DNA of 64,000 nucleotides from Paenibacillus yonginensis (GTDB taxonomy: Bacteria; Bacillota; Bacilli; Paenibacillales; Paenibacillaceae). This document shows, in pieces, positions 1-64,000 of this stretch (positions within the stretch are counted from its first letter, which is position 1; every line of letters begins with the position of its first letter). The position numbers and the translations under genes are program-made. The notes under the pieces are model-generated. The model was not told the DNA's origin and made no database searches. It was given only the letters and a program-made list of their open reading frames with translations. The DNA is taken from positions 310,001 to 374,000 of the forward strand of contig NZ_CP014167.1 of NCBI RefSeq assembly GCF_001685395.1, in the 5' to 3' direction.

Positions 1-44
1 CCTTTGAAGCGAATATGCGCGAGATGGCCAGAGCGGGCAACTGA
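1..44 (+). CDS. 3' end of an upstream gene (partial)
   Basis: An open frame enters from the left edge and reads FEANMREMARAGN before a TGA stop at 42-44. A strong hairpin terminator follows about 55 bases later, which fits the end of a real transcription unit. Only 13 residues are visible, so no function can be given. Confidence 0.35.
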   Translation, partial: FEANMREMARAGN

Positions 45-98
45 TGATCTGATATTGAGCTGATGATCGCACTAACCGAATTGAATGGAGTACAGATG

Positions 99-147
99 AA
101 AGGCCGGGCAAAAGGATGGTTTCCTTGAACCCGGCCTTTATTTTTTA
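99..147 (+). terminator. Rho-independent terminator
   Basis: The arms AAAGGCCGGG and CCCGGCCTTT enclose a loop and are followed by a run of T. It closes the transcription unit whose last codons are at the left edge. Confidence 0.85.
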
Positions 148-287
148 CAATTCCAGGGGAAGATTGGACAACGTTCGACTGTTCGGCAGCCAAATGGAAA
201 GTGTAAATTTGCTGGATGTGATACAATTAAGGAAAATACTGCCTGAATGAGGGTTGTATAAGTAAAAGATGAGGAGTGAGCCCCACA

Positions 288-1193
288 ATGAGCCAACAAC
301 CGGTAGTCCGGATTAAAGGCGTCAGCAAGAAGATTGGCAGCAAAACGCTGATCGACAATTTGAACCTGGAAATCCCCGCTGGTCAGGTTTATGGATTCCT
401 GGGTCCAAACGGAGCCGGGAAAACGACAACCATCCGAATGATGGTCGGGCTGATGTCAATCAGCCAAGGCGATATCTATGTCGGAGATTCAAGTGTCAAA
501 GAGGATTTTGAAGGAGCTATGAAACAAATCGGGGCTATTGTCGAGAACCCCGAGATGTACAAATTTCTGACCGGCTATCAGAATCTGCTGCATTATGCCC
601 GCATGAGTCCCGGCGTGACCAAAGCCCGGATCGATGAAGCTGTTGCCCGCGTCGGATTAACCAATCGGATTCACGAGAAGGTCAAAACTTATTCCCTTGG
701 CATGCGGCAGCGGCTTGGCGTGGCCCAAGCGATTCTGCACCGGCCCAAGCTGCTTGTGCTGGACGAGCCGACCAACGGCCTGGATCCCCAGGGCATTCGG
801 GAGCTGCGCGACTATCTGCGCGAGCTGGCTCACCAAGAGGGAACAACAGTGTTTGTCTCCAGCCATTTGCTTGCTGAAATGGAATTGATGTGTGATACGG
901 TTGCCGTTATTAAGCAGGGCAAGCTGGTGGATGTGAAATCGCTGAGGGAAAATGCCGAAACCAGCAAACAGGAAACCGCGTTTGAAGTGGACAAGCCGGA
1001 GGCAGCAGCGGCTATAGCCGGTGCGGGCCGCTTGGAAGGTTCGCTGCTGATCGTAACAGCGGACAAGGAAGAGGTAGCGGAGCTTAACGCCCGGCTGGCA
1101 ACCGCAGGCATCCGTATTTATGGCATTCGTACGCTGACTCGCTCGCTGGAGGATCAATTTTTGGAAATGACGGGAGGCGGTCAAATTGGGTAA
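288..1193 (+). CDS. ABC exporter ATP-binding subunit (bacitracin/Nat type)
   Basis: Cytoplasmic ATPase of a two-gene ABC exporter. Walker A (GPNGAGKTT) is near residue 40, the signature YSLGMRQRLG near 138 and Walker B LLVLDEPTNGLDP near 157, followed by the H-loop SSHLL. A C-terminal extension of about 80 residues is typical of the BcrA/NatA-like group, which exports peptide antibiotics, lantibiotics or sodium. The ATG at 288 is preferred because GAGGAG lies 11 bases upstream; an in-frame GTG at 276 is possible. The last codons overlap the start of the permease gene. The substrate cannot be read from the sequence. Confidence 0.9.
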   Translation: MSQQPVVRIKGVSKKIGSKTLIDNLNLEIPAGQVYGFLGPNGAGKTTTIRMMVGLMSISQGDIYVGDSSVKEDFEGAMKQIGAIVENPEMYKFLTGYQNLLHYARMSPGVTKARIDEAVARVGLTNRIHEKVKTYSLGMRQRLGVAQAILHRPKLLVLDEPTNGLDPQGIRELRDYLRELAHQEGTTVFVSSHLLAEMELMCDTVAVIKQGKLVDVKSLRENAETSKQETAFEVDKPEAAAAIAGAGRLEGSLLIVTADKEEVAELNARLATAGIRIYGIRTLTRSLEDQFLEMTGGGQIG

Positions 1194-1956
1194 CTTTCTC
1201 CAATTGATAAACAACGAAAATATGAAGATTTACAGGCGCCTTCGGACCTGGGTGATGATGGGCCTGGTGATATTGATTCCGGCACTGATTGCCGTATTGA
1301 TGAAGGTCAGCATGAACAATGAACCGGGTCCTTGGGACATGTTCTCGGAGCTGACGGTTATGTACGTGCTGGTCTCCATTTTTTCAGCGGTTATCTTTGC
1401 AGACATTGTGGCTTCGGAATTTGGCTGGGGTACGATCAAACTGCTGCTGATCCGTCCATGGAAGCGGGGGAAAATCCTGCTGTCCAAGCTCCTTGCCGGC
1501 ATTTTATTTTCCCTGCTGCTGACGGTTCTGTTTATGGCGGTCGATTTTATTCTTTCCTTTGCGCTCTTTCACGGCACTTCAAGCAGCAGTTATCCTGGAG
1601 GGCATTCCGCGTTCTCTTACAGCATGGAGATGCTGCTGTACCGGTACGTCGATTTAATGGTGATCTGCATCTTTGCTTTTATGCTGTCAACCCTGTTTAG
1701 AAGCAGCGGGATTGCAATCGGTTTGGCGATGTTTATCTTGTTTGCCCGCAACATCTTTCAGCTGCTGCTGGACCCGGAACGTTACAGCTGGGCCAAATAT
1801 GTATTGTTCACCAATATGGATTTGAGCCGGTATATGCTTGGCAGCGGGACGGCCGGCATGACTTTGGGATTTTCGGCTGTGGTGCTGGCCGTTTATGTGA
1901 TTGTTTTTCTGGCCGTTTCCTGGATTGTATTCATCAAAAGAGATGTCGCGGCTTAA
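1186..1956 (+). CDS. ABC exporter permease subunit
   Basis: Membrane partner of the preceding ATPase, 256 residues with about six hydrophobic segments in the ABC-2 style. The start is TTG at 1186, eight bases after GGGAGG, and overlaps the ATPase stop, so translation is probably coupled. The segment VASEFGWGTIKLLLIRPWKR is the conserved cytoplasmic motif of YhaP/BcrB/NatB-like permeases (E..GTIK.LL..P..R). No immunity or lantibiotic gene is adjacent, so a role in drug or peptide resistance is inference. A terminator follows. Confidence 0.88.
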   Translation: MGNFLQLINNENMKIYRRLRTWVMMGLVILIPALIAVLMKVSMNNEPGPWDMFSELTVMYVLVSIFSAVIFADIVASEFGWGTIKLLLIRPWKRGKILLSKLLAGILFSLLLTVLFMAVDFILSFALFHGTSSSSYPGGHSAFSYSMEMLLYRYVDLMVICIFAFMLSTLFRSSGIAIGLAMFILFARNIFQLLLDPERYSWAKYVLFTNMDLSRYMLGSGTAGMTLGFSAVVLAVYVIVFLAVSWIVFIKRDVAA

Positions 1957-2027
1957 TGCGCTTAACGCGGCTTAACGCAGCTTAATTTGAAGCTAAAGCA
2001 ATCGGCGTCTAAAGCGCCGTAACAACT

Positions 2028-2070
2028 AAACCCGCAAGCTCTCCAATTATCAAGGAGCTTGCGGGTTTTA
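2028..2070. terminator. Bidirectional terminator between convergent genes
   Basis: AAACCCGCAAGCTC pairs with GAGCTTGCGGGTTT. A flanking A run on the left and T run on the right allow it to work for both the exporter operon (+) and the response regulator gene (-). Confidence 0.85.
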
Positions 2071-2099
2071 TTATCTATCCCTTGCAGATCATTTGCAGA

Positions 2100-3278
2100 T
2101 CACTTCGAGCTGCTAATCTGTTTCTGCCTGAACTCGGTTGGAGTCAGACCAAATTTCTTCCGGAACACCTGGGTGAAATGCCGCATGTCCTGATAGCCGA
2201 TCCGTTCCGCGATTTCCGCAAGCTTGAAGCCCGGGTTAAGCAGCAGCTGTTTGGCATGCTCCAGCCGGAGCGAAATGACGTATTCCTTGTAGCCCTGACC
2301 GGTCTTCTGCTTAAACAGCTGACTGAAATAAACCGGATTCAGGAATACAACCGAAGCAATACGTTCCAGGGACAAGTCTTCATTGTAATGCTCATTAATG
2401 TACTGAAGGGCCACATCAATTGCGGTTTCTCCGCTGCCCTTCACCGGTTCGGGCAATTTGATCGGAGACGTTTTGCGCATCTTCATAATTATTTGCGGAA
2501 CCGAACGGATATCGCGATTCTCATCCGAATACATGATTTGGAACGGAACCTTCAGGTAGTGGTTCATATGCTCCTTCAGCTGTGTCTGCAGCTTCTCCAG
2601 TCTGCTTGAGTCGGCGGGCGTGAACAGCCCCAGCACGCTTTGCCGGTCATAACTGACCACGAATCCGCCGCCGCAGCGGTCGATCAGCTCGGAGAGCACA
2701 TTTTCAATAATGAAATGCTCCAGATTCACGTTGCGGTCACCGGCATCAAGCTGGACAAGAATCAAATAGAAGCTTGGGTAATCTTCAATAAAGGGTTCAA
2801 GGTTCAGATTGCCGGTATCGAGCCCGGAAGCGAGCCGCTGGAAGACGCCTTCGCGCAGATATTTCAGGTTGGACTTCAGCAGTTCTTCCTCCCGGTAAGT
2901 TTCCAGCTCCAGCCGAACCTCATCCTCAAGCTCTTCAATCAGCTCAGCCAGTCTCTTTTTGCCGATCGGCTTAAGCAGATAATCGCGGGCGCCCAGACGG
3001 ACGGCTTCCTGAGCGTAAGCAAATTCATTATGGGCGGAGATGACCACCCATTTCACATAAGGGTAACGGTGTTTGGACATTCTCATGAACTCAAGACCAT
3101 TGATGCCCGGCATTAAAATATCGGTTAATACGATGTCGATCCGTTTGCTGCCCAGCAGCTCTGCAGCTTCGGCTGTGGATTCGGCCACGTCCACCTCATG
3201 TTCCGGGAATGTCTGAAGAATTGTCCGTTTGATGCCTTCCCGGATTGCGCGTTCATCGTCTGCAATCAGAATATTCAC
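2100..3278 (-). CDS. AraC-type response regulator (YesN-like)
   Basis: 392-residue two-component regulator. The receiver domain is at residues 1-120, with phospho-acceptor Asp53 in VLTDILMPG, the acidic pocket ADDE near residue 6 and the conserved Lys in LLKPIGK. A variable middle region follows, and two AraC helix-turn-helix units span about 285-390 (LSLERIASVVFLNPVYFSQL; LAEIAERIGYQDMRHFTQVF). The start overlaps the kinase stop by four bases. The sugar transporter genes lie directly upstream on the same strand, so it probably activates that transporter in response to an extracellular carbohydrate; the ligand is unknown. Confidence 0.93.
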   Translation of the reverse strand: MNILIADDERAIREGIKRTILQTFPEHEVDVAESTAEAAELLGSKRIDIVLTDILMPGINGLEFMRMSKHRYPYVKWVVISAHNEFAYAQEAVRLGARDYLLKPIGKKRLAELIEELEDEVRLELETYREEELLKSNLKYLREGVFQRLASGLDTGNLNLEPFIEDYPSFYLILVQLDAGDRNVNLEHFIIENVLSELIDRCGGGFVVSYDRQSVLGLFTPADSSRLEKLQTQLKEHMNHYLKVPFQIMYSDENRDIRSVPQIIMKMRKTSPIKLPEPVKGSGETAIDVALQYINEHYNEDLSLERIASVVFLNPVYFSQLFKQKTGQGYKEYVISLRLEHAKQLLLNPGFKLAEIAERIGYQDMRHFTQVFRKKFGLTPTEFRQKQISSSK

Positions 3279-5047
3279 AAGCCTGTTCCTCCTTCCTCCA
3301 GCTGTGGCAGCTTAATGATGACCGTTGTTCCTTGTCCGGGCGAGCTTTCAATTTCCAAGCCGGCTTCAGGGCCGTACATATACTGCAATCTTCGGTGCAG
3401 GTTGATCAGGCCTATGCCTCCGCTTTTTGCGCCTGTCTCCAGCTCCTGGCCGCCATTCAGAGATTGCTTGAGGCGCCCCAGCACGGGCTGTTCCATGCCG
3501 TTGCCGTTGTCCTGAATAATAATTTCCAGGGTGTCGCCTTGCTCTCTGGAATGGACCAGCAGTCTGCCAGGCCGGTCCAAAGCTTCCAGCCCGTGTTTGA
3601 CCGCATTTTCGATTACGGGCTGCAGAGTCATCTTCGGAAGACGGATATCCATAAGGTTGTCTTCAATTTGAACCTCGACCTGAAGACGGCCCTCCAGTCT
3701 CATTTTGATAATGGTCAGATAATGCTGGATCTGCTCCAGTTCCTCCCTAAGCGTCACCTTGGCCCCGGCTTGCCACTGGCTGCTGTAACGGAACATGTGA
3801 GACAGGGAAAGCACCACTTCGCCCAAGTTGTCTTGTCCTTTCTCATCCAGCATCCAATAAATCATATCCAGGGTGTTGTACAGAAAATGCGGGTTCACTT
3901 GGGATTGGAGAGCATGCAGTTCGGCGTTCTTCTCACTGACCGAAGAAATCTTCACACGTTCGATCAGCTCTTCAATCCGATGGACCATCCGGTTGAAGGA
4001 GGCAACAAGGCTGTTGATTTCCATGTAGGAGGTCACATTCACTTCACCGCGAAAATTGCCGATCTCCACCTGTTTCATCTCCCGGATCAGCCGGATGAGA
4101 GGCTGGGAGATCGTTCTCGATACCATGGAGGCAATTAAAGCCGACACAATGATCAGAATCGTAATGACGATCAGCAGATAACGCTGCATCTGAACCATTT
4201 CGACGTTAAGGTCCTGATTGGGGGTTACACTGGCTACCGCCCAGTCCGAGAAGGGCAGGCTGGAGGCCACGGTAAGCTTTTGTTTGTCCTGCTGCACGAC
4301 CACATCCTGAGAATCCGTCATAGCAGGCAATTTGGGGGCGTCTTCCCCGGACGTATCGGTTGAGAAAATAACACGGTCATCCTTCGACATCAGATAAACC
4401 TGACTATGGGCGCTTAACTTCAGGTTATCGAGCGCGGACAGAATCGGTTTGGAATCCGTCTCATAAAGCACAATGCCGATCGGCTTATGTTCATCCAGAT
4501 TGTAAATCTGCCGCCCGAAAGCAAAGACGGGACGGCTTTCGTTCTGATCAATCAGCGAATGGGGGAAGACCCCGAGCAGCACCAGCCGGCCGGATGATTC
4601 CGTCAGCTCTTTATACCAGTCCTCGAAACGGTAATTCGGGTCAACGATGTTAAAGTAGTTGCCGTAATTATAGATTTTGCCTTTGTTCGTGATGACATGG
4701 ATGCCGATCAGGTCTTCCCGCGAATAAAAGACTGCGCCAATCATATTGGTGATGGATTGTTCATTGATATATTGAAGTGCCGGTTCATCGGTCGTTTCGC
4801 TCAGCACTCGGACCATATCAAAGTTATTGCTCAAGGTTTTGGACAAGCTGTCATAACCTTTGTAAAGCAGATCAAACAACGCTACGGTCTGAGAGACGTT
4901 TTTGGTAGATAAGTCGCTGATCTTCTGATGGAACTCAGAGGTTGTTCTGTTGTAGTAGAGCAGACTGACAATCAATAGAATGCCGGACATGCAAAACAAA
5001 AACAGCAGAAACAACCTGTGGTGTATGGAATGAATGCCTTTCCTCAA
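3275..5047 (-). CDS. Membrane sensor histidine kinase (YesM-like)
   Basis: 590-residue sensor. TM1 is at about 11-31, an extracellular dCache-like domain spans about 32-288, TM2 is at about 289-310, and a HAMP domain follows. The His_kinase box QSQVNPHFLYNTLD carries phospho-acceptor His387, and the HATPase N-box is QPVIENAVKHGLE, followed by DNGNGM and GIGLINLHRRL. This is the LytS/YesM class that pairs with AraC-type regulators. It overlaps the regulator gene by four bases. Neighbouring CUT1 transporter genes suggest it senses a sugar, possibly through the lipoprotein. Confidence 0.93.
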   Translation of the reverse strand: MRKGIHSIHHRLFLLFLFCMSGILLIVSLLYYNRTTSEFHQKISDLSTKNVSQTVALFDLLYKGYDSLSKTLSNNFDMVRVLSETTDEPALQYINEQSITNMIGAVFYSREDLIGIHVITNKGKIYNYGNYFNIVDPNYRFEDWYKELTESSGRLVLLGVFPHSLIDQNESRPVFAFGRQIYNLDEHKPIGIVLYETDSKPILSALDNLKLSAHSQVYLMSKDDRVIFSTDTSGEDAPKLPAMTDSQDVVVQQDKQKLTVASSLPFSDWAVASVTPNQDLNVEMVQMQRYLLIVITILIIVSALIASMVSRTISQPLIRLIREMKQVEIGNFRGEVNVTSYMEINSLVASFNRMVHRIEELIERVKISSVSEKNAELHALQSQVNPHFLYNTLDMIYWMLDEKGQDNLGEVVLSLSHMFRYSSQWQAGAKVTLREELEQIQHYLTIIKMRLEGRLQVEVQIEDNLMDIRLPKMTLQPVIENAVKHGLEALDRPGRLLVHSREQGDTLEIIIQDNGNGMEQPVLGRLKQSLNGGQELETGAKSGGIGLINLHRRLQYMYGPEAGLEIESSPGQGTTVIIKLPQLEEGGTGL

Positions 5048-5131
5048 GGAATTACTCCCCCCGTTGTGGTGTTCTGCTGTTTCATTATAATGCGGTTTTG
5101 TTGAAAAACAAACCCACTCTGTTAAATTCTG

Positions 5132-5971
5132 TTAGCCTTTAACCGCACCGGCAACCATACCTTTGGTAATGCGCTCGGACAGGACAAAGTAGATAATGAT
5201 AACCGGCAGAGCGCCCATAATCAGGAAGGCCCCAATATCGCCGTAGTTAACCGAATATTGACTGACGAATGAGTAGATGCCGAAAGGCAGGGTTTTCCAT
5301 CTCTCGGAAGAGATAAACGTAGCAGCCATGATATATTCGTTCCAGATATTGATGAAGGTCAGGATACAGACGGTCATCATCGGCGGAGCCGAAATCGGAA
5401 GAATGATGCTGCGGAAGATCCGGTAAATGCTGGCGCCATCCACAAACGCGGATTCTTCGATTTCGCCCGGGATGCTTCTCATAAAGCCGGACAGGATGAA
5501 GATCGCGATCGGAAGCTGGAAGGCGATGTAAGGCAGAATCAAGGACAATGGCGTATCCAGCACGTGGAAAGCGCCGAATTTCAAGTTCTTGAAGATCAGC
5601 ATCAGAGGCAGCAGTGTTGCCTGCATCGGAATCATCATACCCATCAGGAAGACGAGCATAACGGCATTGCCGTATTTCCAGCGGAAGCGGGAGATCGCGT
5701 AAGCAACCATGGAAGCAAGCAGAATAACAAATACCATGGTGGACACGGTTACCAGCACGCTGTTGCCTAAGTACTGAAGGTAGTTGCCGTTCTCGTAGGC
5801 TTCCTTGTAGTTGCCCCACAGGAATTGTTTAGGCAGGGAGAAGAAGCTTCCGCCCAAAATCTCTTCGTTTGATTTCAAGGAATACAGGAACAGCCAAAGC
5901 AGCGGGTACAATTGGGTAACGACAGGAATCGCGAACAGAAGATACACGAGTCCTTTTTTTACGTATTTCAT
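5132..5971 (-). CDS. Carbohydrate ABC transporter permease (MalG/CUT1 type)
   Basis: 279-residue inner permease with six TM segments. The EAA loop is visible as EIEESAFVDGASIYRIFRSI, where the ATPase would dock. A strong AAGGAG site precedes the ATG at 5971. No ATP-binding subunit is encoded here, as is usual in Bacillales where one shared MsmX-type ATPase serves many CUT1 importers. It is the third gene of a binding protein-permease-permease operon. The substrate is unknown. Confidence 0.92.
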   Translation of the reverse strand: MKYVKKGLVYLLFAIPVVTQLYPLLWLFLYSLKSNEEILGGSFFSLPKQFLWGNYKEAYENGNYLQYLGNSVLVTVSTMVFVILLASMVAYAISRFRWKYGNAVMLVFLMGMMIPMQATLLPLMLIFKNLKFGAFHVLDTPLSLILPYIAFQLPIAIFILSGFMRSIPGEIEESAFVDGASIYRIFRSIILPISAPPMMTVCILTFINIWNEYIMAATFISSERWKTLPFGIYSFVSQYSVNYGDIGAFLIMGALPVIIIYFVLSERITKGMVAGAVKG

Positions 5972-5989
5972 AATCGTGATCTCCTTTCC

Positions 5990-6883
5990 TTATCCTACTT
6001 TTTTCTCGATGCGACCAAAAACAAAGTTGATGATGAATGTACAAATCAGACAAACGAGAACGAGGAAGGTCGCGATCGCACTGCCGTATCCATATTTCAG
6101 AGACATGAAGGAGTTATTGTACATCAGGGTCGAAATAACGTCCGTTGCGTGCGCAGGACCGCCGCCGGTTACAACCATAACCATATCGAAGGCCTGGAGG
6201 GAACCGATAAACGCAAGCACGATCGAAATTTTAAAGATCGGCACTATCAGCGGCAGCGTGATGTAACGGTCTGCTTTAAAGCCCTCGGCGCCGTCAATCT
6301 TAGCCGCTTCATAAACTTCCTCCGGCAAGTTCTGAACCCCAGTAAACTGGATCAGCAGGTGATAACCAAAGAATTGCCAGAGCGAAATGATATAGACGAA
6401 ATAAATGGCGATTTTTGGTTCTGTCAGCCAGCCGTGTTGCCAGCTGTCCAGTCCCAGGGAGACGAGAATGCCGTTCAGCATGCCGCCCATGGACGCCGGA
6501 TTGTAAATCGTTTTCCAAAGTTGGCCGATGATAACGACCGAAAGAATAACCGGAACAAAATAGATGGAAACCAGGGTGTTTGCTCTTTTTTTAATGAAAC
6601 GATTCAGCATGATGGCCATAAACAAACACACAGGAATTTCAAGCATGGAAGCTACCGCGTACAGCAAGGTCCGCCGTACGGAAGGCCAGAACACAGGATC
6701 ATGAAAAAACATCGTTTTGAAGTTATCGAAACCTACAAACTTCGCGGTTGTAATCCCATCCCAGCTAAGAAGGCCGGTATAGAAGGATACGAGAATAGGT
6801 ACAAACACAAGCACAACGTACAACAGCAGACACGGAAGCACAAACACGGCGATTGTACGGGCCGGAACTTTCAGGACATTCAT
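5990..6883 (-). CDS. Carbohydrate ABC transporter permease (MalF/CUT1 type)
   Basis: 297-residue permease with six TM segments and the EAA loop EVYEAAKIDGAEGFKADRYI. It pairs with the downstream MalG-type permease, 18 bases away, to form the membrane channel. GGAGAAACC precedes the ATG. It lies about 95 bases after the binding-protein stop, with a hairpin in the gap that probably lowers expression of the permeases relative to the binding protein. Confidence 0.92.
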   Translation of the reverse strand: MNVLKVPARTIAVFVLPCLLLYVVLVFVPILVSFYTGLLSWDGITTAKFVGFDNFKTMFFHDPVFWPSVRRTLLYAVASMLEIPVCLFMAIMLNRFIKKRANTLVSIYFVPVILSVVIIGQLWKTIYNPASMGGMLNGILVSLGLDSWQHGWLTEPKIAIYFVYIISLWQFFGYHLLIQFTGVQNLPEEVYEAAKIDGAEGFKADRYITLPLIVPIFKISIVLAFIGSLQAFDMVMVVTGGGPAHATDVISTLMYNNSFMSLKYGYGSAIATFLVLVCLICTFIINFVFGRIEKKVG

Positions 6884-6925
6884 GGTTTCTCCGCCTCCCT
6901 TTATATATATCTTTTCGTAAAAGCA

Positions 6926-6960
6926 GGATGCGAAGGAGCTTTATCGGCTTCTTCGCATCC
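6926..6960 (-). promoter_or_regulatory. Intercistronic hairpin between binding protein and permease genes
   Basis: GGATGCGAAG pairs perfectly with CTTCGCATCC, and the stem can extend to about 14 pairs with wobbles and a five-base loop. On the minus strand it is followed by only a short T run. Such structures after binding-protein genes act as partial terminators or 3' end stabilisers; the role here is inference. Confidence 0.6.
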
Positions 6961-6977
6961 GGGGTCAAAAGCCGTTA

Positions 6978-8321
6978 TTATTTGTTGGCTTCAAATGCGG
7001 CTTGATGCTCTTTAGCTACAGTTTTGGAATCCACTTTTTGTACAAACAGGTTTTGGATACTGTTCAAGTGAACTTGGGCTACAGCAGGATTCATCGTGTT
7101 ATCGAAGGCAAGGTCGCCGCCTTTGATGTCATTGAACATAGCCGCGATATCCATGGACAGATTAGAGTAACCAGCTGCTTTCAGGTCCCCGTCCACTTTT
7201 TGGCCCAGGCCTACAGCGTTTTTGTATTCAAATTGTTTCTTAGGATAGTTCACGCCGAAGTAGTTCAGGAAATCTTTAGTTTCTTGCAGGTGTTCGCTGT
7301 TAGCGGATACGGCAAACGCACTGCCAGGAGCCAGCATGAAATCGTTCAGATCGCCTTTGCCGTCAACTGTAGGGAAGCGGAATGCACCTACTTGGCTGCC
7401 TACAGACGAACCGTCGATGGCGCCGGTTTCCCAAGTACCGATGATGAACATCGCAGCTTTGCCGGTTTTGAACAAGTTGCCGCCTGCATTAGCGTCGATG
7501 GAAGTTGCGCCATCAGGGAATGCGCCGGCTTGAACGAGATCCTGGAAGCGGTCAACAGCTTCGATGAAGGCTGGATCTTCAAAGGTTTTCTTGCCGTCAA
7601 CCACGTCTTGCAGGAAGCCAGGGCCGCCGTTTGTACGGAGCAGAATATTCATGAACAGGAAGGAACCGGTCCAGGTATCTTTTTCACCGATAGCAATTGG
7701 CGTGATGCCTTTCGCTTTGAGCGCTTTCACGTCGGACAGGAACTCATCAAAAGTGGTAGGCACTTGAGAGATACCTGCTTGCTGGAACAAATCTTTGTTG
7801 TAATAAACAACTTCGATGTTGTTGCCGTCCGGAATCGCGTATACATTGCCGTCAAAAGTGTAGTTATCAAGCAGGCCGGCTTGATAAGTGTCTTTCAGAC
7901 CATTTTGGTCCAGCATATCGTTCAGCGGAGCCAAAAGGCCTGCGTCTACGAAAGGTTTCATTTGAGCAGCAGGGTTAACAATCGTGATGTCAGGTACTTC
8001 TTTGGAAGCGGCCTGTGTTTTGAGTTTAACCTTTTGCTGGTCTGTATTCAGGGTGTCGAGTTCGATCTTAACGTTTGGATGCTCTTTCTGATAGCTGTCT
8101 ACCAGATCATGCAGCGTCTTGTAAGACGGTGTAGTTTGGTCTGGATAAATGTTTTGGAAGGTAATGGTTACCTTCTTGTCGCTGCCGGAGCTGCTGGATC
8201 CGCCGTTTGAAGAAGCGGCTCCGGAATTGCTGTTGTTGTTAGCGTTTCCACATGCAGCCAGGCCCAAAGTGAGTGCGCCAGCCAGAACTATAGCTAATGT
8301 TTTGAGTGGTTTGTTCGCCAT
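6978..8321 (-). CDS. Sugar-binding lipoprotein of ABC transporter
   Basis: 447-residue extracellular solute-binding protein (family 1). The signal peptide ends in the lipobox LAAC with the lipidated Cys at about residue 24, followed by an Asn/Ser/Gly-rich linker and then a two-lobed binding domain (TITFQNIYPD, DIPGK-type hinge region with VPDITIVNPAAQM). It captures a carbohydrate and delivers it to the two permeases downstream. Start ATG follows GGGGG. It is first in the operon; upstream cre-like sequence suggests CcpA control. The sugar cannot be read from sequence. Confidence 0.92.
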   Translation of the reverse strand: MANKPLKTLAIVLAGALTLGLAACGNANNNSNSGAASSNGGSSSSGSDKKVTITFQNIYPDQTTPSYKTLHDLVDSYQKEHPNVKIELDTLNTDQQKVKLKTQAASKEVPDITIVNPAAQMKPFVDAGLLAPLNDMLDQNGLKDTYQAGLLDNYTFDGNVYAIPDGNNIEVVYYNKDLFQQAGISQVPTTFDEFLSDVKALKAKGITPIAIGEKDTWTGSFLFMNILLRTNGGPGFLQDVVDGKKTFEDPAFIEAVDRFQDLVQAGAFPDGATSIDANAGGNLFKTGKAAMFIIGTWETGAIDGSSVGSQVGAFRFPTVDGKGDLNDFMLAPGSAFAVSANSEHLQETKDFLNYFGVNYPKKQFEYKNAVGLGQKVDGDLKAAGYSNLSMDIAAMFNDIKGGDLAFDNTMNPAVAQVHLNSIQNLFVQKVDSKTVAKEHQAAFEANK

Positions 8322-8424
8322 TTTTCAATGCCCCCTAGATTTGTTATATGTCTATTGTTACTTTCTGAAGCGCTTCCATCAAGACGTGAATTTAAGGGAT
8401 GAGGTTTGTTTTTTTTTAGGTTGT

Positions 8425-8438
8425 AAAAAGCGCTTTCT
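8425..8438. promoter_or_regulatory. Possible CcpA (cre) site
   Basis: AAAAAGCGCTTTCT matches 11 of 14 positions of the cre consensus TGWAANCGNTNWCA. It lies about 110 bases upstream of the sugar-binding protein gene, where catabolite control would be expected. Confidence 0.4.
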
Positions 8439-8588
8439 ATGCAATAAGTCACAGAACTAAAGTGCAAATGAGCAAGTCACGACTAAACATGCGGAACCGT
8501 TCCTTGCCAATAAGGTTCCCAGGAATGCGGCATAAGAACCAAGGCAATATAAGGAAAAGGTGGAGGGTTTGCAGCGGGAGATAAGCCC

Positions 8589-8623
8589 TGAATAAGTCCT
8601 AAATAAGTCCTAAATAAGTCCTG
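8589..8623. repeat. Short tandem repeat, about 11-base unit
   Basis: The unit AATAAGTCCTA recurs about three to four times with small changes at the ends. It is non-coding and lies next to the bactofilin terminator. Confidence 0.7.
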
Positions 8624-8664
8624 AAAAACAAAAACAGATCACCTGCTTAACAGCGGGGTGATCT
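8623..8664 (-). terminator. Rho-independent terminator of the bactofilin operon
   Basis: On the minus strand AGATCACC pairs with GGTGATCT and is followed by TGTTTTTGTTTTT. It ends transcription about 30 bases after the bactofilin stop codon. Confidence 0.85.
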
Positions 8665-8691
8665 TTAGAAATGAGAACCTATAAATACAAA

Positions 8692-9093
8692 TTAAACGGT
8701 TTCGGCCCCCGTTTGGATGGCGCTTTTGCCCAATGCGGCACGGCCTTCAGCAGCGGGGTGATCCATCCGGGTTTCCCCGTTCAAGCGTCCGCCTTCGGAA
8801 ATAACGAGGGAGCGGGCGTCAATGTTCCCGACGATATGCCCGTTCTCGAGCAGCGTCAGCCGTCCTTCGGCAACGACATCGCCGAATACTTTGCCTGCGA
8901 CGATAATGGTTGAACCTTTGATGTTGGAATGGGCTTCACCGCTCGCCCCGATGACCACCTCGCCTGAGCTTTCGATTTCGCCGCGAAAGATGCCCTCAAT
9001 TCTTATGCCGGACTCGCTGCGGAGAGTTCCTTCCATATCGCTTCCCTGGCCGATAAGGGTATAAGTGTTTTTGTTTGTCTTGGACATTTTCAT
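8692..9093 (-). CDS. Bactofilin (polymer-forming cytoskeletal protein)
   Basis: 133-residue protein with the repetitive beta-helical core of the bactofilin family (DUF583): hydrophobic and Gly residues recur about every six residues, as in IRIEGIFRGEIESSGEVVIG. Bactofilins self-assemble into nucleotide-independent filaments under the membrane and help to place cell-wall enzymes. AAGGAGG lies seven bases before the ATG. It is 58 bases after an M23 peptidase gene on the same strand, the recurring pairing in which bactofilin positions a wall hydrolase. No membrane segment is present. Confidence 0.9.
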   Translation of the reverse strand: MKMSKTNKNTYTLIGQGSDMEGTLRSESGIRIEGIFRGEIESSGEVVIGASGEAHSNIKGSTIIVAGKVFGDVVAEGRLTLLENGHIVGNIDARSLVISEGGRLNGETRMDHPAAEGRAALGKSAIQTGAETV

Positions 9094-9151
9094 GAAGCTG
9101 CCTCCTTGCTATAGATTTTATGAAAATGGCTTAATGGCTTAATGGCCGGCT

Positions 9152-10177
9152 TTATTGAATGTAAGGAAGAGGGTTGACCGGTTCTTGTTTCTTCATGACC
9201 TGAAAATGCAGATGAGGGCCTGTGCTCCGGCCCGTACTGCCGAGCTTGCCGATCGTTTGGCCTTTTAAAATGCTGTCGCCTTGCTTAACCAGGGAAGAGC
9301 TTAGATGCATATACCAGGTTTCGAGGCCGTTGGAATGCCTGATGACAACAAAGTTCCCTCTGGAGCCGTCCCGTTGGACGGAGGTTACAGTGCCTGCAGC
9401 GGCTGCATAAACGGGATCACCGGTATTCCCGGCAATGTCGATGCCGGCATGAAAAGCGGATTTTCCGGTGAAGGGATCGCCTCGGTAACCAAAACTGGAC
9501 GTAATTGTCCGCGAAGGAGTAGGCCATAAAGACGGAGTGGAGGATAACGCCTCCAGTCTGGCTTGGGCTTTGTCCAGCTGGACAGGGACTTGCTTTTGCA
9601 TCTGATCGATCAGCGAATGGATCGCCTTAAAGTCGTCTTCGGTGTCTTCGATCAGCTTCTCGGTGCCAAGCTGATGGACCGCGATAAACTCGCCGCCTAC
9701 GGCGTTCTCTCCGGTCCATTGAAGCGTTGAAGGCTTGAGGTCATCGGCGGAGGGGCTGATGGCTCCGGCTGCAGAAGAAGTGCGTACACTCCGTTCGCCG
9801 CCGAGAAATTGCTCAAGCTGTTTCTGAAGGGCAGAGACCGTCTGGAGCCGTTTCTGGACGTCCTGGGACTGCCGGGACAAGCTGACGACCTGGCCGCGCA
9901 GCCTCCGGAGCGCTTCTTCTTTATCGGAGACAACGGCCTCCATGGCGAGCTGTTTGGAGCTCCATTCCAGCTGCTTTGCTGCCAGCTCCTGCTCCAAACC
10001 GGCAATCCGGTCGGCGGACCTGAGCTGAAGGCTGATAATCAAACCGGAGATGGACAAGATCGCGGCAAAAGGGACGAACACCAATATAGGCTTCGGCACA
10101 TGCAGCTGCCTGACAGGCGACCGGCTTTCCCTGAGCACCAGCAGAGTCAAGCCCTGCGAAGTTCTTGCAGCTCTCAT
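9152..10177 (-). CDS. Membrane-anchored M23 peptidase
   Basis: 341-residue cell-wall endopeptidase. A single N-terminal TM segment is at about 29-50, a coiled coil at about 55-125, and the LytM/M23 zinc domain at about 220-340. Zinc ligands and catalytic residues are visible: His and Asp in HAGIDIA, the His in WYMHLSS and HLH in GPHLHFQV. It probably cleaves peptidoglycan cross-bridges outside the membrane. It heads a two-gene operon with bactofilin, which may localise it. AAAGGAG precedes the ATG. Confidence 0.93.
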   Translation of the reverse strand: MRAARTSQGLTLLVLRESRSPVRQLHVPKPILVFVPFAAILSISGLIISLQLRSADRIAGLEQELAAKQLEWSSKQLAMEAVVSDKEEALRRLRGQVVSLSRQSQDVQKRLQTVSALQKQLEQFLGGERSVRTSSAAGAISPSADDLKPSTLQWTGENAVGGEFIAVHQLGTEKLIEDTEDDFKAIHSLIDQMQKQVPVQLDKAQARLEALSSTPSLWPTPSRTITSSFGYRGDPFTGKSAFHAGIDIAGNTGDPVYAAAAGTVTSVQRDGSRGNFVVIRHSNGLETWYMHLSSSLVKQGDSILKGQTIGKLGSTGRSTGPHLHFQVMKKQEPVNPLPYIQ

Positions 10178-10355
10178 AATGACTCCTTTCCGATCCGTAA
10201 TAGAATCAAAGCTTGCTTATCCATTATGTATTCTCGCTCAGGCATAAACATGCTATGTTTTCAGATTAATATGCGGGAGTTTAAGTAGAAGCTTAATATG
10301 TTGAAGCAAACGAATAAGAAGGCAGCAGGATGGTTAATCCTGATTAGGAGGAGTG

Positions 10356-11792
10356 ATGCTCTTGCTGTGGCTCTTATTTGTACTGATCGCTTTTATTTTT
10401 CAAATCGCCACGATTCTGATTCTGGAGTTTCGCAGCGCTCCCAAAACGGTGGCCTGGTTATTTATTTTGTTCTGCGTGCCGTTTATCGGATTTGTTATTT
10501 ATTATTTTGCAGCCAGGGATTACAAGAACCGGCGCAGGCTCCGGCAGAAAGGGTCGAGACTGTTCAGGGATATGAAGGCGCTTCTTTGGACGCAGTCTCG
10601 CATTGTTAAAGACGCCTCAGAAATGCTTCATCCGGATTTTGTCCACCGGGAACGGCTGTTCAAGCTGCTGACGCATTTGTCTGAAAGCCCGATTACCGGC
10701 TGCAATGCCACCCGGGCGCTTAAAGATGGGGAGGAGACCTTTCCTTCCATGCTAGAAGCGATGGAACAGGCCCAAGACCATATACATATTGAGTTTTATA
10801 TCTTCCGCAGCGACATGATCGGCAGCCGGTTCAAGGACGTGATGATTCGTAAAGCGCGGGAGGGCGTGAAGGTGCGTCTGCTGTGCGACGGGCTGGGCAG
10901 CGTGAAGCTGAAGAAGCGGTTTATCGGCGAGCTGAAAGAGGCCGGAGTGGAATTTCATTATTTTCTGCCGCCTTGGATCGCTCTGCTGGATAAACGGGTG
11001 AACTATCGCAATCATCGCAAGATCGTTGTCATCGACGGCCGAATAGGTTTTATGGGCGGCATCAATATCGGTGATGATTATTTGGGTCTGCATCCCAAAA
11101 TGGGATATTGGCGGGATACTCATCTGCGGCTAGAGGGGGATGCGGTTTATTTTCTGCAGAATACGTTTCTTGGCGACTGGAAGCTGGCCTCCGGCGAGCA
11201 GATCGAAGAGGCCCGCTACTTTCCGGTTCATAACTGCGGAGGCCGCGAGCAGAATCAGATTCTGACCAGCGGACCGGACCAGCACTGGAATGCCATTCAG
11301 GAAATGTGGTTTGGAGCCGCCTCCATAGCCTCCGAACGGATCTGGATAACGACCCCCTATTTCATTCCGGACGACGGGATCTTTCAGGCCTTGAAGACCG
11401 CAGCGGTCAGCGGCGTTGATGTCCGAATCATCATTCCTTATCATTCCGACAACCGGCTTGTGCATTGGGCTTCCCTGTCTTACGTGGAAGAATTGCTTCA
11501 ATCCGGCATTAAATTCTATCAATATGCCAAAGGATTTGTGCATGCCAAGGTGATGATTATTGACGATCTGCTGGCAACGGTAGGGTCGGCCAACCTGGAT
11601 ATGCGGAGCTTCTTCAGCAACTTTGAAATGACGGCAATTTTGTTTGATGCTGCTCGGATCAGGGAGCTGGCTGAGCAATTTGAAGAGGACCTGCAGGAGT
11701 GCAGGCCCGTGCTGCTGGAAACCTTCCTGAAACGGCCGCGCCGGCAAAAAGCGATGGAGCTGCTGGCCAGACTGCTCTCCCCGCTCCTTTAA
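10356..11792 (+). CDS. cls: Cardiolipin synthase
   Basis: About 478 residues. Two N-terminal TM segments are followed by two phospholipase D domains. The HKD motifs are NHRKIVVIDGRIGFMGGINI (near residue 215) and HAKVMIIDDLLATVGSANLD (near 392). The enzyme joins two phosphatidylglycerol molecules into cardiolipin and glycerol in the membrane. AGGAGG at 10346 is close to both a GTG at 10353 and the ATG at 10356; a TTG at 10362 has more usual spacing, so the exact start is uncertain by a few codons. It stands alone. Confidence 0.93.
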   Translation: MLLLWLLFVLIAFIFQIATILILEFRSAPKTVAWLFILFCVPFIGFVIYYFAARDYKNRRRLRQKGSRLFRDMKALLWTQSRIVKDASEMLHPDFVHRERLFKLLTHLSESPITGCNATRALKDGEETFPSMLEAMEQAQDHIHIEFYIFRSDMIGSRFKDVMIRKAREGVKVRLLCDGLGSVKLKKRFIGELKEAGVEFHYFLPPWIALLDKRVNYRNHRKIVVIDGRIGFMGGINIGDDYLGLHPKMGYWRDTHLRLEGDAVYFLQNTFLGDWKLASGEQIEEARYFPVHNCGGREQNQILTSGPDQHWNAIQEMWFGAASIASERIWITTPYFIPDDGIFQALKTAAVSGVDVRIIIPYHSDNRLVHWASLSYVEELLQSGIKFYQYAKGFVHAKVMIIDDLLATVGSANLDMRSFFSNFEMTAILFDAARIRELAEQFEEDLQECRPVLLETFLKRPRRQKAMELLARLLSPLL

Positions 11793-11810
11793 AAGCGAAC
11801 CTCTAACTCC

Positions 11811-12701
11811 TCATTTATTCAATAAATGTTTTAAGATCAACTCGAGTGATTGAGGAGGGACCTGTTCCAACAGGTCGCCTGTTTGCTTCAGCCTTGCTCC
11901 GATGTTCAGCAGATGATAGTCGGAAGGTTTCGGGTTGCGGCGGACCTCGTCCCAGGTTAGCGGCGTGGAGACGCTGGCCGCTTTCTTGGCGCGGGGCGTA
12001 TAAGCGGAAGCGATCGTTTTGCCGGAATAATGCTGGAGATAATCAAAATAAATCCGGTTCCCCCGGTCCTTCTTCAGCCTCTCGATCGTAAACAGATCGG
12101 GATGTTTCTCCGTGACATAACGGGCGACAAAATGCCCGATGGCACGCAGCTCGTCAAAGGTGATTCCATAATGGATGGGTACGATAATCTGTACGCCGGT
12201 TGCCCCGGAAGTCTTCGGCACCGACTCCAATCCAAGTGAGGATAGACAATCGCCTACGTAACTCGCCGCCTCCATAATTCTCGGCTCCTCCTCTACGGAA
12301 GGATCCAGGTCGATAATCCACTCGCAGGGAAGCGTTTGACCGATATAATGCAGCGAAGGATGGAATTCAATCGAGGCCAGATTGCCCATCCATAACAAAG
12401 TAGGCAGGCTGTCGAGCACAACGTAGCGGATGCCTTCATGCTCGGCCGTGGTCACAAAGTCCGGCAGCGGCTGCGGAGCATTTTTCTGATAGAAAAAAGA
12501 ACCATGGATGCCGCCCGGATAACGAATCGTCGTCAGCAGCCGGTTGCGGCATCTTCGCAGCAGGAACGGGGCCAGCTCGGCCAGCTTCTGCAGATAAATC
12601 AGCTTGGTCACTCCGGCTTCTGGCCAAAGCAGCTTGTCCAGATTGGAAATGATGATTTCTTGGCCTTCAATTTGAATGGACCCTTTTACAGCGGCAGGCA
12701 T
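11811..12701 (-). CDS. LigD-type NHEJ polymerase/primase domain protein
   Basis: 296-residue stand-alone LigD polymerase domain (AEP primase fold). The sequence includes LDKLLWPEAGVTK near the N-terminus, metal-binding Asps in WIIDLDPS, and the SGATGVQI segment for nucleotide binding. It fills gaps and adds ribonucleotides or deoxynucleotides at double-strand breaks held by Ku. In B. subtilis this domain is fused to the ligase; here the ligase is a separate gene transcribed divergently 164 bases away. AAGGGGGG lies ten bases before the ATG. Confidence 0.93.
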   Translation of the reverse strand: MPAAVKGSIQIEGQEIIISNLDKLLWPEAGVTKLIYLQKLAELAPFLLRRCRNRLLTTIRYPGGIHGSFFYQKNAPQPLPDFVTTAEHEGIRYVVLDSLPTLLWMGNLASIEFHPSLHYIGQTLPCEWIIDLDPSVEEEPRIMEAASYVGDCLSSLGLESVPKTSGATGVQIIVPIHYGITFDELRAIGHFVARYVTEKHPDLFTIERLKKDRGNRIYFDYLQHYSGKTIASAYTPRAKKAASVSTPLTWDEVRRNPKPSDYHLLNIGARLKQTGDLLEQVPPQSLELILKHLLNK

Positions 12702-12865
12702 AACCGGATAACCCCCCTTGCTCGGATAGGCGGCGGGTTTCGCCGCGGCTTAAGCCTAGAATTCCCCGGTGGAGAAACGTTTATGAGGTCGAACCTGCAA
12801 GAATGGAGGGAAGCCCGAAGGGAAATGCTGTAAGAGAGTTTTTTGTAGAAAGCGAGGGAACTCAG

Positions 12866-13813
12866 GTGGAAATCAAAGCGGTTCAGCCCTTTGAACCTTT
12901 AACTACGGAGACGCTGCCAGCCGGCGAGCGCTGGGCCGCCCAGGTCAAGTGGGACGGCGTTCGCATGCTGACCTATCATGACGGAGGGACCAGCAGCAGA
13001 CTGATTAACCGGAAGGGCAACGAGCGGACCCTTCAATATCCGGAATTTACAGACAGCAGGCCATACTGCAGGGCCCAGTCGTTTATTCTGGACGGCGAGA
13101 TGATGTCCATCGAAAATAACAAACCTTCTTTCCATGCCATTATGAAACGCGACAGCCTGCGCAAGGCGGACGAAATCCGTTTTGCCGCCGATCGGATCGC
13201 CGTGAGTTATATGATTTTTGATCTTTTATACTGCAATGGCGAATGGGTGACCAACCGTCCGCTGGAGGAACGCCAGCGGCTGCTGGAGCAAATCATCGTT
13301 CCCGGTGAGCGGGTGCAGCTCTGCCAGAACTATCCGGATGCGGAGCAGCTGTTCGAGGTGATGCGCCAAAATCATTGGGAAGGCGTGGTTTGCAAGGATC
13401 TGGACAGTACTTATGCGGTAGGCGGGAAAGATAAACGCTGGCAGAAGAAGAAATTTTTCCGTGATTTATATGCAGCTGTTGGAGGGGTCACTTACCGCGA
13501 CGGCATCGTAAATGCCCTGCTGCTTGGTCTCTACGACGAGGCGGGAAAATTCCTTTATATCGGACATGCCGGAGCAGGCAAGTTCACGGTGCAGGATTGG
13601 CGTTTCCTGACCGCGGAGGCGGAACGCTTGAAGATCCCGAATCGCCCGTTTCACAATGTGCCGGCACGGCTAAAAGGGGCGGCCTGGATGCTGCCGTCCC
13701 TCACGGTGAAGGTTGAATATCTGGAATGGACCAGCGGCTGGACGCTCCGCCATCCCGTGCTTCAGAGCCTGGCGGGCGTCAGCCCGGAGCAGTGTACGGT
13801 GGAACAGATCTAA
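12866..13813 (+). CDS. ATP-dependent DNA ligase (LigD ligase domain)
   Basis: About 315 residues. Ligase motif I KWDGVR carries the adenylated Lys, motif III is in YMIFDLLY, motif IV is EGVVCKD and motif V is KRWQKKKFF. An OB-fold C-terminal domain follows. It seals double-strand breaks in non-homologous end joining. GTG at 12866 is chosen because GAGGGA lies six bases upstream and homologous sequence begins there; a longer frame from 12803 lacks a ribosome site. It is convergent with ku (22-base gap) and divergent from the polymerase gene. Confidence 0.92.
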   Translation: MEIKAVQPFEPLTTETLPAGERWAAQVKWDGVRMLTYHDGGTSSRLINRKGNERTLQYPEFTDSRPYCRAQSFILDGEMMSIENNKPSFHAIMKRDSLRKADEIRFAADRIAVSYMIFDLLYCNGEWVTNRPLEERQRLLEQIIVPGERVQLCQNYPDAEQLFEVMRQNHWEGVVCKDLDSTYAVGGKDKRWQKKKFFRDLYAAVGGVTYRDGIVNALLLGLYDEAGKFLYIGHAGAGKFTVQDWRFLTAEAERLKIPNRPFHNVPARLKGAAWMLPSLTVKVEYLEWTSGWTLRHPVLQSLAGVSPEQCTVEQI

Positions 13814-13835
13814 GCCGGGTAAGTCTTAAAGCCTG

Positions 13836-14936
13836 TCAGGAGGACTGCTTTGGTTTTGCGGTTCTGCGCTTGGGTTTGGGCGGTTCGGTCAACGCTGATA
13901 AAGCGGCTGGCCTCACAGCGCCCTTGCCCGTGTCTTTCCCGGTTTCAGCCGGAGCTTTCGTTTTGGCTTTGGTTTGGGCCGCCGCGGTCTTGCTTCCAGC
14001 TTTGCTGCGGCCGGATGTAGTGCGGGTTGTTCCGGCGGCCCCCGCTTGGGTTCCGGCTTCGGCGCCTGTCGCCCCGGCCGTTTTATCAGCGGATTTGTTT
14101 TTTTTGCTTGTCCGGGATGTTCGGGCAGCAGCGGGAGAGGCTGCTGTTCCCGGATCGGTACCGATCGGACGAACGGCTTCAATGCTGGCCTGCAGGGCAG
14201 CCATCAGATCAATGACATTCGTCTTCGGTTTGGCAGGCGCAAGGGAAACTTCCTCCCCGGCGACCTTATGCTGGATCAGATCGAGCAGGGCTGCCCGGTA
14301 ATCATCCGTATATTTCTCAGGTTCAAAGGGAGTGGAGAGCTGCTCGATCAGCAGCTTGGCCATCGTCAGCTCCTTGTCGTTCACCTCTACCTGTTCTGGC
14401 AGACCCGGAACCTGGGAGACCGGGCGGATTTCATCCGGATAGAAGATGGTTTCGACAGCAAGGCAGTCGTCCTCCAGCACGCGGATCGCGGCAAGACTGC
14501 TTTTGGAGCGGATGGCAATTTTGGCGATGCCGATCTTGCCGGTATCTCTCATCGCCTGAAGCAGCAGGCGGTAAGCGTTGGAGCCCGCCTGATCGGGAGA
14601 TAAATAATAGGTTTTCTGGAAATAGATCGGATCGATCTCATGCAAATCCACAAAATCGAGAATCGTTATCGTTTTGTTGTTGCGTTCGGCGAGCTGCTCC
14701 AGCTCTTCTTTATCAAACAGCACATATTTCCCTTTTTCATATTCATATCCGCGGGTAATTTCATCCCACTCCACATCTTTGTCACAGGAGGGACAACGCC
14801 GAACATATGAAATCGGGCTGCCGCAGGTTTTGTGAATATATTTCATGGAAATGTCTTTATCTTCCGTGGCGGAGAACATCTTCACCGGGACATGAACAAG
14901 ACCGAAGCTGATCGCTCCTTTCCAGACGGTATGCAT
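13836..14936 (-). CDS. ku: Ku DNA end-binding protein
   Basis: 366 residues. The Ku core spans about 1-260 (MHTVWKGAISFGLVHVPVKM; a CGSPISYVRRCPSCD zinc-like Cys cluster near 38-52). A C-terminal tail of about 100 residues rich in Ala, Lys, Thr and Arg follows. Bacterial Ku forms a homodimeric ring on DNA ends and recruits LigD; basic tails help DNA binding and LigD stimulation. ATG at 14936 follows AAGGAG; the longer frame adds nine residues without support. The tail has low complexity and is probably disordered. Confidence 0.95.
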   Translation of the reverse strand: MHTVWKGAISFGLVHVPVKMFSATEDKDISMKYIHKTCGSPISYVRRCPSCDKDVEWDEITRGYEYEKGKYVLFDKEELEQLAERNNKTITILDFVDLHEIDPIYFQKTYYLSPDQAGSNAYRLLLQAMRDTGKIGIAKIAIRSKSSLAAIRVLEDDCLAVETIFYPDEIRPVSQVPGLPEQVEVNDKELTMAKLLIEQLSTPFEPEKYTDDYRAALLDLIQHKVAGEEVSLAPAKPKTNVIDLMAALQASIEAVRPIGTDPGTAASPAAARTSRTSKKNKSADKTAGATGAEAGTQAGAAGTTRTTSGRSKAGSKTAAAQTKAKTKAPAETGKDTGKGAVRPAALSALTEPPKPKRRTAKPKQSS

Positions 14937-15231
14937 GGCTGCAACTCCTTTCCGTATAGGCAATCGGCTCCTGCATGAGGAGCTTGCTGCCTTTAGTATG
15001 CTTGCCCTATGCTTTATTATTTCAGGGAGTTATCGGTGAAATTCCCTTTCGGCCTGCTGTCCGTCCTTGCGGGACATACGCATGAAATATATAATGGGAT
15101 AGAAAAATCAGGGCTTTAAACCGTTAAGGTGCAAGCCGGAAATTAGACCCTACTCACTGAAACGCGTCATGGTTTGCGGCTATGCCGCAATCGGCGCCCG
15201 TTTCTGCTTGAGCGGAAAGGCGGTAAGCGCG

Positions 15232-15714
15232 TTGATCAATAAAACATCTGCGCAGCTTGTCTACCGGGCGGGCAGGCTGGAGGATACACAGCGGCTGGCA
15301 GCCAGGCTGGCCGGGCTTGCGGCACCGGGGACGGTGATCGTGCTGGACGGCGATCTAGGAGCCGGGAAGACGGCTTTCTCCCAGGCTTTTGCCAAAGCGC
15401 TGGCCGTCAAGGAGCAGGTGAACAGTCCTACTTTTACCATTATCAAGGAATACGCAGGCAGGCTGCCTTTTTATCATATGGACGTATATCGCTTGTCCTT
15501 GGAAGAAGCTGACGAGCTTGGACTGGATGACTATTTCTTCGGAGACGGCGTAACGCTTGTGGAATGGGGCAGCCTGATCGAGGAGCTGCTTCCGGATTCC
15601 AGAATTCATTTATATATGGAAGTTGCGGAGTCCGGGGAACGGCAGATTTATATTTACGGGCAGGGAGAGCCGTATAGGGCCTGGTCGGCGGATCTGAAAG
15701 AAAATGGGGTATAA
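15232..15714 (+). CDS. tsaE: tRNA t6A biosynthesis ATPase TsaE
   Basis: About 160 residues. P-loop LDGDLGAGKTAFSQAFAKAL is near residue 35, and the typical SPTFTIIKEY, YHMDVYRL and LVEWG segments follow. TsaE hydrolyses ATP and drives turnover of the TsaB-TsaD complex that makes N6-threonylcarbamoyladenosine on tRNAs reading ANN codons. The TTG at 15232, 11 bases after GGAAAGG, gives the usual family length; the frame is open further back to 15169. It is first of four genes (tsaE-tsaB-rimI-tsaD), two bases before tsaB. Confidence 0.92.
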   Translation: MINKTSAQLVYRAGRLEDTQRLAARLAGLAAPGTVIVLDGDLGAGKTAFSQAFAKALAVKEQVNSPTFTIIKEYAGRLPFYHMDVYRLSLEEADELGLDDYFFGDGVTLVEWGSLIEELLPDSRIHLYMEVAESGERQIYIYGQGEPYRAWSADLKENGV

Positions 15715-15716
15715 CA

Positions 15717-16541
15717 ATGGAACAGCATAATCAAAAAGCCCGTCGTTATCTGGTGATGGACACCTCGACGGCTACGCTTTGCACGGCGGTTATGGACGGC
15801 GCGCGGGTGCTTGCCGAAAACAATCTGCTGGCCCAGCGCGGCCATGCCGAACTGCTGATGCCTGCGGTACAGCAGGTCCTGCAGGCGTCGGGCACCTCGC
15901 AGCGCGAGCTTGCCGGCATTATCGCCGGTGTCGGACCCGGCTCATATACCGGGATCCGGATTGCCGTAGCAGCCGGCAAAAGCCTGGCCTGGGCGCTTGG
16001 CATCCCGGTCGTCGGCATCTCCAGCCTGGAGATGCTGGCGCTCGGAGCCTGGGCGCAGGGCGCAGGCCTGACTGCCGGGGATTTGATCCCGGCAGCGGAA
16101 GGGCGCGGCGGCGCGGCGGGGTCTGCGCAAGCCGCCGAATGGGTCGTGCCGCTAATGGATGCGCGGCGCGGCCAGGTTTATACGGCGCTGTTTGAAGCAG
16201 CGCCGGGCAGTCTCACCCGCCGGCTCGAGCCGGACGGCATCCGCCTGATGGCGGATTGGACGGGCAGCCTGGCGGCCCTTTGGGCCGCGCTGCCGCCGGA
16301 AGCGCGGCCGTCCGTGGTGACGTTTGCCGGCGACACGGACAAACATGCCGCAGCTGCGGAAGCGCTGCGGCCCCTGCTCGGCGATGCGCTGCGCATCGCC
16401 GGATACGCGCCGGAGGGCGCGTGGGGCGGGCTGCTGGGCGCGGCCCGGCTGCTTCGCGGCGAACGGGACGAGGCTCATCAGCTTCAGCCGAATTATACCC
16501 AACTGACGGAAGCCGAAGTGAACAAACTTCAGGGATTGTAG
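15717..16541 (+). CDS. tsaB: t6A biosynthesis protein TsaB
   Basis: 274 residues, ASKHA fold related to TsaD but without the metal site. The N-terminal strand YLVMDTSTATLCTAV and the GVGPGSYTGIRIAV segment are diagnostic. TsaB is the scaffold that dimerises with TsaD in t6A synthesis. It is longer than the B. subtilis protein because of Ala/Gly-rich insertions near 115-140 and 190-215, with very GC-rich DNA there. It sits two bases after tsaE. Confidence 0.93.
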   Translation: MEQHNQKARRYLVMDTSTATLCTAVMDGARVLAENNLLAQRGHAELLMPAVQQVLQASGTSQRELAGIIAGVGPGSYTGIRIAVAAGKSLAWALGIPVVGISSLEMLALGAWAQGAGLTAGDLIPAAEGRGGAAGSAQAAEWVVPLMDARRGQVYTALFEAAPGSLTRRLEPDGIRLMADWTGSLAALWAALPPEARPSVVTFAGDTDKHAAAAEALRPLLGDALRIAGYAPEGAWGGLLGAARLLRGERDEAHQLQPNYTQLTEAEVNKLQGL

Positions 16542-16552
16542 GAGGGATTGAA

Positions 16553-17086
16553 ATGGAGAGCGAAAATAGCCGGACGAATCAGGCATGCAAGGACGAAATT
16601 GTTTTTCGCCCCATGTTGATGGAAGATATTCCCGACATCATGATTATTGAACACGAATCCTTTACCTTGCCCTGGTCGAGCGATGCCTTCCGCAACGAGC
16701 TGACGCACAATCAGTTCGCCCGTTACCTGGTGATGGAGCGGAACGGAGCCCCCATCGGGTACGCTGGCATGTGGACGGTGCTGGATGAAGCGCATATTAC
16801 GAATATTGCCGTGAGGACGGCCCATCGCGGCCAGCATCTGGGCGAGCTGCTGCTCCGCCAGCTGATGACTTACGCCTGGGAGCTGGGGATGATCCGGATG
16901 ACGCTGGAGGTCCGGGTGTCCAACAATGTGGCGCAATCTTTGTATGAGAAGCTGGGTTTCCGGGGCATTGGCATGCGTAAAGGGTATTATTCGGATAACG
17001 GGGAAGATGCACTTATTATGTGGTGTGATTTATCGGACAAGATGAAAGCTGAAGGCGGCAGGGAAGGAAGCGAAACCAAGTGGTAG
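16553..17086 (+). CDS. rimI: Ribosomal protein S18-alanine N-acetyltransferase
   Basis: 177-residue GNAT enzyme. It has FRPMLMEDIPDIMIIEHESF, the acetyl-CoA loop RTAHRGQHLGELLL and LEVRVSNNVAQSLYEKLGF, all typical of RimI. It acetylates the N-terminal alanine of S18. The start ATG at 16553 lies eight bases after GGAGGG; the frame is open far upstream but that part overlaps tsaB. It overlaps the tsaD start by seven bases, so the two are co-translated. Confidence 0.92.
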   Translation: MESENSRTNQACKDEIVFRPMLMEDIPDIMIIEHESFTLPWSSDAFRNELTHNQFARYLVMERNGAPIGYAGMWTVLDEAHITNIAVRTAHRGQHLGELLLRQLMTYAWELGMIRMTLEVRVSNNVAQSLYEKLGFRGIGMRKGYYSDNGEDALIMWCDLSDKMKAEGGREGSETKW

Positions 17087-18204
17087 ACCCGGAACTGGAT
17101 ATAAATCCTGTACAATCTGAATCTAAATCTGAATCTGCAAATAGATCTGGGGCGGACCTTCGGGGGCAGCCGGCCGCGGCGTCCGGCGATTGTTATATTC
17201 TGGCGGTGGAGACAAGCTGCGACGAAACTTCGGCCTCCGTGGTCAAGAACGGCCGCGAGGTGTTAAGCAACATCATCTCCAGCCAGATCGACACGCACCG
17301 TGCATTCGGCGGCGTTGTCCCTGAAGTTGCTTCCCGCAAGCATGTGGAAGTGATTACGCTCATTATGGAGGAAGCGCTTGAGAAAGCCGGAATCAAGCCG
17401 GACGCCTTGTCGGCTGTAGCCGTTACTCAAGGACCTGGTTTGGTCGGCGCTTTGCTTGTCGGCGTAGTGGCAGCCAAAAGTTTTGCATTTGCGCTGGACA
17501 AGCCGCTGATTGCCACGCACCATATCGCGGGGCACATTTACGCCAACCGGCTCGTCCGCGAGCTGCGTTATCCTTGTGTGGCGCTGGTGGTGTCGGGCGG
17601 ACATACGGAACTGGTGCTCATGGAACGGGAAGGCCATTTCCGGTTGATTGGCCGGACCCGGGATGATGCCGTGGGCGAAGCTTATGACAAGGTTGCCCGG
17701 GCGATCGGCTTCCCATATCCGGGAGGCCCCTTCGTGGACAAGGCGGCTTTGGAATCGCCGGCGGCGGCGGACCTGCCCCGCGTCTGGCTGGAGCCGGACT
17801 CTTATGATTTCAGCTTCAGCGGCCTGAAGTCGGCGGTGCTGAATCTGGTCAACCGCAGTAAAATGAAAGGCGAAACGCCGGATTATGGCGCGATCGCCCG
17901 CGGTTTTCAGGAATCGGTGATCGAGGTGCTTGTGGAAAAAGCGATCCGCGCCGTGCGTTCCACTTCGGCGCAGCAGCTGCTGCTGTGCGGCGGTGTTGCC
18001 GCCAACAAAGGGCTGCGCGCCGCGTTGACGGGGCGCTGCGAGCGGGAAGGCGTGGAGCTGATTATTCCGCCCCTCGCCTACTGCACGGATAACGCCGCCA
18101 TGATCGGCGCGGCGGCTTATCTGAAATGGCAAAGCGGCGAATATGCCGATTTGAGCCTGAAAGCCGAACCCGGCCTGTCGCTGGAAGCGTGGTCGGTGGA
18201 ATAA
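17080..18204 (+). CDS. tsaD: tRNA threonylcarbamoyltransferase TsaD
   Basis: 374 residues. The ASKHA core starts near residue 43 with ILAVETSCDETSASV. Metal ligands HHIAGH are near 147-152 and the C-terminal metal Asp lies in CTDNAAM. SGGHTEL and DVGEAYDKVAR-like DAVGEAYDKVARAIG segments are intact. It transfers the threonylcarbamoyl group to A37 of tRNA. The GTG at 17080 follows GGAAGGAAG. The first 40 residues are a hydrophilic Ser/Glu-rich extension absent from most homologues. A terminator follows. Confidence 0.95.
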   Translation: MVDPELDINPVQSESKSESANRSGADLRGQPAAASGDCYILAVETSCDETSASVVKNGREVLSNIISSQIDTHRAFGGVVPEVASRKHVEVITLIMEEALEKAGIKPDALSAVAVTQGPGLVGALLVGVVAAKSFAFALDKPLIATHHIAGHIYANRLVRELRYPCVALVVSGGHTELVLMEREGHFRLIGRTRDDAVGEAYDKVARAIGFPYPGGPFVDKAALESPAAADLPRVWLEPDSYDFSFSGLKSAVLNLVNRSKMKGETPDYGAIARGFQESVIEVLVEKAIRAVRSTSAQQLLLCGGVAANKGLRAALTGRCEREGVELIIPPLAYCTDNAAMIGAAAYLKWQSGEYADLSLKAEPGLSLEAWSVE

Positions 18205-18209
18205 TTTCT

Positions 18210-18251
18210 ACACTCGCCCGGGCAGCTTGCGGGCGGGTGTTTTCTTTTTTT
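18210..18251 (+). terminator. Terminator of the t6A operon
   Basis: ACACTCGCCCG pairs with CGGGCGGGTGT and is followed by TTTCTTTTTTT. It starts six bases after the tsaD stop. Confidence 0.9.
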
Positions 18252-18356
18252 GCAAATTGACATCCGCCGGTCGGGACAAGCAAAATAAACAACATATAAC
18301 AACTGCAGCCATACTGCTGCGTAATTCAAAATCAGAAACAGGAGGAGGGGCAGACG

Positions 18357-18929
18357 ATGAAGATCAGGCTGGCGGTTGCAGGGGATGAACCCGGTATAGC
18401 GGCTGTGCATGTAGACTCCTGGAGAACAACATACAAGGGTCTTGTGCCTGATTCTTATCTGGATGGTCTTAGTTACGGGCAGCGGACAGAGCTGTGGAAA
18501 CGGAATTTGGCTTATCCCGGCGTCCGGGTGCTGGTGGCCGAAGACTCTGAAGGACGCATCATCGGCTTTATTTCGGGAGGTCCGGCCCAACCTGATCCTG
18601 CAGACAATCAAACCGCAGCGCAAGCTTCCGGGCTTTCTTATGATGCGGAGCTGACGGCTTTTTACCTCCTGGAAGATGCGCAAGGCCAGGGCACAGGCCG
18701 GAAGCTGGTCAGCGCGTTGTTCAGGCATTTGGCTCGGGACGGCTTGAAGGCTGCTCATGTTTGGGTGCTTGAAGAGAACAAAGCCAGAACCTTTTACGAG
18801 CATCTCGGAGCCGTCGTGACGGAGCGGGAAACCATCGAAATCGGCGGGAAAGCTTTGATGGAGCTGGGACTTGTCTGGAGCGAGCAGGATTTTGCAGTTA
18901 TTCGGGATACAGGCGGGGCCGCAGAATGA
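18357..18929 (+). CDS. GNAT family N-acetyltransferase
   Basis: 190 residues with the GNAT fold: IRLAVAGDEPGIAAVHVDSW at the N-terminus, the acetyl-CoA motif EDAQGQGTGRKLVSALFRHL near 110 and VLEENKARTFYEHLGA near 140. The substrate is unknown. A strong AGGAGGAGGGG site precedes the ATG. Its stop overlaps the start of the next gene (ATGA), so the two are translationally coupled. Confidence 0.88.
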   Translation: MKIRLAVAGDEPGIAAVHVDSWRTTYKGLVPDSYLDGLSYGQRTELWKRNLAYPGVRVLVAEDSEGRIIGFISGGPAQPDPADNQTAAQASGLSYDAELTAFYLLEDAQGQGTGRKLVSALFRHLARDGLKAAHVWVLEENKARTFYEHLGAVVTERETIEIGGKALMELGLVWSEQDFAVIRDTGGAAE

Positions 18930-19915
18930 AACAACTTCCACCCCAATCGGAGGAGATAAACCCGCTCAACGGAACAAATCCGGCAGCCAGCTCTTGGCTC
19001 TACACTTATGCGTGTCATGAGGATGAGCGGGAGTTGTGCGCACTAGAGCTGCGTTTGCTGCTTGGAGAACACCCGGGCCGGCGTCATGTGGAAAGCCGCT
19101 TGCAGGTTGCTCCGGAGCGCAGTCCTTTTCTTCATGAAAGACTGGCAGTCCAGCTCGAGGCCGAAACGCTGGAGGAACTGGAAGAAAAGGTTGGCGTGTT
19201 TCCGTTTGATCTGGATGGAGCAACCTTCAAGATTCGTTATCTGGACGCCGATCAGACTGAAACCTATGAGGGCAAAAGAGCGCTTGAACGGCGCATCGGA
19301 GCGCGGATTGAAGGCAAAGCCGACATGAAACGTCCGGACCGGCTGTATGGCCTGGCTTACTCTAAAGGGCGCTGGGTGTTCGGTGCCTGTGCGGCCGGGG
19401 AGTCTGTCTGGCTGAAACACAGCAGCAAACCCCGGCAGTATTCAACGGCGCTCAGTACAAGGGTAGCGCGGGCCGTCGTCAATATTGCAGCGCCCCGCAT
19501 AGAGGGGCTGAAGCTTGTTGATCCATGCTGCGGTATCGGCACCGTCTTGATTGAAGCTTTGTCGATGGGGATCGAAGCGGAAGGATTTGACCTCAACCCG
19601 CTCGCCGTGAGCGGGGCCCGGGAGAACCTGAAGCACTTCGGCTTTCCGGAGGAGGCCGTTCATCCGGCGGATATGCGGCAGCTGGAAGGGCGATATGACG
19701 TATTGATTCTTGATCTGCCTTATAATTTATGTTCGGTTCTGCCGGAGGAGGAGCTGCTGGATATGCTGCGCAGCGCCCGCAGACTGGCGCCGAAAGCGAT
19801 CATTTTAACTATTGAGGATATTTTGCCGGCATTTGGGAAATCAGGATGGACCCTAAAGGAAGCCTGCAGCATTTATAAGGGCCGCTTCTCAAGACAGCTG
19901 CTGATCGCAGAGTAG
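18926..19915 (+). CDS. Putative RNA N2-guanosine methyltransferase (TRM11-like)
   Basis: 329 residues. The N-terminal half resembles a THUMP-like RNA-binding region, and the C-terminal half is a class I SAM methyltransferase with LVDPCCGIGTVLIEALSMGI (motif I), AEGFDLNPLAVSGAREN and the catalytic-type motif DLPYNL, a form of (N/D)PPY in which the first Pro is replaced. It probably methylates tRNA or rRNA; the target is not certain. It overlaps the GNAT gene by four bases. Confidence 0.82.
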   Translation: MKQLPPQSEEINPLNGTNPAASSWLYTYACHEDERELCALELRLLLGEHPGRRHVESRLQVAPERSPFLHERLAVQLEAETLEELEEKVGVFPFDLDGATFKIRYLDADQTETYEGKRALERRIGARIEGKADMKRPDRLYGLAYSKGRWVFGACAAGESVWLKHSSKPRQYSTALSTRVARAVVNIAAPRIEGLKLVDPCCGIGTVLIEALSMGIEAEGFDLNPLAVSGARENLKHFGFPEEAVHPADMRQLEGRYDVLILDLPYNLCSVLPEEELLDMLRSARRLAPKAIILTIEDILPAFGKSGWTLKEACSIYKGRFSRQLLIAE

Positions 19916-20031
19916 TTCGAAAAGTGAATCGAATTCTAGACCGGGGAACCCAGCAGGATAGGCGGGTGGGCAGCCGGCCTCTGGGTCATGATAAAGCAAG
20001 TGGAGCGACCTGATAAAAGGAGGTATCTCGC

Positions 20032-20769
20032 ATGGAGAAAATGGCGGTTATTTCGGACATCCATGGCAATATGCCTGCTTTGAAGGCAGTGCTAAAGGAT
20101 ATAGAGGAGCGGGGGATTCAGCGGATTTTCTGCCTCGGCGATCTGGTCGGGAAAGGACCGCACGGTGATCTCGCCGTTGATCTGATCAAGGAGAAATGCG
20201 AGATCGTCGTATCCGGTAACTGGGATGAATTCATTCGCGAACCGAGTGATATCGACATCGTGACCTGGAATCAGGACAAGCTGGGAACCAGTCGGCTGGC
20301 GTATTTGAAGTCTTTGCCCTTTTGCATCGAGTTTATGATGAGCGGCCGGCTTGTCCGGCTGTTTCACGCATCGCCGAGAAGTTTATATGAACGGATTTAC
20401 CCCTGGGATGAGCAGGGGAAAAGAGAGTCCTTATTTGAGCCGTCCGCAAACTGCCGGGTTCAGAAGCCTGCTGATGTGGCCGGCTACGGCGATATTCATA
20501 CCGCCTTCCTGCAGCATCTGGAGAATGGCAGAACTTTGTTTAACACCGGCAGTGTGGGCAATTCACTTGATATGGTCCAGGCCTCCTATGTGATCATGGA
20601 AGGCGAATACGGCGCGCACGAAGCAGCGCCGTTTGGCCTGCAGTTCGTCCGTGTGCCTTATGATGTGGAGGAAGCGATCCGCGAGGCGGAAGAAAGAGGC
20701 ATGCCGCAATTGGAGCCTTATGCGATCGAGCTCCGCACCGGACAATATAGGGGGAAATTTAAGGCTTAA
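20032..20769 (+). CDS. Metallophosphoesterase (YfcE/MPP superfamily)
   Basis: 245 residues. Calcineurin-like metal motifs: SDIHGN (residues 8-13), GDLVGKGP near 38, GNWDE near 62 in place of the usual GNHD/E, GDIHTAF near 147 and NTGSVG near 170. It probably hydrolyses a phosphodiester or phosphomonoester with two bound metals. AAAGGAGG precedes the ATG. The His to Trp change in the third motif occurs in some members of this subfamily, so activity is still likely. Confidence 0.87.
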   Translation: MEKMAVISDIHGNMPALKAVLKDIEERGIQRIFCLGDLVGKGPHGDLAVDLIKEKCEIVVSGNWDEFIREPSDIDIVTWNQDKLGTSRLAYLKSLPFCIEFMMSGRLVRLFHASPRSLYERIYPWDEQGKRESLFEPSANCRVQKPADVAGYGDIHTAFLQHLENGRTLFNTGSVGNSLDMVQASYVIMEGEYGAHEAAPFGLQFVRVPYDVEEAIREAEERGMPQLEPYAIELRTGQYRGKFKA

Positions 20770-20803
20770 AGACCGGCCTGTGAAACAACAAACGGCCAAA
20801 AAG

Positions 20804-20843
20804 AAGAGATGCAGGTCCGGATTTCCGGCCGCATCTCTTTTTG
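20804..20843 (+). terminator. Rho-independent terminator
   Basis: AAGAGATGC pairs with GCATCTCTT around an inner GGTCCGG-type stem and is followed by TTTT. It lies 35 bases after the phosphoesterase stop. Confidence 0.85.
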
Positions 20844-20902
20844 GGTTCTGAATGATTAATTTTTAAGAGTTGAACCTTGGTCAAGGAACCCGTCCATTCG
20901 GA

Positions 20903-22222
20903 TTACATCTCCACTGCGCTGCGTGCATCTGCCGGTGAAGTTTTACGGAACATAAAGAAATACAGGAGGGACGCGACGACATACAGGCAGCCGGTAATGC
21001 TGAACGTAATCGCATATCCCCAATAGCTGCCGTAGCCGGTTACCAGCCAGGATTGAACCGGTCCCATAGTAGCCCAGCCCAGCATAAAGGCCGTCTGAGT
21101 GAGGGAGTTGGCTATGCCCCGCCGGTTGTCGGCGATCCGGTCGATCATGATCGAGGACTGAATCGGGTTCGCTGCATTCATAAGCGCCTGCCGGAACAGG
21201 AAGCTTACCGCCGCCACGGCGAACCAATGCGTGAAGCCGGTCAGCAGCAGGAAAGGCAGCGACAGCATTTGAAAGATCACCACCGCTTTGACTTGGCCGA
21301 CCTTCCTCGCCAGCGTAGGACCGATCAGCATGGACACAATGGTCATCACTTGGCCGAGTGAAATCAGAATGCCCATCAGCGACAGCGAAGCCGAGAAGCG
21401 GTTCGTAAAATAAAGGTTCAGGTAAGGAACAACCAGACCGGAACCGAAGCCGATCAGCAGCTGGGCCGCCACAAACTTGCCGATCGTTTTGAATTCGCCT
21501 GTTGTTTGGCTTTCTTCAGCCCTCTTAGCGCTGCTGGAGCCTGAGCCGTTCTCCGCAGCAACGGTCGAACTGGGATCCTTTGCGTCCTGGTCTGCAAGAG
21601 CTTGTCCTTTAGAAGAGCGCTCGCGTACAAACAGCATGGGGATAAAAGCGGCGAAGGTTGCGCTGCCGCCCAAAGCAAGCACGGTCTGCAGACTCGCCAG
21701 CGTGCTGAAGCCTGCGGCCTGAAGGCCGTCCGCCAGCAGTCCGCCGCCCATGCTGCCGATTACTTGGGAGGCAAGGACCAGCGAAGAGAAATAACTGAAC
21801 ATGCGCAGGCGGTCCTTTGGTTTTACGTTCTCAGCCAGAAACGGAATGGACAACACCTGGAAAAAAGAAGCGAACAAGCCGGTGAACACGGCCAGACCGA
21901 TCAAGCCGGCTTCGCCGGAGATGAAGGAGCGGAGCAGGAAAGCGGCGCCGCTGAACATTGCGCCGATAATCAGGATCTTCTTGCGGCTGGCCCGGTCGCC
22001 CCAAAGGCCGATCGGAACGAACAGGAAGGCGGTGGCCAGCGATTGAATGCTGACAACCCTGCCGTTCATCGCATCGTTGTAGCCAAGCTCTTGTATGTAT
22101 AAATTATAGAGGACACCAAACATGCCGGTGCCGATTTGATATAAAATATTGGCAAGGAAAAACAATTTGATATTGCCGGACCATCTATTCAGTTCCCATC
22201 TGGCTGTTTGAATAAAACCCAT
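20903..22222 (-). CDS. MFS transporter
   Basis: 439 residues with 12 predicted TM segments in two halves, separated by a hydrophilic loop at about 210-247 rich in Ser, Ala and Glu. The loop 2-3 motif GLWGDRASRKK near 75 is the MFS signature. It belongs to the drug/metabolite efflux type; the substrate is unknown. It is monocistronic, convergent with the phosphoesterase and divergent from msrA. Confidence 0.88.
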   Translation of the reverse strand: MGFIQTARWELNRWSGNIKLFFLANILYQIGTGMFGVLYNLYIQELGYNDAMNGRVVSIQSLATAFLFVPIGLWGDRASRKKILIIGAMFSGAAFLLRSFISGEAGLIGLAVFTGLFASFFQVLSIPFLAENVKPKDRLRMFSYFSSLVLASQVIGSMGGGLLADGLQAAGFSTLASLQTVLALGGSATFAAFIPMLFVRERSSKGQALADQDAKDPSSTVAAENGSGSSSAKRAEESQTTGEFKTIGKFVAAQLLIGFGSGLVVPYLNLYFTNRFSASLSLMGILISLGQVMTIVSMLIGPTLARKVGQVKAVVIFQMLSLPFLLLTGFTHWFAVAAVSFLFRQALMNAANPIQSSIMIDRIADNRRGIANSLTQTAFMLGWATMGPVQSWLVTGYGSYWGYAITFSITGCLYVVASLLYFFMFRKTSPADARSAVEM

Positions 22223-22321
22223 TCAGGTACGCACCTCCGGTTGTTAGCAGCTTTATTATTCTAACATGGTAAAGCCTGCGGAAGGAACGATATTTTAATA
22301 TAGAGGGGGATCCATCCATTC

Positions 22322-23287
22322 ATGGAAGACAAGAAGCTTGAAACCGCGACCTTCGCGGGAGGCTGTTTCTGGTGTATGGTCAAGCCGTTTGATCAGCTGC
22401 CGGGCATTATTTCGATTGTATCGGGATATACGGGCGGACATACGGACAACCCGACCTATGAAGAGGTGGGGATGGAGACAACCGGTCATGCAGAAGCTGT
22501 GCAAATCGTCTTTAATCCCGAGATCTTCCCGTATGAGCGGCTGCTGGACATCTATTGGCAGCTCATTGATCCTACGGATAGCGGCGGTCAATTCATGGAC
22601 CGGGGCGCCTCTTATCGGACGGCGATTTTTACGCATAACGAAGACCAGCGCTTGAAAGCCGAGGCGTCCAAGCAGGCGTTGGAGGCCAGTGGACGTTTTA
22701 AAGGGAAGATTGTTACCGAAATCGTGCCGGCGGGTCCTTTTTACCGGGCTGAGGAGGTCCATCAGAATTACCACAATACGCACCGGAACGATTACAATCT
22801 GTATTACGAGGCTTCCGGGCGGGAGGCCTTTACCGAGAAACACTGGCGCAGTGCCAAGGATCTGGAGCGGCTGCGCAGGCAGCTGACTCCCCTTCAATTT
22901 GAAGTGACCCAGCATGGGGCCAGCGAACCAGCTTATGACAATGCCTTCTGGAACAACACTCGGGAAGGTTTATATGTCGATGTCATCAACGGGGATCCGT
23001 TATTTAGTTCCATGGATCAATTTGATGCGGGGACGGGGCGGCCAAACTTCAGCCAGCCGCTGAACGAAGGGCTGATCCGCAAAGAAGCCGATTACAGCGG
23101 CGGCCAGGTGAAGGTTGTGCTGAAGAGCCGGTTATCCGGTGCCCGCCTGGGTTATTGGGGACGCAGCGAGGTTTCGCCAACCGGCTTTCAGTTTGAGGTA
23201 AACTCAGCTGCGCTGCGGTTTATTCCGAAAGAAGATCTGGAAGAAGCCGGTTACGGGGCGTATGCCTCGCTTTTTCCCAAAGGCTGA
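22322..23287 (+). CDS. msrA: Methionine sulfoxide reductase MsrA-MsrB fusion with degenerate MsrB domain
   Basis: 321 residues. MsrA domain at 1-175 has the catalytic [11 protein letters not shown] (Cys15) and matches the Bacillus MsrA pattern. An MsrB fold follows from about 190 ([35 protein letters not shown]). The position of the MsrB catalytic Cys (RYC[IV]NSA in active enzymes) reads QFEVNSA here, with Glu292; the usual GHVF becomes GYWG and GWPSF becomes GRPNF. MsrA should reduce Met-S-oxide, but the MsrB half is probably inactive or has a new role. The frame is intact. Confidence 0.93.
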
Positions 23288-23349
23288 TCTTGTTCACCTG
23301 AACCAGATTGATATAAAGCGATACCGATGTAAGAAGTAAGGGCTGCCGG

Positions 23350-23683
23350 TTAACGCGCCTGCTCAAAATGTATGGAAATAAGCTCGTCATTGGAGGGATC
23401 AAACCGGACATATACGTAAACACCAAATTCGCCCTTTTTTCTTCAGCCACAGCTTGAATCTTTCTTCACTGACCGTAGGTGAAACGGAGTACCTTCCGAT
23501 GTGGAGATAGTCGATTACAGAAGCCTCGTATTTGGTTTGTGCCTGTTTGACAGCCAGCTGCCCCCATTTGGCATAAGCCGGATCATCGAAGTGAAGGGTA
23601 GAGGCGGCAATCGCAGCGGGTGTGAACAGATGAACGAACAAGGTCAGGACCGAATGCCAGATCATGACGGGCAAAGACATCAT
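23350..23683 (-). pseudogene. DUF3889-family exported protein, frameshifted
   Basis: The minus-strand frame from ATG 23683 gives a signal-peptide-like N-terminus (ending near AIAAS) and the DUF3889 core YAKWGQLAVKQAQTKYEAS and VIDYLHIGRY. At an A6 run (23435-23440 on the plus strand as T6) the frame shifts: as read it ends at 23399 with a non-family tail. Removing one base restores GEFGVYVYVRFDPSNDELIS and a stop at 23350, exactly the family ending. It is either a recent frameshift, a phase-variable tract, programmed slippage or a sequencing error. AAGGGG precedes the start. Function of the family is unknown. Confidence 0.8.
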
Positions 23684-23790
23684 TTTCAGTAATTCCCCTT
23701 TACCAATTGTCTTTTATTCCAACTATTAATGGTTCTGCTCCTAGGATGCCGTTACAGCGGAAGGGTTATACCGATACTTTCATGCACGGC

Positions 23791-23820
23791 AAAAAAACCC
23801 GGCGTCATGTGACACCGGGT
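23791..23820 (-). terminator. Terminator of the rhodanese gene
   Basis: On the minus strand ACCCGGTGTC pairs with GACGCCGGGT and is followed by TTTTTTT. It lies about 80 bases after the rhodanese stop codon. Confidence 0.85.
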
Positions 23821-23898
23821 ATTCTCCCAATAGCTTCTGTTGCTCCTATTGCTTCTGTTGCTTAACCGGCTGGCCAGCAGGACCTGGTTTTACGTTTA

Positions 23899-24279
23899 TT
23901 AGCTGCGTTCAAGCTGCTCCATGCCGGTGAAATCCTCGATGATCTTCTCGGGGCCTTGGACGATTTCCTTATCCCAGCCAAGCATTCCGCCTTCATAATT
24001 GTGAATATGAGCGAAGCCGAGCTCCTGGAAATAACGGGCCACATTCAGGCTGCGCTGTCCGCTCCGGCAGATGAAGACGTATTCCCGTTCTTTATCCATA
24101 TCGTCCGCATATTCGGCAATTTCGCCCATTGGAATCAGCGGCACGGTTGGGATATGTCCAGCTTCATATTCAAAGGGCTCCCTGACGTCTATAACGATTG
24201 TTCCGCGTTCTTTATCCTCCAAAATCTGCTGCAGCTCATCCGCATCAATATGGGAAACTCCGTACATCATTTTGCTCAT
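23899..24279 (-). CDS. Single-domain rhodanese-like protein
   Basis: 126 residues. IVIDVREPFEYEAGHIPTV near 35 and the active-site loop ICRSGQRSLNVARYF with the catalytic Cys near 78 are intact. It carries sulfur as a persulfide in the cytoplasm; the partner is unknown. The ATG at 24279 follows AAGGAG; the frame extends upstream but through the DnaA-box region without a start signal. Its promoter must lie within or next to the DnaA-box cluster. Confidence 0.9.
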   Translation of the reverse strand: MSKMMYGVSHIDADELQQILEDKERGTIVIDVREPFEYEAGHIPTVPLIPMGEIAEYADDMDKEREYVFICRSGQRSLNVARYFQELGFAHIHNYEGGMLGWDKEIVQGPEKIIEDFTGMEQLERS

Positions 24280-24347
24280 CTTAAACTCTCTCCTTATTCG
24301 TCGTATCGTATAGGTAGTTGAATCTGCGTTTTCGACTCTTGTCAAGG

Positions 24348-24606
24348 TGTGGACAAAATTATCCACATTCCAACACGCTTCTGTGTGTAAACAAAATGAA
24401 AGCATACCCCGCAAGGGTTTGTTTGAAACAGGGAAAAGGGCCTTTTTCCCTACACTTTTATTGTGAAAACTGTGGATAATGTGCATAACTTGGTGGATAA
24501 AATCCCCTCTTTATTAAAAAAGCCTGGTACAAGCGGTTTTTTTAGCCTAACTCGCTTGGATTTTTGTTCAATTAATCACCGTTTCTGGGGATAACCATGT
24601 GCATAA
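24348..24606. promoter_or_regulatory. DnaA-box cluster
   Basis: Within 260 non-coding bases there are four exact matches to TTATNCACA: 24359-24367 (+), 24471-24479 (-), 24480-24488 (-) and 24598-24606 (-). Four more differ at one base: 24348-24356, 24382-24390, 24492-24500 and 24586-24594 (all -). Two exact boxes abut head to tail. There is no dnaA or dnaN gene, so this is not the ordinary oriC. It lies beside the ydiF-like gene; from memory, B. subtilis has a DnaA-bound cluster in the gcp(tsaD)-ydiF gap. Confidence 0.8.
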
Positions 24607-24665
24607 GTTAAATGTCATATTTTTGAATGATTTCGTACTTTTTTGCCCCATTCCTCCGCAGGTTG

Positions 24666-26624
24666 TCACGCTTCGGCAAGCTGCTCCCATTCGGCATAAG
24701 CTTCGGCCAGTTCGGCTTTATGTTTGTCGATTGTGGCCTGTCTCTCCTGAACGGCCATATAGTCCTGATAGACCTCAGGCAACGTCAGTTCATTTTCAAG
24801 CGTTTCGATCTCTTCCTCCAGCTTGGCAATGGAGGTTTCAAGCTGCTCCATGCGTCGCTGGCGGCTGCGTTCTTCCCGTTTGGCCTGTTTGTCGGCTTCA
24901 AAGGAAGCAGCACCTGCTTTGGGTTCGCTTGTCTCGGCAGCGTCTTTCTTGGCTCCGGCGGTTTGTTTGGCTGCCGCATTCGCCGCCTGCTCGGCGGCAA
25001 TTTCGGCAAGCTCCTGCTTCTTCTCGACATAGTCATCATAATTTCCTAGGAAATGTCGGGCCCCTTCCGGATGCAGTTCAATCACCCTTTCGGCCATTTT
25101 ATTCAGGAAATAACGGTCATGGGAAATAAACAGCAGCGTTCCGTCATAGTCAAGCAGGGCAGATTCGAGCACTTCCTTGCTGTACAAGTCCAGGTGGTTG
25201 GTCGGTTCGTCCAAAATCAGCACATTGGCTTTCTGCAGCATCAGCTTAGCCAGCGCCACACGGGCTTTCTCGCCGCCGCTCAGGCTGGAGACCCGCTTCT
25301 GCACGTCATCCCCGCTAAACAGGAAGTTGCCGAGGATCGTCCGAATCCGCGCTTCCTCTACATGGGGGTAAGCGCTCCACAGCTCCTCCAATACGGTATT
25401 TGAGCCGGTCAGGTGCGTCTGCTCCTGATCATAATAACCGATCCTGATTTTGGTGCCCCAATTGATCTTGCCGGCTGTCGGCTTCAAATCGCCGGTCAAA
25501 ATTTTGAGTAGCGTGGATTTGCCGATGCCGTTTGGGCCGATCAAGGCGGCGGTTTCGCCGCGGCGCAGCTCAAAGGAGACATTTTTGAAAAGCGGATGAT
25601 CTTGATCAAAGGCGTAGGACAGCTGGTCAACCTGCAGCACTTCACGTCCGGACATGATTTCCGCTTCAAAGGAGAAGTTGGCCCGCTTCAAATCGCCAAG
25701 CGGTTTGTCCATGACCTCCATTTTGTCGAGCATCTTCCGGCGGCTTTGCGCCCGTTTGGTAGTGGAGGCTCTGACGATGTTCTTCTGGATAAAATCCTCC
25801 ATCCGGGCGATTTCATCCTGCTGTTTCTCGTATTGCTTCATGGCGCTTTCGTATTCGGCGTCCTTCAGCTCGGCGTAACGGCTGTAATTGCCCGTATAAC
25901 GTTTGGATTGATGGCGTTCGATTTCGACGATTGACGTCACCAGCCGGTCCAGGAAATAGCGGTCGTGAGACACGACAAGCAGGGAGCCGGAATAAGCGCG
26001 CAGATAGTCCTCAAGCCAGGTGAGCGTCTCGATGTCCAGATGGTTGGTCGGTTCGTCCAGCATCAGCACATCGGGAGCCTGCAGCAGGATGCGGGCCAGC
26101 GCCAGCCGGGTCTTCTGCCCGCCGCTCAGCGTGGCGATCGGCGTATCCGGCGGGAACGCTCCGAAGCCCATGCCGTGCAGGACGCTGCGGATCCGGGTCT
26201 CGATTTCATAACCGCCAAGATCTTTGAAGCGGTCCGAATTCTGGGCATAACGCTCGAGCAGATCCTGGTAGCTTTTATCTTCATGGTTGGCGGACGGATC
26301 GGCGATTTGATGCTCCATCCGCCGCAGCTCGGCTTCCATCTCCAGCAGGGGGGCGAAGACCAGCAGCATTTCCTCCCACAGCGTTTTATCGGAAGCGAGT
26401 CCGCTGTTCTGGGCCAGATAACCCAGCGTTGTTTCTTTGGCCTTAAAAATCTGCCCGCCGTCATAGGACATCTCGCCGGCGAGAATTTTGAGCAGCGTGG
26501 ATTTGCCTGCGCCGTTGACGCCGACAAGGCCGATCCGCTCGCGCTCTTGTATTTGAAGGCTGATGCCTTCCAGAATAGGTGTTACTCCATAGAGCTTCGT
26601 AATATTTGAGGCTTGAAGCAGCAT
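24666..26624 (-). CDS. ABC-F family ATPase (YdiF-like)
   Basis: About 652 residues with two ABC modules and no membrane segment. Walker A motifs are GVNGAGKST and GPNGIGKST; signatures are LSGGQKTRLALARI and LSGGEKARVALAKL; each is followed by a Walker B LDEPTNHLD. The linker between modules is the ABC-F P-site interaction region. The C-terminal coiled coil (about 560-650) is typical of YdiF. ABC-F proteins bind ribosomes and modulate translation or protect from antibiotics. The ATG at 26624 matches the family start; a second ATG at 26636 sits directly on GGAGG. Confidence 0.92.
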   Translation of the reverse strand: MLLQASNITKLYGVTPILEGISLQIQERERIGLVGVNGAGKSTLLKILAGEMSYDGGQIFKAKETTLGYLAQNSGLASDKTLWEEMLLVFAPLLEMEAELRRMEHQIADPSANHEDKSYQDLLERYAQNSDRFKDLGGYEIETRIRSVLHGMGFGAFPPDTPIATLSGGQKTRLALARILLQAPDVLMLDEPTNHLDIETLTWLEDYLRAYSGSLLVVSHDRYFLDRLVTSIVEIERHQSKRYTGNYSRYAELKDAEYESAMKQYEKQQDEIARMEDFIQKNIVRASTTKRAQSRRKMLDKMEVMDKPLGDLKRANFSFEAEIMSGREVLQVDQLSYAFDQDHPLFKNVSFELRRGETAALIGPNGIGKSTLLKILTGDLKPTAGKINWGTKIRIGYYDQEQTHLTGSNTVLEELWSAYPHVEEARIRTILGNFLFSGDDVQKRVSSLSGGEKARVALAKLMLQKANVLILDEPTNHLDLYSKEVLESALLDYDGTLLFISHDRYFLNKMAERVIELHPEGARHFLGNYDDYVEKKQELAEIAAEQAANAAAKQTAGAKKDAAETSEPKAGAASFEADKQAKREERSRQRRMEQLETSIAKLEEEIETLENELTLPEVYQDYMAVQERQATIDKHKAELAEAYAEWEQLAEA

Positions 26625-26877
26625 AATAACTAACATCCTCCATCTTTATAATGAACCGCTCGCATGGGCGGCAGTCAGGTCACAGATTCTTTTTCAGTTT
26701 AACCGAAACCGGCTCCGATTGCACCGGAAAGAGAGGTTTGAATTGTTTTTGACCAGGCTTGCGGAAAGCGGCGGGGCTTGTTTTCATTTTCATGGAACAA
26801 TGATAAACTAACTAATAGAACTGATATTTCGTATATGTCAATAGGATAAGTTCATTTCGGGCTGAAAGGTAGCGGAC

Positions 26878-27504
26878 ATGGAACTGAAAGAAATAAAAAG
26901 TTTGCTGAGACAAGAAGCGGCGGCCAAACGGGCTTCTCTGGAAGAACCGGTTCGCCAGACGTTATCCGCTGCCGCCTGCAGGCTTGCCGAAGATGAGGTG
27001 CTTGCACCGCTGCGCCGAAGCCGGCCGGGTCAACGACTTACCTTGTTTACCTACCTATCCTTCAAAGACGAGCTTTCAACCAAGCCTCTTGTGGAGAGCT
27101 GCCTGCAGCAGGGCGACAAAGTGCTTGTGCCCCGTGTTACAAAGGGCGGGAAGCTGTCGGTGCATGGCTTTGAAGGCTGGGCTGCACTCAAGCCAGGAGT
27201 GTGGGGGATTCCCGAGCCGGATGCGGACAGTCCGGTTTGGCCGGAAGAACGGTATGGTGACATCGACGTGGTCATCGTCCCGGGACTGGTTTATGATTTG
27301 CAGGGGGGGCGGATCGGCTACGGCGGCGGTTATTATGACCGCTTTGCGCAGCAGCTGAAACAGGCGGCTGATGGGAGAACGGGACGCACGTTATTCGTTT
27401 CTTTAATGTTCGAAGAACAGCTTGTCCGGCAGGTTCCGGCCGAAGCGCATGACTTGAGCCTGGATGTGCTGATTACGCCAGCGAACGTATTTTACATAAA
27501 TTAA
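26878..27504 (+). CDS. 5-formyltetrahydrofolate cyclo-ligase
   Basis: 208 residues. The ATP/folate motifs are visible: KELRQ-type N-terminus ([11 protein letters not shown]), VIVPGLVYD and the diagnostic [12 protein letters not shown] near 145. It converts 5-formyl-THF to 5,10-methenyl-THF with ATP in the cytoplasm. It is first of a likely operon with moaC, 14 bases before it, and divergent from the ABC-F gene. Confidence 0.92.
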
Positions 27505-27518
27505 GGATGATGTTTAAG

Positions 27519-28025
27519 ATGGAACAACCAGGAAGCGGAATGACCCACTTTAATGAGCAGGGCCGGGCGAAGATGGTGGATGTCTCCGGCAAGGAGGTAA
27601 CCTTCAGGACGGCTGTCGCCGTTACAACGGTTACGATGCTGCCTTCCACGCTGGCGGCTATCCGGCAGGGGAACGTTCATAAAGGCGATGTGCTGGCCGT
27701 GGCCCAGATCGCCGGCATCCAGGGCGCGAAGCGGACCTCGGACTGGATTCCGATGTGCCATCCGCTGCCGCTGACCGGAGTGAATATTACTTTCTCGGAT
27801 AACGGCCAGGATCAGCTTTATATTGAAGCTTCCGTCAAGACGGAAGGACGCACCGGCGTGGAGATGGAGGCGCTGACAGCTGTTTCGGCCGCGGCGCTGA
27901 CGGTCTACGATATGTGCAAGGCGCTCCAGAAGGATATGGTCATCGGGCCAACCGAATTGAAGTCCAAGCAGGGCGGCAAAAGCGGTGACTATTACAAGGG
28001 GCAAGAAACAGCAGAATCAAAGTGA
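27519..28025 (+). CDS. moaC: Cyclic pyranopterin monophosphate synthase MoaC
   Basis: 168 residues. Family motifs: [31 protein letters not shown] and [20 protein letters not shown] with the catalytic Lys in MCKAL. It makes cyclic pyranopterin monophosphate in the first stage of molybdenum cofactor synthesis. AAGGA lies 11 bases before ATG 27519; ATGs at 27507 and 27510 are alternatives. mogA and tatC follow on the same strand, fitting cofactor assembly and export of folded molybdoenzymes. moaA is not in this window. Confidence 0.93.
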
Positions 28026-28100
28026 AAATCAGCGTTACGGCTATTATAGGATGACATAAGTGTTCCAATTGAGTTCCTAATGCGGATGGAGGAAACCTTT

Positions 28101-28589
28101 ATGATGAAGTGGAAAACAGCCATCCTCACGGCCAGCGACAAAGGCTCCCGGGGAGAGCGGGAGGATACGAGCGCCCAGGTGATACGGGAACTGGTCGAAG
28201 AGGAATTGAACGGTGAAATTATCGAATACCGGATCGTTCCGGACGAGGAAGATGAAATTATCGCCGCACTTATCGAAATGACCGATTATTTTCAGGCCAA
28301 TCTGGTGTTGACGACCGGAGGAACGGAGCTGGCTGCGCGAGATGTAACGCCCGAGGCTACCCGGCGGGTGATTGAGCGCGAGGTTCCCGGCATGGCGGAA
28401 GCGATGCGGGCCGGCGCCATGAAAAAAAATCCGGCCGCCATGCTGTTCCGGGGAGTTGTCGGCATTCGCGGCAGAACCCTGATCGTCAACCTGCCTGGCA
28501 CTCCTAAGGGAGTCCATGAGAATTTGGCCGCGATTATGGATCAATTGCCGGAAGCCCTGCTGATGGTAACGGGGCAGTTCAGGTTATAA
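28101..28589 (+). CDS. Molybdopterin adenylyltransferase/MoaB family protein
   Basis: 162 residues with the MoCF-binding fold: AILTASDKGSRGEREDTS, LTTGGTELAARDVTPEATR and the RTLIVNLPGTPKGVHENL segment. It adenylates molybdopterin before metal insertion. The name MogA or MoaB cannot be separated with certainty from sequence alone. GGAGG lies eight bases before ATG 28101. It sits between moaC and tatC. Confidence 0.9.
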   Translation: MMKWKTAILTASDKGSRGEREDTSAQVIRELVEEELNGEIIEYRIVPDEEDEIIAALIEMTDYFQANLVLTTGGTELAARDVTPEATRRVIEREVPGMAEAMRAGAMKKNPAAMLFRGVVGIRGRTLIVNLPGTPKGVHENLAAIMDQLPEALLMVTGQFRL

Positions 28590-28620
28590 TCGCAGGGATA
28601 AGCTGCAGAAGGAGGAGCGC

Positions 28621-29379
28621 ATGAGCGAATCATCAGCTGCAACGATGAGCATGACCCGTCACCTCATGGAACTCCGCAAACGTCTGCTGGCCGTGGTGCT
28701 CGTGTTTGGTCTTGTGCTGGTCGGCGGTTTCTTTGCGGCTGAGCCGATCTACCACTATCTTACGACGAGAGGCAGCGGCGGAGTTTACGTACGTCTGAAC
28801 GCTTTTTCCTTTTGGGACGGGGTCGGCATTTATATGAAAATTGCGCTCACCGTTGCTTTTGGCATTACGCTGCCGTTTACCTTCTATCAGCTGTGGGCGT
28901 TTGTCAGCCCCGGCCTGAAGGCGGAGGAGCGGAGGGCAACGCTGAAGTATATTCCGTTCGCTTTTTTAAGTTTTGTTGGCGGAGCTGCTTTTGGTTATTA
29001 TGCGGTTTTTCCGCTGGCCATTCATTTTACCTCTAACCTGAACAAGGAATTGGGACTGGTGGAAACCTACGGGGCTGCCGATTATTTCCGGTTTCTCACA
29101 AACATTGTGGTACCGGTCTCGCTGGTGTTTGAGCTGCCGCTTATCGTGCTGTTTCTGACGCACCTGCGGCTGGTGAATCCGGCCAGGCTCCGCAAGATGC
29201 GGAAAACGGCTTATTTTGCCCTTGTTGTCGCTTCCGCCGCCATTACGCCGCCCGATTTCATTTCGGCTTTTATTGTATTGATTCCGCTTCTGCTGCTGTA
29301 TGAGTTCAGTATCGTATTGTCTGCGCGCGTATACCGGAAGCAGCATCAGGAAGAGCCTAAGGAAGAACCTAAGGAATAA
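28621..29379 (+). CDS. tatC: Sec-independent translocase subunit TatC
   Basis: 252 residues with six TM segments. The N-terminal cytoplasmic motif HLMELRKRL and the first loop carry the signal-peptide recognition site, and SPGLKAEERR is conserved. It is the receptor for twin-arginine substrates. No tatA-like gene lies between it and mogA, although B. subtilis has tatAy-tatCy here. The tail repeats EEPKEEPKE. AGGAGG precedes the ATG. Confidence 0.95.
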   Translation: MSESSAATMSMTRHLMELRKRLLAVVLVFGLVLVGGFFAAEPIYHYLTTRGSGGVYVRLNAFSFWDGVGIYMKIALTVAFGITLPFTFYQLWAFVSPGLKAEERRATLKYIPFAFLSFVGGAAFGYYAVFPLAIHFTSNLNKELGLVETYGAADYFRFLTNIVVPVSLVFELPLIVLFLTHLRLVNPARLRKMRKTAYFALVVASAAITPPDFISAFIVLIPLLLLYEFSIVLSARVYRKQHQEEPKEEPKE

Positions 29380-29390
29380 GAATATACAGC

Positions 29391-29467
29391 CCGTTTGCGT
29401 ATAACCCGGAATATCTTCTTTCTCGCAAGGATAGAATGAGTAGGGAATGTCCAAACGGTTTTTTTTT
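29391..29467 (+). terminator. Possible terminator after tatC
   Basis: CCGTTTG pairs with CAAACGG across a long loop of about 54 bases and is followed by TTTTTTTTT. The long loop makes it less certain than the other terminators here. Confidence 0.5.
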
Positions 29468-29503
29468 GTGAAAAAGTTATGCCGAAAAAGTTGTACAAAG
29501 GAC

Positions 29504-29532
29504 TTGAAAAATGAAGTTACTTTGAGTATCAT
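29504..29532 (+). promoter_or_regulatory. groESL promoter, SigA type
   Basis: The -35 box TTGAAA (29504-29509) and the -10 box TATCAT (29527-29532) are separated by 17 bases. CIRCE follows directly, as expected for an HrcA-repressed promoter. Confidence 0.75.
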
Positions 29533-29543
29533 AAACAGTGTTG

Positions 29544-29570
29544 TTAGCACTAAGTGATGTTGAGTGCTAA
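29544..29570. promoter_or_regulatory. CIRCE operator (HrcA binding site)
   Basis: TTAGCACTA, nine bases, then GAGTGCTAA: an inverted repeat matching the CIRCE consensus with one change in the left arm. HrcA bound here represses groESL until heat shock. The hrcA gene is not in the window. Confidence 0.95.
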
Positions 29571-29632
29571 TACATAAGAACAATCACATTAAAACTTAAA
29601 TCTAACATAATTTCGAAGGAGGCTATTTTTTC

Positions 29633-29914
29633 ATGATCAGACCTTTAGGTGAACGCGTATTGGTGGAAGCTATCGAGCAAAGCGAAACTACGGCATCCGG
29701 AATCGTGCTTCCGGACACCTCCAAAGAGAAACCGCAAGAAGGCAAAATTGTTGCCGTAGGCAGCGGTACGCTGAAAGACGGCGTTCGTGTTCCTTTGGAA
29801 GTTCAAGTTGGCGATGTGGTGATCTTCTCCAAATATGCCGGCACAGAAGTGAAATACGAAGGCAAAGAATATTTGATTATGAAAGAAAGCGACATTCAAG
29901 CTATCGTTGAATAA
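29633..29914 (+). CDS. groES: Co-chaperonin GroES
   Basis: 93 residues, the normal length. It starts [12 protein letters not shown] and has the mobile loop ([20 protein letters not shown]) that binds GroEL, plus [17 protein letters not shown]. It caps the GroEL chamber. AAGGAGG precedes the ATG; promoter and CIRCE lie just upstream. groEL follows 77 bases later. Confidence 0.98.
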
Positions 29915-29952
29915 TAGACCCGCACCAAATCGAAAGACAGATTGTCTAGTAG

Positions 29953-31638
<1,686 letters not shown>

Positions 31639-31660
31639 TTAATCTCTACTTAAAGGTTTT

Positions 31661-31706
31661 AACCCACTTCTTAATTGTTAAATTAAGAAGTGGGTTTTTT
31701 ATTTTT
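31661..31706 (+). terminator. Terminator of groESL
   Basis: AACCCACTTCTTAATT pairs perfectly over 16 bases with AATTAAGAAGTGGGTT across a four-base loop, followed by TTTTTTATTTTT. Confidence 0.95.
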
Positions 31707-31790
31707 AGGCTTCAGCCTGTTGAGCGCGTGAAACGCGCGAAATATAAAACCACCCGCTATGCGGGTGGAGGGATCTAGGGTTACACCAAT

Positions 31791-31844
31791 AAGACCATCC
31801 CGATAAAATTGAGATGTTCAGGCTCAATTCGAAAGGATGGTCTT
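31791..31844 (+). promoter_or_regulatory. tnpA leader hairpin masking the ribosome site
   Basis: AAGACCATCC (31791-31800) pairs with GGATGGTCTT (31835-31844), with a nested stem AATTGAG/CTCAATT inside. The Shine-Dalgarno GAAAGGA falls in the outer stem, three bases before the ATG region. IS200 elements are known to repress tnpA translation this way; the structure here is read directly. Confidence 0.75.
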
Positions 31845-31846
31845 AA

Positions 31847-32320
31847 ATGGCAAATAAAAACTTTAGTTTAGCGCACACAAAGTGGATGTGTAAGTATCAC
31901 ATTGTGTTCACCCCGAAGTATAGACGTAAAGAGATCTACAATCAAGTGAGACGAGATCTAATTGAAATCATGAAGCGTCTATGTAAATACAAGGGAGTCG
32001 AGATATTAGAAGGACATATGATGCCGGATCATGTGCACATGCTGGTGGCGATTCCACCGAAAATATCTGTGTCTTCCTTTATGGGCTATTTAAAAGGGAA
32101 AAGCGCACTCATGATCTTTGAGAAGCATGCCAATTTGAAGTATAAGTATGGGAATCGTAAATTCTGGGCGGAAGGCTACTACGTAAGTACAGTGGGGCTA
32201 AATGAAGCCACCGTCGCCAAATACATTCGAGAGCAAGAGGCACATGACCAGGCAGTGGATAAGCTGAGTGTAAAAGAGTATGAAGATCCATTCAGCAGCA
32301 ACAAGAGCAAGAAAAAGTAA
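31847..32320 (+). CDS. tnpA: IS200-family transposase TnpA (Y1 HUH)
   Basis: 157 residues, the full family length. The HUH motif is in DHVHMLVAI near residue 63, and the catalytic Tyr is in the C-terminal helix of the YYVSTVGLNEATVAKYIREQE region (near 122-140). It cuts and rejoins single-stranded DNA at the hairpin ends. The frame is intact, so the element may still be active. The Ser/Lys-rich C-terminus is usual. A small hairpin ACCAGT/ACTGGT follows the stop. Confidence 0.93.
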   Translation: MANKNFSLAHTKWMCKYHIVFTPKYRRKEIYNQVRRDLIEIMKRLCKYKGVEILEGHMMPDHVHMLVAIPPKISVSSFMGYLKGKSALMIFEKHANLKYKYGNRKFWAEGYYVSTVGLNEATVAKYIREQEAHDQAVDKLSVKEYEDPFSSNKSKKK

Positions 32321-32460
32321 AACCAGTTTAACTGGTAAGTGAAAGAGACAAATAACACTGAGCCTGAACGCTTTGTGGTCAGGCTAGCGTCTTTAGGCGC
32401 AGTTTGGCAACAAGGGGTTATACCCCTAGTGCAAACCACCCGTTGGACGGGTGGTTCTGA

Positions 32461-32880
32461 TTTGATTAAATTTAAAACAATTTTTTGAAACCAATTGATT
32501 GCCGCTCTTGTCATGATAAAAGTAATTGGTAACATAATTGTGGAGATGAAAAGAGAGTATTTTATTCGGGAAAAATCAATGTCCAACCATAGGCCAGTCT
32601 CTCTATATGCATTAATAGAAGGCCCGATTAAGTTTACTAACAACGCGCAGATCCAAGCTGCAATTACGCTTATAATCCAGGAAGCCTTATTACGAATTGG
32701 CTTGTTTATTATATACAAACCTAGTACTGCAAAGAAGATAGATGAAGGAATAATTGCCGAAAACAATTTTAAACTCGTGTATCCCATAACCGCGCCTAAT
32801 AAATTTACTACTAATGAAACAATAATAGATGAAATAGCTCCATAAACAATTCCAAAAGCTATTATGATTCCCTTTCGCAT
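32461..32880 (-). pseudogene. Four-TM membrane protein gene cut at its 3' end by IS200
   Basis: From ATG 32880 (GGAGG upstream in the minus sense) about 140 residues read as a membrane protein with four hydrophobic segments. After residue 140 the frame runs into the IS200 right end and continues through IS and antisense tnpA sequence to 32179, giving a 233-residue chimera. The original C-terminus is not found on the other side of the element. The family was not recognised. AT content is higher than in neighbours, suggesting transfer. Confidence 0.65.
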
Positions 32881-33187
32881 AATTTTATCTCCTCCAGCTC
32901 GGAATTCAAGGTACTACTGTTCAAGATTTCTGGTGCATTATCAGAGAAGGATATACTCTTAAATTAATAAAGATATCAGGCCTCTTGGCGGCTTTCAAAT
33001 TTTTACTACATTCAGGTGAAATTTTGTAATCATTAATTCAGGAGTAAATATCTACGAACGATAATCTGTAATGGGCCGCTTGATGCAAGAAAAGGCTGAT
33101 AAAGCCGGCTGGCACCACATCCCCAAACGTTTTACAATATAGGGATACATTTATCCATAAGAAAACAAAACAAAAGTGGTGATACCA
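32881..33187. other. Gap before pucR, with groEL-like repeat
   Basis: AT-rich at its left part. It contains the second groEL-end repeat (33071-33106) and then the leader of the pucR gene. No open frame of note and no clear terminator was seen. Confidence 0.6.
33071..33106 (+). repeat. groEL 3'-end direct repeat, copy 2
   Basis: Starts ATGGGCCGCTTGATGCAAG and matches 31603-31638 at 32 of 36 positions; the last 17 bases are identical. The stop codon of groEL is changed to CAA in this copy. No other groEL sequence lies upstream of it. Confidence 0.75.
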
Positions 33188-34774
33188 ATGGGGGTAACCG
33201 TTAAGGATATTTTACAATTGCCTTCCTTTCAGGGGGCCAAAGTATTAACAGGAAAGAGCAATTTGAGCCGTACGGTCTCCTCCTTGTCTGTTCTAGAGGT
33301 GTCCAATGCGGATTTTTCTTCTCAGATCGTTAATTCGGTACAGGAAGAGTGGTACGCGGAAGAACTTGTGATCAGCTCTCTTTTTTCGATAAAGGACAGT
33401 GTTGAGAAGCAATGCGAGACCATCCGTTATTTGCACGGACTTGGAGAAGTGGGGCTGATCTTATATTATGTAGGCATTGTCATTCGGGAGCTCACGGAAG
33501 AGGTGCTGGAATTTGCAGAATCCCTGAATTTCATGATTATCTGCATGCCGGAGAACGATTATACGCTGCGTTACAACGAGGTCATCTATGAGGTCATGGA
33601 AGCCATCGTGCTGAACAATCAGACGATCAACGACAATTTCGTCAATGAATCTCTGGAAAAGGTGACGCTCCTCCCTGAGCATTCGCAAAGTGTGGAGATG
33701 ACGCTGAAGCTGTTATCCGACCGGCTGAAGGCCAGCCTCATTCTGACAAACAAAAACCTGCAAATCGTAAATCAGGTGATGTGGCCGCGCAACTCGCCTT
33801 TGGAGGTCTCCCAAATGATCCGGGATTACGCGCCACAGCTGGTAAACAGCGGCAGCCGGACTGAAGACCGGGCGCCTGCCTGCTTTATAGAGCACCGCGG
33901 CATCTATCAGAAGAACGGGGAAGTGCTGTATTTATTTCTGATTAAGGAACAATCCAAGCTGCCCGCCAAAACGATGGATAAAATCAGTGAAGTGGTGCAG
34001 GTGGCTATCAACCTATGGGGCGACAAACATAATGAGGTCAGCGAATATGCCTTGGTGAAAGCTATCATCAACGATGAAAGCGAGAAAATGCGCAGGCTTG
34101 CGCAGCTCCTTCATATTGATGTCTCCGCCATTCAAATGATGTGGCTGGTGTACCTTCAGGACTTGTCCATGGAGAAACACGTTCGAGAAGAGTTAGAGGA
34201 GTACCTGTCCAAATACTATAAGACGGCGGTCATTCAAACGATTGATCATTGTATTATCGTCCTGCTCGGGAACTGCTCCTACAAATACAATGAATATGAA
34301 ATTGCGGCTGAATATGCCGAGACGACAAGCTTTCTGGCCTCTATATCCGAAATGGTCTACGCGCCGCGTATGAGAAATACGCTGGATGTAAGGCGGATGT
34401 ACCAGCTTGTGAATCAAGTAGGGAAGAAGGTTCACCTGATCTACAATCACCGCAAATTATTTACGGCAGCGGAGATTCGCTCTATGAAGCGGGCCATTGA
34501 TTTGAGTATACAGGGCGAAGAGGTTATCGAGGAATGGATGTCCGCTATAGCGCCTGTACTAAATGATGCGGAGTCGGTCCGGACGCTGGCCACCTTCCTG
34601 CTGGATGCCAAGGGAAATCTGGATGAATGCGCACGGCTGCTTTTCATTCATAAAAATACGGTGAAATATCGGATCAAGAAGATTAGTGAGCTGGTCGGAT
34701 ACGACATTACCGTCAACTCCGAGTTTTACGAGGTTTACCTGGCTTGCATGATTTACCGGCTAATTAATAGCTGA
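33188..34774 (+). CDS. PucR-family transcriptional regulator
   Basis: 528 residues. An N-terminal PucR domain (about 5-125, VKDILQLPSFQGAKVLTG) is followed by a long middle region with GGDEF-like/CdaR fold features. The C-terminal HTH_30 DNA-binding domain is at about 465-528 (FLLDAKGNLDECARLLFIHK, NTVKYRIKKI). PucR proteins control purine and other nitrogen-ring catabolism, often as activators that bind the substrate. It lies 137 bases upstream of the permease-DUF917-HyuA operon on the same strand, so it very probably controls that operon. The start ATG has a weak GTGGTGAT site; a GTG at 33176 is possible. Confidence 0.9.
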   Translation: MGVTVKDILQLPSFQGAKVLTGKSNLSRTVSSLSVLEVSNADFSSQIVNSVQEEWYAEELVISSLFSIKDSVEKQCETIRYLHGLGEVGLILYYVGIVIRELTEEVLEFAESLNFMIICMPENDYTLRYNEVIYEVMEAIVLNNQTINDNFVNESLEKVTLLPEHSQSVEMTLKLLSDRLKASLILTNKNLQIVNQVMWPRNSPLEVSQMIRDYAPQLVNSGSRTEDRAPACFIEHRGIYQKNGEVLYLFLIKEQSKLPAKTMDKISEVVQVAINLWGDKHNEVSEYALVKAIINDESEKMRRLAQLLHIDVSAIQMMWLVYLQDLSMEKHVREELEEYLSKYYKTAVIQTIDHCIIVLLGNCSYKYNEYEIAAEYAETTSFLASISEMVYAPRMRNTLDVRRMYQLVNQVGKKVHLIYNHRKLFTAAEIRSMKRAIDLSIQGEEVIEEWMSAIAPVLNDAESVRTLATFLLDAKGNLDECARLLFIHKNTVKYRIKKISELVGYDITVNSEFYEVYLACMIYRLINS

Positions 34775-34786
34775 CCTTCCAAAACT

Positions 34787-34827
34787 ATCCGGGTTTTTGT
34801 CTTTTAGGACAAAAATTCGGATTTTTC
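34787..34827 (+). terminator. Terminator after pucR
   Basis: ATCCGGGTTTTTGTC pairs with GACAAAAATTCGGAT across TTTTAG, followed by TTTTCTTTTT. It separates the regulator from the operon that follows. Confidence 0.85.
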
Positions 34828-34911
34828 TTTTTATTTCTGAAAAAGACGATCTTCTATCCTTTCATTTACAATAAGAAAAATCAATTTGAACGAGATAGGA
34901 GGAAGGCAGAT

Positions 34912-36180
34912 ATGAAAACAGATAAAGCCAATCAATCCTGGTTTACGTTAGCCTTTGTATGGGCCGGAGCCATGATCAGCATACCTGGTCTTCTCGTCGG
35001 AAATACCCTGATCGCAGGGATGAGCATGGCCCAGACCTTAGTTGTCACAGTAGTGGGGTATGCCATTATCGTAGTCCTTATGATTCTCCAGGGCATGCAG
35101 AGCACAGACTTGGGCAAATCGACCGTTCAGGTCGCAAGCCAGGTGTTTGGTAAACAAGGCTCACGTACCATTCTTTCGATTCTTCTGACGATTGCCTGTC
35201 TGGGCTGGTTTGGGATTCAGGCGAATGTGTGCGGAGCGGCGGTGGCTAACTTGATGGCGGAGTTTGATATTAAAATGTCCGTACCTGTTGCTTCGCTGAT
35301 CAGCGGTCTGGTGATGGTTGTTTCGGCCATGTATGGGATCAAAGTGCTTCGAGTACTAAGCTATATCGCTGTACCTTTACTGGTTGTCCTTTGTGTTTAT
35401 GGCCTCATTCATGCCCTGACCGGTGACAATGTGCAGCTGATTTCGAATTATAGACCCGAATCGAAGATGAACTTTACGGACGGGCTGGCTGTCACGATCG
35501 GCTCCTTTGCCCTCGGTGCAGTCATTGCGGGAGATTACTCCCAGTTCTCCAGAAAACGTTCCGATGTGTGGAAAGCGGCCCTCTTCGGCATTATTCCCGC
35601 AGGGGTCCTGATGATCGGCGTCGGTGCCGTACTTACGCTTGCTTATCAGACCAATGACGTAACAGCCGTGTTCTTGAGTATTGCCACTCCGCTGATCGGC
35701 GGGATCGCTTTGGTTCTGGCCACTTGGAAAACCAATATGGTCAACGCCATTTCCGGCGGATTTGCTTTAATCAACGTCTTTAACGTTTCCAAGCAGAAAG
35801 AGAAATGGGCGGTCGGGGCTGCCGGACTTATCGGAACAGTGCTCGCCGTAATCGGTATTCTGGGTTATTTTACACCGGTGATGTCGATCCTGTCGGCTAT
35901 GGTTCCCCCAGTAGCAGGTGTAATGATCGCCTCTTATTGGATGATCAACAAGGGAGACAAGAACAGCTGGAGAGAGACGGAAGGGGTTAACAAGCTGGGC
36001 ATCTACTCCTGGCTTATCGGTTCGGTGATCGCGGCCATTCCGGTTGTACTCTCGCTGTTCCCGAGCCTGCCGCAGGTGTCCAATCAGCCCCTGATCGGGA
36101 TTGTCATTTCCTTTGTCCTTTATGTCGTAGGTTACCGGATTACAGCTTCAAAAACAGTAGTATTGGAGGAACAGCAATGA
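34912..36180 (+). CDS. Cytosine/purine permease (NCS1, CodB-like)
   Basis: 422 residues with about 12 TM segments. WFTLAFVWAGAMISIPGLLV at the N-terminus and the IACLGWFGIQANVCG segment match the NCS1 cytosine/hydantoin permease family. It imports a nucleobase, hydantoin or related ring compound with a cation. AGGAGGAAGG precedes the ATG. The stop overlaps the next start by four bases (ATGA), giving a coupled operon. The exact substrate is not known, and the permease class is shared by allantoin, hydantoin and cytosine carriers. Confidence 0.9.
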   Translation: MKTDKANQSWFTLAFVWAGAMISIPGLLVGNTLIAGMSMAQTLVVTVVGYAIIVVLMILQGMQSTDLGKSTVQVASQVFGKQGSRTILSILLTIACLGWFGIQANVCGAAVANLMAEFDIKMSVPVASLISGLVMVVSAMYGIKVLRVLSYIAVPLLVVLCVYGLIHALTGDNVQLISNYRPESKMNFTDGLAVTIGSFALGAVIAGDYSQFSRKRSDVWKAALFGIIPAGVLMIGVGAVLTLAYQTNDVTAVFLSIATPLIGGIALVLATWKTNMVNAISGGFALINVFNVSKQKEKWAVGAAGLIGTVLAVIGILGYFTPVMSILSAMVPPVAGVMIASYWMINKGDKNSWRETEGVNKLGIYSWLIGSVIAAIPVVLSLFPSLPQVSNQPLIGIVISFVLYVVGYRITASKTVVLEEQQ

Positions 36181-37280
36181 GATATCTGGATAAAACAGCT
36201 ATTGAAAATATTTCAATCGGGGCCGCTTTCCTGGGAACAGGCGGCGGCGGCGACCCCTATATCGGCAAGCTGATGGCGATTTCCGCCATTGAACAAAACG
36301 GCCCGGTCAGGCTGTATTCGGTTGATGAAATCGCCGATGAGGATTTTTTTATCCCGACGGCCATGATGGGGGCACCTTCCGTATCGTCCGAGAAGTTCCC
36401 GAATGGGAGCGAATTCGTTAAAGTATTTCAGAAGCTGTCCCGTTACCTGGGCAAAGACAACATTGCAGGCACTTATCCGATGGAAGCGGGCGGCGTCAAT
36501 TCGATGATCCCCATCGTAGTCGCTGCACAGCTGGGACTGCCGCTCGTCGATTGCGACGGGATGGGAAGAGCGTTTCCGGAGCTGCAGATGGTAACGTTTA
36601 ACCTGGATGGCGTACCGGCGACGCCGATGGCGATTACCGATGAGAAAGGGAATATCGGCATTTTTGAAACGATTGATAATAAATGGACGGAGCGGCTCGC
36701 CCGGGCGGTGACGGTGGAGATGGGAGCAAGCGCTCTAGTGAGCTTATACCCGACGACCGGCGCACAGATGAAAACAAGCGGCGTGCATGGCATCGTGACG
36801 CTTTCGGAGCAGATTGGAGAAATTATTGCTTCGAAGAATAGAGACGCCAAGGACAAACTTGAGGAGCTGCTCCAGCTTGTATCCGGTTATGAGCTCTTCC
36901 AGGGCAAGATTGTCGATGTGATCCGGGAGACCAAAGGAGGGTTTAACCTCGGCCGCATGAATCTGGAAGGGATTGAAGGCCATAAGGGCGGAAACATGGA
37001 CGTTCATTTTCAAAATGAAAATCTCGTTGCGGAGAAGGACGGCCGCGTTGTAGCGATGACCCCGGACTTGATTTGTCTGGTCGATTTCGAAACCTTGTCG
37101 CCTATAACTACAGAAAGCCTGAAATACGGGAAACGCGTAAGAGTCATCGGACTCCCTGCCCATGAGAAGTGGAGAACGGCGAAAGGCATAGAGACAGCGG
37201 GTCCCAAGTATTTTGGATATGACTATGAATATGTTCCTCTTGAAAAATTGGTAAACAAGGCGGTGACAGACCATGTATAG
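36177..37280 (+). CDS. DUF917 family protein (S-methyl thiohydantoin desulfurase-like)
   Basis: 367 residues. GAAFLGTGGGGDPYIGKL near residue 15 and AGGVNSMIPIVVAAQLGLPLVDCDGMGRAFPELQM near 105 are family hallmarks. DUF917 proteins occur with hydantoinase/oxoprolinase subunits; one branch is named after S-methyl thiohydantoin desulfurase. A catalytic role in opening or modifying a ring is inferred. GGAGGAACAGCA precedes the ATG. It overlaps codB-like and hyuA-like genes on both sides, so a shared complex or pathway is likely. Confidence 0.88.
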   Translation: MRYLDKTAIENISIGAAFLGTGGGGDPYIGKLMAISAIEQNGPVRLYSVDEIADEDFFIPTAMMGAPSVSSEKFPNGSEFVKVFQKLSRYLGKDNIAGTYPMEAGGVNSMIPIVVAAQLGLPLVDCDGMGRAFPELQMVTFNLDGVPATPMAITDEKGNIGIFETIDNKWTERLARAVTVEMGASALVSLYPTTGAQMKTSGVHGIVTLSEQIGEIIASKNRDAKDKLEELLQLVSGYELFQGKIVDVIRETKGGFNLGRMNLEGIEGHKGGNMDVHFQNENLVAEKDGRVVAMTPDLICLVDFETLSPITTESLKYGKRVRVIGLPAHEKWRTAKGIETAGPKYFGYDYEYVPLEKLVNKAVTDHV

Positions 37281-38826
37281 AATCGGAATTGATGTGGGCG
37301 GAACCAATACGGATGCCATTATTCTGGATGAGCGCCATCAGCTGATCCATGCCGTGAAATCGCCGACAAGTTTGGATATCAAGACGGGGATTGAATCCTC
37401 TCTCCGGCAGTTGCTGCAGGAAGCCAAGATTGATAAAGCACAGATTACTCACGCGATGCTGGGCACAACCCAATGCACTAATGCGATTGTAGAACGCAAG
37501 AAGCTGGCGAAGGTCGGCGTTATCCGTTTAGGATACCCGGCTACAGCATCCGTACCGCCATATACGGCTTGGCCTAAAGATATGGTGGACATCCTGTCCG
37601 GCAGCTACTCGCTGGTTCAGGGCGGTTATGAATACGATGGCCAGCTGCTTGGTGAGGTGGATGAAGAGGAGATTAAGGCACTGCTGGACAAGTGGCGGAA
37701 CCATGTGGAGTCCATTGCCGTAATCGGGGTATTTTCCTCCATCAAAAATGACCAGGAGCTTTTGGTTCGTGACCTCATTCAAGAAGAATACGGGGAAGCC
37801 TTCCCGGTTTCCTGCTCCTCTTTAATCGGCTCCGTCGGTCTTATTGAACGGGAGAACGCAACGATTTTAAATGCGGCATTGTGCAAGGTGATTGCTGCAA
37901 CTACGTCGGGATTTATTCATGCCCTTGAGGAAGAAGGAATCAAAAGTGCGCAGGTCTACCTGTGCCAAAACGACGGAACCCTGATGTCCATTGATTATGC
38001 CAAGCAGTTCCCGATTTTGACGATTGCCTGCGGACCGACCAACAGCATCCGAGGCGCTTCTTATCTGGCACAGATCAAAGATACGATGGTGCTCGACGTA
38101 GGCGGCACGACCTCGGATATCGGCGTTCTGCAGGACGGTTTCCCCCGGGAATCCTCAGTAGCCGTTGAGGTCGGCGATATCCGCACCAATTTCCGGATGC
38201 CGGATATCATCTCCGTTGGCCTGGGCGGCGGCAGTATTGTCCGGGTGAGCGACAGCGGTGCCATTACAGTCGGTCCGGACAGTGTCGGCTATAGAATCGG
38301 CGAAGAAGCGCTTGTCTTTGGCGGGAATACACTGACAACAACGGATATCGCAGTCCGTCTGGGGCTTGCTGAGGTCGGCGATAAAAGTCTGGTGTCTCAC
38401 CTGGAAGAGGATTTTGCCTTAGCGGTACAGGCCCAGATAGCGGCTATCATCGAGCAGGCCATCGATAAGATGAAAACCTCTTCCGAAGACATTCAGCTCG
38501 TTCTTGTGGGCGGAGGAAGTATCATTATTCCTGATCAGATTCGCGGGGTCGCCCGTATGATCAAAACGGAAAACGGAAATGTCGCCAATGCCATCGGCGC
38601 CTCCATTGCCCAAATCAGCGGCCAATACGAACAGATTTATATTTACTCCAGAGAGCCGCGCGAATCTTCCCTGAAGGATGCCGAGGAAAAAGCGGTTAAA
38701 CAAGCCGTTTTAGCCGGTGCGGTTTCCGAAACCATTGAATTGGTAGAAGTGGAAGAGACGCCGCTGGCTTATCATCCGGAGAATGCCACCCGATTAAGAG
38801 TCAAAGTTGTAGGAAAAATGAAATAG
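37273..38826 (+). CDS. Hydantoinase/oxoprolinase family protein (HyuA-like)
   Basis: 517 residues. The ASKHA-type N-terminal IGIDVGGTNTDAIILDE and the middle VLDVGGTTSDIGVL and GLGGGSIVRV segments give the nucleotide-binding fold of the HyuA/5-oxoprolinase family. It is shorter than full HyuA and lacks a HyuB partner; it pairs with DUF917 instead. It probably uses ATP to open a cyclic amide such as a hydantoin. It overlaps DUF917 by eight bases. A terminator follows. Confidence 0.88.
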   Translation: MYRIGIDVGGTNTDAIILDERHQLIHAVKSPTSLDIKTGIESSLRQLLQEAKIDKAQITHAMLGTTQCTNAIVERKKLAKVGVIRLGYPATASVPPYTAWPKDMVDILSGSYSLVQGGYEYDGQLLGEVDEEEIKALLDKWRNHVESIAVIGVFSSIKNDQELLVRDLIQEEYGEAFPVSCSSLIGSVGLIERENATILNAALCKVIAATTSGFIHALEEEGIKSAQVYLCQNDGTLMSIDYAKQFPILTIACGPTNSIRGASYLAQIKDTMVLDVGGTTSDIGVLQDGFPRESSVAVEVGDIRTNFRMPDIISVGLGGGSIVRVSDSGAITVGPDSVGYRIGEEALVFGGNTLTTTDIAVRLGLAEVGDKSLVSHLEEDFALAVQAQIAAIIEQAIDKMKTSSEDIQLVLVGGGSIIIPDQIRGVARMIKTENGNVANAIGASIAQISGQYEQIYIYSREPRESSLKDAEEKAVKQAVLAGAVSETIELVEVEETPLAYHPENATRLRVKVVGKMK

Positions 38827-38843
38827 TAGTATAGGGTTAAAAA

Positions 38844-38886
38844 AATCCCTGCCGGCATAGGTTCTATGCTTGCAGGGATTTTATTT
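38844..38886 (+). terminator. Terminator of the permease-DUF917-HyuA operon
   Basis: AATCCCTGC-CGGCATAG pairs with CTATGCTTGCAGGGATT across GTT, followed by TTATTTT. Confidence 0.9.
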
Positions 38887-38933
38887 TGCTATTTTTCTAA
38901 GGGATCACATCGCCGGTAGGCGGGTTGGCCTTA

Positions 38934-39830
38934 TCAGTTCTTGAAATAATGCCCCTGTTCGAGATCTTCGATTAAGCCAGGTTCTTTAGGCTGCCACTCC
39001 AAACGCTGCTGCGTGAGTGCGCTGGAGGTCGGGTTATCGGCGGAGGCGAAAGCGCCGAGGAAACCGAAATGAGCGTCCGCATCTTCGCGCGGAATGCTGA
39101 CGACCGGTACGCCCAAATGCCGGCTGATGACCCCTGCGATGTCGCGGAAGGGTATCCCCTCATCCCCAACCCCATGAAAGATGGAACCCGCCGGTGCCTG
39201 TTCGAGCGCCAGCCGGAACAAACGGGCGGCATCCAGGCGGTGTACGGCTGGCCAGCGGTTGGACCCGTCGCCGACATATGCGGCGGCACCTTTGGTACGG
39301 GCGACGCCGATCAGGTAGGAGACAAATCCATGGTCGCCTTCCCCGTGGACGGAAGGAGAAAGGCGGACAACAGAGGAACGCACGCCGCGTTTGGCGAACG
39401 CCAGTGTCGTATTTTCCGATGCGCCCCGGGCACGCTGTCCGGCAACGATTTCTTCCGTTCCGGTTGTACCCGGAGGAGTAACGCCTAACATCATCAAAGT
39501 CCCCGAAGTATTCACGAAGGGTTTGCCGGACCCTTCAAGGGCGGCCCCTATGGTTTCGACGGCGCGGAGATCGGCTGCCAGAGCACCCTCATAATCCGAA
39601 AAATCATGCTTGAATGCCAGATGAATAACGCCGTCGGCCGAAGCGGCTCCGCTGCGCAGACTGTCAAGATCGTCAAGACTCCCGTGGTGAGCTTCGGCTC
39701 CCGCTGCAGCCAGCTCGGCCGCAGCCTTGTCAGAACGGGCAAGCCCGACAACTTGATGGCCGGCGCTAATAAGCTCTTTTATTACGGCAGATCCAATAAA
39801 TCCGGTCGCTCCTGTAACAAAAACACGCAT
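38934..39830 (-). CDS. NAD(P)-dependent epimerase/reductase (extended SDR)
   Basis: About 298 residues. The Rossmann motif VTGATGFIGSAVIKELI is at the N-terminus. The typical catalytic YxxxK is not clear, as in atypical SDRs that act as NAD(P)-binding reductases. The substrate is unknown. ATG at 39830 follows AAGGAGG; the frame is open for 12 more codons without support. It is divergent from a TetR regulator that probably controls it. Confidence 0.85.
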   Translation of the reverse strand: MRVFVTGATGFIGSAVIKELISAGHQVVGLARSDKAAAELAAAGAEAHHGSLDDLDSLRSGAASADGVIHLAFKHDFSDYEGALAADLRAVETIGAALEGSGKPFVNTSGTLMMLGVTPPGTTGTEEIVAGQRARGASENTTLAFAKRGVRSSVVRLSPSVHGEGDHGFVSYLIGVARTKGAAAYVGDGSNRWPAVHRLDAARLFRLALEQAPAGSIFHGVGDEGIPFRDIAGVISRHLGVPVVSIPREDADAHFGFLGAFASADNPTSSALTQQRLEWQPKEPGLIEDLEQGHYFKN

Positions 39831-39919
39831 GAATTTGCGCCTCCTTAATTTTAGGTTGATAAACAAGAGTGGATACAGGATTGATTATAGAGCTTAACCT
39901 TGATAAGGTAAACTATTTT

Positions 39920-39943
39920 TATTAAATAAGTTAATTTATTAAG
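39920..39943. promoter_or_regulatory. Possible TetR operator
   Basis: An imperfect AT-rich palindrome (TTATTAAATAAG/TTAATTTATTAA) lies between the divergent epimerase and TetR genes, about 90 bases from each start. A -10 like TATAAT is at 39972-39977. Binding is inference. Confidence 0.3.
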
Positions 39944-40010
39944 AAGCATTTATGATACCTCCCATTTTCGTTATAATAGGATTTATGAGTCTCAAAGGAG
40001 GATTTAGGCC

Positions 40011-40658
40011 GTGAGAAAAGCCGTCAGCAGGGATCAATATCTCTTGAAAATAAAGCCCGTTATCAGGCATACCAAATTCAGCCAATTAAAAATAGATGAA
40101 ATCGCCAAATATTTGGACATCAGCAAAGTGACGCTGTATAAGCATTTTTCCTCCAAAGACGAGATCATGCAGGAAATTGTAGATTATTCGGTCAATTTTC
40201 TGCATGAGGTGGATCAGGTGGTACAGGATGAATCCCTTTCGTACATTAAACGGTTCCAGAAGACGTTTATCGAGTCGCTTGTCTGCGTCATTTACATTAC
40301 GGATTTGTTTCTGGACGATCTAAAGGAGTTTTATCCGCATCACTTTGACGATCTTTCCGCCGCTATGCAGGATAGAAACAAAAAGCTGGAGGTATTCTTT
40401 GAATCAGGAATGGAGCAGGGGATCTTCAACCGGATGAATGCGGTGCTGTTTATGGTTCAGGATGACGCCGTGCTGCGGCGCTTAGTGGAGCCGTCTTTTT
40501 CCATCCAATATGATGTAACGCTCAAGCAAGCTGTCATGGACTTTTATCAGATGAAAAAGTATCAGCTGCTAAAACCCGAATATTTGGATCAGGCAGACGA
40601 TTCCTCAGTGGAAAAACGTGTCGTTCAGATTTTGCAAACCGTTTCCGTCAATTATTAA
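40011..40658 (+). CDS. TetR-family transcriptional regulator
   Basis: 215 residues. The N-terminal helix-turn-helix is LKIDEIAKYLDISKVTLYKHFSSKDEIMQEIV (split here across residues 23-55). The C-terminal ligand domain is not similar to a known group. The GTG at 40011 follows GGAGGATTT. Divergent from the epimerase gene, which it probably represses. A TTCG-loop terminator follows. Confidence 0.87.
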   Translation: MRKAVSRDQYLLKIKPVIRHTKFSQLKIDEIAKYLDISKVTLYKHFSSKDEIMQEIVDYSVNFLHEVDQVVQDESLSYIKRFQKTFIESLVCVIYITDLFLDDLKEFYPHHFDDLSAAMQDRNKKLEVFFESGMEQGIFNRMNAVLFMVQDDAVLRRLVEPSFSIQYDVTLKQAVMDFYQMKKYQLLKPEYLDQADDSSVEKRVVQILQTVSVNY

Positions 40659-40668
40659 TTATTAGGCA

Positions 40669-40697
40669 AAAAGGCTCCTTCGGGGAGCTTTTTCTTT
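40669..40697 (+). terminator. Terminator after TetR gene
   Basis: AAAAGGCTCC pairs with GGAGCTTTTT around a TTCGG loop. It starts about 10 bases after the stop codon. Confidence 0.85.
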
Positions 40698-40797
40698 GCC
40701 TTGACAAAAGTAAATAAATGGGATTCAATGAATGAGATTGCTTGATCTGCCAAAGGGAATTAAACCATCTTAAAGAAACTGCAAAGGGGGACATCCT

Positions 40798-41301
40798 ATG
40801 AAGATCAGTAAAGGACGGTTGTTCCTTATCCTATTTCTCCTTATTATGCTTGGAGTACATATTTATAATCTGGGAGTGGTCGACTGGTTTCGAACTTATT
40901 CTTTGGATCAGGTGCTGATCAACAAAGTTCAGGATAACGGCGTAGACCGTATGCTCTTAGTTCATAACCCAGATACATCCATAGAAACAGATACATCCAT
41001 AGAAGATCCGCAGGTCATCCAGAACTTCCTTAACAGCTTTGATGATGTTCGCCTAAGGAAGATAAAAGACTTCCATAAACATGGGGAAAGCATGGGCTAT
41101 TTTTATATGTTTACAGATAAACGAGATCATACGGAACAAAACGGGCTTTATTTATATGGTGAGAATGGAATCGTAAAATACCTGGAAGTCATGGATGCCC
41201 AAAAGACCAAAAACGCGCTGAGTTCCTACAAGATCATTGGCGGCAATGTCGATTATAAAGCGATTAAAGAAGTTATAAGCCAATCCAAGGAAATCAACTA
41301 G
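40798..41301 (+). CDS. Hypothetical membrane-anchored protein
   Basis: 167 residues. One N-terminal TM segment (about 8-25) is followed by a domain that should lie outside the cell. The family was not recognised. Within it DTSIE occurs twice, from an 18-base tandem DNA repeat near 40972-41007. AAAGGGGG precedes the ATG. It stands alone between the TetR gene and metE. Confidence 0.75.
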   Translation: MKISKGRLFLILFLLIMLGVHIYNLGVVDWFRTYSLDQVLINKVQDNGVDRMLLVHNPDTSIETDTSIEDPQVIQNFLNSFDDVRLRKIKDFHKHGESMGYFYMFTDKRDHTEQNGLYLYGENGIVKYLEVMDAQKTKNALSSYKIIGGNVDYKAIKEVISQSKEIN

Positions 41302-41532
41302 CGGGGCAGTCCAATAACGTTAAATAGTTTTCTCGCATGCGCGCAGCTCCGTACAGCTGACTGCACGTTATTTTTATGGTTTGATATAGTTTTTAATTAT
41401 AACCGGCTATATCTTTTAGGATTTACCCTATATCCAGGAAACTATGCTATTTTGAGTTTAACAAGAAAAGCGGACGACGGCAGGCCTGCAGGAACCGCTC
41501 AAGACCATCTCAATATAGAGGAGTGTTTCCGA
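41302..41532. other. metE leader region
   Basis: Contains weak inverted repeats (for example around GCAGCTCC/GGAGCTGC near 41342-41365). I looked for S-box, T-box and cobalamin riboswitch signatures and saw none. No open frame of note. Confidence 0.5.
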
Positions 41533-43821
41533 ATGAGAAGCAGCAATTTAGGATACCCGCGCATCGGTCAAAACCGGGAGTGGAAAAAAGCCATCGAGGC
41601 CTATTGGGCCGGCAAGCTGGAGGAGCAGGAGCTGCACAGCGAGCTGGAATCCATTCGTCTCGGGAACTTGAAGCTTCAGCAGGAGCAGGGGATTGACCTG
41701 ATTCCTGTAAATGATTTTACTTATTACGATCATGTACTGGATACGGCTGTCATGTTCGGATTGGTGCCAAGTCGGTTTGCCTGGACGGGAGGGCAGGTCG
41801 ACCTTGCCACCTATTACGCGATAGCCCGGGGGAACAAGGAAGCCACCGCCTCCGAAATGACAAAATGGTTCAACACGAATTATCACTATATCGTGCCGGA
41901 GATTACGGCGGATCTGCAGCCGGTTCTGACGGTCAACCGTCCGCTTGAAGCATACCGGGAAGCCAAAACCAAGCTGGGCATTGAAGGCAAGCCGGTGCTT
42001 CTTGGCCTGTTTACGCTGCTGAAGCTGTCCAAAGGGTATGAAGCCGAGCAGTTCTCGGCCTGGGTGGACCGCCTGCTTCCGCTATACGGACAAGTGCTGG
42101 CCGAGCTGGAGCGGGAGGGCGTACAGTGGGTGCAAATCGACGAGCCTGCCCTGGTGGCGACGCTTACGTCCGAAGAGCTGGCAGAGGTCCAGCATATCTA
42201 CGGGTCTTTGAGTAAACAGCTGTCCGGCTTGAAAGTGCTGGTTCAAACCTATTTTGAAGCTGTGGATCACTACAAGGAAATCGTAGCTTTGCCGGTGCAG
42301 GGCATCGGTCTCGACTTCGTTCATGACCGCGGGCAAAATCTGCGCTCCGTGCTGGAGCAGGGTTTCCCGGGCGACAAGGTGCTTGGAGCAGGCGTGATTG
42401 ATGGCAGAGGCATTTGGAAATCCGATCTGGCCGCCAAACTTGAGCTGCTGGATGCCTTGAAGCAGAAAGTAGCGGCGGATCGCCTTCTCGTTCAGCCTTC
42501 CAGCAGCCTGCTGCATGTCCCTGTGACGGCGGCTCAGGAGCAGAAGCTGGACCCGGTCCTCCAAGACGCGCTTGCTTTCGCCAATGAAAAAATCACCGAG
42601 CTTGTGCTGCTCACCCAAGCCGGCCGCAAAGGCGCTTCAGCCGTCAGCGCCGAACTGGCTGCGGCGGACCGCGGCCGCAAGGCGCTTCAGCAGTCGCCGG
42701 CCAGAAATAAAACGGCTGTACGCCAGCGTACTGCCGAGGCGGCGGCCCAACCTGCCGAAAGAACGGCCGATGTGGAGACTCGCCGCAAGCTGCAGCAGGA
42801 CAAGTTCCAGCTTCCGCTGCTTCCGACAACCACGATCGGCAGCTTCCCGCAGACGCCGGAGGTCCGCAGCGCCAGATTGAAATGGCGCAAGGGCGAGTGG
42901 AGTCCTCAGCGTTATGAAACGTTCATCAAGGAGCAGATCCAGGACTGGATCCGTATTCAGGAAGAGCTGGAGCTGGACGTACTTGTGCATGGAGAGTTTG
43001 AGCGGACGGACATGGTGGAATTTTTCGGAGAGAAGCTGGAAGGGTTTGCTTTCACATCGCTGGGCTGGGTGCAGTCCTATGGCTCCCGCTGCGTGAAGCC
43101 GCCGATCATTTACGGGGATATCGAGTTCACCGCGCCAATGACGGTCGCCGAGACCGTATACGCTCAATCGCTAACCCAAGCTCCGGTGAAAGGCATGCTG
43201 ACCGGTCCGGTTACGATCCTCAACTGGTCGTTTGTGCGGGATGATCTGTCCCGCGAAGAGGTCGCTTATCAGATTGCGCTGGCCCTGCGGGAAGAGGTGG
43301 AGGCGCTAGAAGCAGCCGGCATCGGGATGATCCAGGTGGATGAACCGGCTCTGCGCGAAGGGCTTCCGCTCAAACGCGAGCAGTGGCCGCATTATCTGGA
43401 CTGGGCGGTCAAGGCGTTCCGGCTGTCCACGACAACGGTTAAGGATGAAACGCAAATCCATACCCATATGTGTTACAGCGAATTTAACGACATCATCGAA
43501 GCGATCAGCGCTTTGGATGCGGACGTCATTTCGATCGAAACCTCGCGCAGTCACGGCGAGCTGATCGAAAGCTTCGAGAAATATACGTATGACAAAGGCA
43601 TCGGTCTTGGCGTCTACGACATTCACAGCCCGCGTGTGCCTGCGGTGGAGGAAATGACCTCCATGATCGACCGTGCTCTGCGGGTGCTGAAGCCGTCCCA
43701 ATTCTGGATCAATCCGGACTGCGGCCTGAAGACACGCAAAGATGAAGAAACGGTGCTGGCGCTGAGAAACATGGTGGAAGCCACTCGCCTCAGCCGTGAG
43801 AAATACGGCGTTAAAGCCTGA
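41533..43821 (+). CDS. metE: Cobalamin-independent methionine synthase
   Basis: 762 residues, the family length. N-terminal domain SSNLGYPRIGQNREWKKAIE; linker near 390-435 is Ala/Arg/Gln-rich; C-terminal domain with TTTIGSFPQTPEVR. Zinc ligands are in HTHMCYSEFND and WINPDCGLKTRK. It moves a methyl group from 5-methyltetrahydrofolate to homocysteine. ATG at 41533 follows GAGGAG; 27 upstream codons are not supported. Other Met genes are not adjacent, and its regulation is not visible. Confidence 0.96.
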   Translation: MRSSNLGYPRIGQNREWKKAIEAYWAGKLEEQELHSELESIRLGNLKLQQEQGIDLIPVNDFTYYDHVLDTAVMFGLVPSRFAWTGGQVDLATYYAIARGNKEATASEMTKWFNTNYHYIVPEITADLQPVLTVNRPLEAYREAKTKLGIEGKPVLLGLFTLLKLSKGYEAEQFSAWVDRLLPLYGQVLAELEREGVQWVQIDEPALVATLTSEELAEVQHIYGSLSKQLSGLKVLVQTYFEAVDHYKEIVALPVQGIGLDFVHDRGQNLRSVLEQGFPGDKVLGAGVIDGRGIWKSDLAAKLELLDALKQKVAADRLLVQPSSSLLHVPVTAAQEQKLDPVLQDALAFANEKITELVLLTQAGRKGASAVSAELAAADRGRKALQQSPARNKTAVRQRTAEAAAQPAERTADVETRRKLQQDKFQLPLLPTTTIGSFPQTPEVRSARLKWRKGEWSPQRYETFIKEQIQDWIRIQEELELDVLVHGEFERTDMVEFFGEKLEGFAFTSLGWVQSYGSRCVKPPIIYGDIEFTAPMTVAETVYAQSLTQAPVKGMLTGPVTILNWSFVRDDLSREEVAYQIALALREEVEALEAAGIGMIQVDEPALREGLPLKREQWPHYLDWAVKAFRLSTTTVKDETQIHTHMCYSEFNDIIEAISALDADVISIETSRSHGELIESFEKYTYDKGIGLGVYDIHSPRVPAVEEMTSMIDRALRVLKPSQFWINPDCGLKTRKDEETVLALRNMVEATRLSREKYGVKA

Positions 43822-44208
43822 TTTTCAGGCAAATTCACGCCAAATAGAAAGCGGGTTCCGGATAACGCCGGGGCCTGCTTTTCTTTTGTCTTTTCAGGTT
43901 CTAAGCTCAGCTTCTAAGCTCTATTAGCCATCCCAAGAAGGCAGCACATCCGTGGTGGTGTTGATCATCGAATTTCCTGCATGAAGATGGGCAGTGCAGC
44001 TTTCGTCATGTCAACAAATGAAATAATATGGATAGGGAAAGCAGCTGCCGCTGTATGCAGGATTATCGGAGGCCGGACGAGGATCCAAACATCATCCAAA
44101 CATAATCCAAGCCGGGATGCCGGTCTTGGTGCAGCGCCGGAATAATGACGGGATGCTGCGGCAGTGAATGGGTTCAAAGACAATGTAGCCAAGAAAGGAG
44201 GGGTTTTT
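43822..44208. other. Gap after metE
   Basis: Holds a terminator at 43849-43885. An ATG at 43986 opens a 52-codon frame without a ribosome site; it is not called a gene. Nothing else was recognised. Confidence 0.5.
43849..43885 (+). terminator. Terminator of metE
   Basis: AAGCGGGTTCCGG can pair with CCGGGGCCTGCTT with one mismatch, followed by TTCTTTTG. It lies 27 bases after the stop. Confidence 0.75.
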
Positions 44209-44625
44209 ATGTCAATCGAAAAAATCTCCAAGGAGCTTGCCTGGCAGCTGCGGCACGAAGTGATGTGGCCGGACAAGCCTCTTGATTACGTCAAGCTGAC
44301 AGACGATGATGCGGGCGTCCATTATGGGCTTTTTGAAGAAGGAAAGCTGCTGTCGGTGGTATCCTTGTTCTTAAAAGGGCCTGAAGCCCAATTCCGCAAA
44401 TTTGCTACAAAGAAGAACGAGCAGGGCAAAGGGCATGGAAGCAGGCTGCTGGCGCATGTGCTTGAAGAAGCCCGGACGGCTGGAGCCAAACGTATTTTCT
44501 GCAATGCCCGCTCAGAGAAGGCGCCTTTTTATGAGAAGTTCGGACTGCTTAAGACAGAGGAAGAATTCGAGAAGGGCGGCAAAAGGTATGTGGTCATGGA
44601 GAAGGCAGGGGAGAAGGAGCAATGA
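44209..44625 (+). CDS. GNAT family N-acetyltransferase (ElaA-like)
   Basis: 138 residues. ELAWQLRHEVMWPDKPLDYV at the start, the acetyl-CoA motif KNEQGKGHGSRLLAHVLEEA near 65, and FCNARSEKAPFYEKFGL near 98. The substrate is not known. AAAGGAGG precedes the ATG at 44209; an upstream GTG has no site. It is 19 bases before the ebsC-like gene. Confidence 0.88.
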   Translation: MSIEKISKELAWQLRHEVMWPDKPLDYVKLTDDDAGVHYGLFEEGKLLSVVSLFLKGPEAQFRKFATKKNEQGKGHGSRLLAHVLEEARTAGAKRIFCNARSEKAPFYEKFGLLKTEEEFEKGGKRYVVMEKAGEKEQ

Positions 44626-44644
44626 GCGATAGGGGGAGAAAATA

Positions 44645-45127
44645 ATGGCTGAAGGCAAAACCAATGCCATGCGGCAGCTCGACAAATCAAACATTCCGTA
44701 CGAAGTGCTGAGCTACGAGCACGAGGATGGGCAGATTCACGGCACAGCCGTGGCCGAGAAAATCGGCAGACCGCAGGAGTCCGTCTTTAAAACGCTGGTG
44801 GCCCACCAAGGCAGCCAAATTTACGTTTATGTCATTCCGGTAGCGGAGGAGCTTGATTTGAAGAAAGCAGCCAAAGCCGCCGGCGTCAAAAAGATCGAGA
44901 TGCTGCCCGTGAAGGACCTGCTTAAATGGACGGGGTATATCCGTGGCGGCTGTTCTCCAGTCGGCATGAAAAAGCTGTACCCGACCTTTATTGATGCCAG
45001 TGCCGAAGGGCTGGAGAACATTGCAGTCAGTGCGGGAAGAATAGGCACGCAAATCGAGCTGAACCCGCAGCAGCTGGCGGCGCAGGTGAAAGCAAAGTTT
45101 ATTCCCTTAATCAAGGGAGAAGGTTAG
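44645..45127 (+). CDS. ybaK: Cys-tRNA(Pro) deacylase (YbaK/EbsC)
   Basis: 160 residues, the family length. The YbaK/ProX fold includes GQIHGTAVAEKIGRP, VFKTLVAHQG with the catalytic Lys, and GYIRGGCSPVGMKK near 95. It hydrolyses cysteine mischarged to tRNA-Pro. AGGGGGAGAAAATA precedes the ATG. It probably shares a transcript with the GNAT gene. Confidence 0.92.
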   Translation: MAEGKTNAMRQLDKSNIPYEVLSYEHEDGQIHGTAVAEKIGRPQESVFKTLVAHQGSQIYVYVIPVAEELDLKKAAKAAGVKKIEMLPVKDLLKWTGYIRGGCSPVGMKKLYPTFIDASAEGLENIAVSAGRIGTQIELNPQQLAAQVKAKFIPLIKGEG

Positions 45128-45490
45128 TAAAAGGTCCGACTCCCTCTATAAGAGGCTTAACCGCTTCTCCGGACAGCTGTATCAGATCTTCCGAGGAAAA
45201 ATGAGTGTCGATGTGGACATGGGAAAGTCTCCTCTCGGAAAAAAGGGATCATGGCTAAGTTGGTTAATAGTGTAACTAAATGGCGGGAAGTAGGGGCAAC
45301 GGTCACAACGTTCCTGTGAAGTCATTATATTCCCCTGCGTACTTCAGAAAGCAGCTAGCGATCCGGCTTGAACGGGCTTAAAGCCGGGTGAACCTGCAGC
45401 TTTGGCTGTTTTCCATTACAAAAGAGGGGTCTCCAAGTGGAATGGAGACCCCTCTTTCGATTTATTCAGCTATGTGCGGCCAGGCTGAGG
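45128..45490. other. Intergenic region of unknown role
   Basis: 360 bases between two convergent genes. The right end has the 15-base hairpin at 45421-45457. A second hairpin CCGGCTT/AAGCCGG is at about 45363-45387. No gene, riboswitch consensus or repeat was recognised in the rest. Confidence 0.5.
45421..45457. terminator. Hairpin terminator between convergent genes
   Basis: AAAGAGGGGTCTCCA pairs perfectly with TGGAGACCCCTCTTT. The T run on either side is short, so efficiency is uncertain; it probably serves the minus-strand secreted-protein gene. Confidence 0.7.
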
Positions 45491-48121
45491 TCAAGGATAC
45501 ACGTTCAGTTCATGAATCGACCACCAGCTGGTGCTGGTCCCGGTTTGTACGATCCGGATGTATCTCGCATTTTGCGGCGTGAAGGTAGCGGTGATCACAG
45601 GACCGTTCCCCGTGCCTGTCGCAATCGCGCTGCCAAAACTGGTGCCGTCGTTCGATACATAAATCTCGTATCCGCGTGCATAGTCATCGCCGCTGCCCGT
45701 GGAGTCCATGACGATTTTACTGAAGCTGCTCGCGGTCTTCATGTCGATCGTCAAAGACTGGCCCGGTGCCATCGGTGCGCCTGTGCTCCAGCGGGTGGCG
45801 GGGTTGCCGTCGAACAGGCTAGCCGGCAGGTCGCCGCTGGAAGGCGCCGAGGAAGCCGTCCAGCCATTACGGGCAAGCGGCGTATCCGAGGAGCTGGCGG
45901 TGGTGCCATACACGTTCAGTTCATGGATCGACCACCAGCTGGATGAAGTGCCGGTCTGCACGATTTTGATATACCGGGCATTTTGCGCGGTAAAGCTCAC
46001 GTCGATTACAGGACCGCTTCCGGTTCCAGCTGCCGCCGGATTGCCCCAGGTACTGCCGTCATTGGATAAATAAATCTGGTAGCCGCGGGCATAATCGCCG
46101 TCGCTGCCGGTCGAGTCCATTTTGATCGAATTCACGTTGTAAGCCTGGTTCATATCGATCGTCAAGGATTGACCCGAAGCCATTGGCGCCCCTGTGCTCC
46201 AGCGGGTTGCTGTATTGCCGTCAAACAGATTTGCGGCGGAATCGCCGCTGGAAGGATCAGAGACGGCCGTCCAGCCGGTGCGGTCCAGCGCAGTTCCGCC
46301 TGGATTGGTGCCTCCGTCTCCCGGATTTTCGCTGCCGTTCCCGGCAAATTCATTAAGCGTCTGCCGCATGGCCGAGGCCGGACTGTTCGCATATACGCGG
46401 CCGCCGGTGTTATTGACAATGTGGGTAATTTCGCTTCCAGGCGTGCCGTTAAGCCAGATGGTTGTGGCGTGATGGATTTTGACGCCCGGCGTATTAGGCA
46501 CCTCGATTGCGCTGTTCAGCTTGACGGCCGCATCCCGGAAATAAGAGTAGATGCCAAGCCCCCAGGCTTCATGGCTGGTTACCGAGTCGGCCACCTTGTA
46601 GGAGGCATAGCCGTTCACCGCTCCGCCGTTCGACATCCAGGCTGCCTGGTTTGGAACATCGTACGGGATTTCCGATTGATAGAAATACAGACGGCCGCCA
46701 TTGCCGTTCCATACCGTTTGATATTCGTTGTGGTGTTCGTTAAACAGGCCGTACAGGGTAACATCGGCCCCGTTTACGATCAGGCCGTTTTTGGACACGT
46801 TGCTGGTCCAGCCGGCTCCCGTGCCGTGATCGGCACGCCAGATCCAGAAATGATCGCCGATGACGTCGCGGCTGTTGATGACCAGGCCGGCATCTGTGCG
46901 GCCGTTTGAAGCGCCGCCGATCCGGAAGGTAAGATCGTGCAGCGAAGTCGGATTGGCGGCATGGCCGGCGCTGCTGCCGGCAGGACCTACTTCAAGCAGG
47001 CTTGAAGTATTCGCCGGACCGGCGTCAAAGGTCAATCCGGCAATTTTGACGCCGTCTACATCCGCTACCGACATGACCGGTTTCCCATTGTCCGGCACGA
47101 GGGTCGGAATACCGATGCCAAGCACGACTGTGTTGGGATTCGCAATGCGGATCGTGTCGTTTAAGTGGAAGAAACCAGGGGTGAACAGCAGGTTTTTGCC
47201 TTGGGCAAGAGCCGCGTTAATCGAATCCGCAGTAGCCGTTTCCGGTTTGGCGATATAGAACTGATCGATGGACAAGGAAGAACCCGGCGTGGAGCCGTTC
47301 GCCCAGCTGACCCCCTTGGAGTTGGACTGCAGCGCAGGCACGAACACCCGGTATTGGCCGGCGTTATCTATATAGAGATAAGGTTTCTCCCGCATAACCG
47401 GTGTTCGGTCTATCACGGTATACGGAGGTTCCGGGAACTGTCCCGAAGGCGCGTTTGTATCGCCTACGAATACCATATTCCAAACGCCGTTGTTCCAGGA
47501 GCCGTACAGATTGTTGCGAGAGAACCACTGCTGCTGGGACGCCGGCACAACCGTTCCGTCGACGATGGAGTCCGCCAGAAAGCCGCCGCTGGCCCAGCCG
47601 GCATTCCAATTGGAGTCGAAGTCAAACAGGTCCAACTCGCCTTTAATGTGCAGCCGTCTAAGCGGCGCTGCCTGGGATACGGCGATTTGGGTAACGCCAC
47701 TGGAAGGAGCGATGGTCAGGTTCTCGATAGTGCGCCAGAAATTACGGGTGGCGTTGCCGTTGTCCCAATCGGCGTTGACGTTTAACCCGCCGTTGATCGT
47801 TACGTCCCCGGGATTCTGCCCTAGCCCGGCTACGTGGGTGTTGAAGCCTACATTGAAATTAATATTATAAGACCCTGGTTTGAATAATAAAGCGTTTCGC
47901 TGGGAGCCAAACTCGTTGGATTCCTGAACGGCAAATACAGAGTTGACCGTGTTCTGAATATCGGAAGCCGGCATAGAAGGGTCGAATACATAGACGTTAG
48001 GGCCAAAGATAGTGGAATTGGCATCGCTGATCGAAGCTGCATGGGAAAAACCGGGATCAGCCGCAAGGAACCCCACCGTCATGACCAGACTGGAAACGAC
48101 GGACACTGCTTTTCTGAACAT
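45491..48121 (-). CDS. Secreted beta-helix protein with two F5/8C domains
   Basis: 876 residues. A Sec signal peptide (about 1-28, ending SHAAS) is followed by a large right-handed beta-helix region (about 30-600; FGPNVYVFDPSMP, NALLFKPGSYN, VSQAAPLRRLHIKGELDL). Two F5/8C (discoidin, CBM32-like) domains follow at about 615-745 and 750-876; they share most of their sequence. This group is often annotated as adenylyl cyclase, which the sequence does not support. It probably binds and may cut a glycan. Two cre-like sites lie upstream. Confidence 0.82.
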   Translation of the reverse strand: MFRKAVSVVSSLVMTVGFLAADPGFSHAASISDANSTIFGPNVYVFDPSMPASDIQNTVNSVFAVQESNEFGSQRNALLFKPGSYNINFNVGFNTHVAGLGQNPGDVTINGGLNVNADWDNGNATRNFWRTIENLTIAPSSGVTQIAVSQAAPLRRLHIKGELDLFDFDSNWNAGWASGGFLADSIVDGTVVPASQQQWFSRNNLYGSWNNGVWNMVFVGDTNAPSGQFPEPPYTVIDRTPVMREKPYLYIDNAGQYRVFVPALQSNSKGVSWANGSTPGSSLSIDQFYIAKPETATADSINAALAQGKNLLFTPGFFHLNDTIRIANPNTVVLGIGIPTLVPDNGKPVMSVADVDGVKIAGLTFDAGPANTSSLLEVGPAGSSAGHAANPTSLHDLTFRIGGASNGRTDAGLVINSRDVIGDHFWIWRADHGTGAGWTSNVSKNGLIVNGADVTLYGLFNEHHNEYQTVWNGNGGRLYFYQSEIPYDVPNQAAWMSNGGAVNGYASYKVADSVTSHEAWGLGIYSYFRDAAVKLNSAIEVPNTPGVKIHHATTIWLNGTPGSEITHIVNNTGGRVYANSPASAMRQTLNEFAGNGSENPGDGGTNPGGTALDRTGWTAVSDPSSGDSAANLFDGNTATRWSTGAPMASGQSLTIDMNQAYNVNSIKMDSTGSDGDYARGYQIYLSNDGSTWGNPAAAGTGSGPVIDVSFTAQNARYIKIVQTGTSSSWWSIHELNVYGTTASSSDTPLARNGWTASSAPSSGDLPASLFDGNPATRWSTGAPMAPGQSLTIDMKTASSFSKIVMDSTGSGDDYARGYEIYVSNDGTSFGSAIATGTGNGPVITATFTPQNARYIRIVQTGTSTSWWSIHELNVYP

Positions 48122-48189
48122 AATTGTCTCCTCCCGTAATAGGTTTTGATAAACCGCTTGGACTTGACCAGAACAGATCTTAAATAGTA

Positions 48190-48203
48190 GGTAAGCGTTT
48201 GCA
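48190..48203. promoter_or_regulatory. Possible CcpA (cre) site
   Basis: GGTAAGCGTTTGCA matches 12 of 14 positions of TGWAANCGNTNWCA. It is about 70 bases upstream of the secreted-protein start on the minus strand. Confidence 0.5.
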
Positions 48204-48250
48204 AAATGCTGAAGTATCCTCTCCTTTCCTCATCAAACCCTATTTAATCA

Positions 48251-48264
48251 TGAAAGCGTTTCCC
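48251..48264. promoter_or_regulatory. Possible second cre site
   Basis: TGAAAGCGTTTCCC matches 12 of 14 positions of the cre consensus. It lies 130 bases upstream of the secreted-protein gene. Confidence 0.45.
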
Positions 48265-48370
48265 AAGCTGCACAGCTATTATATCTAAATTTGTAAGAAA
48301 TAGGGGGTTGATTTTTTTAAGGAGTTTTTAGATTCCGGAGGTATTTAATCCTGTTGTTCTTAAAACTCCG

Positions 48371-48409
48371 TTTACATAAAATTAACATTCGTTTTACACT
48401 GCCCTAACA
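48371..48409 (+). promoter_or_regulatory. PhoP box with four half-sites
   Basis: TTTACA (48371), TTAACA (48382), TTTACA (48393) and CTAACA (48404) are spaced by exactly five bases, giving an 11-base period. This matches the Bacillus PhoP direct-repeat pattern of TT(A/C/T)A(C/T)A. It ends 20 bases before a -10 like TACAAT. Confidence 0.8.
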
Positions 48410-48429
48410 CGAACTGCAAGTCTGCAAAG

Positions 48430-48435
48430 TACAAT
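48430..48435 (+). promoter_or_regulatory. ppk1 promoter -10
   Basis: TACAAT at 48430-48435. The place of a -35 is covered by the last PhoP repeat, as in PhoP-activated promoters. Confidence 0.6.
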
Positions 48436-48498
48436 TACATAGTTAAGCTGATTAATAGAGTAAATGCAATCATTTATGCTGACATTCGGAGGACCGAT

Positions 48499-50580
48499 AT
48501 GTTAAGAGAAATAAACACCGGAAAATATGTAAACCGGGATCTGAGCTGGGTGGAGTTCAACAGACGTGTGCTGCAGGAGGCCCAGGACACTGATACGCCG
48601 CTGCTGGAGCGCCTGAAGTTTCTTGGCATTGTAGCCAGCAATCTGGATGAGTTCATGGCCGTCCGCGTTGCCGAAACGATGGAGAAGATCAAGGCCGGCT
48701 TTACGCAAAAAGATTTTACGGGATACGCTCCCTCGGGTTTATACCGAAGGCTGGTCAAACGGATCAAACAGATGACGGCGGAGCAGTACAAGAGTTACCG
48801 GGATCTGACGCGTCTGCTCGCCAAGAAGGGGATTGTTTTTCAGGAATATGAGGCGCTTAATGCGACCCAGCAGAAGGCTCTGGATCATTACTTTCATGAT
48901 ATTATCTTTCCGGTGCTTACGCCGATGGCGGTAGATCAGAGCCGGCCGTTTCCGCTTGTGCATCCGAAATTTGTATATTTATCGGTTTTGCTTCGCAAAG
49001 AGGAGGCGGAGGATGAGGAAGAGAGCTTTTTTGCGATTGTGCAGGTGCCATCCAATGTGCCGCGGGTCGTTCCCGTGCCGCTGCGTGCGAACAGCAAACG
49101 CAAATCCTTCATCCTGATCGAAGAATTGATCAAACATCATATCCATACGCTGTTTATCGGTTATACGCCGCTTGCCGTTCATGAGTTCAGGTTAACCCGG
49201 AATGCCGATTTGACCATCAACGAAGAAGAGGCGGAGGATTTGCTGGAGGAAATTGAAAAAGAGCTTCGCCGCCGCAGGCGCGGAGCGCCCGTCCGGCTGG
49301 AGGTCGAGAAAGGCATTCACCCGGATGCGCTTGCCGAGCTGCAGGAGGAGTTCGAGCTGGAGGACATTTACGAAATCGACGGTCCGCTTGATTTAAGTTA
49401 CCTGATCGGTTTTGCCGATAGCCTGGAGGGTTTCTCCCATTTGAAATATCCGCCGGTCCAGCCGGTATATCCGCAGGAGTTTGCGCCGCAAGAAAGTCAT
49501 TTTGAAGTGCTGCGCAGGCAGGACGTGCTGGTCTACCATCCCTATGAATCGTTTGATGCGGTGACTGATTTTGTACAGGAAGCTGCCGAAGATCCGAAAG
49601 TCATGGCGATCAAAATGACGCTTTATCGGGTTAATGGCGACTCGCAGCTGATTCCGGCTTTGGCGCACGCCGCGGAATGCGGCAAGCAGGTAACGGTCGT
49701 TGTTGAGCTTAAAGCCCGTTTTGATGAGGAACGGAATATCGCCTGGGCGAGAAAGCTGGAGAAGGCCGGCTGTCATGTTGTTTATGGCCTTGTTGGATTA
49801 AAGACCCATGCTAAGATTATTTTGGTGGTTCGCCGCGAGCAGCAAGGGCTCCGCCGCTATGTGCATGTGGGAACCGGCAACTACAATGCCAGCACAGCCA
49901 GAGTGTATACCGACGTAGGGCTGTTCACCTCGAATCCGGTCATTGGCGACGACGCCTCGGAGCTGTTTAATGAAATTACCGGGTTCTCCGGCCCCAAAAA
50001 TCTTAAGGCGCTGCGCATTGCGCCAACTGGCCTTAAGGACGAGCTGTTCCGCCTGATCCGGCGGGAAGCGGAGCATGCCCGCAACGGCAAGAAAGCCCGG
50101 ATGATCGCCAAGATCAACTCCTTATCCAATCAGGACATGATTGATGAGCTTTATCTGGCTTCCCAAGCAGGCGTGCAGATCGAGCTGATCGTCAGGGGGG
50201 TGTGCTGCCTGCGTCCCGGTGTAGAGGGACTGAGCGAGAATATCAGGGTCATCAGCATCGTGGACCGGTTCCTGGAGCACAGCCGGATCTTTTATTTCGA
50301 GAACGACGGCAGTCCGGAAGTCTTCCTCTCCAGTGCAGACTGGATGACACGAAATCTCAAGCGGCGTATCGAGCTGATGTGTCCAGTCTTTGATCCGGCC
50401 ACGAAAGAGATGGTGATCCATATTCTGAAGCTGATGCTGCGGGATAATGTCAAGGCAAGGGAACTGCAGGCGAGCGGGAATTATGTCTTTGTCCACAATG
50501 AAGAACCTCCGCTGCGCAGTCAGACGGAGGCGATGAACATTAATTATTGGAAGCCGCAAGATTTGACCACGTCAACTTGA
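48499..50580 (+). CDS. ppk1: Polyphosphate kinase 1
   Basis: 693 residues, the full family length. N-terminal NRDLSWVEFNRRVLQEAQD, then catalytic residues in KTHAKIILVVRRE and HVGTGNYNASTARVYTDVGL, with the FFTSNP-like LFTSNPVIGDDASELFNEI following. It makes long polyphosphate chains from ATP at the membrane. GGAGGACCGAT precedes the ATG. A PhoP box lies upstream. Its 3' end overlaps the convergent ppx by 41 bases. Confidence 0.96.
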   Translation: MLREINTGKYVNRDLSWVEFNRRVLQEAQDTDTPLLERLKFLGIVASNLDEFMAVRVAETMEKIKAGFTQKDFTGYAPSGLYRRLVKRIKQMTAEQYKSYRDLTRLLAKKGIVFQEYEALNATQQKALDHYFHDIIFPVLTPMAVDQSRPFPLVHPKFVYLSVLLRKEEAEDEEESFFAIVQVPSNVPRVVPVPLRANSKRKSFILIEELIKHHIHTLFIGYTPLAVHEFRLTRNADLTINEEEAEDLLEEIEKELRRRRRGAPVRLEVEKGIHPDALAELQEEFELEDIYEIDGPLDLSYLIGFADSLEGFSHLKYPPVQPVYPQEFAPQESHFEVLRRQDVLVYHPYESFDAVTDFVQEAAEDPKVMAIKMTLYRVNGDSQLIPALAHAAECGKQVTVVVELKARFDEERNIAWARKLEKAGCHVVYGLVGLKTHAKIILVVRREQQGLRRYVHVGTGNYNASTARVYTDVGLFTSNPVIGDDASELFNEITGFSGPKNLKALRIAPTGLKDELFRLIRREAEHARNGKKARMIAKINSLSNQDMIDELYLASQAGVQIELIVRGVCCLRPGVEGLSENIRVISIVDRFLEHSRIFYFENDGSPEVFLSSADWMTRNLKRRIELMCPVFDPATKEMVIHILKLMLRDNVKARELQASGNYVFVHNEEPPLRSQTEAMNINYWKPQDLTTST

Positions 50581-52066
50581 TCTTCCAAGCTTCTTCAAAG
50601 TCTTTGGAGGCTTCCTCCATACGGTTGTTTTGTACAAGCGACTCAGCGGTACAGTGCATCTGCACGTGCAGCGAGCCGTTTGCTGCTTCGACGGAAATCC
50701 TCTCCACAATCGGCGTAGACCGGATCGCTTTCGCAAGCGAAAGCAAGGAGCCCAGCCGATGAACCCGCTCCGTGTCGGAGGACTTCAAAATGTCGGCGTG
50801 CTGCTCGAGCAGCTGCGGCGTTCTCTTTTTCGGGTGATAATCGGCCGTTATCGCACTAAGCAGGGCTTCCCGGTGAGAGAGCCCGTAAATGCCCCCGTAC
50901 ATAATCCGGTAAACGGCATGCTGGCTGCTCTTATAGTAGTTGATCAGGATGCCGGACTCGCTGAGCATGGCAGCCGTATACATGACGGAGGTATCCCGAG
51001 CATCAGGCTTTTGCCGTTCCAGGGCTGTATAGATTTTGACCATATCCTCGTAAGCCGCAGTAAGAGAGGACTCCAGCACCGGCGGCCCAAAACAAAGGAT
51101 ATTCTGTACGCTTGTCTTCAGAGCATCGGCTACCACCGGCTCTTCGGGTGCAAACCAGTCCCGGAACAAGCCGTCGCGTAGTCCTGCCCCGCTGACGATA
51201 TAGCGGTCGGCCTGAATGGCATGGAAGATCGTCTGCAGAATCAGCAGGCCGGGCACGATCAGATCGGCGCGGTCCTTGGACAAGCCGGGCAGCTTTTTGC
51301 GGAAAGAAGAGCTTTCAAACGGCAGCAGTTCGGCCATTTCATCGACGGTTTTCCCTTCCATTTCATAATGATGAACAGCCGGAAGGGAATATTTGATCTG
51401 GCGCTGATGCATTTTGGCAAGCGTCCGGATCGTTCCGCCCAGGCCGATCAGTGGAAGGCCCATATTGCTTTGCGGCCAGCCCAGCGGTTCAAGGGCCTGA
51501 CGGATTTCCGCCCGCAGCGCTTCAACCTGGCTCTTCTCCCATTGCTCCCCTGCGGCGAACCGGGTGAGCCCGTTAACGGCTCCAAGCGGGATCGAGATGC
51601 TGTGCAGCAGCTTCCGGTTCCTGAACAGCGTCAGCTCCGTGCTGCCGCCCCCGATATCCACGATCATGCCGTCCTGAACATCCATCGACTGGAGAACGCC
51701 AAGAAAGCCGTAATAGGCTTCCTGCTCGCCGCTTACCCGTTCAATGACTAGGCCGGTGCCGGCTTCAAGCCAGCCGATGATTTCTTCCGCGTTAACCGCA
51801 TTGCGGATGGCGGCTGTAGCGGCCGCGCGGATATGCGTGGTCCGGAACTCCTGGCAGATCATCTTGAACTGATTGAGTATCTGGATGGTCGCCTCCAGGC
51901 GGCCGTGCGGAATCGTTCCGTCCGATTCGACCTCCCGGCTTAAGCGGGCCGAATATTTATTTTCATAGATGATCCGGTAGCACCCGCCGGGTTTAATTTC
52001 ATAGATGACCAGCCGGATTGAGTTGGAGCCGATATCAATGATTCCAATGTTTGAGTGGTGTTTCAT
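50540..52066 (-). CDS. ppx: Ppx/GppA exopolyphosphatase
   Basis: About 508 residues. The ASKHA motifs are GIIDIGSNSIRLVIYE at the start and DGMIVDIGGGSTELTLF near 130. The C-terminal part is an HD-like domain. It removes phosphate from polyphosphate chains or converts pppGpp. ATG at 52066 follows AAGGAG; nine upstream codons lack support. Overlaps ppk1 tail to tail by 41 bases. Confidence 0.93.
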   Translation of the reverse strand: MKHHSNIGIIDIGSNSIRLVIYEIKPGGCYRIIYENKYSARLSREVESDGTIPHGRLEATIQILNQFKMICQEFRTTHIRAAATAAIRNAVNAEEIIGWLEAGTGLVIERVSGEQEAYYGFLGVLQSMDVQDGMIVDIGGGSTELTLFRNRKLLHSISIPLGAVNGLTRFAAGEQWEKSQVEALRAEIRQALEPLGWPQSNMGLPLIGLGGTIRTLAKMHQRQIKYSLPAVHHYEMEGKTVDEMAELLPFESSSFRKKLPGLSKDRADLIVPGLLILQTIFHAIQADRYIVSGAGLRDGLFRDWFAPEEPVVADALKTSVQNILCFGPPVLESSLTAAYEDMVKIYTALERQKPDARDTSVMYTAAMLSESGILINYYKSSQHAVYRIMYGGIYGLSHREALLSAITADYHPKKRTPQLLEQHADILKSSDTERVHRLGSLLSLAKAIRSTPIVERISVEAANGSLHVQMHCTAESLVQNNRMEEASKDFEEAWKIKLTWSNLAASNN

Positions 52067-52338
52067 AACGTTCTCCTTATAAATCGAATTCACTTATTTC
52101 TTCTAGCTTACCCCTCATCGGAGGGAACAAACCTTTCTCTATATTATTTCATATTGACGCTAAGAGAGAAAGAATGAAGAACTCCGGTTATCCGAATTTG
52201 AGAGGATTTAAGAGACTGGATAATAGATCTAAATCATTCAAATTTGAAGGGATAAAAGTGACAAATGTCTCATCGTCCGCCTGAAACGGCATGTTAAGAT
52301 AGCCGGGAAAAGATGGATCAGAAGGTGGTGGGTCAAAC

Positions 52339-53442
52339 ATGACCAACAAAAGAGGCAGACGTTTCTCCATTTATATTATGATTTTGGTTTTATTGTCCGG
52401 GTTTACGGCGGCGGCGGTATACGGGGTGAAATCCTTCGGGAAACCGGACTCCGCTTCGCCAGCGAAAAGTACCGCTCATTCACCGGTGTTTTCCCAAACC
52501 TATTATATTTATGACACGGTTGTAAATATCAAGCTCTATGGGGATAAGGCGTCACAGCGCAATCTGGATGATATCAAGCCATTGCTGGAGCGTCTTGATA
52601 GGGAGCTGAGTCGAACGAAAGAAGGCGGCGATATCTATGAGGTTAACCGTCTTGCGGGCGTAGAGGCCGTCCCCGTTTCGGACGAAACGCTGGAAGCCGT
52701 CAAGCAGTCTCTCGCCTACGCCAAGGAAATGGACGGCCTGTTTGATCCGACTATCGGCCCGCTTGTAGATTTGTGGGGTATCGGCACGGAGAAAGCCCGC
52801 GTTCCCAAGCAGCAGGAAATCGACGAAGTGCTGAAGCTGATTAATTATAAAGAGGTACAGATAGATGATACCGCTAAAACGATCAAGCTCCCCTGCAGAG
52901 GAATGGTGCTGGATCTTGGCGGCATCGGCAAAGGTTATGCAGCGGATAAAGTGGCTGATTATTTGCGGAGCCAGGGCATTACGAGTGCGCTGATCGATTT
53001 GGGCGGCAGCAGCATCATCACCCTGGGAACCAAACCGGACGGTTCGCTTTGGAATATCGGCCTCCAGGATCCGGATCAAAGCAGAGGCACGCAGCTGGGC
53101 ACCATCAAGATCAATAACGAAGTGATTGATGATTCCGGCGTTTACGAACGTTTCTTTATGCAGGACGGGATACGCTACCATCATATTCTGGATCCGCGAA
53201 CCGGGTTCCCTGCCCAGAACGGGATTAAAAGCTTGACCATTATGAGTCCGAATGCAACAGATGCCGATGCTTTATCAACCGGCGTATTTCTGATGGGCGT
53301 ACAGGACGGGCTGACTTATCTGGAGGCGCTGCCGGAGAAGATTGAAGCCTTCTTCGTAACGGACAACAATAAAATCTACGCAACGCCGGGACTCAAGAAA
53401 CGGTTGAATATTACGGATAACACGTATTCTTTCGGCGAATGA
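52339..53442 (+). CDS. apbE: FAD:protein FMN transferase (ApbE)
   Basis: 367 residues. An N-terminal membrane anchor at about 10-30 is followed by the ApbE domain: YDTVVNIKLYGD, DPTIGPLVDLWGIG, VLDLGGIGKGYAADKVADYL and HHILDPRTGFPAQNG near 280, then NATDADALSTGVFLMG. It attaches FMN to threonine residues of exported redox proteins. GAAGGTGGTGGGT precedes the ATG. It is alone; no flavinylated partner such as an FMN-bind protein was seen. Confidence 0.93.
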   Translation: MTNKRGRRFSIYIMILVLLSGFTAAAVYGVKSFGKPDSASPAKSTAHSPVFSQTYYIYDTVVNIKLYGDKASQRNLDDIKPLLERLDRELSRTKEGGDIYEVNRLAGVEAVPVSDETLEAVKQSLAYAKEMDGLFDPTIGPLVDLWGIGTEKARVPKQQEIDEVLKLINYKEVQIDDTAKTIKLPCRGMVLDLGGIGKGYAADKVADYLRSQGITSALIDLGGSSIITLGTKPDGSLWNIGLQDPDQSRGTQLGTIKINNEVIDDSGVYERFFMQDGIRYHHILDPRTGFPAQNGIKSLTIMSPNATDADALSTGVFLMGVQDGLTYLEALPEKIEAFFVTDNNKIYATPGLKKRLNITDNTYSFGE

Positions 53443-53527
53443 CGGTTATTTTTAGGAGAGAAGACAGGTTATAAGCACAGGCCAATTTCCCGGCGGCGGC
53501 ATCTAATAGGATAGAAGGGGGGAGAGT

Positions 53528-54463
53528 ATGCAGACTCGAAGCTCTGATTATGCTAAAGGAATTGATGTTTCGCACCATAATGGCACGGTGGATTGGCAGC
53601 GTGTGGCGGCCGGCGGATATTCGTTTGTTTTTGTCAAAGCAAGCGAAGGCACAAGCTACAAGGACCCCACGTTTGAGACCAACGTACGTGGAGCGAGACA
53701 GGCTGGTCTGCTTGTCGGGGCTTATCATTTCCTGAATGCGGCGAGCAGGCAGACGGCGATAGAGGAAGCAGCAAATTTTGCCGCGGCCATGTCGGCCGTA
53801 GGAGGCGCAGCCAGTCTGGATTTGCCGCCGGTGCTGGATTATGAAACCAATCCTTCGGGGATCAGTCAAAGCCAGCTGAATGAAGTGGCCAGGGCTTTTC
53901 TGACGGAAATCGAACGGATTACCTCAAGAAAACCTATTCTTTACACAGGCAATGACTTTGCACGGAATTTCTATACCCAATTCGGTGCTTATGACCTTTG
54001 GGTGGCCAGATACAGCACGCAGCCGCCTTGGAACGTACCAGCCTGGTCGGCATGGACATTTTGGCAGTACAGCCAGACTGGACGTGTTCCCGGCATTACG
54101 GGGGCGGCTGATTTAAATGTGTACAGCGGCTCGCAGACCGAGCTTAGAGCTTGGGCGGCTGGTCAATCAGGCGGAAAGGATGTGGATGATATGGCAACTC
54201 TGGAAGAGCTGCAGCGGGTTATTCAAGCCCAGGAGGCCCGAATAGCTGCCATGGAGAAGAAACTGAACATGTCCGGAAAGGAACCGCTTCCGTCTTGGGC
54301 GGAAGGCGCCGTTATTGCGGGCAAAGCGGCCGGAGCGATTACGACGTCGGCGGATAAAAGCATTCCGGACCTGATCGCCCTGCAAATGCTGAAAAATTTA
54401 GGTTTGCTTGATCCGGATGTGCTGCGGGCGATCCGAGCGCTCGCGAACAGTCAGAAATCTTGA
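53528..54463 (+). CDS. GH25 muramidase (lysozyme-like)
   Basis: 311 residues. GH25 domain at about 8-200: GIDVSHHNGTVDWQRV, VKASEGTSYKDPTF, VLDYETN (catalytic Asp and Glu), ILYTGNDFARNF and WTFWQYSQTGRVPGITG. A linker and coiled coil (about 215-245) follow, then a helical C-terminus. No signal peptide is present, as in phage endolysins that need a holin. No phage gene is adjacent; it may be a domesticated endolysin. AAGGGGGGAG precedes the ATG. Confidence 0.92.
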   Translation: MQTRSSDYAKGIDVSHHNGTVDWQRVAAGGYSFVFVKASEGTSYKDPTFETNVRGARQAGLLVGAYHFLNAASRQTAIEEAANFAAAMSAVGGAASLDLPPVLDYETNPSGISQSQLNEVARAFLTEIERITSRKPILYTGNDFARNFYTQFGAYDLWVARYSTQPPWNVPAWSAWTFWQYSQTGRVPGITGAADLNVYSGSQTELRAWAAGQSGGKDVDDMATLEELQRVIQAQEARIAAMEKKLNMSGKEPLPSWAEGAVIAGKAAGAITTSADKSIPDLIALQMLKNLGLLDPDVLRAIRALANSQKS

Positions 54464-54485
54464 GCGGATTCACGCTTATACAGAA

Positions 54486-54540
54486 CAAACCGCAGAACCC
54501 GGCTTGCTTGGCAAGCAGGTTCTGCGGTTTGTTTGGTTTA
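54486..54540. terminator. Terminator between muramidase and antiporter
   Basis: CAAACCGCAGAACC pairs perfectly with GGTTCTGCGGTTTG around an inner GCTTGC/GCAAGC stem. T-rich sequence follows on the right, and it may serve both directions. Confidence 0.85.
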
Positions 54541-54562
54541 TTTCCAGTTTCGGATCATTATA

Positions 54563-55759
54563 TTAATGGTCAGTTTGCTTGGATTTGTTTGATTCTGTTT
54601 GGGGCTGCCTCTCTCGGTCTTCACCGCGCGGGAAGGTTGCTTTCAGCAATGGCGGGGTCACGAGGGTAGTAATCATAACCACAATGACAACGGCTGTAAA
54701 ATAAGCTTCGTCCAGAAGGCTCGATGCCAGCCCCGTTGCCGCCAGGATCAGCGCAACTTCGCCACGCGAAACCATACCGGCGCCGATTGCGGAGGAGGAT
54801 TTGAGGGAGAAGCCGGTTAACTTTGCGCCGAGTCCGCCTCCGATCCATTTGGTCAGGATGGCCACAATACTGAGAACCACAATAATGCCAAGCTGTTCAA
54901 GCACGCCTTCAAAGCTGACCTTCAGGCCGATGCTGACAAAGAAGACAGGGACGAACAGCGCGTAAGCAATCGGTTCGATCCGGGCTTCAACTTTATGTTT
55001 CGAAGGGGTAACAGCAACAGCAATACCGGCAATAAAGGCGCCGATAATTCCGGCTACACCCATCATTTCAGCAAAATAAGAGAAGCCAAAGCAAACGATC
55101 AATCCGGCAGTGATTGCCGTTTCAGTTACTTTAAGTCTGCCGAACAATTTCATGACTAAAGGCACGAGCAGCCAGGCTGCAGCAATGGATACACCAAAGA
55201 AAATCAGCTTCTTGCCCGTAATCCATAACAGGGAATCCCCGCCGCTGCCTGCACCCAGGAAGCTGAGCATAAAAGCGAGCAGCAGAACGACTACGACGTC
55301 GTCAATGACGGCTGCGCCGAGAATAGCTGAGCCCTCGCGGGATTTCAGACGGTCCATTTCCTTTAAGCTTTGAACGGTAATACTGACGGAAGTAGCCGAG
55401 AGCAGCAGACCCAGGAATAAGGCATGAGACTGGCTGAGACCAAAGGCCAGAGCGGCGGCATAACCGCCAAACAAAGGCATCAGAATGCCGCCGAGAGCAA
55501 CAGCCACGGCTGTCTTCCAGTTCTCTTTCAGCTGCTTCAGGTCGGTTTCAAGACCGGCAATAAACATCAACAGCAGTACGCCAATCTCAGAGAAAATATG
55601 GATCCAGTCGGCATCCTGTACCCATCCCAAGACGGCTGGCCCGACGATAATCCCCGAGATCAATTTGCCAAGCACGGAAGGCTGCCCCAGTCTGGCAGCC
55701 GCATGTCCGGCTAGTTTGGTTACGATTAGAATCAAACATAAGGTCAGTACGAATTCCAC
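54563..55759 (-). CDS. Cation/proton antiporter (CPA2, KefB-like)
   Basis: About 398 residues with about 12 TM segments of the Na_H_exchanger fold: LGKLISGIIVGPAVLGWV near 40, the ion-binding GAAVIDDVVVVLLLAFM near 155 and FFVSIGLKVSFEGVL near 280. There is no TrkA-N domain. It exchanges K+ or Na+ for protons. GTG at 55759 follows GAAGGAG seven bases away; the longer frame to 55942 crosses a hairpin. The C-terminal 20 residues are hydrophilic (QTESNKSKQ). Confidence 0.9.
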   Translation of the reverse strand: MEFVLTLCLILIVTKLAGHAAARLGQPSVLGKLISGIIVGPAVLGWVQDADWIHIFSEIGVLLLMFIAGLETDLKQLKENWKTAVAVALGGILMPLFGGYAAALAFGLSQSHALFLGLLLSATSVSITVQSLKEMDRLKSREGSAILGAAVIDDVVVVLLLAFMLSFLGAGSGGDSLLWITGKKLIFFGVSIAAAWLLVPLVMKLFGRLKVTETAITAGLIVCFGFSYFAEMMGVAGIIGAFIAGIAVAVTPSKHKVEARIEPIAYALFVPVFFVSIGLKVSFEGVLEQLGIIVVLSIVAILTKWIGGGLGAKLTGFSLKSSSAIGAGMVSRGEVALILAATGLASSLLDEAYFTAVVIVVMITTLVTPPLLKATFPRGEDRERQPQTESNKSKQTDH

Positions 55760-55842
55760 AACAAAACTCCTTCCCCAGCCCACAAAAAGAGAGCCAGCTA
55801 ACGCAGGGAATCCGTAGGTTTTAGCCTGAAAAAAGGCATAAA

Positions 55843-55875
55843 GGAGCCTGCGTTGGCAGGCTCCTCCAGTTGTCG
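55843..55875 (-). terminator. Hairpin terminator after the ger operon
   Basis: GGAGCCTG pairs with CAGGCTCC across GTTGGC, and on the minus strand it is followed by TTTATGCCTTTTTT. It would end the germination operon before the antiporter gene. Confidence 0.6.
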
Positions 55876-55948
55876 CTTTTTTTAAATTTAAGCTAATTAT
55901 AACATGGATTCGCCTGAAAATAAAGCAAAAGCTGGTTATCATGACTTC

Positions 55949-56149
55949 CTACACCAGTAGGATTAGCAGAATATAACCCAGAAATAGGAGAAAGTTGATT
56001 CCCAGAAGAATGAACCCCAAAACCGAAGACAAAGTCCTCTCTTTATGCATTCCGTTTGCACGGTAGAAAGGGCGATCGAATAGAAGCAGGAAAATCCAGG
56101 AGCACATAAAGTTGATGATCAGATAAATCATCATTTTTGCGTATATCAT
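55949..56149 (-). CDS. Small two-TM protein of the germination operon (D-type)
   Basis: 66 residues with two TM segments (about 5-25 and 43-65) joined by a short charged loop. It follows gerC by 12 bases on the same strand. In Bacillus species some gerA-type operons carry a fourth D gene for a 60-80 residue, two-TM protein (as in gerKD), which modulates germination; the size and place fit. AGGATGAGAAGAAT precedes the ATG. The family match itself is by architecture only. Confidence 0.75.
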   Translation of the reverse strand: MIYAKMMIYLIINFMCSWIFLLLFDRPFYRANGMHKERTLSSVLGFILLGINFLLFLGYILLILLV

Positions 56150-56161
56150 ATTCTTCTCATC

Positions 56162-57397
56162 CTATTCGCTTTTTAATCCAACTCTTCGCACTTTGCATTC
56201 CACCTTGATTTCAATCGGGATTTTAGAAAATACCTCTTCCCACTCCTCCTTGCTGTGGATATTTTTACGCCAATACTGGCTATGATAGGCACGAACAATT
56301 TCGCCCAAGCCAACTATGTCTGACTTGTCTTGTTGAAGCTGATGCATAAATTTGTGGAGGTTCAGCTCCAGCGATTGATTAAATTGTTTCTCGATTTGTT
56401 GAAGCGACTCCGAAGTATTAATCATGGCTTGAGTTTCTTTCTCGACCAATTTGGCCTCAACATGGGCTTTGATATAGGCCGCAGGCTGGCCGTTTTTTAT
56501 TTTCATGTCGATTTTGGTTTCCCGTCGGGTCACGTTCAGCATGACCCCGCCTTTCTCGGAAGCATCTATCATCAATGAATATCCTCCCGGATCCAAACCT
56601 TTAAATTCCATATAAGAAGCTATCTGATGCGGAAGCGTGGTGCCTGCCAACCGGTCTGCTTTGAAGTAAGCAATTCCTTTGATCAGAATATTATCTTCGT
56701 TGCGAATGGAGATATAGGGCAGAAAGGAGTCTTTGCCAAGTTTGGATTGTGCACTCCAAAACTGGCCGATCGTATCCTCGGGAAATTTCCCCATCGCTAC
56801 CGAACGCTCGATCATTCCTAATAGATAAAGCGTAGGGACTCTTTCCAGCGGTGGAGAGACATTCATGAACTTGGCAGCCTCCTGATCTGAAACGAGCAGC
56901 CAAGTGGATCTCCGGACTTCGGGGTTCCGCCGCAAATAATCATTAATATCGCTAAGGCCCCGTTGTGCTATTTCTTTACTGATAATAATGACTCTAAGAT
57001 GAATCAAGGTCTTGGGATCTGCTACTTCCTGCTGCAGATTGTTAAGACAGTCGTCAATAGAGTGGCCGTAAACCTGGACTACCCATACAGGCATGGAATC
57101 CGTCCCTTTTCCGCCTCCGTCCCCGCCCCCCCCTGTGCCAGGCCCCAAGGGGACGCGGCCGGGTACGGCGATCTGTGCCGTTAAACGAATCATACGGTGC
57201 TTGACGGACTCAGGAACGGCAAGATGAGTGACTTTGGTTTCATTGAAATCCTCCTTATTAGAAACTTCGTCAATGGCCAGGCCAAGAATCAAGGCCCTAT
57301 CTTCAATTTCGTGACGGTCCCAGCATCCGGAAAGCAGAGGAACGTGAAGCACGGCCAAGAGCAGCAAAGCCATTATTCGTTTAACCTGTTGTGTCAT
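56162..57397 (-). CDS. Germination receptor C subunit (GerC lipoprotein)
   Basis: 411 residues. The signal peptide ends in the lipobox LLSGC, with the lipidated Cys at about 25, followed by WDRHEIEDRALILGLAID, the hallmark of GerC proteins. A Ser/Gly-rich insertion (TGGGGDGGGKGTDS) at about 90 is unusual. It is anchored on the outside of the spore inner membrane. It overlaps the B subunit gene by 17 bases. Confidence 0.92.
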   Translation of the reverse strand: MTQQVKRIMALLLLAVLHVPLLSGCWDRHEIEDRALILGLAIDEVSNKEDFNETKVTHLAVPESVKHRMIRLTAQIAVPGRVPLGPGTGGGGDGGGKGTDSMPVWVVQVYGHSIDDCLNNLQQEVADPKTLIHLRVIIISKEIAQRGLSDINDYLRRNPEVRRSTWLLVSDQEAAKFMNVSPPLERVPTLYLLGMIERSVAMGKFPEDTIGQFWSAQSKLGKDSFLPYISIRNEDNILIKGIAYFKADRLAGTTLPHQIASYMEFKGLDPGGYSLMIDASEKGGVMLNVTRRETKIDMKIKNGQPAAYIKAHVEAKLVEKETQAMINTSESLQQIEKQFNQSLELNLHKFMHQLQQDKSDIVGLGEIVRAYHSQYWRKNIHSKEEWEEVFSKIPIEIKVECKVRRVGLKSE

Positions 57398-58493
57398 GGC
57401 GACTGTCCCCTTTCCGGGCGAATGACATGATCATCAATAGCAAGGAGTAGAAGAAGATGAAAGCCATGCCGGCGATGCCGGCCTTGTCAACAATGCTGTA
57501 TACCTGAAAGAAATCCTGAGGAATTAAAGAAAAGCTCAGGATGAACGGAGAGATTACCGAAGAATAGAGGCGGTAATCCTGAACCTTCGTTAACCGGCTT
57601 AACAGATATAAGCAAATATAGTAGGCAGAATATAAGGTCGTAAACCCGGTTAAGACCCACACAATAATAAACAAGCCGTCCAAACGCTGGATTCCGCCAA
57701 AAGCGAGGGAGCTGGAGCGCGCCAGTTCCAGCGTAGGATAGACCATCTGTTTCAACTCCTCCGCTCCAAAAACAGCCGTAGCTGTAATGATGATAAATAA
57801 ATAAAAAAAACCGCTGCATAACAAAGAGACAATGCTGGCTTTTAATGCCTTTTGAGGTTCGGCCATGTGCGGGATAAGGATAGCGGCCACAAAAGAAACC
57901 TGAAAAAGGGAAGCAACCGAAAAGGCTCCCCGGTAAAGGTGAACTGGGTGAATTCCGGTAACAGGCAGCAGATTCAAATACTCCCCGTACTTCAAAGCCC
58001 CGACAATAATCAGAACTCCGGGAATCAAAATAAAGGGGAGATAAAAGGTATGGATATAAGCAAATTTAACAATGTCCCTGCGCGAGCCTACCATACAGAG
58101 GAGCATGACAAGTAGCGATGTAATTTCGGTAGGAGTCCGCGGCAGTACAATCAGGTTGATCGCTTCCGCGGATTGCCGCAGAACCCCCGCTGTGAACAGC
58201 ATAAAGTGAAGGATGATTAAGGAGCAGAACAAAACGGTCAAAGGGCCGCCGATCATTTTTTTACTGTAAGCGACCAAATGATCTTTTGGGAACTTGCGCC
58301 CCGCCAGTATAGCCGGAATCAGAAAAAGGACTGCCAAGATGATGCCGGCAAGGGTTAATAACGGGGATCCGCTATCCGCATCAAGGGCAAGGAAATGCGG
58401 AAAGGACAAAACTCCGACACCGACTGTCGTACTGATCAGAACTGATTGGGTTTGGATGACGGTAATTTGTCCTCCGGTAGTTTTACGGCTCAA
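57381..58493 (-). CDS. Germination receptor B subunit (GerB permease-like)
   Basis: 370 residues with about 10 TM segments. It belongs to the spore germination GerB family (TQSVLISTTVGVGVLSFPHF at the start), a branch of the APC transporters; it forms the germinant-binding subunit. TTG at 58493 overlaps the A-subunit stop as TTGA. Germinant specificity is not readable from sequence. Confidence 0.92.
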   Translation of the reverse strand: MSRKTTGGQITVIQTQSVLISTTVGVGVLSFPHFLALDADSGSPLLTLAGIILAVLFLIPAILAGRKFPKDHLVAYSKKMIGGPLTVLFCSLIILHFMLFTAGVLRQSAEAINLIVLPRTPTEITSLLVMLLCMVGSRRDIVKFAYIHTFYLPFILIPGVLIIVGALKYGEYLNLLPVTGIHPVHLYRGAFSVASLFQVSFVAAILIPHMAEPQKALKASIVSLLCSGFFYLFIIITATAVFGAEELKQMVYPTLELARSSSLAFGGIQRLDGLFIIVWVLTGFTTLYSAYYICLYLLSRLTKVQDYRLYSSVISPFILSFSLIPQDFFQVYSIVDKAGIAGMAFIFFYSLLLMIMSFARKGDSRHDTTG

Positions 58494-60112
58494 GTAGGTT
58501 CTTCCTTTCTGCTGGGGCCTTTAAATGCAGAGTCTTTCGAAGACTCTTCGTCTTGCCGGGAAAGTCTTTGCTGATTCATTGGATAGAGATGGCTTGGACG
58601 TTTAGTCAGCCACCACAAAGGTCCACGGATTAACGTATCCTTCATTCCGCTCCAGCTCCCGGGAACGACAGGAGACAGATAAGGAATGCCAAAGGATTCA
58701 AGCGTTAACAAATGATTAACAATAAAGATCAAGCCGATCATCAAACCAAAAAGTCCAAAGAGACCTGAAAGGAAAATCAGCGGAAATCTGAGCATTCTTA
58801 AAGCAATGGCAGCGTTATAGGCAGGTGTTGCAAAAGATCCAATTGTCGTGAGCGCTACAACCACTACAGTAATGGGACTGCAGAAACCAGCTGAAACTGC
58901 CGCTTGACCGACGATGAGAACACCGACGATCGACAAGGCTCCTCCAATCATTTGAGGAAGCCGGATAGTTGCTTCCCGTAGTATTTCCATCGAGATTTCG
59001 ATGATTAGAACCTCAATCATTGCCGGGAAAGGTACCCCTGCACGACCGCCGGCAACCGCAACGGCAAAATCCGTTGGGAGCAGCTCGGGGTTGAACGAGA
59101 TAATCGCCACATAAAGGGCCGGTGTCACCAACGAGAAAATAAGCGCCAGCAGCCGGACGATCCGTAGCAGGGAACCCATCATGAAACGTTCCGTATAATC
59201 ATCCATAGTTTGATAAAATTGAGAAAACATGGTCGGGATAATCAGGACAATCGGGGAGTTGTCCACCATGATCGCAATTCTTCCCTCCAGCAGAGCTGCA
59301 GCTGTTTTGTCAGGGCGTTCCGTATTTTGAATTTGCGGAAAAGGAGAGAACGGATGGTCTTCGATAAACTGCTCGATATAACCAGCGTCGAGGATGGCAT
59401 CCGTATTGATTTTGGATAAACGGCGAAGGGCTTCTTCCACCAAATCAGGATTGACGATTCCTTCAATATAACAAACGGCTACCCTGGATTGCGTGCGTGC
59501 GCCAACCGGGCATATCTTAACTTTTAAGTTTCGGGTCTGAAGGCGTGCCCGGAGCAGAGACAGATTGGATTCTAGAGATTCGATGTACCCCTCGCGAGAG
59601 CCTTTGATAACCTGTTCAGTTTGAGGCTGTTCAATGCTCCGCTGTTCAACCTTACGGGTTTGAAGGAGAAGGTTGTCACGGACTCCGTCAGTCAGCAGGG
59701 CGGTACTGCCCAGCATAATTCCCCTTATTAGCTTCTCCATTTCCGCTTCTTTGTGTCCCTCTGACACGAGAAGATAGTCCTTCAATAGAATATCCGGCAG
59801 CTCCGGAGATGGGGCCTCCGATAGTCCAGGCTGACCCTGTGTATGCATGAGCTGTTTTAGGATTCCTTCATGAATAAGGTTTTGGTCTGCAACCGGAGCC
59901 ATGAACACCAAACAAGCTTCGACTTGGCCGAAGATCCGGAATTTCCGCAGGATAAAGTCGTCATTATCTCCAAGTAATGATTTTAAGAGTTCAAGTTTAT
60001 CTTCCATTCGAAGAGAGTTCAGTATGGCATTGGTGTCCCCAAAGGGTGGGAATTGATCTCCTTTCCGGCTATTAGGTTTGTAATTGTCCAGGAGCTGCTT
60101 CCAACTTGCCAT
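58490..60112 (-). CDS. Germination receptor A subunit (GerA)
   Basis: 540 residues. An N-terminal soluble domain (about 1-240) is followed by about five TM segments. Motifs include EGRIAIMVDNSPIVLIIPTMF and FPAMIEVLIIEISMEILREA of the GerA family. It forms part of a germinant-gated channel. ATG at 60112 follows GGAGGG; the upstream 12 codons are unsupported. It is first of the four-gene ger operon and divergent from a GbsR-like gene. A SigG promoter is expected but was not identified. Confidence 0.93.
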   Translation of the reverse strand: MASWKQLLDNYKPNSRKGDQFPPFGDTNAILNSLRMEDKLELLKSLLGDNDDFILRKFRIFGQVEACLVFMAPVADQNLIHEGILKQLMHTQGQPGLSEAPSPELPDILLKDYLLVSEGHKEAEMEKLIRGIMLGSTALLTDGVRDNLLLQTRKVEQRSIEQPQTEQVIKGSREGYIESLESNLSLLRARLQTRNLKVKICPVGARTQSRVAVCYIEGIVNPDLVEEALRRLSKINTDAILDAGYIEQFIEDHPFSPFPQIQNTERPDKTAAALLEGRIAIMVDNSPIVLIIPTMFSQFYQTMDDYTERFMMGSLLRIVRLLALIFSLVTPALYVAIISFNPELLPTDFAVAVAGGRAGVPFPAMIEVLIIEISMEILREATIRLPQMIGGALSIVGVLIVGQAAVSAGFCSPITVVVVALTTIGSFATPAYNAAIALRMLRFPLIFLSGLFGLFGLMIGLIFIVNHLLTLESFGIPYLSPVVPGSWSGMKDTLIRGPLWWLTKRPSHLYPMNQQRLSRQDEESSKDSAFKGPSRKEEPT

Positions 60113-60316
60113 TTTGTCCCTCCAACTTAAGGTCAATTTCTTAATCACTATTTCCCAAAAGATAATGGGTTATGTATGATCGGCTTCCCTTTCTTTACAT
60201 TTGTAATCCACTTTCATACAATAAGACAAGAATATACACAGGCTCGGCATAAGCCGCAGGATTAGTCCAATTTAGTCAAACGGCAGCAGGAGACATTTCA
60301 CGGGAGGTTAGCAGCA

Positions 60317-60883
60317 ATGGGTTTGGAACAGCTTACTCCGGAAGAACAAGCTGAGGTTGCCCGTATTCGCAAGAGAGTTATTGAAACGATTGGAAGCAAC
60401 ATGGATTTGTACGGCATTACCCAGTCGACGGGACATTTGTACGGATTGATGTTCTTCTCCGATAAGCCAATGACGCTGGATGAAATGGGTCAGGAAATGA
60501 AGATGAGCAAGACAAGCATGAGCACCGGGGTGCGTAAGCTGCTTGATTTGAAAATGGTCAACAAAGTATGGGAGAAGGGCTCCCGTAAGGATTTATATGA
60601 AGTAGAGTATGACTGGCATCAAACCTTTGCGGATTTCTTTGCAACGGAGTGGAGGAGGGCGGTGGAGAGCAACCGGAATGCTTTGCGCCGTTCCATGGCT
60701 GAAATTGACCGGTTGCTGCTTCAGTTTTCAGCGGAGCTTGAAGAGGACGCTTTTCGTCAAATCCTGTTTCAGGATAAACAAAAAATGGAGAACGCCATGG
60801 CTTATTATGCCTGGCTGGACCGTTTGATAGACGCCATGGAAAGCGGGGAAATCTTTGATCTCGTTCCCAAAGAATCCCCCTGA
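60317..60883 (+). CDS. GbsR/MarR-type transcriptional regulator
   Basis: 188 residues. ETIGSNMDLYGITQSTGHLYGLMFFSDKPMTLDEMGQEM and the helix-turn-helix MSKTSMSTGVRKLLDLKMVNKVWEKGSRKDL-type region match GbsR/OpcR, which control choline and glycine betaine uptake or synthesis. No gbs or opu gene is in the window, so the target is not known. GGGAGG precedes the ATG. A terminator follows. Confidence 0.85.
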   Translation: MGLEQLTPEEQAEVARIRKRVIETIGSNMDLYGITQSTGHLYGLMFFSDKPMTLDEMGQEMKMSKTSMSTGVRKLLDLKMVNKVWEKGSRKDLYEVEYDWHQTFADFFATEWRRAVESNRNALRRSMAEIDRLLLQFSAELEEDAFRQILFQDKQKMENAMAYYAWLDRLIDAMESGEIFDLVPKESP

Positions 60884-60919
60884 TTAAATTAAGATTCAGA
60901 ATTAAGCTTCGATAAAAAT

Positions 60920-60967
60920 ACAGCGGCAGGCTGGACCTTAAAGGTCTGGCCTGCCGCTGTTTGGTTT
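60920..60967. terminator. Terminator between GbsR-like gene and pstB
   Basis: ACAGCGGCAGGC pairs with GCCTGCCGCTGT around an inner ACC/GGT stem, followed by TTGGTTT. It can serve both convergent genes. Confidence 0.85.
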
Positions 60968-60995
60968 AGACACCATGATGCAGAATCAGGAGGAA

Positions 60996-61751
60996 TCAGC
61001 CGAAGCGGCCGGAGATGTATTCCTGGGTCATCGGATCGGAAGGGTTGGTGAAAATCTTCTCTGTCTCATCGTATTCAATCAGCTTGCCCATATAGAAATA
61101 GGCCGTGTGGCCGGAAATCCGGGCCGCCTGCTGCATATTGTGGGTCACGATGACGATGCAAAGCTGCTCTTTAAGCTGGAGAATGGTTTCCTCAATTTTG
61201 GAGGTAGAGACCGGATCAAGCGCCGAAGCCGGCTCGTCAAGCAGCAAAATCTTCGGCTGGACGGACAAAGCACGTGCGATGCACAGTCGCTGCTGCTGGC
61301 CGCCGGACAGCGATAAAGCAGAAGTGTGAAGCCGGTCCTTGACTTCGTCCCACAAGGCCGCTTTACGCAGACTGTCTTCAACGATGCCGTCAAGCTCGGC
61401 TTTATTTTTGACACCATGATATCTGGGCCCAAAAGCAACGTTGGCATATATGGATTTATAAAAAGGATTTGGCCGCTGCCAAACCATGCCGATTTTTTGT
61501 CGCAATACCGTAACGTCTGTGTCAGGAGCGTTTATATTGTTGCCGTCGATCCAGATGTTCCCGGTCATACGCGAGCCGGGGATTTCATCATTCATCCGGT
61601 TCAGTGCTCTAAGAAAGGTCGATTTGCCGCAGCCGGACGGACCGATCAAAGCGGTGACCGAATTTCCCGAGAAGGACAAATCTACGCCTTTAACGGCTTC
61701 ATTTTGACCGTAATAGATTTTAAGATCTTCGGTGCGAAGAATATCCGTCAT
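60996..61751 (-). CDS. pstB: Phosphate ABC transporter ATPase PstB
   Basis: About 251 residues. Walker [20 protein letters not shown], signature [15 protein letters not shown] and Walker [14 protein letters not shown] are present, and the sequence matches PstB throughout ([15 protein letters not shown]). It energises high-affinity phosphate uptake. ATG at 61751 follows GGAG nine bases away. Last gene of pstS-pstC-pstA-pstB; only 18 bases separate it from pstA. Confidence 0.96.
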
Positions 61752-61769
61752 GTCATCGATCTCCAATTC

Positions 61770-62657
61770 TTATTTAATGGAAGTGAACTTTCTGTACAGC
61801 AGTCTGCCGACCCAGCGTGCCAGCAGGTTAAAGAGAAGCACCATAATGACCAGCACCGCAGATGCCCCGGCAGCGATTTGAGCCGCATCAGGCGAAAGCC
61901 CTTCGCTATTTACCTTCCAGATATGGACGGATAACGTTTCCGCAGGACGCAGCGGGTTAATCGGCGAGTGCAGGCTTGTCGGATTCCAATCGGTGAAATC
62001 CAGCTTTGGCGTCGTCATACCGGCTGTGAACAGCAGGGCGGCGGCTTCACCAAAAATCCTGCCGGCTGCAAGAATAGTGCCGGTAATAATGGCAGGCAGC
62101 GCAACCGGGAACAGGATGGAGGTAATAATCTTCCAGTGGGATAGTCCCATAGCCAGACCGGCTTCTTTTTGTTCAATCGGCACGCTGCGGAAGGCCTGCT
62201 CAGTAACGCGAACCATGAGCGGCATGTTAAAGATCGTCAGAACAAGGGCTCCGGATAAGACGGAGAACCCGAATTGAAATGTATTTACGAGAACTAGCAA
62301 ACCAAACAAACCTACAACGATCGAAGGGAAAGAAGACAATACTTCAACAATCAGACGTATGGAAGCGGTGATCCGGCCTTCTTTGGCGTATTCCGCCATA
62401 TAAATCCCGGCTCCGATCCCAAGCGGAATCGTAATGATCAAGGTCAGAACGAGCAAATAAATCGAATTAAACAGTGCGGGGCCTATCCCGCCCCCGGCTT
62501 TGATCGTTTCAGGCTCGGAGGTCAGGAAATGCCAGTCGATATGACTGATTCCACGGACCAGAATATAGGCCAGCATGCCCACCAGGACAGCGATAATTAA
62601 TGCAGAAAAGAAAATAATAACGCCGGTCGCAATCCGGTCTTTAACTTTGGCGCTCAA
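61770..62657 (-). CDS. pstA: Phosphate ABC transporter permease PstA
   Basis: 295 residues with six TM segments and the loop EQAFRSVPIEQKEAGLAMGL characteristic of PstA. It forms the channel with PstC. TTG at 62657 follows GGAGGG and overlaps the pstC stop (TTGA), so translation is coupled. Confidence 0.95.
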   Translation of the reverse strand: MSAKVKDRIATGVIIFFSALIIAVLVGMLAYILVRGISHIDWHFLTSEPETIKAGGGIGPALFNSIYLLVLTLIITIPLGIGAGIYMAEYAKEGRITASIRLIVEVLSSFPSIVVGLFGLLVLVNTFQFGFSVLSGALVLTIFNMPLMVRVTEQAFRSVPIEQKEAGLAMGLSHWKIITSILFPVALPAIITGTILAAGRIFGEAAALLFTAGMTTPKLDFTDWNPTSLHSPINPLRPAETLSVHIWKVNSEGLSPDAAQIAAGASAVLVIMVLLFNLLARWVGRLLYRKFTSIK

Positions 62658-63553
62658 ATTCTTGCCCTCCTTTCAAGCAGACGCACAATCAGGACAAACA
62701 CAAAGGTCATCAGCAGCAGGATAAGCGCCATGCTCCACAATGCATTGTTCTGAACGGAGCCCATAACGGTGTTGCTCATGTTCAGCGTGATTACACTTGT
62801 TAAGGTAGAAGCGGATTCAAACAGCGATCTTGGGATATGCGGCGCATTCCCGATGACCATCTGCACGGCCAAAGCTTCGCCAAAGGCGCGGGCCATCCCG
62901 AGAACCACCCCGGTCAGCACGGATGGGAGCACAGTAGGGAGCACGACACCGGCAATCGTCTGCCAGCGGGTAGCCCCCAAGCCGTAAGAGGCTTCTTTAA
63001 GATTGCGGGGCAGGGAGCTTAGGGCATCGGTCGCGATACTCGTAATGGTAGGCAGGATCATGATCGACAAGACGACTGAACCCGCTGCCACGCCAAGCCC
63101 TTGTCCGGGAAAGATATCGCGAAGAAAAGGCACCAATACGCTTAAACCGATAAAGCCGTAAACAACGGACGGGATACCGGCCAAAAGTTCAACTACGGGC
63201 TGAAGGATCTTTTTCCCCCAGTTGGGTGTTATTTCAGTCATGAACAGCGCCGCACATACGCTCAAAGGACTGGCAATGACAGCGGCCAGCAGCGAGGTCA
63301 CAAAAGAGCCGAAAATAAAAGGCAGCGCGCCGAATTTATTAGAATCAGGCTGCCAGGTTTGTCCAAACAGGAACTCGGACAAACTTACGCCGTTGATTGC
63401 GAAGGTTGCAATGCCTTTGCTGGCTACAAAATAAACAATCGAAACGATGATTACAATAAGAAGTGCAACACAGAAGGTCGTGTAAATTCGCCCGATCCAT
63501 TCTTCGGCCCGGTGCTTTCGGAACAGAAGCGGGGTTTCTTGTTTTGCTTTCAT
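62654..63553 (-). CDS. pstC: Phosphate ABC transporter permease PstC
   Basis: 299 residues with six TM segments. The loop ALSSLPRNLKEASYGLGATR is the EAA-type ATPase contact. ATG at 63553 follows GAAGG. Upstream, a hairpin separates it from pstS, probably lowering the amount of permease relative to binding protein. Confidence 0.95.
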   Translation of the reverse strand: MKAKQETPLLFRKHRAEEWIGRIYTTFCVALLIVIIVSIVYFVASKGIATFAINGVSLSEFLFGQTWQPDSNKFGALPFIFGSFVTSLLAAVIASPLSVCAALFMTEITPNWGKKILQPVVELLAGIPSVVYGFIGLSVLVPFLRDIFPGQGLGVAAGSVVLSIMILPTITSIATDALSSLPRNLKEASYGLGATRWQTIAGVVLPTVLPSVLTGVVLGMARAFGEALAVQMVIGNAPHIPRSLFESASTLTSVITLNMSNTVMGSVQNNALWSMALILLLMTFVFVLIVRLLERRARI

Positions 63554-63614
63554 GGATGGCCTTCTTTCCTGGATTTTTTATAAAGGGTGTTCACCAAGGA
63601 TAAACGTGAAAATA

Positions 63615-63642
63615 GAGGTCGAAGGCAAATGCCTTCGGCCTC
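63615..63642 (-). promoter_or_regulatory. Intercistronic hairpin between pstS and pstC
   Basis: GAGGTCGAAGGC pairs with GCCTTCGGCCTC with one wobble across AAAT. On the minus strand it is followed by TATTTTC, so it could be a partial terminator or an mRNA 3' end stabiliser for pstS. Confidence 0.65.
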
Positions 63643-63666
63643 CTGTCAAAACAAGTGCCTTGCTTC

Positions 63667-64000
63667 TTATTTGTTGGAAATGTTGCCGTCTTTGTCGCGA
63701 ACAACGGTCATTTGGGATACTGGAATGTAACCCAGTTCTACAACATCGCCGTTTTGAACTTCATCGGAAACCATGTAATCCAGGAAAGCTTTAGTGACTG
63801 CATCAGGATCGCCTTTGGTATACATGTGCTCGTAAGCCCAAACCGGATATTTGCCGGCAGCTACGTTTTCAGTTGTAGGGTCAACGCCGTCATATTGTAC
63901 GGATTGAACAGTGTCGTCGATGTAAGAGAAAGCAAGGTAGCCGATAGCGCCCGGTGTTTCAGTAACCAGCTTCTTAACTGTCCCTGAGGAGTCTTCCTGG
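63667..64000 (-). CDS. pstS: Phosphate-binding lipoprotein PstS (3' part)
   Basis: The last 110 or so residues of PstS are visible; the start lies beyond the window. EDSSGTVKKLV, ETPGAIGYLAFSYID and the C-terminal IPVSQMTVV are typical phosphate-binding protein segments. It captures phosphate outside the membrane for PstCAB. A PhoP box is likely upstream but is not in view. Confidence 0.93.
   Translation of the reverse strand, partial: QEDSSGTVKKLVTETPGAIGYLAFSYIDDTVQSVQYDGVDPTTENVAAGKYPVWAYEHMYTKGDPDAVTKAFLDYMVSDEVQNGDVVELGYIPVSQMTVVRDKDGNISNK

Follow-up and report, generated by a model that had tools for sequence, protein, structure and literature searches.

The gap downstream of the YdiF-type ABC-F gene in this genome holds a dense cluster of DnaA boxes that, by its position and box content, is very probably the ortholog of the gcp/ydiF DnaA-box cluster of Bacillus subtilis. 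We give a probability of roughly 0.7 to the reading in which this ortholog acts as a phase-locked DnaA nucleoprotein complex that restrains replication initiation by holding DnaA. The window, which is the whole stretch of DNA analysed, is 64 kb long and covers positions C1:310001-374000 of the single 4.986-Mb contig of the genome. The cluster sits in a 386-bp gap (24280-24665) between two genes of the minus strand. Its anchor gene encodes an ABC-F ATPase of YdiF type (24666-26636, with the stop at 24666), and the cluster is on the 3' side of that gene. On the other side, the gap ends at the start (24279) of a gene for a rhodanese-domain protein (23899-24279), which adjoins the cluster only in some relatives. 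The other flank of the conserved block is tsaD, also called gcp (17080-18204, plus strand), about 6 kb beyond the cluster.

The preliminary description of this DNA, made from the letters alone, counted eight DnaA boxes between 24348 and 24606, four exact and four with one mismatch, seven of the eight pointing one way and two of the exact ones abutting, and that count holds. In the direction of ABC-F transcription, the layout is A-12-B, C-12-D-9-E, F-23-G-11-H, where only G is inverted. Box A (24598-24606, minus strand) is an exact TTATGCACA, and box B, 12 bp from it (24586-24594, minus strand), has one mismatch (TTATCCCCA) where many relatives have TTATCCACA. From B there are 94 bp to box C (24492-24500, minus strand, one mismatch, TTATCCACC), which is 12 bp from box D (24480-24488, minus strand, exact, TTATGCACA); D in turn abuts box E (24471-24479, minus strand, exact, TTATCCACA). 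The third group consists of box F (24382-24390, minus strand, one mismatch, TTACACACA), the inverted box G (24359-24367, plus strand, exact, TTATCCACA), which lies 112 bp from E, and box H (24348-24356, minus strand, one mismatch, TTGTCCACA), 11 bp from G. Within the E-F spacer, a terminator-like hairpin (24430-24451, plus strand) is identified by consensus scan only.

A pattern search of both strands finds four exact TTATNCACA matches in the 64-kb window, and all four are within the cluster. As a window-wide total this number is marginal (4 versus 1.24 expected, a count that 5 of 100 shuffles also reach), and boxes with one mismatch occur across the window at chance level (41 versus 36.4 expected). 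It is the packing into 248 bp, rather than the total, that chance cannot give. Box densities were obtained by pattern searches of the genome, and the density check suggested in the preliminary description, taken over the whole contig, gives 118 exact boxes in 4.986 Mb. The expectation is then 0.0059 exact boxes per 248 bp, and at that rate four or more have a Poisson probability of 4.9e-11 in one 248-bp segment and of about 1e-6 across all such segments, so that the cluster is far above random expectation. A chance cluster is rejected on the basis of this packing and of a reversed-pattern control, which matches in 0 of 203 genomes.

No dnaA is nearby, as was noted from the letters: it lies at C1:4179434-4180741, 1.14 Mb from the cluster, which does not have the place next to dnaA that would mark oriC. 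Alongside dnaA itself, genes for a gluconate-type kinase, a permease and a GntR-like protein (named by eye from their translations) are apparently inserted between dnaA and the rnpA side (C1:4181472-4185372), and DnaA boxes flank this insert on both sides, at about C1:4180934-4181261 and C1:4185653-4185670. We also considered a fixed chromosomal distance between the cluster and oriC, and find the case for it weak. The ydiF gene is at 0.46 of the arm in this genome and anywhere from 0.25 to 0.55 in 27 genomes of the family, compared with 0.21-0.28 in seven genomes of other families; the variable position indicates that the place of the cluster follows the gene block. This set comprises 33 of the 49 genomes searched for dnaA plus the present one, and is without 11 family genomes, G031 (no match) and four genomes in two contigs. 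The genome encodes both YabA and Sda, which makes the control system around the cluster similar to the B. subtilis one.

The YdiF-type ABC-F gene is present in all 40 genus genomes, in 155 of 157 genomes drawn from the family and in 229 of 250 drawn from the class. We call a cluster any set of at least four boxes with at most one mismatch each, at least two of them exact, within 300 bp. By this definition a cluster lies downstream of ABC-F in 40 of 40 genus genomes, in 118 of 136 family genomes (14 of the 17 sampled genera) and in 39 of 67 genomes from other families of the class (14 of the 27 sampled families), where the family and class subsets (the 136, and the 67 from 27 families) are hand-picked from the listed matches and non-random. 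The comparison of the ydiF-side gap across relatives, which had been put forward as a check, thus yields a conserved element on the 3' side of ABC-F. In the genus, 38 of the 40 genomes have 3-6 exact boxes at most 350 bp from the ABC-F stop, and control DNA from the same genus has zero exact boxes in 39 kb of upstream sequence or in 78 kb of ABC-F coding sequence. The other two, G002 (locus L068) and G005 (L070), are cases of apparent absence that we reject, as longer stretches show the cluster displaced by other DNA to about 4.9 kb and about 2.2 kb, respectively. Further displaced clusters are found in two g18 genomes, at 5.4 kb, and in g2, at up to 3.2 kb. In general, the cluster persists where other genes adjoin it or intrude.

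The downstream stretches read range from 0.6 to 6 kb, so that the absences we report are upper bounds. In the stretch read, 18 of the 136 family genomes have no cluster by our definition, and in some of them it may lie farther off; three of these loci (L194, L198 and L199) have runs of degenerate boxes. No cluster is found within about 6 kb in four g18, two g4 and two g5 genomes. Outside the family, 13 of the 27 sampled families (24 genomes) have none within 1.5-2.5 kb, and hence the element is not universal. We examined 15 of the 80 named loci returned. Carriers among them are Paenibacillus timonensis, Bacillus sp. FJAT-27264 and FJAT-49711, Planococcus sp., Amphibacillus sp., Halolactibacillus halophilus and Staphylococcus intermedius, with a weaker cluster in Paucisalibacillus globulus and a partial version in Macrococcus sp.; in the stretch read, there is no cluster in Halalkalibacter akibai, Shouchella miscanthi, Marinococcus luteus, Paenibacillus tianmuensis, Ligilactobacillus ubinensis or Bavariicoccus seileri.

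The correspondence to the B. subtilis gcp(tsaD)-ydiF cluster, which the preliminary description had drawn, is supported by position, by density and by inheritance. The cluster is in the gap after the stop of a YdiF-type ABC-F gene, with tsaD about 6 kb on, and a convergent tsaD-cluster-ydiF arrangement, like that of B. subtilis, is found in four family loci (L100, L118, L119 and L124) and in 14 loci of other families; two other-family loci with convergent tsaD and ydiF, L149 and L157, have no cluster. Its DnaA boxes are dense beyond chance, and it is inherited at this locus through the intermediate lineages (118/136 in the family and 39/67 in other families, a sample that has B. subtilis outside it). 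Like the B. subtilis cluster, it is downstream of ydiF on the tsaD side, rich in boxes (eight here, 10 sites there) and far from oriC. Unlike the B. subtilis cluster, it is separated from tsaD by other genes, the rhodanese gene included. Box order and spacing here differ from those in the genomes of other families, and for B. subtilis the comparison was made with the published description of the cluster.

For that counterpart, PMC4447404 describes a region with 10 sites and a Kd of 0.15 uM for ATP-DnaA that is among the strongest DnaA sites in vitro, and in the same account it prefers ATP-DnaA over ADP-DnaA 16-fold at 55 nM. Two reviews, in their passages on these elements, report that removal of six B. 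subtilis clusters leads to early initiation (PMC5295017, PMC13220808), and according to the former a single re-inserted cluster partly restores the timing. In the same 2017 review, the contribution of the B. subtilis clusters to initiation is also stated to be insignificant (PMC5295017). By analogy, DnaA binding, the preference for ATP and an effect on replication would be expected of the cluster in this organism as well.

From genus to genus, the boxes hold their order and their distances from one another, and the sequence between them diverges. There are 53 family clusters in which the E-G distance is 112 bp, and 22 of these, from nine genera, are less than 80% identical. In the 22 sequences, the boxes average 1.61 bits, non-box positions 0.54 and shuffled spacers 0.15. 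The finder that selects clusters, for these scores and for the spacing counts below, demands a D-E-G set, which 65 of 210 loci lack (some true clusters are laid out differently), so the conservation scores of D, E and G arise partly by construction. Boxes C, F and H are free of that selection step, and in the same sequences they score 1.54, 1.45 and 1.20 bits, respectively.

Where the distances vary, they do so in bands. The E-G distance is either 101-104 or 111-116 bp, with single values of 124 and 126. The B-E distance takes values of 105-106, 114-118, 126-128 and 134-136 bp when it is scored, as we do, only with A and B as a 12-bp pair; otherwise there are off-band boxes at 130 bp (one g13 genome) and weak ones at 94-96 and 103 bp. 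By parsimony on a tree of the ABC-F protein with 101 taxa (95 scored for E-G and 56 for B-E, with g2 left out of the E-G count for its two inverted boxes about 12 bp apart), the changes larger than 3 bp within the family are -10, -11, -11, +9 and -9 for E-G, and -9, -10, +20, -9, -9 and +12 for B-E. The remaining inferred changes in the family are of 1-3 bp. All 11 of the larger ones are no more than 1.5 bp away from a multiple of 10.5 (p 3.8e-6 versus a flat null). The stretch between the ABC-F stop and E, taken as a control, varies freely in length: it changes 54 times among the 73 taxa scored, and 23 of its changes are of 4-31 bp, 10 of them near multiples of 10.5, which is the chance level (p 0.17); as it contains the B-E stretch, this control is not fully independent. 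Outside the family, five of seven larger changes fit the helical rule and two do not (-27 and -7), which makes 16 of 18 overall, with some of the other-family changes uncertain because, in a genome with several inverted boxes, the one with the fewest mismatches and then the nearest is taken. Rayleigh tests treated related genera as independent and overstated significance, and we prefer the tree-based counts.

The simplest reading of larger spacing changes that fall near whole helical turns is that the box modules have to lie on one face of the helix, as they would in a looped or wrapped complex. These changes suggest a regulatory complex of defined form and not a random DnaA sponge, and, taken with the fixed order of the boxes and their conservation over genera and families, they argue for selection on such a complex. 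We propose that DnaA would bind the boxes cooperatively and that the bound modules would join on their shared helical face to form one defined nucleoprotein complex. The complex would hold DnaA at a place 1.14 Mb from oriC and, along with other clusters, delay initiation until sufficient DnaA has accumulated. The rhodanese gene would not be the primary beneficiary of the element. Titration of DnaA by the cluster is plausible, and the fixed box architecture argues for more than loose titration.

A different use of the same fixed complex is an active DnaA switch, in which, as at datA and DARS in E. coli, the complex would stimulate ATP hydrolysis or nucleotide exchange on DnaA. Like datA, DARS1 and DARS2, the present cluster is a DnaA-box locus away from the origin, and those loci affect initiation (PMC5295017). 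They act through the nucleotide state of DnaA with the help of IHF or Fis, as the same review describes them (PMC5295017). A switch agrees with the fixed box order and helical phase and with the 16-fold preference of the B. subtilis counterpart for ATP-DnaA over ADP-DnaA at 55 nM (PMC4447404), but a fixed phase would also be favoured by cooperative holding, and in B. subtilis, where IHF, datA and DARS are all missing, no locus of this type is known (PMC13220808). We think a switch of this type unlikely. The same low expectation applies to the wider proposal that sees in the ydiF-side cluster a phase-locked DnaA machine instead of a sponge, one that would sense or reset DnaA (its ATP/ADP or oligomer state) and be the Gram-positive counterpart of datA/DARS.

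Gain or loss of box units of 9 or 12 bp is the main alternative to the helical-phase reading. It belongs with a passive sink in which box number alone matters, and in which spacing is inherited or results from copying and loss of such units. The boxes have steps of 9 bp (where they abut) and 12 bp, close to one helical turn, and the gain or loss of a box could in some cases pass for a helical step. Most clusters of the g1 clade with short spacing have no recognisable box F, and the alternative may apply to that clade. Most spacers are too diverged for gaps to be placed by alignment. The exception is f3, where alignment places an 11-bp difference in spacer DNA flanked by retained boxes, contrary to what loss of a box unit would leave. 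Likewise, g10 and L169 keep both E and F while the E-F distance shrinks from 88-90 to 79-80 bp, and hence no box has been lost. A sink also sits poorly with a box register that is held over 112 bp in nine genera despite poorly conserved spacers. We consider it improbable that box number is all that matters, and favour the phase-locked complex that holds DnaA.

Past box G there is a TTGACA element (24340-24345, minus strand), whose place is fixed at 13 bp from G in four genera: g1 (35/37 clusters), g7 (14/14), g14 (13/13) and g8 (13/13). In family f3, it is 15-16 bp past G in 11 of 13 clusters, and the 13-bp place has it in none of the 35 clusters of g2, g6, g9, g10, g13, g16 and g19 together. 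In several f3 loci (L145, L159, L163, L167 and others), the DNA that separates box G from TTGACA holds a conserved stretch resembling AAGTACGAATGTTC, loosely reminiscent of the consensus of a LexA site. The preliminary description had suggested that the cluster might be a DnaA-controlled promoter of the rhodanese gene, and one can extend this to a promoter or operator for whichever gene is downstream, since the boxes are upstream of the rhodanese start in this genome, a same-strand rhodanese gene is somewhere downstream in 17 of 40 genus stretches (mostly of 1.5 kb) and TTGACA has its fixed place in nearly all clusters of the four genera. Such a role is very unlikely, as only 4 of 40 genus genomes have a same-strand rhodanese gene that starts no more than 800 bp from the ABC-F stop, seven genera are without TTGACA at that place, L118 (g8) keeps it though tsaD converges on the cluster, a scan of 24200-24700 finds no sigma-70-like promoter, no shared -10 box is seen by eye across the clusters listed for TTGACA, and the cluster remains after the intrusion of other genes. 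As a conserved role, the rhodanese promoter is rejected, because cluster and gene are not kept together; the rhodanese gene is often a looser neighbour of the cluster.

The genome has two further DnaA-box clusters, both with fixed spacing. A second one (C1:3160695-3160794) has the layout box, 26 bp, inverted box, 53-54 bp, inverted box, 12 bp, box, which is found in 16 of 16 genus genomes examined and at least partly in 24 of 28 further loci; it is not seen in the other four of those 28 (L371, L377, L379 and L391). The Sda gene directly adjoins this cluster (C1:3160506-3160628), and an Sda-like frame is present in 38 of 44 loci. The sda promoter region is a known target of DnaA, and the second cluster fits this link. 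The cluster differs from the ydiF-side one in that it abuts a DnaA-linked gene, whereas the ydiF-side cluster has no conserved downstream gene. The sda-side cluster serves as a positive control, because the DNA upstream of yqeG and sda is a region of strong DnaA binding in B. subtilis (PMC4447404). A third cluster (C1:4069318-4069410) is upstream of tadA, and its layout is shared wholly or partly by 20 of 20 genus loci examined, with variants in which one box is missing (L398, L401 and L405) or one spacing is 10 bp longer (L412). We know of no tadA-side cluster of this kind in B. subtilis. A histidine-kinase-like match, in many cases partial, accompanies all 20 tadA-side loci, and in this genome the kinase gene beside the third cluster is divergent from tadA and encodes HAMP, PAS and HisKA domains. 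Together, the tadA-side and sda clusters hint at a link from replication to the phosphorelay.

This kind of element is already known, and what we have not found in the literature searched is this member, its spread and its phase rule. No report of a Paenibacillus cluster appears in that literature; earlier remarks on conservation may exist, for instance in Okumura 2012 or Ishikawa 2007. According to a 2026 review, whether B. subtilis possesses regulators of the balance between ATP-DnaA and ADP-DnaA is not known (PMC13220808). The conserved cluster bears on whether Gram-positive bacteria have DNA elements that control the activity of DnaA. If the reading as a machine that senses or resets DnaA were true, the cluster, which is found in 14 of the 17 genera sampled in the family and 14 of the 27 other families sampled, would be the missing Gram-positive counterpart of datA/DARS.
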